A stretch of 34,557 nucleotides of DNA from Balneolia bacterium (lineage in GTDB: Bacteria; Bacteroidota; Rhodothermia; Balneolales; Cyclonatronaceae). The translations under genes and the position numbers were made by a program. Below, in pieces: positions 1-34,557 of this stretch. Position 1 is the stretch's first letter. Every line of letters starts with the position of its first letter. The stretch covers positions 1 through 34,557 of the forward strand of contig JAIUMA010000034.1 in the NCBI GenBank assembly GCA_022565795.1, given 5' to 3'. Under the pieces are notes generated by a model that was given only the letters and a program-made list of their open reading frames with translations, did not search any database and had not been told where the DNA came from.

Positions 1-71
1 TTCGAACCCCCGGAGACTTGCGCCTCAACGGTTTTCAAGACCGCCGCATTCGACCACTCTGCCAACTCTCC
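1..71 (-). tRNA. tRNA-Ser (anticodon UGA), 3' end cut off by window
   Basis: Read on the minus strand from 71, the sequence gives a 7-base acceptor strand GGAGAGT, then TG, a D-arm with GCA/TGC stem, and an anticodon stem-loop with loop CTTGAAA, so the anticodon is TGA (reads UCA serine codons). A long variable arm follows, as expected of class II tRNA-Ser, and the window stops inside the T-loop (TTCGAA). The acceptor 3' strand lies outside the window. It sits 23 bases past the stop codon of atpG on the same strand. Confidence 0.93.
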
Positions 72-94
72 GGCAGATTTATAATATAAGAAAA

Positions 95-979
95 TTATGC
101 ATTCAATGCTTCAGCACCTGAAACAATTTCTGACAATTCTGTAGTAATCGCAGCTTGTCTGGCCTTGTTGTATTTCAGGTTAAGATGACCGATAATTTCC
201 TTGGCGTTTTCTGTCGCATTATCCATTGCGGCCATACGTGCACCCTGCTCGGAAGCATTGGACTCAAGAAGAGCGCGCCACAGCTGCATGTTAATATGAA
301 GCGGAATAATGTTGTTCAAAATCTGCCCCGGATTCGGCTCAAAAATATAATCAATTGAATCACCGGAAGTCAACTCTTCTTCATCACTTTCAACTGAAAC
401 TGGAAGCAGCTGGCTGAACAGTCTGTTCTGCGCAATTACGCTCTTGAATTCGTTGAAAGCAAGAAAAACGGCATCATACTTTCCATTTTCAAACTCTTCG
501 GCCACGCGGGTCGTAATTTCAATAGAAGCATCAAAACTAAGGTTATCGAAGAAGCCGTCATTACGGTTCACGATGTTATACCCGCGCTTGCTGAAGAACT
601 CACCTGCCTTGCGACCAATTGTAATCATTGATAACTGACCGCTCTCACGGTAGCTCGGGAAACGGGCAGCCAGAGTATCGGTGATGAAGCGAAACAGATT
701 ACTGTTGAAACCACCGCACAACCCTCTGTCGGAACCAACCGCAATTAGGAGTATGTTTTGCGGGTTCTCGACGCTGGTCATGAAAACATTCTCAGAATCG
801 CTGCTGCTGCTCAGTTTTTCAAGGACCGCCTGCAAACCCGCCACGTACGGACGGGTTGCAATAACGTTATCCTGCGCTTTGCGCAAACGGGCAGCCGCAA
901 CCATCTTCATGGCTTTGGTAATCTGCTGTGTACTTTTAACCGATGATATACGGTCGCGTATTTCGCGCAGATTGGCCAT
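95..979 (-). CDS. atpG: F1Fo ATP synthase gamma subunit
   Basis: Central rotor shaft of the F1 motor, which couples rotation of the membrane c-ring to ATP synthesis in the alpha/beta head. The 294-residue length is normal. The N-terminal helix MANLREIRDRISSVKSTQQ with the following TKAMKMVAAARLR, and the C-terminal helix (about residues 250-290, NATENAKEIIG then NKARQAAITTELSEI), are the two strands of the gamma coiled coil that enter the alpha/beta barrel. It is the last gene of the ATP synthase cluster, one base after the atpA stop, so almost certainly cotranscribed and translationally linked with atpA. The next same-strand feature is a tRNA, not atpD/atpC as in many bacteria. Confidence 0.97.
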   Translation of the reverse strand: MANLREIRDRISSVKSTQQITKAMKMVAAARLRKAQDNVIATRPYVAGLQAVLEKLSSSSDSENVFMTSVENPQNILLIAVGSDRGLCGGFNSNLFRFITDTLAARFPSYRESGQLSMITIGRKAGEFFSKRGYNIVNRNDGFFDNLSFDASIEITTRVAEEFENGKYDAVFLAFNEFKSVIAQNRLFSQLLPVSVESDEEELTSGDSIDYIFEPNPGQILNNIIPLHINMQLWRALLESNASEQGARMAAMDNATENAKEIIGHLNLKYNKARQAAITTELSEIVSGAEALNA

Positions 980-980
980 A

Positions 981-2597
981 TCAGCTTCTGATAGAGTTTA
1001 GAATTTCGTTTTTGGCTGTATTGGCTACAGCGATAATCTTATCCTTAGCTTCGTCACTCAGTTTACCTGTAGCGCTAAGTTCGTCGAGCACAGCCTGATG
1101 CTTGAGGTGAAGGGCTTCGAGGAAGCTCTTCTCAAACTCCTGAACCTTTCCAACCGGAAGCTCGCTCAGTACGCCTTCGTTGTTGGCCAGAAGCACAGCA
1201 ACCTGCTCTTCTACCGCCAGTGGCGAGTACTGATTCTGCTTCAGAAGCTCAACGGAACGCTCACCCTTGGATAGCTGGCGCTGTGTGGTAGCATCGAGAT
1301 CAGAACCGAATTTAGCGAATGCTTCAAGCTCACGATACTGGGCAAGATCAAGCTTCAGGGTACCTGAAAGCTTTTTCATCGCCTTAACCTGAGCAGAACC
1401 ACCTACACGAGATACCGAGATACCTACATCAATAGCCGGACGCACACCAGAGTTGAACAGGTTTGTCTGCAGGAAGATCTGACCGTCAGTAATAGAAATT
1501 ACGTTGGTCGGAATGTATGCAGAAACGTCACCCGCCTGTGTTTCAATAATCGGAAGAGCTGTTAGCGAGCCACCACCTTTAATGAGCGGACGAAGGCCTT
1601 CAGGCACGTCGTTCATTTGCTCGGCCACAGCCTGGTTACGGTTAATTTTCGCAGCACGCTCAAGAAGACGGCTGTGGAGGTAGAATACGTCACCAGGGTA
1701 CGCTTCACGTCCCGGAGGACGTCTTAGAAGAAGAGAAACCTCACGATAAGCTACAGCCTGCTTGGAAAGATCATCATAGATAATGAGCGCATGGCGACCC
1801 GTATCACGGAAATATTCACCGATAGCAGCACCGGCGTAAGCAGCGATGTACTGAAGCGGAGCAGGAGCGGTTGCAGGAGCCGAAACAATAGTCGTGTATT
1901 TCTTGGCACCTTCGCGCTCGAGAATCTGATTTACCTGAGAAATAGTAGAGTTTTTCTGACCGATAGCTACGTAAATACAGAAAACCCCTTCGCCTTTGTC
2001 ATGCGACGCCTTCTGGTTCAGAATGGTATCGATAGCGATTGCTGTTTTACCGGTCTGACGGTCACCAATGATAAGCTCACGCTGGCCACGACCAATAGGA
2101 ATCATGGAGTCGATTGCCTTAATACCGGTCTGAAGCGGCTCACTTACCGGTTCACGATACACAACGCCCGGCGCCTTGCGCTCGAGTGGCATTTGAATCG
2201 TTTTACCGGCAATAGGACCTTCACCGTCTACAGGTTTACCGAGCGGATCCAGTACGCGGCCAAGGACGCCTTCACCCACATTAATGGACGCAATGTTTTT
2301 GGTTCTGCGAACCGTGTGGCCTTCCTGAATAGAACTGGCTGAACCGAAGAGTACAATACCTACATTGTCTTCTTCAAGGTTAAGTACCATTCCCTGTACA
2401 GGATTTCCGTCTTTGTCTCTTGAGTCGGGAAGCTCTACAAGCTCACCGGCCTGAATTTTGCTGAGGCCGTACACGCGGGCGATACCATCACCAACTTCAA
2501 GTACGGTGCCTTCATCATAAATATCGGACTCAGACTGAAATCCAGCCAGCTGTTTTCTCAGGATAGCTGATACTTCGTCGGGTTTAACGTGACTCAT
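981..2597 (-). CDS. atpA: F1Fo ATP synthase alpha subunit
   Basis: Non-catalytic nucleotide-binding subunit of the F1 head. The 538 residues are slightly longer than the usual 500-515. Walker A GDRQTGKT is at residues 178-185, the family signature [20 protein letters not shown] follows in the middle third, and the N-terminal beta-barrel carries GIARVYGL near residue 38. The start codon gives the expected [17 protein letters not shown]-terminus; no Shine-Dalgarno is visible in front of it, the 42-base gap to atpH being AT-rich. Separated from atpG by one base. The partner beta subunit is not in the window. Confidence 0.98.
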
Positions 2598-2639
2598 AAT
2601 AATATTTAATTAAACTCTGTCTTTAATCGGTATCGGTTT

Positions 2640-3185
2640 TCAGATTGCGGCTTTTAAAAACAAATGCTCAAGTTGCTCAAGACTGTGTTTTACAGAGCCA
2701 TCAATAACAGTATCATCAATTTTAACGACAAGGCCGCCCACAAGGTCGGTTTTTTGCCTGGTAACAAGCTCGATGGTTTTTCCTGTTTTGGCAGCAAGTG
2801 CCTTACGGATTGCTTCGAGTTGTTTATCGTCTGGCTTTTCGGCGTAAATCACCTCAGCTACGACGATTCCTTTGTGTTTACGGTATGCCTCAATAAAAGA
2901 CTGCGTGATACCAGGAAGAAGATCAAATCGTGACTTTTCCGCAATCAGGCCGAACAGGGAGTTCATTTGTTTGGAAACGTCTTTACCAAACAGTTCCTTA
3001 AGCACTTCTGTTTTCTTAGCCGGTTTTACAACCGGATTTCTGAGAAAAAGAAGCAGCTCTCTGGACTGCCTGATGGTTTCATCCACATGCTGAACGTCTT
3101 TCAATACCGAATCGAGCGAATCGGTTTCAAGTGCATACCCGAGCAGGGCTGCGGAATAACGTCTGGCGGCTTTAGTTGGGATCAT
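2640..3185 (-). CDS. atpH: F1Fo ATP synthase delta subunit
   Basis: Peripheral-stalk protein that ties the top of the F1 head to the b subunits (OSCP family). The 181-residue length is typical. An N-terminal helical bundle begins MIPTKAARRYSAALLGYA, and the conserved C-terminal region includes KTDLVGGLVVKIDDTVIDGS (about residues 145-164), the family signature. Six bases separate it from atpF upstream and 42 from atpA downstream, in the standard b-delta-alpha-gamma order. Confidence 0.95.
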   Translation of the reverse strand: MIPTKAARRYSAALLGYALETDSLDSVLKDVQHVDETIRQSRELLLFLRNPVVKPAKKTEVLKELFGKDVSKQMNSLFGLIAEKSRFDLLPGITQSFIEAYRKHKGIVVAEVIYAEKPDDKQLEAIRKALAAKTGKTIELVTRQKTDLVGGLVVKIDDTVIDGSVKHSLEQLEHLFLKAAI

Positions 3186-3191
3186 CAGTGA

Positions 3192-3701
3192 TTAGTTCTT
3201 AGAAAGCCCGTCGATGAAATCATCAACAAGTTTCTTGTTCTTCTTTTCATCGAGTTCGGCGTTCAGAATCTTGCCGGCAGCTTCGAGAGCCAGCTCAGCA
3301 ACGTGGCTGCGCAGTTCAAGCATAGCTTTTTGCTTTTCCTGCTCAATCGATGCAAGGGTCTGCTCTTTTACCGCTTCAGCTTCTGTACGTGCTTTATCGA
3401 TGAGATCAACGCGAATCTTTTCGGCTTCCTCTTTGGCTTCCTTGCGGAGGCGCTGAGCTTCTACTTCGGCCTGACGTAGTGCTTCGTCGTTTTTCCTGGA
3501 AATCTCTTCTGCGCGGCTCATCGCCTTCTCAGCAGAATCAAGTGATTCCTGAATGCTTTTTTCACGCTGCTCGAGCGCCTGAAGCACAGGGCCCCACGCG
3601 AACTTTTTAAGCAGCACAAAGAAAAGCACGAACGTAACACCTACCCACAGAACAATGCCTGTTTCGAAGTTCAGCAGTGCGTTAGCTAAAACCGGATTCA
3701 T
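3192..3701 (-). CDS. atpF: F1Fo ATP synthase b subunit
   Basis: Peripheral-stalk subunit that holds the F1 head against the membrane stator. One N-terminal membrane segment (about residues 10-30, IVLWVGVTFVLFFVLLKKF) is followed by a long charged helix to residue 169, rich in Glu, Lys, Arg and Ala with coiled-coil spacing (for example EISRKNDEALRQAEVEAQR). There is a single b gene and no b' paralogue, as in non-photosynthetic bacteria. It lies between atpE (77-base gap) and atpH (6-base gap). Confidence 0.95.
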   Translation of the reverse strand: MNPVLANALLNFETGIVLWVGVTFVLFFVLLKKFAWGPVLQALEQREKSIQESLDSAEKAMSRAEEISRKNDEALRQAEVEAQRLRKEAKEEAEKIRVDLIDKARTEAEAVKEQTLASIEQEKQKAMLELRSHVAELALEAAGKILNAELDEKKNKKLVDDFIDGLSKN

Positions 3702-3778
3702 GTGTAGTTGGTTTAAAGTGCACGCTCCGGGAAGGAGAATGCACAGGATGCAGGTTTAAAGAAGAATGATGCTAAAAA

Positions 3779-3997
3779 TCAGGCAAGTGCAAGAATAATG
3801 CAGATTACCAGCGCGAAGAATGCAGCACCCTCAATAAGACCGGCAGCAATAAGCATGGCAGTACGAACGTCGCCAGCAGCTTCAGGCTGACGAGCCATAG
3901 CGTCCATTGCACCTTTACCAATCATACCGATACCAAAACCAGCTCCGAGAAGAATGATTCCAGCTCCAAGACCAGCGGCGAGGTAAGCAAATTCCAT
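3779..3997 (-). CDS. atpE: F1Fo ATP synthase c subunit (proteolipid ring)
   Basis: 72-residue hairpin of two membrane helices that forms the rotating ring. Helix 1 is Gly/Ala-rich (about residues 6-28), the polar loop contains ARQPE (35-39), and helix 2 carries the ion-binding glutamate E56 in GLIEGAAFF. The Gln and Ser/Thr neighbours that mark sodium-binding rings are not seen, so proton coupling is the better reading (inference). It is preceded by one of the few good Shine-Dalgarno sites in this cluster, which fits the need for many copies of c per enzyme. Confidence 0.97.
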   Translation of the reverse strand: MEFAYLAAGLGAGIILLGAGFGIGMIGKGAMDAMARQPEAAGDVRTAMLIAAGLIEGAAFFALVICIILALA

Positions 3998-4005
3998 AAT
4001 AGTAA

Positions 4006-4010
4006 CTCCT
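4006..4010 (-). promoter_or_regulatory. Shine-Dalgarno site of atpE
   Basis: AGGAG on the minus strand, 8 bases before the atpE start codon. Most genes in this cluster show no such site, so its presence ahead of the high-stoichiometry c subunit is probably meaningful. Confidence 0.7.
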
Positions 4011-4037
4011 AAATTTGTGAATTAAGTTAAGTATTGA

Positions 4038-5156
4038 TTATTGTAATTGTGTAGCAGGTTGTAGTGCATCAGGCTCTTCTTCATGATGGTCGTGGCTGTG
4101 GTCTTCCAGAGCCATACCAATAAAAAGAGCTGAGAACATTGTAAAGATGAAAGCCTGCAGGAATGCTGCAAACACTTTCAAAGCGTAGATAAAGAGCGTA
4201 AAGCTAACCCAGATAATGCCGGATCCGAGACCAACGCCTGTCCCGTACATACCCATGAAAATGAATACCATGCCAAGCATACTCAGAATAAGCATCTTGC
4301 CGGCAAGCATGTTAGCAAAAAGACGAATGGCGAGCGCAAAAGGCTTGGTGAACAGACCCAGAATCTCAACCGGAATCATAATGATGAGCATGAGCTTCGG
4401 AACGCCGGGCATGGCGAATACGTGCTTCCAGTAGTCTTTGGTTCCGTTCAGATTCACCATGAAGAATGTGGTGATGGCCAGCGCCGCTGTTACAGAAATA
4501 TCAGAGGTTGGTGTTTGCCCCCATGGCATCAAACCGAACAGGTTCATGAACAGGATGATGAAGAAGCATGAAAGCAAATACGGGGCAAATTTCAGGTATT
4601 TCTCTTCACCAATGTTAGACTTCACTACTTCGTCGCGAAGATAGACAATCATCACTTCTGCGAAATTCATGCCTGCACCCTTTGGCGCTGTATCACGGCC
4701 GATACCGGCTTTGTATTTATTTGCAAGACGGCCAAAGATGAGAAGCGTGAGCAGACCTGCGAGCCAGAACCAAACAACGTGCTTCGAAATGGACATGTCG
4801 AGCATTACGGGGCGGCCGTCTTCAGCATGAACAAGCTTGTAGGATACTGCAGAAGATTCACCCGGCACGAACTCGTCAGGGTTTTCGAAATAGTACTGAT
4901 CCTGAAAAACGCCGCTGTTCATTGCGCTCTTGGTTGAGCCGTAAAAATGGAACCCGTCTGAAATAATAATCCGCGGCAGGTAGAATTTGAAGAGGTTTTC
5001 AAATTCGATGTAATAACGGTCGCCCATTTTACTCAGAATATCTACCTCTGTGGCAGGTTCAATAGGTTCTTCAGTATCCCCGGCAGCGTGGGCGTGCGAT
5101 CCGGCAAGTAGCAGCAATAAGCAGAATAAAAGAGCTATTCGAAGCGTTTTAACCAT
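4038..5156 (-). CDS. atpB: F1Fo ATP synthase a subunit
   Basis: Stator membrane subunit that forms the two proton half-channels against the c-ring. At 372 residues it is about 100 longer than the E. coli protein. Residues 1-25 look like a cleavable signal peptide ([20 protein letters not shown], then HAHA), followed by an extracytoplasmic domain of about 100 residues, an arrangement known from Bacteroidetes AtpB. The essential arginine is R278 in [13 protein letters not shown]. The C-terminus is His- and acid-rich ([10 protein letters not shown]). Its start overlaps the end of the upstream small membrane-protein gene by 8 bases, indicating translational coupling. Confidence 0.96.
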
Positions 5157-5562
5157 TATGGATTAGTTCCGGGTTGTCCTTAATTTTGAGTATAAAAATA
5201 ATTTCCAGTACAGATTTGGAAATATAAGAAATAAAAAGGCTAATAATAAAGACAAAAATTGGCAATTCGGTCAAAAAAATGACCAGAAAAACCACGATCA
5301 ACATCACCAGCATCCGGAGTCCCATCCCCCCCATAACTTTCACCATAAAGGTGTTCATTTCGGCATGAATACCGCCCTTGGCAAATGCAAACGCAGCTAT
5401 TGCGTTCAGCGTGGTTACAGCCAGAGCCAGCAGAAGCGCAATAATGCCTGCGGGCTCATTAAGGGTTCGGATGATCGCGAAACCGATACCCGCAATAATG
5501 ATGTTAATCAGCAGCAGCCATCCCAGATAAGACTGCCACACGTTTTGTTGTTTAGTCGCCAT
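5149..5562 (-). CDS. Small four-helix membrane protein of the ATP synthase cluster (AtpI-like)
   Basis: 137 residues with four hydrophobic segments (about 13-33, 38-60, 78-98 and 101-125). Size, topology and position immediately before atpB match the UncI/AtpI-like protein of other ATP synthase operons, proposed to help c-ring assembly or magnesium supply. The assignment rests on context more than on a sequence motif, so the symbol is left blank. It overlaps both neighbours (11 bases with the AtpZ-like gene, 8 with atpB), so the three are almost certainly translated together. Confidence 0.7.
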
Positions 5563-5797
5563 TCTCTTTTTTCAGTTTTTTCTCTCTTTTGTCTTTTTCG
5601 TTGAGTTCCAGTGCAGTCTTAATAATAGTCCACACCATGGAAACAAAGCCGAGAAAAACGCCTGTCAGTGTAAAAACCATACCGGTTTCATACCTGCGGT
5701 CGAGCCAGAACCCGAGCAGCACCGGCATGGCCATAGTTACCCCTATCTGAAGGCCGAACTGAATGTAGTGACCAAACCCCTGTACATTAAATTTCAT
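5552..5797 (-). CDS. AtpZ-like small membrane protein (putative F0F1 ATPase subunit)
   Basis: 81 residues with two membrane helices (about 10-29 and 38-60) and a strongly basic tail ending in [14 protein letters not shown]. The pattern of a Gly-rich first helix ([20 protein letters not shown]) followed by a short turn and a second helix is that of the AtpZ/AtpI family encoded ahead of ATP synthase genes in many bacteria. These proteins are thought to assist assembly of the membrane sector. It overlaps the next gene by 11 bases and follows the bactofilin gene after 41 bases. Confidence 0.8.
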
Positions 5798-5838
5798 AAC
5801 TGAACCTCAGGCGCCGGAATTCTAACGGTATTCAGACG

Positions 5839-6273
5839 TTATTTTGTGGCTTTTTCGAGCGTTACTTTACCGTTTTGCGAGGCCGCTGCACCAGGCTTCT
5901 GGCTCATACGACATGCACCGTCGAAGCGTGCGCCTTCTTCCACGAGGATGACTTTGGTCTCCACATCACCAGTAACGTGTGCCGTTTGGCGTAGCGTAAG
6001 CTTGTTTGAGGTGACAACGGTGCCTTCAACCTTTCCGGAAATATCCGCATCCTGCGCATTAATCTTGCCCAGGACTTTTCCGGTTTGAGTGATAATGCAC
6101 TTCCCTTTCACATCAAGCTCGCCCTCAACGGTACCGGAAATCCGGAAGTCGTTCTGGGTCGTTATATCACCCTTAATGTGGGTTCCTTCGCTAATCATGT
6201 TTACTGCTGGTTGTCCGTTCATTGCGTTTTGTCCACCATTATTTTTCTTCATCTTATCTTTTTTGTTAAACAT
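5839..6273 (-). CDS. Bactofilin (polymer-forming cytoskeletal protein)
   Basis: Bactofilins polymerise without nucleotide into filaments or membrane-bound sheets that position envelope enzymes. The 144-residue protein has a short polar N-tail (1-25), a core of about residues 28-125 with the family's repeating right-handed beta-helix pattern (GTHIKGDITTQNDFRISGTV, EGELDVKGKCIITQTGKVLG, then KVEGTVVTSNKLTLRQTAHV), and a disordered C-tail. It begins 12 bases after the stop of an M23 peptidase gene. Bactofilin next to M23 endopeptidase is a recurrent pair in cell-shape determination (for example CcmA with Csd proteins in Helicobacter), so the two probably work together. Confidence 0.93.
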   Translation of the reverse strand: MFNKKDKMKKNNGGQNAMNGQPAVNMISEGTHIKGDITTQNDFRISGTVEGELDVKGKCIITQTGKVLGKINAQDADISGKVEGTVVTSNKLTLRQTAHVTGDVETKVILVEEGARFDGACRMSQKPGAAASQNGKVTLEKATK

Positions 6274-6285
6274 TCTCTCTGCAAT

Positions 6286-7161
6286 CTAATTTAAATTCAT
6301 AAAATATTGAGCCGGATCCACCGGAACTCCGAACCTCCACAGTTCGAAGTGAAGATGGGGACCTGTGCTTACCAGGCCGTCTGATCCCACAAAGCCAATC
6401 ACGTCTCCGCGCCTGACAATATCACCTTTTTGCTTGGCCAGGTTCCGGCTGTGTTTATATATACTGAGATACCCGCCGGGATGCTGCAGTACCACAACAT
6501 TTCCGTAGTTTATGGTAAAACCACTAAATATGACCACTCCTTCCGCAAAAGCAGGAATGACCGTATTTTCATCAGCCGCAATATCAATTCCGAAATGGCC
6601 GCTGCGCGCTTCAAAGGTGCGTGTAACGGTGCCTTCGAGCGGGAACTGCTCCGGAAACTCAAGACTGCGGGTAAAAAAGTGGTCGTTTGATAGAATCACC
6701 TCTTCCGCGCGAAGTCCTCTCATCGCGGAAGGAACGCCAGACTCATCAATCATCATAGATGAACCTGACTCAACTTCATAAATGCGGGAGAAATCCTCGT
6801 TTTGGAGTCTGGTTATAAAAGTGGTGTCGCTACCTGCCGCAAGCGCCTGCTTAAACATGGCCAGCTGAAGCTCGCTTGCATGAAGTGAATCACGCAGTGC
6901 CTCCACCCTCTCACGGATTTCCAGAATCTGCTCTCTCACCGCTTGATCTTCCCTGTTGAACAGAAGCGTACCCAGCGGTGTAAGAAAAAAGAACAGTAAA
7001 ACAATGAAAAGTATACCACCGAAAAAAGCTGAAACTGTGCCAAGAATTTTTCTAGGTACGATAACATAAGTTTCAGTATCGTCGTGGGTTGGCCCCTTCC
7101 ACAGGAGAATTGTTATCTTCTCCCGGCTGAATGATATGATACGTTTTAAAAACTCAGTCAT
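6286..7161 (-). CDS. Membrane-anchored M23 (LytM-type) peptidoglycan endopeptidase
   Basis: Predicted zinc endopeptidase that cuts peptide crosslinks in peptidoglycan. Order: cytoplasmic tail (1-37), one membrane helix (about 38-60), a periplasmic coiled coil (about 70-105), and the LytM domain (about 175-288). The zinc and catalytic residues are present: H189 and D193 in HFGID, H237 in YKHSR, and H269/H271 in GPHLHFELW, so the enzyme should be active, unlike the divisome activators that lack them. The gene lies directly upstream of bactofilin (12-base gap) and 18 bases after the glycosyltransferase stop. The bactofilin probably positions this enzyme (inference from known pairs). Confidence 0.93.
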   Translation of the reverse strand: MTEFLKRIISFSREKITILLWKGPTHDDTETYVIVPRKILGTVSAFFGGILFIVLLFFFLTPLGTLLFNREDQAVREQILEIRERVEALRDSLHASELQLAMFKQALAAGSDTTFITRLQNEDFSRIYEVESGSSMMIDESGVPSAMRGLRAEEVILSNDHFFTRSLEFPEQFPLEGTVTRTFEARSGHFGIDIAADENTVIPAFAEGVVIFSGFTINYGNVVVLQHPGGYLSIYKHSRNLAKQKGDIVRRGDVIGFVGSDGLVSTGPHLHFELWRFGVPVDPAQYFMNLN

Positions 7162-7179
7162 CTCGTTTTAAAAGGGCTG

Positions 7180-8496
7180 TTATTGCCGGTTATGCGTTGC
7201 CGCCATTTCAGTTAGCAATTCAGAAAGTCGTTGGGTCAGACGAATTCTGCTGTATGTCTCGCGGGCTTCATCGATTACAGCCCGCTTTCTGAACTCAGGG
7301 AGTTTTGCCAATATTTGGCTGAGCTCATTCTTCACTGAAACAGCATCATAAGGGTCGGCTATGAATCCGGCTGAGAGCGTATTTAACACCCTCGCTGCCT
7401 CACCATTACCGGGAACAAGTCCAAGTATAATTTTCTGGCTTCCAATATATTCAAATAATTTGCCTGTTGTTACCTGCTCGGCGCTTTTTTTGTGACCTAC
7501 AACAAACCAGACTATATCGGCCGATGCCAGACCTCTCAGAGCCTGTTTATGGCTGATATATCCCCTGTCTTCAATCAGGTGGCTTAACCCGAGCTTTTTA
7601 ATAAGTACATGATGCTCAGCCTGAAGCCCGCCCTGAAACACCAGCGAGATTTTCTTTTCCAAATCCGGCTGATCATCAAGCAGCAGCCTTATCCCTTTCA
7701 GGAAGGTATCGGGCTGGTTTTCGCCATAGAACAAGCCGTTGTACAAAATCCGTGTGACATCATCCTTACTCTCGTGTATTTCGGCATTGCTAATGGATAC
7801 ATCCTCAGGATCAAACCCCTGTTCAAGCACTTCAAAACGCAGCTCTTCCCTTTCATTTCGGGATCGCAGCGACTCCAGCATAAATCCGTTAATAGCGGTA
7901 ATCACATTCGCATGAAGCAGGCACTGTTGCTCCATCTTCATCATTCTGGCTTTGTGAAGCGGGGTCGGATAGCTAATGAGGTGGCTACCAAACCAATCGT
8001 CACGAAAGTCCATCAGCACCGGTAGTTTCAGCTTTGTTTTAAGCTCCGCTGCTATCATAAGATTGCTGTATGGTGGGGCGGTGGCAAAAACGGTATCAAA
8101 CTGATAATGCTTGTGAAGCTCCATAGCCTTCTCCACAGCCGGGCGAATCCATCCTTTTTTGTTATCCGGCAGGAACACAAAGGATGATGCAAAGCGTGCC
8201 GGAGCGGCCAGCCAGTCGGGAATATTGCCGACGGCTTTGCGCCCTGCAGCCTTATCGAACGGCGTGTTGCCTTTAACCCTGTGGACCTCAACCTTCGGCT
8301 CGATGGCTTCGAGCTCCTCGAGCAGGCTGTCGTCGTAATGGGTGTACAACCCGGGTTCAGGTGCCAGAACCACAGGCTTCCATCCGAAACGCTGCAGGTA
8401 TTTCACAAACTTGAGTGGCCTTTGCACTCCGGATGAGCCCATGGGCGGAAAGTAATAGGCTATCACCAGAACGGTTTTTGGCAGCCGGCTTTGCAT
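7180..8496 (-). CDS. GT-B glycosyltransferase (GT4-like)
   Basis: 438 residues with no signal peptide or membrane helix. The N-terminal Rossmann half opens with VIAYYFPPMGSSGVQRPLKF, a Gly-rich acceptor-side motif common in GT4 enzymes, and the C-terminal half contains GKLFEYIGSQKIILGLVP (about residues 350-367), where the sugar-nucleotide-binding glutamate is expected. It probably transfers a sugar from a nucleotide donor during surface polysaccharide or glycolipid synthesis, but no neighbouring polysaccharide genes point to a product. It lies between guaB (49 bases upstream) and the M23 gene (18 bases downstream). Substrate unknown. Confidence 0.82.
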   Translation of the reverse strand: MQSRLPKTVLVIAYYFPPMGSSGVQRPLKFVKYLQRFGWKPVVLAPEPGLYTHYDDSLLEELEAIEPKVEVHRVKGNTPFDKAAGRKAVGNIPDWLAAPARFASSFVFLPDNKKGWIRPAVEKAMELHKHYQFDTVFATAPPYSNLMIAAELKTKLKLPVLMDFRDDWFGSHLISYPTPLHKARMMKMEQQCLLHANVITAINGFMLESLRSRNEREELRFEVLEQGFDPEDVSISNAEIHESKDDVTRILYNGLFYGENQPDTFLKGIRLLLDDQPDLEKKISLVFQGGLQAEHHVLIKKLGLSHLIEDRGYISHKQALRGLASADIVWFVVGHKKSAEQVTTGKLFEYIGSQKIILGLVPGNGEAARVLNTLSAGFIADPYDAVSVKNELSQILAKLPEFRKRAVIDEARETYSRIRLTQRLSELLTEMAATHNRQ

Positions 8497-8545
8497 TTCC
8501 GCTGTTTCTTTTTCTGGTGATGTGGAGTTGCTACCTCTCAGAACG

Positions 8546-10024
8546 TTATCTCATTGAGTAGTTGGGCGATTCCTTGGTGATGTGCACCGAGTGCGGGTGA
8601 CTCTCACGCATGGAGGCCGGAGATATCTTAACAAATTCAGCGTTTTGCAGCGCCTTGATGTCGGCAGCGCCACAGTAGCCCATAGCGGCTCTGAGGCCGC
8701 CCGTCATCTGGTAAACCACCTCGGCAAGGGTTCCTTTGTACGGAACGCGGCCTTCGATACCTTCGGGTACGAGCTTGTTTACGTCGTCTTCCACATCCTG
8801 GAAGTAGCGGTCTTTACTGCCTTTTTTCATGGCGCTTATGCTACCCATTCCGCGATAGGTTTTGAATTTACGGCCTTCATAAATCACCGTTTCGCCCGGA
8901 CTTTCATCCACTCCGGCAAACAAGGAACCAAGCATCACCACTTCGGCACCGGCAGCAATCGCTTTCGGAATATCACCGGTCTGCTTGATGCCACCGTCGG
9001 CAATAAGCCCGAGTCCGTGCTTTTTGGTGTAAGCAGCGATTTCCATAATGGCGCTCAGCTGTGGTACACCTACTCCGGTAACAACGCGGGTGGTACAGAT
9101 TGAGCCCGGACCTACGCCTACTTTAACGACGTCTGCGCCGGCTTTATGAAGCGCCTCAGCGGCATCTTTAGTTGCAATGTTGCCACCAATAATCACCAGC
9201 TCTGGATACGCCTTCCGAATCCGGCTTACCATATCCAGAACCCCCTGAGAATGTCCGTGGGCGGTATCAATAACGATGCAGTCAACCGAGGCGTGAACCA
9301 GCGCGGCTACCCTGGTCTCGGTATCGGCCGCGATGCCTACTGCTGCACCAACCCGAAGACGGCCCATTTCATCCTTACAGGCGTTCGGGAAATTCTTTTT
9401 CTTCTCAATGTCTTTAAAAGTGATGAGACCAACCAGAATGTAGTTCTCATCAACTATAGGCAGCTTTTCAATTTTATAGGTTTGAAGCAGCTTTTCGGCC
9501 TCTTCCAGAGTTGTACCTGATTTCGCTGTGACCAGATTCTCTGAAGTCATGATTTCCTTCAGCGATCGCGATGCATTGGTTTCGAAACGAAGATCACGGT
9601 TGGTAACAATTCCGAGCAGCTTCTTAGAGGAATCGACTATTGGAATGCCTCCGATTTTATGCTGAGTCATCAGCGCCCGGGCGTCCTTTACGGTTGAGGT
9701 CTGCTGAAGCGTTACCGGATCTACAATCATACCGCTTTCGCTTCTTTTCACCAGACGAACGTGCTCAGCCTGCTCCTCGATGGTCATATTTTTGTGCAGA
9801 ATCGACATCCCGCCTTCACGAGCCAGCGCAATAGCGAGGCGATATTCAGAAACAGTATCCATGGCAGCGCTGAGAAGCGGGATGTTCAGCGTGAGGTTTC
9901 TGGCGAGATGGACGGAGGTGTTTACGTCTCTTGGCAGTACAGCCGAATGTGCCGGCACCAAAAGAACATCATCGTAGGTAAGACCCTGACGGGTGATTTT
10001 GCTTTCGAACGTGGTTTGAGGCAT
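8546..10024 (-). CDS. guaB: Inosine-5'-monophosphate dehydrogenase
   Basis: Oxidises IMP to XMP with NAD, the committed step to guanine nucleotides. The 492-residue length is standard. The N-terminal barrel starts at [13 protein letters not shown], two CBS domains span roughly residues 95-210 (a Bateman module that binds adenine nucleotides and tunes activity), and the catalytic loop [15 protein letters not shown] carries the nucleophile C310. The flap region contains [10 protein letters not shown] and KGSKDRYFQ. It is the first gene of the minus-strand run that ends with atpG. A -7-like box is found 28 bases before its start codon. Confidence 0.98.
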
Positions 10025-10052
10025 AATAAAAGGAATGGAATTTTGGGTTCGG

Positions 10053-10060
10053 CAAAAATA
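10053..10060 (-). promoter_or_regulatory. Candidate -7 box of the guaB promoter
   Basis: TATTTTTG on the minus strand matches the Bacteroidetes -7 consensus TAnnTTTG and ends 28 bases before the guaB start. No clear TTTG/TTG -33 element is visible about 19 bases further upstream, so this is only a candidate. Confidence 0.4.
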
Positions 10061-10304
10061 ATTAATATTCGAATGAATCGCTTGATAAATCCGGACTAAA
10101 TCAGGCCAACGAAACAGCCACTGTTATCTTGCCCGGCTAACCAATCAGAGCTTAATCTCATTGATTACTATGCGTTCTGCGCAAATTTCAGCCACTTCTT
10201 TATATTAGTGACCAGAACATAACTCTTCTAAAACTGAATTTTACGAAACTACAGCGAATGAGTATCTTTAACTTTTTAAATCATCACCTTACTTTGCGTC
10301 ATTC

Positions 10305-12836
10305 TTGGAAGATTTTTTAAATATCAGCCTGAACCTGCCGGTTAACGATCCGGTCCTCATTTTCGGGATTGTGATGATCATCATCCTGATCGCCCCTATT
10401 ATAGTTCAGAAGCTGAAGATTCCTGGGCTTGTAGGTACGATTCTGGCAGGGACCATCGTAGGCCCTAGCGTACTTGGCCTGCTCGAGCGCGACGACACTA
10501 TCATTTTGCTGGGGACGGTGGGCTTGCTCTACCTGATGTTCATGGCCGGCCTGAGTATCGACCTCAACAAATTTGAGAAAAATCGGAATAAAAGCCTTGC
10601 CTTTGGGCTTATTTCCTTCTTTATTCCTCAGCTGGCAGCTATACCTGTTGGTATGTACATACTCAACTTTTCTTTAGCTTCCTCCATTCTTTTAGGCTCA
10701 ATAGTGGGTTCTCATACGCTTCTCGCGTATCCAATTGCCAGCCGGATCGGTATTCAGAAAAACGCGGCCGTTACCATGGCAATGGGCGGCACAATTGTTA
10801 CCGATATGCTGTCGCTAATCTTTCTGGCAATCGTGGCCAACACGATCGGTGCCTCATCCGGGGTCGGTTTTTGGATTACCTTTGTTATTTTGGTCGTGAT
10901 TTATGGCGTTGCAGTACTATTCGGACTTCCGATTCTTGGTCGATGGTTTTTCCGAAATGTTAGAAACCAAACCAACACCGAGTACGTGTTCATGATCGCA
11001 CTTCTCTTCATTTCGGCTTACCTGGCCGAGCTGGTCGGGCTTGCTGCGATTATCGGAGCGTTTCTTGCAGGTTTAACCCTCAATCGCCTGGTACCGGAAT
11101 CGGGTACGCTTATGAGTAGGGTTCAGTTTGTAGGGAACGCGCTCTTCATTCCCTTTTTCCTGATATCCGTTGGTATGCTGGTAGATGTAAGAGTAATGAT
11201 CGAAAGCTGGTCGGTATGGCTTCAGACCGCTGCCTTCACCGGTCTGGTCGTGTTTGGAAAAGGCATTGCTGCCAAACTCACTCAGCTTCTCTTCCGGATG
11301 TCAGCAGCTGAGGGATGGACCGTGGTTGGCTTAACCATCCCGCAGGCGGCGGCTACGCTTGCCGTTACCCTTGTGGGTTTTGAGCTGGGACTTTTTACGC
11401 AGACTTCAGTAAACGCCGTTGTTCTTATGATTCTGATAACCTGCATGATTGGACCGACCTTTGTAGAGAAGTTTGGGCGTCAGGTTGCCCTTCAGGATGC
11501 GAAAAAACCATACGACCCGAAAGATGCTCCTGAGCGTATTCTGGTACCTCTGGCGAATCCGCAGACCGCCGAAACCCTCATGGATATCGCCATGATTGTG
11601 AAAAAGAAAAACAGCGAAGAACCTATTTTCCCACTCACCGTCGCCCGCGATACCGGCAGCGCAGATACTGACGCACGCGTGGCAGAAAGCGAGAAGATGC
11701 TGAGTCATGCCGTGGTTCATGCGGCCGCAGCTGAGGTTCCTGTACTGCCCATTACCCGTATCGATATGAATATTTCAAACGGTATTCTGAGGGCAATTAA
11801 GGAGCTTAGGGCTTCACATGTTATTATAGGTTGGAACGGGCAGATTTCGGCACGTCAGCGTATTTTTGGTACGGTGCTCGACCAGATGCTTGAGCAGGCG
11901 CAACAGCTGGTGATGGTTTGCAAGGTGGATCATCCGATAAACGTAACTGAACGCATTTTCCTTATGGTTCCGCCCTATCTCGACCGCGAGCCGGGTTTCT
12001 CCGACGCCATGTCAACCATACAGAATATGGTGAGCGAAATTGGTGCTGACCTTATCGTTGTTACATCACGAAATAACCACAACACCATTCGCACGGTTAT
12101 TGAGACCGAAGAGCCGCAAATCGAGGGCGAGTACATCACCCTCGACAACTGGAGCGATTTATTACGGGACGATCGTATCAATTTCCAGGATGAAGAAGAT
12201 ATGGTTCTCCTATTAAGTACCCGTAAAGGAACCGTTTCATGGGATGATAATCTGGAGCGTTTGCCGCGAATTATTGCCCAGAATTATCCTAATGTCAACT
12301 TTATTACGCTATATCCATCCGAGATCACAACGGAAGAAAACGTGGTTAACCGCATCAGTTTTGAGAGCGTAGGCCGTATTCCGAGCATCAGCACGGAGCA
12401 TGTGAATTTCGAGCTCAACAACATGGATGCAGGCACCGCACTTCGGGAACTTATGGGTAAGAAGTTTCATAACAATCCTGTTGCGCTTAGCGAAGTGGTG
12501 GAGCGAATTCTGGCTCAGGATATCGATAACCTTCCGGGAGAGCTTCCGAACGTGGTGCTCACCAAAACCAGAACGACGCTTTGCAGCAAGCCAACGCTCT
12601 TCATGGGAATCAGCACTGAGGGCATTGACTATCCAAATGTTGAGGAAAAAGTAAACCTGCTTTTTGTACTGCTAACGCCGAGAACGACAACCACGCAGCA
12701 AAGTATTTCTGTTCTGGCAAATTTGGCGCGCGTTTTGGCGCACAAGAAAACCTACCGCAAGATTAAAGAAGCAAAATCAGTTGCTGAAATCAGCGAAATT
12801 ATTGATAATGTACGGTTGAGTATCCGCAACCGCTAA
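10305..12836 (+). CDS. CPA2-family cation/proton antiporter with C-terminal UspA-like domains
   Basis: Membrane antiporter, probably exchanging Na+ or K+ for H+. 843 residues. About residues 15-385 form 11-13 membrane helices with CPA2-type motifs (KIPGLVGTILAGTIVGP at about 36-52, GGTIVTDMLSLIF at about 160-172 where the ion-site Asp is expected, AAIIGAFLAGLTLNRL near 250). The C-terminal half (about 405-690) is soluble and reads as two universal-stress-protein-like domains, for example ERILVPLANPQTAETLMDIA. The start codon is TTG: it preserves the expected lead-in NDPVLIFGIVMII, whereas the nearest in-frame ATG (at 10374) would cut into the first helix. The next gene begins 16 bases after its stop. 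Confidence 0.88.
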   Translation: MEDFLNISLNLPVNDPVLIFGIVMIIILIAPIIVQKLKIPGLVGTILAGTIVGPSVLGLLERDDTIILLGTVGLLYLMFMAGLSIDLNKFEKNRNKSLAFGLISFFIPQLAAIPVGMYILNFSLASSILLGSIVGSHTLLAYPIASRIGIQKNAAVTMAMGGTIVTDMLSLIFLAIVANTIGASSGVGFWITFVILVVIYGVAVLFGLPILGRWFFRNVRNQTNTEYVFMIALLFISAYLAELVGLAAIIGAFLAGLTLNRLVPESGTLMSRVQFVGNALFIPFFLISVGMLVDVRVMIESWSVWLQTAAFTGLVVFGKGIAAKLTQLLFRMSAAEGWTVVGLTIPQAAATLAVTLVGFELGLFTQTSVNAVVLMILITCMIGPTFVEKFGRQVALQDAKKPYDPKDAPERILVPLANPQTAETLMDIAMIVKKKNSEEPIFPLTVARDTGSADTDARVAESEKMLSHAVVHAAAAEVPVLPITRIDMNISNGILRAIKELRASHVIIGWNGQISARQRIFGTVLDQMLEQAQQLVMVCKVDHPINVTERIFLMVPPYLDREPGFSDAMSTIQNMVSEIGADLIVVTSRNNHNTIRTVIETEEPQIEGEYITLDNWSDLLRDDRINFQDEEDMVLLLSTRKGTVSWDDNLERLPRIIAQNYPNVNFITLYPSEITTEENVVNRISFESVGRIPSISTEHVNFELNNMDAGTALRELMGKKFHNNPVALSEVVERILAQDIDNLPGELPNVVLTKTRTTLCSKPTLFMGISTEGIDYPNVEEKVNLLFVLLTPRTTTTQQSISVLANLARVLAHKKTYRKIKEAKSVAEISEIIDNVRLSIRNR

Positions 12837-12851
12837 ACCCGTCTGCTGCTT

Positions 12852-13568
12852 ATGTTTTTTGTATTTGATATTGAGTCTGTACCCGATTTTGATTTCATCA
12901 GAACCGTTTTAGATCAGCCTGATCTGGAAGAGGATGCCCTGCTGGAGCTGGCCTCTGAAGAGCTGGCCAAGAACAAGTCTGGCTTCCTGCCCCCTATGTT
13001 TCATCGCATGGTTTCATGGGTTGGGCTTTGGGTGGACAATATGGGCGAGCCCAAAAACAAAGTCGCGTGGTCAGGCACCGATGAAAAAGAAGGCCTTGAG
13101 AAGTTGATACAGACCTTGGGCCTCTTTAAAGATTTCGGGCTTATCCATCATAACGGCCGTGGATTCGATTTGCCGCTGATCACCTACCGCTCTCTGAAGC
13201 ACGGACTGCAGCTACCCCGCCGCATGAGTCACCATGATATTCGGTACCGATTTAGTCAGCACAACATCGATTTGGTTGACGAATTCAGCAACTACGGCGC
13301 CAGCTCCTGGCCAAAACTTAAGCATTTGGGCATGCTGATCGGCATCCCGTTCAAGCAGACCGGTGAGGGCAACGTGGTTCTTGAAATGTTCCGCGAAGGC
13401 CGGCTAGCCGCCATCGAGCACTACTGCTACGAAGACGTGATTGCCACCTACCTCATCTGGCTGTTCATGAAATTCAACAACGGAGAGCTGAACGAGCTCA
13501 CCTTCAGCCAGCTCCGGGATCGCGCCATCCAAAAGCTGAATGAAATTCAGGCGACCGTACCGGAGTAG
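12852..13568 (+). CDS. Predicted 3'-5' exonuclease (PolB-type DEDDy exonuclease)
   Basis: 238-residue stand-alone exonuclease of the family related to the proofreading domain of DNA polymerase B (DNA_pol_B_exo2). The three exonuclease motifs are present: ExoI D6-x-E8 in FDIESVPDFD, ExoII around HNGRGFDLPLI with D106, and ExoIII Y191/D195 in YCYEDVIATYLIW. All four metal-binding acidic residues are therefore kept. Likely substrates are DNA 3' ends in repair, but the biological role of this family is little known. It follows the antiporter gene by 16 bases on the same strand, probably in one transcript, and is followed by a shared terminator. Confidence 0.88.
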   Translation: MFFVFDIESVPDFDFIRTVLDQPDLEEDALLELASEELAKNKSGFLPPMFHRMVSWVGLWVDNMGEPKNKVAWSGTDEKEGLEKLIQTLGLFKDFGLIHHNGRGFDLPLITYRSLKHGLQLPRRMSHHDIRYRFSQHNIDLVDEFSNYGASSWPKLKHLGMLIGIPFKQTGEGNVVLEMFREGRLAAIEHYCYEDVIATYLIWLFMKFNNGELNELTFSQLRDRAIQKLNEIQATVPE

Positions 13569-13612
13569 GACGCAGATGCGCGCGGATTTTACCGCTGATT
13601 AACGCGAAGATC
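13568..13612. repeat. Degenerate intergenic repeat of the GGACGCAGAT / CGCGGATT type
   Basis: Directly at the exonuclease stop codon. It shares the words ggacgca, cgcggatttt and the spaced cgc..gat pattern with a second copy at 19081-19126. Such short CG-GATT-rich blocks are scattered in intergenic DNA of this bacterial group. Confidence 0.5.
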
Positions 13613-13630
13613 GAAACACACCCATATACA

Positions 13631-13667
13631 AAAAAGCCGCTGCATCGAAATGATACAGCGGCTTTTT
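13631..13667. terminator. Bidirectional intrinsic terminator between convergent genes
   Basis: Inverted repeat aaaaagccgctg / cagcggcttttt with a short inner stem atc/gat and loop. It has a T-run on both strands, so it can end both the antiporter-exonuclease transcript (plus) and the glgA-glgC transcript (minus). Confidence 0.88.
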
Positions 13668-13697
13668 CGGTGAATCTTTAAACAACTGTCTGGCGGA

Positions 13698-14966
13698 TTA
13701 AATCACCGTACCGTCTTTGAGCACGCTTCCCTTAGGTACAACAACAATGCCGTCTACTACGGTATAGTTGTCATAATTTCCGTCGGCGAGGTGGGAGCCT
13801 CCGTTGATGCGCACGTCGTTTCCGATTCGGGCATTTTTATCGATGATGCAGTTCTGAATGAAGCAGCGCTCACCGATTCCAACCGGCGGATAATCCGGGT
13901 CTCGTTTCTCAATTTCATCGTATTTTGGGAAGTAGTCATTACCCATAAGAATCGAGTCCGCTACGGTTGTTCCCCTTCCTATACGTGAACGTATACCCAC
14001 CAGACTGTGCTCGATACGGCTGGCCTCAACTACGCATCCTTCCGCGATAATTGACCGCTCAAGGGCCGTTCCGCTCACCTTCGATGCCGGAAGCATACGG
14101 GCGCGGGTGTAGACCATCCTTGAGGTGTCATAGAGATTGAACTGCGGCATCGGGTCCGTCAGTGCAAGATTAGCCTCAAAGAATGATTTGATGGTTCCAA
14201 TGTCGGTCCAGTATCCATCATACAGATATGAACAGATTTTCTTCTTTTGTGACAGCGCTGACGGAATAATCTCTTTACCGAAATCAGTTGCATCCGGGTT
14301 TTGATCGAGAAGTTTTCGGAGAACCTCCTTGCCGAATACGTAAATACCCATAGATGCCAGATAGTGGCGCCCCTCATTCTTAATCTCCTCAGGCACATCA
14401 GAAGTCCAGTCGCTAAGCTCTTCTTTTCCGGGCTTCTCCACAAACGATTCGATGATGTTGTTCTTGCCAACCTTCATAATCCCGAACCCTGTAGCGTCAT
14501 CGCCGTTCACAGGAATAGTTGCAATAGAGAGATCGGCCTTGGATCTGATATGAGCATCCATCATCTCTTTGAAGTTCATTTGGTAGAGCTGGTCGCCGGA
14601 CAAAATCATCACGTAGTCAAACTCGTGGTTGTCCATATGATGCATCGACTGGCGAACCGCATCGGCGGTACCCTGAAACCAGCTTTGGCTGCTGATGGTT
14701 TGTTCGGCAGCAAGCACATCAACAAATCCGGAGTTGAAGGCGTCGAAGCTGAAGGTGTTTTTGATGTGGCGGTTCAGCGAGGCCGAATTAAACTGCGTGA
14801 GTACGTAAATCTTTCTAATTTGCGAATTCAGACAGTTTGAAATGGGAATATCAACCAAACGATACTTACCTCCGATGGGAACCGCTGGTTTGGATCTGGT
14901 TTTTGTGAGCGGGTACAAACGTGAACCCTGGCCGCCGCCTAAAATAACTGCAAGTACATTTTCCAT
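13698..14966 (-). CDS. glgC: Glucose-1-phosphate adenylyltransferase (ADP-glucose pyrophosphorylase)
   Basis: Makes ADP-glucose from ATP and glucose 1-phosphate, the regulated step of glycogen synthesis. The 422-residue length is standard. The nucleotidyltransferase domain opens with ILGGGQGSRLYPLTKTRSKP and the substrate region KPAVPIGGKYRLVDIPISN; the sugar-phosphate site includes GYWTDIGTIKSFFEANL. The last 120 residues form the left-handed beta-helix domain with hexapeptide-like spacing (IIAEGCVVEASRIEHSLVGI). It lies 22 bases after glgA on the same strand, and the bidirectional terminator closes the pair. Confidence 0.97.
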   Translation of the reverse strand: MENVLAVILGGGQGSRLYPLTKTRSKPAVPIGGKYRLVDIPISNCLNSQIRKIYVLTQFNSASLNRHIKNTFSFDAFNSGFVDVLAAEQTISSQSWFQGTADAVRQSMHHMDNHEFDYVMILSGDQLYQMNFKEMMDAHIRSKADLSIATIPVNGDDATGFGIMKVGKNNIIESFVEKPGKEELSDWTSDVPEEIKNEGRHYLASMGIYVFGKEVLRKLLDQNPDATDFGKEIIPSALSQKKKICSYLYDGYWTDIGTIKSFFEANLALTDPMPQFNLYDTSRMVYTRARMLPASKVSGTALERSIIAEGCVVEASRIEHSLVGIRSRIGRGTTVADSILMGNDYFPKYDEIEKRDPDYPPVGIGERCFIQNCIIDKNARIGNDVRINGGSHLADGNYDNYTVVDGIVVVPKGSVLKDGTVI

Positions 14967-14988
14967 GATAATTCGGGTTGTTTGGAAA

Positions 14989-16425
14989 TTATTTTTTTAA
15001 TTGATGATATAAATCGATGTAAGCCTGTGCTGACTTGTTCCAGGTAAAATCCAGTTTCATAATTTTCTTCCGCACTTTCTTAAACGCAGCAGACTGCTCA
15101 AACAGTCCAACGGCCCGGTATACGGCGTGAAGAGCATCATCTTCGGAGTAGTGCAAGAACCGGATTCCATATCCGTCATCCTCACCAATATCCTTAACGG
15201 AGTCCTTCAGACCACCGATTTCACGAACAATAGGAACGGTACCGTAGCGCATGGCAAACATTTGGTTGAGTCCGCAGGGCTCCACGCGGGATGGCATAAT
15301 AATGAAGTCTGCTCCTGCATAGATTCTGCGGGAAAGCGTTTCATTGTACTGAATGGATGAATCGAAATAACCGGCATATTCGCCAGACATCATGCGCAGG
15401 CGCTCCTGCAGCCAGTGGTCACCCGTTCCCAGCACAACGAACGATGCACGTCCCCCTTCCTCGATGAAGCGGGATATAACGCCCGGAAGCAGATCGGCAC
15501 CCTTCTCTTTCACCAGCCGCCCGATGAAGGCAATAAGCGGGTAGTTGGTGTTCAGATTGAAATAGTCACAAATCAGTCGCTTACTCTTCTCTTTTCCTTT
15601 TTCGACCGTACGCACATCATAATGGTGCTCCAGCATAGGATCGGTCTTGGGGTTCCAAACCTCATCATCGATACCGTTGATGATGCCCACACACTTGCCG
15701 CGCTCGGCCCGGAGAAGTCCCTCAAGACCGTTGGCCGACTCCTGCAGCTCTTCCATATAGCTTTGGGATACGGTAGTGACCTTCCAGGCTTTTCGAATCC
15801 CCGCCGACAGCGCGTTCAGCCTGCCGCCCCAGTCGACAAAGCCGTGCTGCCCCTCTCTGATTGATGGCAACAAGTTAATTTTGCCGAGATCATAGTTCCC
15901 GTGATACTCTCCGTTATGAATGGTAACAACGGTTGGAATTTTCTCCATCCCGCGGAACAGATCGCAGGAGGTCATTAAAAATGGTATAAGTGAAGTGTGA
16001 TGATCGTGGCAGTGAAGCACATCGGGGGAGGTAGAAAATGTTCGAATCCACTCCAGAGCCGCAAGCTGAAAGCTCAGATAGCGCTCAAATTCATCCCAGT
16101 AGCCATAGCCGCTTTCGGCATCAACGTAGATGCCTTTGCGGTCGAGGCGCCCCGGCACGTGCACCAGGTAGAGCGGAAAACCCAGCTCTTCACCTTCGAC
16201 TTTGTGAATTTCGAACTGAAACATCCGGTCGCCCATGTACGTATTGCCGGCGTGTACTACCTGAACATTACGCTGATTAATCCAGTCGTTGTTGAAGCGC
16301 GGCATAACCACCCACGCGTCAGCTCCGAGTGCACGCTGATACTTTGGCAGCGATCCGACGACATCGGCAAGACCACCGGTCTTCGCAACCGGGTAACACT
16401 CAAAGCTCAAATGAATAATATTCAT
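14989..16425 (-). CDS. glgA: Glycogen synthase (GT5)
   Basis: Extends alpha-1,4-glucan chains using ADP-glucose. The 478-residue length is typical for bacterial GlgA. The N-terminal ADP-glucose motif is K15-T-G-G-L in YPVAKTGGLADVVGSLPKY, and the C-terminal half has the conserved block MPSRVEPCGLNQMFAMRYG then TVPIVREIGGLKDSV. First gene of a two-gene glgA-glgC operon; branching enzyme and phosphorylase are not in the window. A long inverted repeat lies 51-96 bases upstream of its start codon. Confidence 0.96.
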   Translation of the reverse strand: MNIIHLSFECYPVAKTGGLADVVGSLPKYQRALGADAWVVMPRFNNDWINQRNVQVVHAGNTYMGDRMFQFEIHKVEGEELGFPLYLVHVPGRLDRKGIYVDAESGYGYWDEFERYLSFQLAALEWIRTFSTSPDVLHCHDHHTSLIPFLMTSCDLFRGMEKIPTVVTIHNGEYHGNYDLGKINLLPSIREGQHGFVDWGGRLNALSAGIRKAWKVTTVSQSYMEELQESANGLEGLLRAERGKCVGIINGIDDEVWNPKTDPMLEHHYDVRTVEKGKEKSKRLICDYFNLNTNYPLIAFIGRLVKEKGADLLPGVISRFIEEGGRASFVVLGTGDHWLQERLRMMSGEYAGYFDSSIQYNETLSRRIYAGADFIIMPSRVEPCGLNQMFAMRYGTVPIVREIGGLKDSVKDIGEDDGYGIRFLHYSEDDALHAVYRAVGLFEQSAAFKKVRKKIMKLDFTWNKSAQAYIDLYHQLKK

Positions 16426-16475
16426 GCAAACAAATTCCCCAGCGGGTAAAGCTGTATTTTTTGATTATAAAAATC

Positions 16476-16521
16476 GGAGGCTTTGAAAAACCGTTTATTT
16501 GTCCGGTTTTTCAAAGGCTCC
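16476..16521. promoter_or_regulatory. Long inverted repeat upstream of glgA
   Basis: Two 18-base arms (16476-16493 and 16504-16521) match at 17 of 18 positions around a 10-base loop; the arm core is ctttgaaaaaccg / cggtttttcaaag. On the minus strand the stem is followed three bases later by a TTTTT run. It could therefore act as an attenuator or terminator in front of glgA, or stop antisense transcription; a DNA operator is also possible. The rest of 16426-16717 between the divergent glgA and ABC genes shows no gene. Confidence 0.55.
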
Positions 16522-16717
16522 AAATGATGTATCTTCACCCCTATTATAATGTAAAGCATCCTAATTCTAAAATTTTAACCGGAATTAGTGATGATTTTTT
16601 CCTGATTGATTTTTACTGCCGGTCTCGATTTCGAAAGGCCGGCTTACAGGCTTTGAAGTCCTCATTCCTAAGAAAACAGAAACTCATTAAGCTCATTCTT
16701 ATCACATCTAAACATCC

Positions 16718-17641
16718 ATGATAGAAGTCAGAAATATTGCGAAACGCTACGGCAGCTTTACTGCGGTCGAAAACGTTTCTTTTAATGTGGAAAAGGGGCG
16801 CATCTTTGGCGTGCTTGGTCCCAATGGCGCCGGCAAAACGACCACCATCCGCATGATTAACTACATTACCGTGCCCGATGAGGGTGAAGTGATCATCAAT
16901 GGAAAACCGGCCGGACCCGAAAGCCAGAAGATGATTGGCTACCTTCCCGAAGAGCGCGGACTGTACAAAAAGATGAAAGTGGGTGAGCAGCTCATCTACC
17001 TGGCGCGGTTAAAGGGAATGAGTGATTATGATGCCAGAAAATCCCTGAAGTACTGGCTCGACCGCTTTAAAGCATCCGACTGGACCAAGAAGAAGCTGGG
17101 TGAACTCTCCAAAGGGCAGCAGCAGAAGATTCAGTTTATATCCACCATTGCGCACGATCCGGAAATCTGCATTTTTGACGAGCCTTTCAGTGGTCTTGAT
17201 CCTATTAACAGTGAACTGCTGCGGGAGGTAATTATCGAGCTGAACCAAAAGGGGAAAACCATTTTGTTTGCCACCCACCGTATGGAGCAGGTTGAGCAGA
17301 TGTGCGACGATATCTGTCTGTTCAATCAGGGGAACATTATCCTAACCGGGCCGCTGGGTGACATCAAACGCTCCCTTGGCAAAAACACGGTTAAGATTGA
17401 ATTTTCCGGCGACGGGAGCTTCATCGACCGGCTGGATAATGTGCGTATCAACAACCGCTCGTCCAACTACGCCGAGATAAGACTGCTTGACGGCGTTACC
17501 GAGCAGGATATTCTGCGTGAAGCCATCAGCCACGTAGACCTCACCCATTTTGAGTTCGTTCAGCCGAGTCTGAACGAAATTTTCATCACCACCGTAAACG
17601 ACGCTTCCGCGCGCAAATCCATTCAGGAACAGATAGCATGA
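16718..17641 (+). CDS. ABC transporter ATP-binding protein, NatA type
   Basis: ATPase subunit of an ABC-2 exporter. 307 residues. Walker A GPNGAGKTT at 34-42, signature LSKGQQQKIQ at 130-139, Walker B CIFDEP from 151 and the switch histidine in FATHRMEQVE. About residues 220-307 form the C-terminal extension typical of NatA/DrrA-like ATPases, with a QPSLNEIFI motif. Its stop overlaps the permease start by 4 bases (ATGA), so the two are translated together. Substrate is unproven; NatAB homologues export sodium or small toxic compounds. Confidence 0.92.
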   Translation: MIEVRNIAKRYGSFTAVENVSFNVEKGRIFGVLGPNGAGKTTTIRMINYITVPDEGEVIINGKPAGPESQKMIGYLPEERGLYKKMKVGEQLIYLARLKGMSDYDARKSLKYWLDRFKASDWTKKKLGELSKGQQQKIQFISTIAHDPEICIFDEPFSGLDPINSELLREVIIELNQKGKTILFATHRMEQVEQMCDDICLFNQGNIILTGPLGDIKRSLGKNTVKIEFSGDGSFIDRLDNVRINNRSSNYAEIRLLDGVTEQDILREAISHVDLTHFEFVQPSLNEIFITTVNDASARKSIQEQIA

Positions 17642-18945
17642 TTGATTTCAACAAATTTGGCATCATCTTTAAGCGGGAATACCTTACACGCGTAACGAGC
17701 AAAGCCTATATCCTCACCACCCTGCTGGCACCGCTCATTTTCCTCGGCATTTTCCTGATTCCCATTGCCGTAACACTTCTCTCTCCAGACACACAGCGCG
17801 TGGTCGCCTTAGTAGACGAAACCGAGGTTATTGCGCCCCGAATGATCGAAATTAACCCGAATCAGTTTGTCGTCTTCCCTGATCTTACCCTGGAGGAGAT
17901 CCGCACTAAAGTCACCACCGGAGAGCTCAATGGTTTTGTGGTGATAGATGAGGAGGTACTGGATGGCACGCGTACGCCGGAGCTTATTTACGGCGGAACC
18001 GGTGGCGTTGGGTTTGTGGCAGACGTGCGCTCAGCTCTTCGAACCAGTATTCGCGATGAAAAGCTCGACCGCGCCGAAGTGACCGAGGAAATCCGGGGAA
18101 TCATGGCTGAGCGTGTCTCTCTCACTACCCGCGTGCTTACCGAGACCGGCGAGGAAGAACAGGATACCAGCGCGCTGTTTATCGTCGGCATCATTCTGGG
18201 TATGATTATGTATACCGCTATGTTTGTGTACGGTGGTATTGTGATGCGCGGCGTTATTGAAGAAAAAACCAGCCGGATTGTTGAAGTGATCGTCTCCTCG
18301 GTCCGCCCGTTTGAGCTTCTGATGGGTAAGGTGATGGGCGTCGGAGCCTTAGCGGTTACTCAGTTTGCTTTCTGGATTTTGGCAATTGCCGGAATATCAG
18401 CGGCCAGCACACCCATTCTGCTCTATTTCTTTGGTAGCAGAGTCTCTGAAGCAGCAGGAAGTTCTGACACTCAGGCGGCTATGGCTACAATCGAATCGGA
18501 GCTTCCTTTTACTATTCCGGAAATCGGCTTCGGGCTAATTCTGGGTTTCATCATCTTTTTTGTGCTTGGCTATCTGATGTACAGCGCGCTGTTTGCAGCC
18601 GTTGGCTCAGCCCTTGAATCAGAAACGGAAAATCAGCAGCTAACGCTGGTCGTATCGCTTCCGATTATCATTCCGATCTTTTTCCTTAGCCCGGTATCCA
18701 CTGATCCGGACTCAACGCTGGCATTTGTACTATCGATGATTCCGCTGTTCAGCCCGATTATCATGCCGGTGAGAATGGCGATTATGAACGTACCGCTCTG
18801 GGAAGTGGCCCTGGCCATCACATTAATGGCAGCTACTTTCATTGCTCTGATCTGGCTCAGCGCCCGAATTTACCGTGTTGGTATTCTGATGTACGGCAAG
18901 AGCGCCAGCCTGCGCGAGCTGGCCCGCTGGGTGCGCTACTCGTAG
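17638..18945 (+). CDS. ABC-2 permease, NatB type
   Basis: Membrane partner of the preceding ATPase. 435 residues. The first helix (about 22-48) follows the amphipathic lead FGIIFKREYLTRVTSKAYIL, then comes a large extracytoplasmic domain (about 50-180) and a cluster of five or six helices (about 180-410). The motif RGVIEEKTSRIVEVIVSSV at the first cytoplasmic loop is characteristic of NatB-like permeases. It shares a 4-base overlap with the ATPase gene and is followed by a strong terminator. Confidence 0.91.
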   Translation: MIDFNKFGIIFKREYLTRVTSKAYILTTLLAPLIFLGIFLIPIAVTLLSPDTQRVVALVDETEVIAPRMIEINPNQFVVFPDLTLEEIRTKVTTGELNGFVVIDEEVLDGTRTPELIYGGTGGVGFVADVRSALRTSIRDEKLDRAEVTEEIRGIMAERVSLTTRVLTETGEEEQDTSALFIVGIILGMIMYTAMFVYGGIVMRGVIEEKTSRIVEVIVSSVRPFELLMGKVMGVGALAVTQFAFWILAIAGISAASTPILLYFFGSRVSEAAGSSDTQAAMATIESELPFTIPEIGFGLILGFIIFFVLGYLMYSALFAAVGSALESETENQQLTLVVSLPIIIPIFFLSPVSTDPDSTLAFVLSMIPLFSPIIMPVRMAIMNVPLWEVALAITLMAATFIALIWLSARIYRVGILMYGKSASLRELARWVRYS

Positions 18946-19026
18946 GCCTAACCGCACGTTAAAATGAACATTTCATGAGATGGCGGGCCGGCCACACTAC
19001 CGGCTCGCAGTATTACATAACTCAAC

Positions 19027-19055
19027 AAAAAAGCCGGCTGAACACCGGCTTTTTT
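19027..19055 (+). terminator. Intrinsic terminator after the NatAB-like operon
   Basis: Perfect 11-base arms aaaaaagccgg / ccggctttttt around a 7-base loop, ending in a T-run. The symmetric A-run means it can also work on the minus strand. Confidence 0.88.
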
Positions 19056-19080
19056 AGTTTTTATCAGGGACCTGAAGGCA

Positions 19081-19126
19081 GGACGCAAAGTTCGCGGATT
19101 TTCGCGCAGATTCGCGCAGATTTTTT
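19081..19126. repeat. Degenerate intergenic repeat, second copy
   Basis: Contains ggacgcaaag, ttcgcggatttt and two tandem copies of ttcgcgcagat. It is related to the block at 13568-13612, and both lie just past the end of plus-strand genes. Confidence 0.55.
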
Positions 19127-19225
19127 AATTGTGCAGGGATTTAAAAAAACAACCAACCCAAACTCCAAACTACGAACCTCCCTCGCCGGAAGGCTGACAG
19201 GCTCATGATGACAGCTTCACTTAGA

Positions 19226-19275
19226 AAAAGGCGGCGGGTCAATGTAGTTTAAAAGTCTCTGCTATGTCCGCCGCC
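19226..19275 (-). terminator. Possible terminator of the minus-strand hisN-like / M1-like operon
   Basis: On the minus strand, ggcggcgg (19275-19268) can pair with ccgccgcc (19237-19230), followed at once by TTTTT. The loop is long (about 30 bases), so this is weaker than the other terminators in the window. Confidence 0.45.
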
Positions 19276-19331
19276 AAACTTTACCCACTTACTTGAACAT
19301 CAAGCATTCTACGTCAGGAGCAAATGCGACC

Positions 19332-21641
19332 CTAGTAAAATTCGTCGAAGGCTGAGCGTACTCTCGGGTCGCGCTCGTTATCGTAGCGCTGTTCGAGGAG
19401 GTCATTCATGCGGTTTGCCGGGAGTCGATCCAGGTGAGACAGTGCCCGGTAGCGGATACGCGGATCGGCATCGCTAACGAGTGCAGGAAGCAGTTCAGCC
19501 AGCTCTGCGGTGTGGTTGTGACGGATGAGCATTCTCATAGCCGTATCGCGCATGGCAAACGGAAAATCAGTGCTTTCAAGTACGTCAAGGCTGGTGAACA
19601 ATGCAACATCCTGATCTTCGGCCCGGTAGAGCTCTTCGATGGCCGCGGCGCGGATTCCTGCCGGACGACTTCCAAGCAGCAGCGAGCGGGATAATTCGTT
19701 GAACTGATCCTCAGACGCAATCCTTCTGAACACTCCAATCGCCGCAACGGCAGCAGGCTGGTAGGTGGACTGCTGCGCTACCCTTCCCACGGCCGAAATC
19801 ACGTCTTCATTACCCTCATAGTGCCACATAGCGTCAACAGCGGCGTGGAGCTCTTCACCCTGAGCCGTCCGGGCCATTTCTATGAAAATCTGCTGGGTGC
19901 CGGACGCGCCTTCAACGATATCGCTGAGGGAGCGAACTATGGCCGTGCGAACCGACGAGCGTTCTTCGCGGCGGAGGAAATCCTGCATGGCAAGCTGTAT
20001 ATCGGGATCATCGCGGAAGCGCGGCATCATTTGGGCAGCGCGGCGTCTGTTGCTGTCGCTGCTGTCGTTACGCAATTGGTGCAGCCACATTTCCAGATTT
20101 TTGATCTCAAAAAACTCGATGCCCTCAACCTGACTGTAATCGACGGTGATGTTCTGAAGGCGCTGTTCTGTTTCAACGAAAAATTCGCCACCGGTGCGGT
20201 GAACGGTTAGCTCTTCCTGCCTCTCTCCGCTTCTGGAGATAAGTCTTAGCGGAATGTAAAGGCTGTCGCGCTCCAGCTCCTCACGCGGCTCAACAATAAC
20301 CAGAACGCCTGAGCGCTCGGAATCGGGCTCAAATGCTATATTAACAAGCTTGCGCTCTCTTTCCTCTCCGTTCTCATCATCGCCGGTGATGCTTACAGGG
20401 TCGAGCGGGCGTCCGGTGTTTTCATACCAGTGAAGCATATATTGCTCCCAGCTAAAGACGGAGCCGTTCATGCGAAACAGCTGCTGCATTTCTGATGTGA
20501 TGGCATTTCGGTGAAGCTCGGGCAGCTCAGTAAACGCATCCCGCCATTTCAGCCAGCTGTTCTGGCTGAGGTGATCAAAATCGGTGAAATATTCCGTAGC
20601 CGGGAAATCGTAAACAGTCAGATCCCCCTCAGGGCGCGACATGCCTGAAAGTGCAGCAGCCTGCATCAGAATTTGGGTTCCGGCATCGGCAACGGTCTCA
20701 CTGCGATGAAATGCACCGAACCACTGGGCCGCTGTAACCCGCTCCAGCTGTGCGCTGAGGCTGTATGCGTTCATCGAGAGCAGTCCAATAGTGGCGGCGT
20801 ACGTTTTAGGCTCCCAAACGTGATCCTGCAGTACAATCACCGAAAATGACTCATACGGAAATTCGAAGCGCAAATTACGCTGAAGGCGGCTGACAGCCGA
20901 TGTGGCCTCGCGCATCAGCTCGTTCCGGGTGCTGCTGCTAATGGTATTGGCCTCGGAATAAACGCGCACAGACTTGATGCCCATCATCGTTTCTGCATAA
21001 TCAAGCTGACCAACAAAAAATGCCAGATCCGTCGACGGGATGGTCTCGCCGGAGCTCCAAACTACTTTCTTGCGGTCTTCATCAATCTGCTGTTCGGAGT
21101 CGAAATAGCCGTTGGCCACAACCTCTTTCCGGCTCGGCACCGTAAGTCCGATACGGGTAGTCATCTCCACGCGGGGATGCTCAAATACCGGAATCCACTC
21201 GGCGCGTCGTCCCGGCATAAGGGAAGTAAACACCGTACCCGCAGCTGTTTTCAGGAACACCTGTGATGACGCCGTGCTGTAGCTTATTTCAAGGGTGAAC
21301 TCACGGCCGGAGTTGATCAGGTTTTCGGGAATATCAACCAAAAGAAAACCGTCTTCCGACTCATGCTCAGCGGTCTGACCGTTCACCTGTACGCTGTCTA
21401 CGGCCAGGCCGGATGCGTGCAGTCTCAGCTGACCCGCCTCATTGTTACGCGCCGCGACGGTGTAGGTAGCAATACCCTCAAGCGAGCGTTCGGTAGGAGA
21501 AAAGTGAAGATCGGCGTCAAGATGGCGAAAATCGTAGTCCAGAACCGGAAACGTCTCGTATTCCTGAGCAAATGAAGTTGACCAAAGACCAGCAAACAGC
21601 ACCGGAATGAGAAAAAACAGCGGTAGGAATCTTTTTATCAT
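19332..21641 (-). CDS. Secreted M1-peptidase-like protein with lost active site and C-terminal HEAT-like repeats
   Basis: 769 residues. A signal peptide (1-25, cut expected after SFA) leads into an M1-aminopeptidase-type N-terminal beta domain (YDFRHLDADLHFSPTERSLE, 36-55) and a peptidase-like domain. Where active M1 enzymes have HExxHQWFG, this protein reads RVTAAQWFG (301-309): QWFG is kept but both His and the Glu are gone. The third zinc ligand (Glu of the NEG motif) falls at ADAG (318-321), and the GAMEN exopeptidase loop is replaced by IGLLSMN (285-291). It is therefore a predicted pseudoenzyme. About residues 520-765 are alpha-helical repeats of HEAT type (RRRAAQMMPRFRDDPDIQLA, PAGIRAAAIEELYRAEDQDV, PRIRYRALSHLDRLP). 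It probably acts as an extracytoplasmic binding or scaffold protein. The hisN-like gene ends 9 bases upstream. Confidence 0.85.
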   Translation of the reverse strand: MIKRFLPLFFLIPVLFAGLWSTSFAQEYETFPVLDYDFRHLDADLHFSPTERSLEGIATYTVAARNNEAGQLRLHASGLAVDSVQVNGQTAEHESEDGFLLVDIPENLINSGREFTLEISYSTASSQVFLKTAAGTVFTSLMPGRRAEWIPVFEHPRVEMTTRIGLTVPSRKEVVANGYFDSEQQIDEDRKKVVWSSGETIPSTDLAFFVGQLDYAETMMGIKSVRVYSEANTISSSTRNELMREATSAVSRLQRNLRFEFPYESFSVIVLQDHVWEPKTYAATIGLLSMNAYSLSAQLERVTAAQWFGAFHRSETVADAGTQILMQAAALSGMSRPEGDLTVYDFPATEYFTDFDHLSQNSWLKWRDAFTELPELHRNAITSEMQQLFRMNGSVFSWEQYMLHWYENTGRPLDPVSITGDDENGEERERKLVNIAFEPDSERSGVLVIVEPREELERDSLYIPLRLISRSGERQEELTVHRTGGEFFVETEQRLQNITVDYSQVEGIEFFEIKNLEMWLHQLRNDSSDSNRRRAAQMMPRFRDDPDIQLAMQDFLRREERSSVRTAIVRSLSDIVEGASGTQQIFIEMARTAQGEELHAAVDAMWHYEGNEDVISAVGRVAQQSTYQPAAVAAIGVFRRIASEDQFNELSRSLLLGSRPAGIRAAAIEELYRAEDQDVALFTSLDVLESTDFPFAMRDTAMRMLIRHNHTAELAELLPALVSDADPRIRYRALSHLDRLPANRMNDLLEQRYDNERDPRVRSAFDEFY

Positions 21642-21650
21642 AGCTGGAAA

Positions 21651-22427
21651 TCAGGAGTGGGTTTCAAAAATGTGAAGGAGTTCTTGTTTCAGTTCCGGTG
21701 AGCATGAAAAACCGTTGCCACCATCAATGCGGGCGTTGCCCTTAAGGTCAGTAAACGAACCACCGGCCTGCTCTATTACCGGAAGAAGCGCGGCGGCGTC
21801 CCAAAGGTTTAAAACCGGGTCCATCATGATGTCGGCTCTGCCCGTGGCGACCATCAGGTGGCCGTATGCGTCGCCGTAGGTACGATGAGTCTTAACTTTT
21901 GTGAGCAGGTGCTCGAATGACTTTTTATGCCCGTAGGTATTGAAATACTGCACGTCTGATGTCATCATTGAAGCGTCAGCCAGACTGCTGCACGGACGAA
22001 TACGGGTTTCAGAATTGTTGAAGTAGGCTCCTACCCCGGTTGCCCCGGCCACGAGTTCATTCATATAGGGAGCATGTATGACGCCCACCGTGGGGGTATC
22101 GTCTATGGCAATACCAACCAAATTGGTGTAAAGCGGGATCCCGTGGATGAAACCAACCGTGCCATCGATGGGGTCAAGTATCCATTTTACGGATGCGTTT
22201 TCGTTGTGTGGCCCAAATTCCTCGCCAATTATGCCGTGTTCTGGAAACGTTTCCATGATGAAGGCGCGCATCTGCTTCTCGGCCTCACGGTCAGCGATGG
22301 TAACGGGTGAATCGTCTTGCTTTGAGATAACTTCGAAATCCTTCTGAAAATACCGAAGCGTAACCTCACCGGCCATTTTAGCCACTTTTACGGCTGCTTC
22401 GAATAATTGCTCAGTATTAACTGACAT
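21651..22427 (-). CDS. hisN: Inositol-monophosphatase-family phosphatase, probably histidinol-phosphatase
   Basis: Magnesium-dependent phosphatase. 258 residues. Metal-site motifs are complete: GEE at 68-70, DPIDGT at 85-90 and WDAAA from 209. The long-loop wording around them (VGFIHGIPLY after the DPIDGT, then RTYGDAYGHLMVATGRADIM and DPVLNLWDAAALLP) is closer to HisN histidinol-phosphate phosphatases than to SuhB or CysQ, which would place it in the penultimate dephosphorylation of histidine synthesis. No other his gene is nearby, so the substrate remains an inference. It is followed by the M1-like gene 9 bases later, probably in one transcript. Confidence 0.8.
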   Translation of the reverse strand: MSVNTEQLFEAAVKVAKMAGEVTLRYFQKDFEVISKQDDSPVTIADREAEKQMRAFIMETFPEHGIIGEEFGPHNENASVKWILDPIDGTVGFIHGIPLYTNLVGIAIDDTPTVGVIHAPYMNELVAGATGVGAYFNNSETRIRPCSSLADASMMTSDVQYFNTYGHKKSFEHLLTKVKTHRTYGDAYGHLMVATGRADIMMDPVLNLWDAAALLPVIEQAGGSFTDLKGNARIDGGNGFSCSPELKQELLHIFETHS

Positions 22428-22483
22428 ATATAAATAGTCTGAAATTCATTTGGTTAAGTAACACGCGTCGGCGTTAAGACACC

Positions 22484-22491
22484 CAAAAATA
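22484..22491 (-). promoter_or_regulatory. Candidate -7 box for the hisN-like operon
   Basis: TATTTTTG on the minus strand, matching TAnnTTTG, 56 bases before the start codon. No matching -33 element was seen. Confidence 0.35.
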
Positions 22492-22625
22492 ATCATGTTT
22501 ATGGTCTTATACAGGCAGTGTATCAATATAAAACAGTCTGAAAATTCACGCTTTTATATAAAAGCGCTTTTCTGAAGGGAATGCTTTAATAATCAAGGCT
22601 TATCTAATTTAAACTGTAATTTTTT

Positions 22626-22656
22626 ATTGAATTAACGGGGAACATCATTAATTTTC
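22626..22656 (+). promoter_or_regulatory. Promoter-like -33/-7 pair ahead of an orphan terminator
   Basis: ATTG at 22626-22629, a 19-base spacer, then TAATTTTC at 22649-22656, which is one base off the TAnnTTTG -7 consensus. Spacing agrees with Bacteroidetes promoters. It would start a transcript near 22662. Confidence 0.35.
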
Positions 22657-22661
22657 GAATG

Positions 22662-22769
22662 TCTTTTAGATGAAGGTCACTTGTGGTCGCCGTCAAAATT
22701 CTTTTTTAGATATAACAGTCGAATCAAATAGAAAGGCACGTTCCCGGAAGGGACGTGCCTTATTTTTTT
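22662..22769 (+). ncRNA. Candidate small RNA
   Basis: Stretch of about 108 bases between the promoter-like pair and a strong Rho-independent terminator, with no plus-strand gene between this terminator and the convergent hisN-like gene. The only open frame inside runs through the terminator and looks spurious. Family not recognised; existence is an inference from the flanking signals. Confidence 0.35.
22732..22769 (+). terminator. Strong orphan intrinsic terminator
   Basis: Arms aaggcacgt / acgtgcctt around tcccggaaggg (tccc/ggga can extend the stem), followed by a seven-base T-run (after tta). There is no plus-strand gene upstream for more than 3 kb (the nearest ends at 18945 and has its own terminator). 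Confidence 0.85.
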
Positions 22770-22945
22770 GCCTAATGTTCTCCGGTTTATGGTTGAACCA
22801 CTAAGGAAGAAAGGCACAAAGATTTTTACCCGCTTCCGGCTTTCGAGCTGGTAGTGAGATTATCAAAAGGAATGACCATGATTTGTTGAATTTTCAGGAT
22901 AATCCATGATTTTTCGTCTCTGAGTTCATCCACTGGCAATTCTAT

Positions 22946-23005
22946 CCATTGCCGTTGTGCTTTAGCCAACGGTAATGGATTTAATAAGATAATGGGCTTT
23001 AGCCC
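22946..23005. repeat. REP-like palindrome pair, copy 1
   Basis: First palindrome 22946-22978: ccattgccgttg / caacggtaatgg, 11 of 12 paired, loop tgctttagc. Second palindrome 22994-23005: gggct-tt-agccc. The same two elements in the same order and near-equal spacing recur at 30142-30197. Confidence 0.7.
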
Positions 23006-23255
23006 TAATGGGATGTGTGTGCTCCTTCCCTAAATGCAACTCTCTTCATCATTTTCAGCGAATGTTCGGCATCCTAAAGATGAGCTGCCACCTCGTACCT
23101 TACCGTATCGTATCATCTATATCATTAAGTCACGTGAATCACAGTCAAACTAATCCGAATCTGTGATTCATCTGATGCAGCCTTCAAATAAACCCGAGCC
23201 GAAGCGACAATCACCCAACACTCAACACCGGGAGCAAAGCGCCCCACAATTCCCC

Positions 23256-23286
23256 TTGTCGGACGTCTTCAGAGTTCCTATCTTTG
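23256..23286 (+). promoter_or_regulatory. Bacteroidetes-type promoter with a perfect -7 box
   Basis: TTG at 23256-23258, a 20-base spacer and TATCTTTG at 23279-23286, an exact TAnnTTTG match. The -7 box ends only 4 bases before the ATG at 23291, so the transcript would have almost no leader. Confidence 0.55.
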
Positions 23287-23290
23287 CCGA

Positions 23291-23890
23291 ATGAATTCCT
23301 TCTTCGGGACATACTGTAAATTTTTCTGCACATCGCTGATTCTAATCAGTCTGGTGATGCTTCAAATCCCTAATGAGCAGCACTCCAGGGATTTCAGCTC
23401 CTTTAACAGCTGGGTGAAGCAGCATCTTGCAGATTCCGATGAGGCCGGAGCCGATTTCAGCCTGAATTCACAGGCCGATTTTCTTAGCTATCTTCATTCC
23501 ATCCTTCAGGCAGCGCCGGTCGCAAACGCCTCCGCTGCAGAAGCCGATGACATCTATAATGATGTCCTCCCAGCCGGCTCTGATAACGCCCTCCCGCTCA
23601 ACAGCAACAGCAACAGCAGCAGCAACAAGCAGCAGATTGCCTATCTGTATATGGCGTGGGCTCAGCACCACAATGCCTCCGATATGGCGGGCACCTTCGG
23701 TCAGGACCGAATCCAGCTCCAGCTGCTTCACAAGCATAATGGGTATTGGGTAAGCCACTACGGAGTTCATTCGGCAAACAGAATCAGCGATCAGCCGCTC
23801 GCGCTACTCACCGAAAGTACCACCCTGGAGAGTAATACCCAGCGCTCTTCCCTCCCCTTCATCAGCGGCATAGCTATAAACGCCCCTTAG
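23291..23890 (+). CDS. Small exported or membrane-anchored protein of unknown function
   Basis: 199 residues; not recognised. Residues 8-26 are hydrophobic (CKFFCTSLILISLVMLQIP) and act as a signal peptide or single anchor. Residues 30-95 are helical and acidic, residues 104-115 are a low-complexity linker NSNSNSSSNKQQ written by a 36-base AAC/AGC triplet run (23600-23635), and the tail (116-199) is polar with a YLYMAWAQHH segment. The start is supported by the exact -7 box just upstream and by the N-terminal hydrophobic segment. It is flanked by 863 and 347 bases of gene-poor DNA, and no function is suggested by context. Confidence 0.6.
   Translation: MNSFFGTYCKFFCTSLILISLVMLQIPNEQHSRDFSSFNSWVKQHLADSDEAGADFSLNSQADFLSYLHSILQAAPVANASAAEADDIYNDVLPAGSDNALPLNSNSNSSSNKQQIAYLYMAWAQHHNASDMAGTFGQDRIQLQLLHKHNGYWVSHYGVHSANRISDQPLALLTESTTLESNTQRSSLPFISGIAINAP
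23600..23635 (+). repeat. AAC/AGC triplet run inside a gene
   Basis: Twelve codons made of aac, agc, aag and cag encode NSNSNSSSNKQQ. Such runs are prone to length change by slippage, in whole codons here. Confidence 0.8.
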
Positions 23891-24237
23891 CCCCAAATGT
23901 CAATCACATGGGTGTCCTGAGGTACTGTATTCACTTCAGGCATGTTCAGTCAGTCAGAATAATCAGGTAAAAAAACACCCTGTTTCTGCACATGTGACCT
24001 TCATCCCGTAATGATACCATAGCCGGTCAGTCGCAGCTTCATTCTGCATACATAAAACCGACTTCACTGTTGTGTCATCACGCGATGAACCAAAACACAC
24101 ATTGCCTGAACCAACCCTATGTGCACCATCCGTTTCGGAGCGCATCACCCTGCAAAACAAAAAGTAGCAGGACCATTGTGACTCCTGATGAAAAACTGAT
24201 TCTTCTTTAACAAAACCATCTAACACATCCATAAATC
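23891..24237. other. 347-base intergenic region upstream of secD, nothing recognised
   Basis: A weak hairpin cctga/tcagg (about 23917-23941) is visible; no gene, TAnnTTTG box or known riboswitch could be identified. The secD promoter is expected here. Confidence 0.5.
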
Positions 24238-26067
24238 ATGAAAGAAACAAGCTCAACCAAGATATTTTTTATCATTGGCTTCCTGCTTTTAACCGGATAT
24301 TATCTTCAGTTTAGTGTTCGCCACTGGCTTGAAGAGCGTCATATCGACAGGCTCTCCGAACAGGAGCAGGTTGAATACCGGTTCCAAAACTCGGAACGCC
24401 TTGCGAACCTTCGCGCCAACTCACTCAGCTTCGGCCTTGACCTTCAGGGCGGTATGTCGGTAACCCTGGAACTGGCCACGCATCAGCTCATCAGCGAGCT
24501 TGCACGCGACCAGCGCGATGATATTTTCGATGAAGTACTTGAGGCAGCCTTCAACCGCTCGAGAGATGCCAACATCGATGTGGTGAATGAGTTTGTGGCT
24601 GAATTTGAGCGTCGTGATTCAGGTGCGCGTCTCAGCCGATACTTCCACATGTACTCTGATGACCTCACCCGTGCATCCACCAACGAAGAGGTACAGCAGT
24701 TCCTCAACGAGCAGCGCAACAGCGCCGTGAACCGTGCGGTTGAGATTATTCGTAATCGTATTGACCGCTTTGGTGTAACCGAGCCTTCTATCGTCCGCCA
24801 GGGCGCCAACCGTATCGTGGTTGAGCTTCCGGGTATCGAAGACGATCAGGACCGTGTTCGCGATCTACTTCGTGGCACCGCCCGTCTTGAGTTCAGAACC
24901 ATGGCCAACTCCAACGAGGTGCGCAACACCTTCGAGCGTGTGGTTACCCTGCTTAACGAAACTGAAACCGTTGAAAGCGATGATGAAGACGGCGAACCAC
25001 AGACCATCACCAGGAACCCGCTAACCGAGATTCTGCTTGATGTAGGCGGTCCGGACATTCGTTTTGGTTACGCCAGTGCACAGGATACGGCTGCTGTTAA
25101 CGAGCTGCTTCGCCGTGATGCCGTTCAGCGCGCAATTCCGGCCAACATCGAGCTGATGTGGGGCGCCCGTGCCGAAAATATCGGAACCGGCACCAACATG
25201 CACCCGCTTCTCGGCGTGCGTGCTCAGGTTGAGCTTACCGGTGACGTAATTACCGATGCGCGTCCGGCTTTCGATCCGCAGACCAACGCTCCTGAAGTAT
25301 CCATGACGATGAACCGCGAAGGTGCCCGTCGCTGGAGCATGATTACAGCTGCGAACATCGACCGTCCGGTTGCGATTATCCTAGACGGTACCGTGTACAG
25401 CTACCCGGTGGTTCGTACGCAAATTACCGAAGGCCGCTCGTCGATTTCCGGACTTGGCGGACTTGCCGAGGCGGAAGATTTGGTGAACATTCTTCTTTCC
25501 GGTGCCCTCCCTGCTCCACTCGAGATTATTGAAGAGCGTACCGTAGGTGCCACCCTTGGTGAAGCGTCTATCCGCGCGGGCTTCAGATCGGCACTGGCTG
25601 CTTTGGGTATCGTGTGTATTTTCATGATCTTCTACTACCGTACCGGTGGTGGTATCGCGAACATTGCGCTTCTGCTCAACATCGTCTTTATACTCGGTAT
25701 TCTTTCCGCCTTCAAGGCTACGCTTACCCTCCCGGGTATCGCAGGTATCGTACTTACCATTGGTATGGCGGTGGATGCGAACGTACTGATCTTCGACCGT
25801 ATACGAGAGGAGCAAAGGGCGGGTAAATCACTGATTGCATCAATTGAGAGCGGTTACGCAAACGCAATGAGCGCTATTCTCGATGCCAACATCACCACAT
25901 TCCTGACGGCAGTAATTCTGTTCAGCTTTGGTATGGGACCAATTAAAGGTTTCGCCATTACGCTGATGGCCGGTATTGTGGCATCTCTGTTCAGCGCGAT
26001 CATCATTACGCGCGTAATCGTAGACTGGCTGGCCCGTAGCAAATCCGGCGCCGTTAGCTTCGGTTAA
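24238..26067 (+). CDS. secD: Protein translocase subunit SecD
   Basis: Uses the proton gradient to pull secreted proteins out of the SecYEG channel on the far side. 609 residues. One N-terminal membrane helix (about 8-26), the P1 head with FGLDLQGGMSVTLEL (66-80), a large periplasmic domain, and five C-terminal helices (about 445-600) with the signature AVDANVLIFDRIREE that holds the proton-relay Asp. The periplasmic part has an acidic insert (ETVESDDEDGEPQ, about 243-255) compared with short SecD proteins. secF follows after 55 bases; separate secD and secF genes here, not a fusion. Confidence 0.97.
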   Translation: MKETSSTKIFFIIGFLLLTGYYLQFSVRHWLEERHIDRLSEQEQVEYRFQNSERLANLRANSLSFGLDLQGGMSVTLELATHQLISELARDQRDDIFDEVLEAAFNRSRDANIDVVNEFVAEFERRDSGARLSRYFHMYSDDLTRASTNEEVQQFLNEQRNSAVNRAVEIIRNRIDRFGVTEPSIVRQGANRIVVELPGIEDDQDRVRDLLRGTARLEFRTMANSNEVRNTFERVVTLLNETETVESDDEDGEPQTITRNPLTEILLDVGGPDIRFGYASAQDTAAVNELLRRDAVQRAIPANIELMWGARAENIGTGTNMHPLLGVRAQVELTGDVITDARPAFDPQTNAPEVSMTMNREGARRWSMITAANIDRPVAIILDGTVYSYPVVRTQITEGRSSISGLGGLAEAEDLVNILLSGALPAPLEIIEERTVGATLGEASIRAGFRSALAALGIVCIFMIFYYRTGGGIANIALLLNIVFILGILSAFKATLTLPGIAGIVLTIGMAVDANVLIFDRIREEQRAGKSLIASIESGYANAMSAILDANITTFLTAVILFSFGMGPIKGFAITLMAGIVASLFSAIIITRVIVDWLARSKSGAVSFG

Positions 26068-26122
26068 TCAGACAACGACCAAACAGAATTTTAAACACTG
26101 CAATCAGTAAAAAACACACATT

Positions 26123-27034
26123 ATGAGACTTTTTGAAGATCCAAAATATCAGTTTATACCCAACAGGAAGCTGGGTTATACGATTTCTGCGGCGCTTGTG
26201 ATTATTTCCATCGGTGCAATCCTGTTCAAAGGCCTGCAGTTCGGTATCGACTTCCGCGGTGGTGTGGAAGTTGTTGTTGCCTTTGAAGGCAGCTCGCCGG
26301 CCGTAGAAGAGGTACGTAACGTACTTGGAGAACCACTCGGCGGACTACCCGAAGTGAAAACATTTGGTGTCGATGTCATTATTCGTACCGATGCCGATCT
26401 GGACATCAACGAAATCCAGTCCGTGATTTTGTCAACTATGGCAGAAACCTATTCCGATAACCCGTCGGAGATTATTAAGGCTGACCTTGTAGGTCCGCGT
26501 TTTGCTGAAGATCTCAGAAACGCCGCCCTTCAGTCGATACTCTTCGCCCTCGGAATTATCTTTATCTATATCCTCATCCGTTTCAAGAAGTGGTACTACT
26601 CAGCCGGAGCGGTTGCCGCCCTGGCCCACGACGTAATCATCACCCTTGGAATGTTCACCCTTCTGTACGATCTGGTACCGTTCAGCCTCGACATCGATCA
26701 GGCTATTATCGCGGCGTTCCTCACCATTGTGGGTTACTCGCTGAACGATACCGTGGTTGTATTTGACCGTATTCGTGAGAATTCGCTCATTTTCAAAACA
26801 GAAGACTACGACAAAATGGTAAACAGAAGTGTAAACAACACCTTGAGCCGTACGTTCGTGACCTCGGTTACAACCTTGCTTGCTGTAGGTATTCTGTTTG
26901 TCTTTGGTGGCGAGGTACTTAAAGGCTTATCTTTTGCCTTGATTTTAGGGGTAATTCTTGGTACATATAGTTCTATATTTGTAGCGAGTAGCCTTGTAGT
27001 AGATTTGCAGCTAAAAAAGGCCAATAAATCATAA
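26123..27034 (+). CDS. secF: Protein translocase subunit SecF
   Basis: Partner of SecD in the proton-driven export motor. 303 residues, six membrane helices. The conserved head FGIDFRGGVEVVVAF follows the first helix (about 20-40), and the fourth-helix block GYSLNDTVVVFDRIREN carries the conserved Asp. It lies 55 bases after secD and 18 bases before the STAS gene, on the same strand. Confidence 0.97.
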   Translation: MRLFEDPKYQFIPNRKLGYTISAALVIISIGAILFKGLQFGIDFRGGVEVVVAFEGSSPAVEEVRNVLGEPLGGLPEVKTFGVDVIIRTDADLDINEIQSVILSTMAETYSDNPSEIIKADLVGPRFAEDLRNAALQSILFALGIIFIYILIRFKKWYYSAGAVAALAHDVIITLGMFTLLYDLVPFSLDIDQAIIAAFLTIVGYSLNDTVVVFDRIRENSLIFKTEDYDKMVNRSVNNTLSRTFVTSVTTLLAVGILFVFGGEVLKGLSFALILGVILGTYSSIFVASSLVVDLQLKKANKS

Positions 27035-27052
27035 AAACACTGAGGTATCCTG

Positions 27053-27397
27053 ATGAGTTTTAACATATCTGAACGGTATAATTGCAACGTCATTGAGTTT
27101 AAAGGTAACGTGATGGGCGGACCAGACGCGACCAAACTCAACGAAGCCCTGCACGATCTTATCGAAAAAGGGCAGAAAAATGTAGTCGTTGATCTCAAGC
27201 GGGTCGGGTTTATGAACTCATCCGGTTTGGGAATGCTCATCGGCGGCCTCACTACCATGCGTAATGCCGGTGGCGATCTGCGTATCGCAAACGCCACCAA
27301 TAAAATTGAAAGTCTTCTTATCGTAACCAAGCTGATTACCGTCTTCAAGCACTTTAAGTCGGTTGATGAAGCAGCAGAATCGTTCAATGAAGACTAA
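27053..27397 (+). CDS. STAS-domain protein (anti-sigma-factor antagonist type)
   Basis: 114 residues forming a single STAS domain. The phosphorylation motif is MNSSGLGML (54-62, Ser56/Ser57), where SpoIIAA-type proteins have DSSGLG; Asp is replaced by Asn here. Such proteins bind an anti-sigma kinase and are released or held by Ser phosphorylation. No kinase, phosphatase or sigma factor lies nearby. A GAGG site 8-11 bases before the ATG supports the start. It ends the secD-secF transcript, followed by a strong terminator. Confidence 0.88.
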   Translation: MSFNISERYNCNVIEFKGNVMGGPDATKLNEALHDLIEKGQKNVVVDLKRVGFMNSSGLGMLIGGLTTMRNAGGDLRIANATNKIESLLIVTKLITVFKHFKSVDEAAESFNED

Positions 27398-27427
27398 GCC
27401 CGCATACCACGTACTGGTAGCACTTAG

Positions 27428-28797
<1,370 letters not shown>

Positions 28798-28798
<1 letters not shown>

Positions 28799-29922
28799 TG
28801 CCATCACCCCGCTTCAATATAAGCTATCGGATAACGGCTTCCACCCCTGAGGAAGCCCGTTCGCTCTGCACCAAGGTTGCCTACGAACAAAGCGTGGAGC
28901 TGCCCGATGATGTGCTCACGCCTGAAATTCGCAGCGAGATGGTGGGCCAGGTCACCGCGCTCGATCAGCTTGATGACAGCACCTTCGAAGCCGCCATCTC
29001 CTACTCCCATGCCTCGCTTGATGAAAGCATTTCCCAGCTTCTGAACGTCATTCTCGGCAACGCCTCCTTGTTCAGGGGCGTGCGAATCACCGGGCTGGAG
29101 TGGGATAAGCTGCCAGGACATCTTTGTCCTGGACCCAAATTCGGCATTGATGGCGTTCGCGCTCACCATGGCATCACCACAAAACGCGCACTCAGCTGCT
29201 CGGCCCTGAAGCCGATTGGTCTGGATTCGGCTTCCCTGGCTGATTTCTGCTACCAGTTTGCGCTGGGCGGCATCGACATCATCAAGGATGATCACGGCAT
29301 GGCCAACCAATCGGCCGCCCCGTTTGATCAGCGCCTGAATGCCTGCGTGGATGCTACCAAACGAGCGGCCGACAAAACGGGTCACCGCGCCGGATACTAC
29401 CCGAATATCACCGCTGACGCAGCAGAGACCATGCGCCGCTACGAGGCAGCGTATGAAGCCGGAGCCGGCGGCGTGCTCCTTATCCCGCATCTGTGCGGAC
29501 TTGGTACGCTTGCTGAAATCGCTTCATCCGACATTCCGCTTCCGGTGATGGCACATCCAGCCTTTTCGGGTAGCTACGTGCTTTCACAAACCGAGGGCCT
29601 CACGCCGGATTTTCTTTACGGTCAGCTGTGGAAAGAGCTTGGCGCCGACTTCAGCATCTATCCCAACGCCGGCGGCCGCTTTTCGTTTTCTGTTGATGAA
29701 TGCCTTGCCATAAATGCATCCTGCCGCAAACCCGCGTCCCGTAATGCCAAGGGCTGCTTCCCAACCCCGGGCGGCGGCGTACAGCGTCAAACCCTGCCCG
29801 AGCTCCTGAAACGCTACGGAAACGACACCGTCTTCCTCATCGGCGGCAGCCTCTACCAGCATCCCAAAGGAATCGAATACGCCAGCCGGGAGCTTATGGA
29901 AATCTTGATTTCTGATTACTAA
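28798..29922 (+). CDS. RuBisCO-like protein (form IV, probably DeepYkr type)
   Basis: 374 residues from the ATG that overlaps the purA stop by one base (a GTG at 28795 is also possible). Fold marks of the RuBisCO large subunit are kept: LKPIGLD with K138 (active-site lysine of loop 1), GGIDIIKDDHG with K163 and D165 at the carbamate/Mg positions, AHPAF with H253, PTPGGGVQ at 323-330 and IGGSLYQHPKG at 348-358. The third metal position reads His166 where true RuBisCO has Glu, and the loop-6 lysine is not seen, so CO2 fixation is not expected. Known form IV proteins act as enolases or isomerases on 5-methylthioribulose 1-phosphate in sulfur salvage. A cupin gene 500 bases downstream fits such a role. 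Confidence 0.88.
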
Positions 29923-29957
29923 TTGTTAATTACTTTTGTCCGGTTGATATCCCTGTT

Positions 29958-30010
29958 TGGCTAAAGCCAGAAAGAGATAAGCTTCAATAGCCGTCAGCTA
30001 AAGCAGACGG
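29958..30010. repeat. GGCTAAAGCC-type palindromes
   Basis: Two short palindromes, tggct-aa-agcca and ccgtc-agctaaagca-gacgg. Their cores (ctaaag) are the reverse complement of the ctttag core of the REP-like pair further right, suggesting inverted copies of one element family. Confidence 0.55.
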
Positions 30011-30141
30011 CAATTGATAGTATATTGAATTGAAGTTTCCAGCCAGTTGTCTGATCTGTATTCTATTGAGCGTTCCCGCATACTCTTTAAAGATGGGGGC
30101 TTCTGATGCATTTTTATCGATTGAACATTTAGCCACTATCT

Positions 30142-30197
30142 ATTACCGTTGACTTCAGTCAACGGTAATGAGACTCGACCAAATGGGCTTTAGCCCA
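30142..30197. repeat. REP-like palindrome pair, copy 2
   Basis: attaccgttgac (30142-30153) / gtcaacggtaat (30158-30169) is a perfect 12-base stem with loop ttca; then tgggct-tt-agccca (30184-30197). Same order and similar spacing as copy 1. Confidence 0.75.
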
Positions 30198-30373
30198 ACA
30201 AGGATGATGAAGCAGGCTGCAGATTAATTCAAGATGAGTTTTTCGGTCTGGTAAATTCCGGACAAAAGGCAGCAAATCATCCAAATCAACAAAGTGGAGC
30301 ATTTCCATATTGTCCCCTTTATATTAAATTAATAACCAATACTAACGGTCAAGCTAATTCAGGGATCGACAAT

Positions 30374-30400
30374 AATTCACCATTCAAAATTCACCATTCA
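30374..30400. repeat. Tandem 13-base direct repeat
   Basis: aattcaccattca occurs at 30374-30386 and again at 30388-30400, one base apart, 26 bases before the cupin start codon. Confidence 0.75.
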
Positions 30401-30425
30401 CAATTGGAAGCGCAGCGACCACAAC

Positions 30426-30884
30426 ATGAAAAAGAACTCCAAAATCATTCGCAAAACTGAATCCGGCTGGGATGGCATCACCCCAAAAGAATACAAAACC
30501 AGCGGGACCAACTTTAAGGACATCACCCGGCATTCGCTGCTGGGCGAGGGTGAGGACGAGCACGAGCTGAATATGCAGACGCGCGTCTTCCGTGTGAAGG
30601 AAGGCGGGTATTCATCGCTGGAGTACCACCGTCATCCGCATTCGGTGATGATTGTGGAAGGCAAAGGAAGCATGATTTTAGGTGATGAAGTCCACGACCT
30701 GAATACCTTCGACGTGGTGTATATCAGCCCGGAAACGCTTCACCAGTTCCACGCCGACAAGGGCGCGCCCCTCTCCTTCCTGTGCGTGGTTGACCGCTAC
30801 CGCGACAAACCCTCCGTGCCCGGCGAAAAAATGCTGGATGAAGTGATGGGAGATTCGGAGGCGAGAAGAAAAGCTCGTCTTTAG
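30426..30884 (+). CDS. Single-domain cupin
   Basis: 152-residue small metal-binding beta-barrel protein. Cupin motif 1 is GGYSSLEYHRHPHSVMIVEG (60-79) with alternating histidines H68, H70 and H72; the motif glutamate is not clearly in place. Motif 2 is YISPETLHQF with H106. The wording EGKGSMILGDEVHDL and FLCVVDRYRDKP is that of cupins often encoded near RuBisCO-like proteins. In Rhodospirillum rubrum a cupin (methylthioxylulose 5-phosphate methylsulfurylase) acts just after the RuBisCO-like isomerase, so a shared pathway is plausible here but not shown. Same strand as the RLP gene, with 503 bases of repeats between them. Confidence 0.82.
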   Translation: MKKNSKIIRKTESGWDGITPKEYKTSGTNFKDITRHSLLGEGEDEHELNMQTRVFRVKEGGYSSLEYHRHPHSVMIVEGKGSMILGDEVHDLNTFDVVYISPETLHQFHADKGAPLSFLCVVDRYRDKPSVPGEKMLDEVMGDSEARRKARL

Positions 30885-30968
30885 CTTGAAAAAAAGCCAC
30901 CTGTTCAGATGTTAACCCAGGCGATACAACAACCCATGCAGGATTCAGCCAAACCATGGACACACTCC

Positions 30969-31010
30969 TCAGCCTTAGCCTAAACCTTAGCCTTAGTCTC
31001 AGCCTCAACC
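30969..31010. repeat. Seven in-register hexamers (TTAGCC-like)
   Basis: tcagcc, ttagcc, taaacc, ttagcc, ttagtc, tcagcc, tcaacc in unbroken 6-base register, ending one base from the stop codon of the minus-strand AAA ATPase gene. Confidence 0.8.
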
Positions 31011-31011
31011 T

Positions 31012-32055
31012 CTATCCAAACCCGATATCTTTTGCCTGCTTAAACTGGCTTTTCACCCTGCTTTTTCTGTCCCGCAGCTCTATCATACTATCCTGAAGCG
31101 ATTGCCCGGTTACGCGTGAAGACACGAACAGTTCTTTTAAATAGGCAGGGCTCAGATCATCGAGCTGACTCATTTCATTCATGGCGTCTTCGGGCATATT
31201 CTGACCCATGAGAAATTTATACCAAGCGGCTATGAACTCCTTATTTAAACCTTTGGAGTTCACCTCAACCAGAAGGTCAACCCGGGATGGCCGATCCACA
31301 ATATTGCTTGGCAGCTGCTCCGGATTGTTTGTGGTCATCAGAAACATCACATCATCCCGCAGGTAGGGATGATCGAGCAGGTTAAGCAGCTCCGTTTTAA
31401 AGTCACGCTCCAGCAGCGTAACCAGCTCCTCAATGATAAAAACCTTAAGGCGGCCTTTAAGCACCTTATTCAGGACCGGAATTCCGGCCTTTAGGATAGC
31501 CGACAGCTCGTGCGGGCCGCCTATTCGCATCACAACAGCATCATAGTTGCTGATCAGCGTAGTGCCCAGTTGATCGATATACCTGCTTTTACCGGTTCCC
31601 GGCTCTCCGTAAAAAAGCACGGACCGCTTATACCCAAGCTTCTGCTCTTTATAGAATTCCTTTGAATCCAAAAACGACCGGATATTCGCATCGGCCATCC
31701 CAATCCCCTCATGATAATGCTCCATTGGGAAATAGGCATCATTCTCTTCACGATCCACGTTTTCACGGGCTGCAGCCTCAATTCTCTCCGGACGCATCCG
31801 GGCCCCAAAGTCCAGATCATCCATCAGCAAATCATCGAACCGGTCGCTCCCCCCGATCAAATCAGGACTAATCTGAGTAAGGATGAACGAATCGTCGTTG
31901 CTGTTGATGGTCGGATAATATACCCCGACCGGCACCTCGCTGAGCACCTTCGCCTTCGGAAACGTGATAAACCCACCGTGCGACAACACCACGGAATCTG
32001 TCTCCATTGACTTAAACTTCGACTTGTTTCTGTTAAAAGGGTCTCTGAGCCTCAT
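31012..32055 (-). CDS. AAA-family ATPase
   Basis: 347 residues. An N-terminal region of about 140 residues without known motif leads to one AAA core: Walker A GEPGTGKS (150-157), Walker B VFIIEE (205-210), sensor-1 region MTTNNPEQLP (240-249) and arginines in DRPSRVD (254-260). Walker B has Glu where Asp normally holds magnesium (hhhhDE), a mild deviation. The lid domain is all-helical (about 275-340). Its closest general style is a moxR/BCS1-like single-domain AAA protein; the substrate is unknown. A GGAGG site 8 bases before the ATG supports the start. Its start lies 257 bases from the left end of the CRISPR array, and array transcription in the inferred direction would run toward it. No cas motif was seen. 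Confidence 0.85.
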   Translation of the reverse strand: MRLRDPFNRNKSKFKSMETDSVVLSHGGFITFPKAKVLSEVPVGVYYPTINSNDDSFILTQISPDLIGGSDRFDDLLMDDLDFGARMRPERIEAAARENVDREENDAYFPMEHYHEGIGMADANIRSFLDSKEFYKEQKLGYKRSVLFYGEPGTGKSRYIDQLGTTLISNYDAVVMRIGGPHELSAILKAGIPVLNKVLKGRLKVFIIEELVTLLERDFKTELLNLLDHPYLRDDVMFLMTTNNPEQLPSNIVDRPSRVDLLVEVNSKGLNKEFIAAWYKFLMGQNMPEDAMNEMSQLDDLSPAYLKELFVSSRVTGQSLQDSMIELRDRKSRVKSQFKQAKDIGFG

Positions 32056-32062
32056 TGACTAA

Positions 32063-32067
32063 CCTCC
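32063..32067 (-). promoter_or_regulatory. Shine-Dalgarno site of the AAA ATPase gene
   Basis: GGAGG on the minus strand with a 7-base spacer to the start codon; one of the best ribosome-binding sites in the window. Confidence 0.7.
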
Positions 32068-32246
32068 GCTGGTAAATGACAAAAGATGACTATTGGGAAC
32101 GGCAAAAACAAAAAAGGTAACACAAGGCTGCCGGTCACAGCGCAAAACCTCAGTAAAAACCATTACACTTTTTATCGCCTCAGTATGCATATTTTGGGCA
32201 TAACAATCAAATCAATTGAATGCCATGGCGAAGGAAAACGGGTGGG

Positions 32247-32276
32247 TTGGACAGATTATGAAAGTATGATTGAGAG
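32247..32276 (-). repeat. Decayed CRISPR repeat beyond the array's left end
   Basis: The right-hand 13 bases (gtatgattgagag, 32264-32276) match the repeat's right end at 12 of 13 positions, and the next 35 bases separate it from the first clear repeat, exactly one spacer length. The left half has lost similarity. Confidence 0.65.
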
Positions 32277-32311
32277 CATCAGCCGGGTAGGAGGAGGTAA
32301 ATAACGGCCAA

Positions 32312-34525
32312 GTCGCAATTCCAAATAGGTACGATTGAGAGTAAATATGAAGGCTACCAAACAAAAATTAATCTAATGTCGCAATTCCACATAGGTACGA
32401 TTGAGAGTACTCCACGTTGATTCAATAAGATTGTGACTGTATTGTCGCAATTCCACATAGGTACGATTGAGAGGGATATTACCGAAAAACTGTTGAACAT
32501 AGCTTGTTCGTCGCAATTCCACATAGGTACGATTGAGAGGACGACCTGAAGAGCCTTAGCACAGCATCAGCTGTGGTCGCAATTCCACATAGGTACGATT
32601 GAGAGCAAGTCGCTGAACGCACCGGTGAGCGTATCAAGTGGGTCGCAATTCCACATAGGTACGATTGAGAGGTATCGGATTGAGAAAAAAATGGGATAGC
32701 TATGAAGTCGCAATTCCACATAGGTACGATTGAGAGCCGCTACACGCAAAGTAATATCTGCGTGGCTACGATGTCGCAATTCCACATAGGTACGATTGAG
32801 AGATTATTATTACACTCCATTTAGTCAGTACTATTTAAGTCGCAATTCCACATAGGTACGATTGAGAGTTACGGCTTTTACGCCATATGCGGCCATCAGG
32901 CTGCGTCGCAATTCCACATAGGTACGATTGAGAGATTGTAAGGGATGAATCTGGTAGGCCTGAACGGTTTGTCGCAATTCCACATAGGTACGATTGAGAG
33001 AACGCCAGATGATGCGCAATGTCCTCAATCAAAACCGTCGCAATTCCACATAGGTACGATTGAGAGCAAGAGCTGGCTCGCCATGAGTTCGCAGATCCTA
33101 ACGTCGCAATTCCACATAGGTACGATTGAGAGATAAAGAAAAAGATTGCCATACCTGCAAAGGAACGGGTCGCAATTCCACATAGGTACGATTGAGAGTT
33201 GAGCTTATAAGCTCCGATGATGTTTCAAACGTCCTGTCGCAATTCCACATAGGTACGATTGAGAGTGAATGGCACGAGTAATATTGCTGCTAACTCACAT
33301 AGTCGCAATTCCACATAGGTACGATTGAGAGATAGCGCGCGGCCTTGAATTGACACAGCAAAATATTGTCGCAATTCCACATAGGTACGATTGAGAGAGT
33401 TATGAGAAGAAACTCATGGAAATGGAGTTGAAAGTCGCAATTCCACATAGGTACGATTGAGAGAGCTCAAACTCCTTGCTATGGTTGTCATTATCGGCAT
33501 CGGTCGCAATTCCACATAGGTACGATTGAGAGGACATGTCACTTACTAAGATTTGGACCAACGCCATGTCGCAATTCCACATAGGTACGATTGAGAGAAT
33601 CAAACATAGCTAGAATGCGTCAGCGAGCTGCATGTCGCAATTCCACATAGGTACGATTGAGAGGCAAGTTGGTTTGATAGTTCTATAACAGAAAGAACAT
33701 GTCGCAATTCCACATAGGTACGATTGAGAGGCGAGCTGAAGCTGCTGGCGGTAACGGATCTTACGAGTCGCAATTCCACATAGGTACGATTGAGAGGGGC
33801 GAGAGCGAGGACTGCGGAGCCGATGATATACGTCGCAATTCCACATAGGTACGATTGAGAGTCTCTTGTCATGTGATATTTTAATTTCACCATAACGGTC
33901 GCAATTCCACATAGGTACGATTGAGAGTTAGAGTTGGCAAAAGAAAGATTATGCAAAAAACATGTCGCAATTCCACATAGGTACGATTGAGAGGAAAGAA
34001 ACGCTGGATAATCAATGGAGAATACTGGGGTCGCAATTCCACATAGGTACGATTGAGAGACCATTTTCTTTATTACTTAACCCCTTATGACATGAGTCGC
34101 AATTCCACATAGGTACGATTGAGAGCTTTAAACCTTCAGCATCATCAAGTCTATTTACAAGTGTCGCAATTCCACATAGGTACGATTGAGAGAACCTCAC
34201 TTCCCACACTGTAGAAAACGTTAATACGGTCGCAATTCCACATAGGTACGATTGAGAGCGTAACAAGTATGCAGCAAAAGCTCCAGTTGCTGTACGTCGC
34301 AATTCCACATAGGTACGATTGAGAGCTATATCCGTGACGTGCCTATGCGTATGGTCATCACTGTCGCAATTCCACATAGGTACGATTGAGAGAAGGGTAT
34401 GAGAGTCACTCTTCCTTATGTATGCGTAGTCGCAATTCCACATAGGTACGATTGAGAGTGATCGTATCAAAGAGCTTATAAGTCGAAGTAACGAGGTCGC
34501 AATTCCACATAGGTACGATTGAGAG
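32312..34525 (-). CRISPR. CRISPR array, 34 repeats and 33 spacers, probably transcribed leftward
   Basis: The 30-base repeat on the plus strand starts GTCGCAATTCC, has CATAGGTAC in the middle and ends GATTGAGAG. All repeats are identical except the first (32312-32341), which has A for C at its position 13. Spacers: 23 of 36 bases, six of 37, three of 35 and one of 39 (33464-33502); all differ. Read on the minus strand the repeat ends GTGGAATTGCGAC, which resembles the (G)GGATTGAAAC handle of type I-B/III repeats; the variant end repeat and the decayed repeat are both on the left. Both facts put the leader on the right. No cas gene is in the window, so the subtype is open. Confidence 0.95.
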
Positions 34526-34557
34526 TTTTAGTATGATTAATAGTAATAATAATACAC
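34526..34557. other. AT-rich end of the window next to the array: leader start or a partial spacer
   Basis: 32 bases, almost all A and T (tttagtatgatt, aataataata). This is short of one full spacer, so an AT-rich leader and a 34th spacer cannot be told apart from this sequence. Confidence 0.5.

Follow-up and report, generated by a model that had tools for sequence, protein, structure and literature searches.

A predicted M1 pseudopeptidase conserved in the Balneolales, with constraint apparently relocated from the former catalytic domain to its HEAT-like domain IV

The window analyzed here (34,557 nucleotides, the whole stretch of DNA under study, from contig JAIUMA010000034.1 of a Balneolia bacterium) encodes an M1 aminopeptidase homologue that keeps the four-domain fold of its family and has lost the catalytic site, and in which selective constraint, judged by comparison of orthologues with an active paralogue, has shifted away from the catalytic domain and towards the HEAT-like domain IV. 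We consider this inversion of constraint to be the strongest clue to function. On balance, we favor the view that the dead M1-HEAT protein is a periplasmic or secreted binding scaffold that works through domain IV.

The gene (Table 1) is read in one open frame on the minus strand, in agreement with the intact 769 codons described in an earlier note on this DNA, and the signal peptide which that note proposed is borne out both by a hydrophobic segment here and by a comparable one in 31/31 aligned orthologues, none of which carries a lipobox (0/31). The protein is thus probably exported, with the periplasm or the exterior as its presumed location. Pfam recognizes Peptidase_M1_N at residues 40-201 (E 5e-8) and HEAT_2 at residues 516-604 (E 4e-14; found in 30/31 orthologues), and gives no match to the catalytic domain PF01433 anywhere in the protein.

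Table 1. Features of the pseudo-M1 aminopeptidase gene and its upstream neighbor (positions in the window; residues of the encoded protein)
Feature	Position	Strand	Basis or remark
Pseudo-M1 aminopeptidase gene	19332-21641	minus	769 aa, one open frame
Signal peptide, residues 1-25 (SFA|Q), no lipobox	21567-21641	minus	cleavage position judged by eye
M1 N-terminal beta domain, residues 36-230	20952-21536	minus	Pfam PF17900; AlphaFold2 model
Degenerate, shortened M1 catalytic domain, residues 236-412	20406-20936	minus	model, alignments
Conserved loop D273-x-x-W276-E277, just before former GAMEN position	20811-20825	minus	orthologue alignment
Former HExxH, now R301-V-T-A-A305, then retained QWFG 306-309	20715-20741	minus	orthologue alignment
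Beta-sandwich domain III, residues 430-513	20103-20354	minus	AlphaFold2 secondary structure; profile alignment
HEAT-like domain IV, residues 514-769	19335-20102	minus	Pfam HEAT_2, constraint comparison
HisN-like inositol-monophosphatase-family gene, directly upstream	21651-22427	minus	linkage conserved in order

Membership of the M1 family is evident from the N-terminal domain (PF17900) and from the four-domain fold (HHalign, Foldseek). A profile alignment with active M1-HEAT proteins (HHalign probability 100, E 3e-48, 716 columns) excludes a chance resemblance, and the AlphaFold2 model, built with 31 orthologues, reaches a mean pLDDT of 88.7 and a pTM of 0.80; as modeled, the M1 architecture is complete, with all four of its domains. 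When the model was searched against the PDB with Foldseek, the TAF2 subunit of TFIID ranked first (7edx_B, E 3.1e-30), by a small margin over PepN, followed by IRAP, ERAP1, and other M1 enzymes. For a control model of the active M1-HEAT paralogue encoded in the same genome, the 50 best structure matches were enzymes only, with no TAF2 among them—a contrast that is suggestive only, because the lead of TAF2 over PepN is so small. Sequence profiles searched against the PDB over the N-terminal half matched LTA4H (4e-21) and TAF2 (7e-20). The HEAT repeats, which the earlier note took for an addition to the M1 architecture, are the ordinary M1 domain IV: a recent acquisition is ruled out by the HEAT_2 domain of the active paralogue (locus L082 on G000:C1; PF17900, PF01433, and HEAT_2) together with the 716-column alignment, and M1-HEAT proteins are widespread across the phylum. 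The window's genome also has a tandem pair of active-type M1 peptidase genes (L003 and L004; G000:C39:26112-28496).

In place of HExxH the protein reads R301-V-T-A-A305, directly N-terminal to a retained QWFG (306-309), exactly as the earlier note had read it within its interval 20679-20789 (i.e., residues 285-321, which span the former zinc motif). HExxH is absent from the entire protein and from all 43 distinct Balneolales orthologues, so that the loss is not offset by an intact motif elsewhere, and the replacements are themselves conserved: the first zinc His has become Arg in 31/43 orthologues, the catalytic Glu has become Gly in 26/43, and the second His has become Ala, Gly, or Ser in 37/43. 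Around this dismantled core, Q306, W307, and G309 are each retained in 42/43 orthologues, and the loop upstream keeps D273 in 37, W276 in 40, and E277 in 39 of the 43. The other two motifs had previously been placed out of register. Rather than falling on IGLLSMN, the GAMEN counterpart is set by MAFFT (as GMEN) against P278-K-T-Y281, and HHalign leaves the stretch largely unmatched; rather than falling on ADAG, the NEG counterpart is Q323-I-L325 (MAFFT) or a gap (HHalign), and under neither alignment is there a zinc Glu here, although the column is poorly aligned and holds a Glu in 9/43 orthologues. By alignment, the segment that carries the catalytic Tyr (HTYxKG) is missing altogether from the Balneolales dead proteins; in the protein studied here, the catalytic domain is ~35 residues shorter than that of the active paralogue. 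The earlier view that every catalytic residue is lost therefore stands: HExxH...E, the GAMEN-type exopeptidase loop, and the catalytic Tyr that mark an active M1 enzyme are all gone. From these replacements, aminopeptidase catalysis is predicted to be absent, and the protein is best described as a pseudopeptidase, i.e., a peptidase-family homologue without catalytic residues that has been selectively retained.

That retention is broad. Orthologues occur in 11/11 genomes of the family and 114/129 of the order, the exceptions being mostly small genomes of two genera, and the gene is single-copy in most of the order; a contig scan found one close relative only, a Balneolia MAG. Against a 75%-identical orthologue (genome G002), pN over the whole gene is 0.157 and pS 0.754. 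Synonymous sites have reached saturation in this comparison; over residues 262-330 dN/dS is ~0.05, close to that of the neighboring HisN gene (0.043). Both the order-wide retention and this purifying selection uphold the earlier judgment that the gene is not simply decaying, and neither fits an isolated copy on its way to loss. Two orthologues are split into two frames (L063, 6840-9079, and L071, 7661-10088, in genomes G009 and G048), whether by assembly error, frameshift, or decay, and would lend themselves to a pseudogene explanation; yet the frame is intact here and in nearly all other genomes, so decay is rejected for the family, and we attach next to no probability to it for this gene.

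The pattern of constraint across domains distinguishes the dead protein from its active paralogue. In the eight genomes that encode both, mean pairwise identity of the dead protein is 34% in domain I, 29% in the former catalytic domain, 25% in the beta domain, and 40% in the HEAT domain, versus 60, 64, 35, and 30%, respectively, in the active paralogue. In the dead protein, the HEAT domain is more conserved than the catalytic domain in every genome pair (28/28), and in the active paralogue in none (0/28); the pairs have ancestry in common and do not count as independent observations, though their direction is unanimous. Domain IV is the best-conserved part of the dead protein, with the motifs Q522-L-R524, D547-x-Q549-L550 followed by D554, and G578-x-x-G581-T582 (QLR, PDLQLA..D, and GASGT), of which D547, D554, and G581 are invariant in the 43 Balneolales orthologues. 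These comparisons show a shift of constraint, as read from sequence identity, out of the catalytic domain and into domain IV, and the unanimity of the inversion makes it likely that the HEAT repeats form a partner surface, as had been proposed before.

Related dead M1-HEAT proteins turn up in further Rhodothermia families, and the protein described here probably belongs to a lineage of exported pseudo-M1 proteins spread over many families of that class. In a tree that includes active relatives from across the phylum, all dead proteins except one group together (SH-aLRT 91). Nested among them is a C-terminal fragment from genome G151 (L081) in which NEG and HSYRKG are intact, and on this placement the dead proteins descend from an active ancestor that lost the site; a separate N-terminal fragment of the same genome (L086), whose placement is unsure, keeps GMEN and HELAH. 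Constraining all the dead proteins to one clade that excludes L081 gave a higher likelihood and was not rejected (p 0.60), so a single loss is possible. When the first HEAT repeats of the Balneolales dead proteins were turned into a profile, its best scores (52 to 37 bits) went to L081 and to several of the class's dead proteins; the Balneolales active paralogue reached 5 bits, and the proteins of family f19 mostly scored low. A tree in which the Balneolales dead proteins group with the active paralogue of their own order was 34 lnL units worse (p 0.09), and a recent duplication of that paralogue is accordingly disfavored, though not rejected. Because branches in the tree are long, we regard this reconstructed history as likely rather than proven. 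The one dead protein that falls apart from the others, L134 of G151 (698-3382, minus strand; RSVAHQWFG, PEG), lost its zinc site separately, inside the active M1-HEAT clade. Among further dead M1-HEAT proteins (L098-L118, L120, L122, L132, and L139, mostly from family f19 of the class), most lack even the QW motif.

Directly upstream of the gene lies a HisN-like gene, and this linkage recurs in 30/34 order neighborhoods by automatic count and in at least one more on closer look; other frequent neighbors are a convergent NatA/NatB-like ABC exporter, GlgA, and GlgC. HisN is by family a cytoplasmic enzyme. Since it is cytoplasmic, the neighbors are household genes, and four relatives from outside the order showed no such linkage, we take the arrangement for order-specific synteny or for shared transcription and see no functional pair in it; the layout on which the earlier note remarked yields no direct functional link. 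PADLOC returned no match to a defense system. Two other genes of the window deserve mention in their own right. At 28795-29922 (plus strand), a gene that overlaps the adenylosuccinate synthetase gene at the latter's end encodes a RuBisCO-like protein of 375 aa, whose best solved relative is 3qfw (E 8e-63), with DK-MTP-1-P enolases next. The gene at 10305-12836 (plus strand) combines a Na+/H+ exchanger with universal-stress and PTS EIIA domains in one fusion protein.

How might such a scaffold have arisen and worked? Its zinc site was dismantled by replacement of the first His with Arg, of the Glu with Gly or another small residue, and of the second His with a small residue; the zinc Glu and catalytic Tyr are gone, as are ~35 residues of the catalytic domain, and the four-domain M1 fold is kept. 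The former enzyme body would then act as a rigid frame and a partner would dock on the first HEAT repeats, an arrangement comparable to that of the dead M1 protein TAF2 within TFIID. TAF2 is an aminopeptidase-like fold within TFIID (PMC4309443), and in the yeast complex a Taf8 helix has been cross-linked to Taf2 domain 4 (PMC6220335). We infer the binding function, the domain IV partner, and the periplasmic location from these combined observations; none of the conserved neighbors (HisN, the NatA/B-like exporter, GlgA, and GlgC) suggests a partner. The old cleft may still matter, because conservation extends to two elements close to where the active site used to be, the W-E loop and QW.G. A more tentative extension, which we would not bet on but think worth stating, is that the bacteria of the Rhodothermia have a TAF2 counterpart in the periplasm: an M1 protein that lost its activity long ago and holds an as yet undescribed envelope complex together, with domain IV as the docking site.

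The conservation around the old cleft is also what the chief alternative reading would build on, namely that the protein is a peptide or ligand receptor whose cleft, remodeled around the D-x-x-W-E loop and the Arg in place of the first His, binds without cutting, in the way proposed for yeast Tma108. The near-invariance of D273, W276, E277, and QW.G, the recurrence of that Arg (31/43), and the strong constraint on residues 262-330 among close relatives (dN/dS 0.05) all fit such a receptor. However, the GAMEN Glu that binds the substrate amine is gone, between more distant orthologues conservation is lower in the former catalytic domain than in domain IV, and the model case, Tma108, retains nearly all of its active-site residues (PMC11266112), so we think a receptor unlikely, if still worth keeping in view. 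The conserved replacements, which do not look like free drift, could be taken as signs of a different, non-peptidase activity in the remodeled site; as no conserved cluster of catalytic type is seen besides D273/E277 and Arg301, and no family match points to another activity, we would be surprised if this were the case.

Pseudoenzymes often regulate their active relatives (PMC11266112, PMC10211241), and both the dead protein and the active M1-HEAT aminopeptidase paralogue are encoded in the window's genome, which raises the prospect that the former is a regulatory or structural subunit of the latter in the same cell. The distributions argue against it: the dead protein is present in 114/129 order genomes and the active paralogue in 29/129, leaving at least 85 genomes in which the dead one does without the paralogue, and a subunit role is for this reason very improbable. 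The binding scaffold is the reading to which the domain-wise pattern of constraint points.

To our knowledge, most pseudopeptidases on record come from eukaryotes. In the open-access literature searched, we found no description of a bacterial, exported dead M1-HEAT family. In the bacterial case, active relatives survive in the phylum, one relative with part of its site intact sits among the dead proteins, and the shift of constraint can be measured. These features put the step from enzyme to likely scaffold within reach of direct tests and bring a conserved exported protein of the Balneolales to notice.

As a kind, inactive M1 proteins are already known (TAF2, Tma108). The active enzymes PepN, ERAP1/2, and IRAP, as well as L082, share the same four domains in the same order, but each has its own GAMEN, HExxH, zinc Glu, and catalytic Tyr, all of which are lost here. 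LTA4H is the best sequence match of the N-terminal domain (PDB profile 4e-21; NCBIfam TIGR02411 weak), yet the dead protein is without the catalytic site, and its NCBIfam score is 42 bits against a cut-off of 762. The yeast M1 pseudopeptidase candidate Tma108 has been proposed to bind nascent chains (PMC11266112); it keeps all active-site residues but one, whereas the bacterial family has none and is probably exported. Closest in structure is TAF2, which provides the best Foldseek match and a strong profile match and has the same four-domain M1-like fold. TAF2, however, is a eukaryotic, nuclear, DNA-contacting subunit of TFIID with TAF8 and TAF10 as partners, and the protein described here is bacterial with a signal peptide. 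As its resemblance to TAF2 only marginally exceeds that to active M1 enzymes, TAF2 and the bacterial family likely lost the site separately on the same fold.
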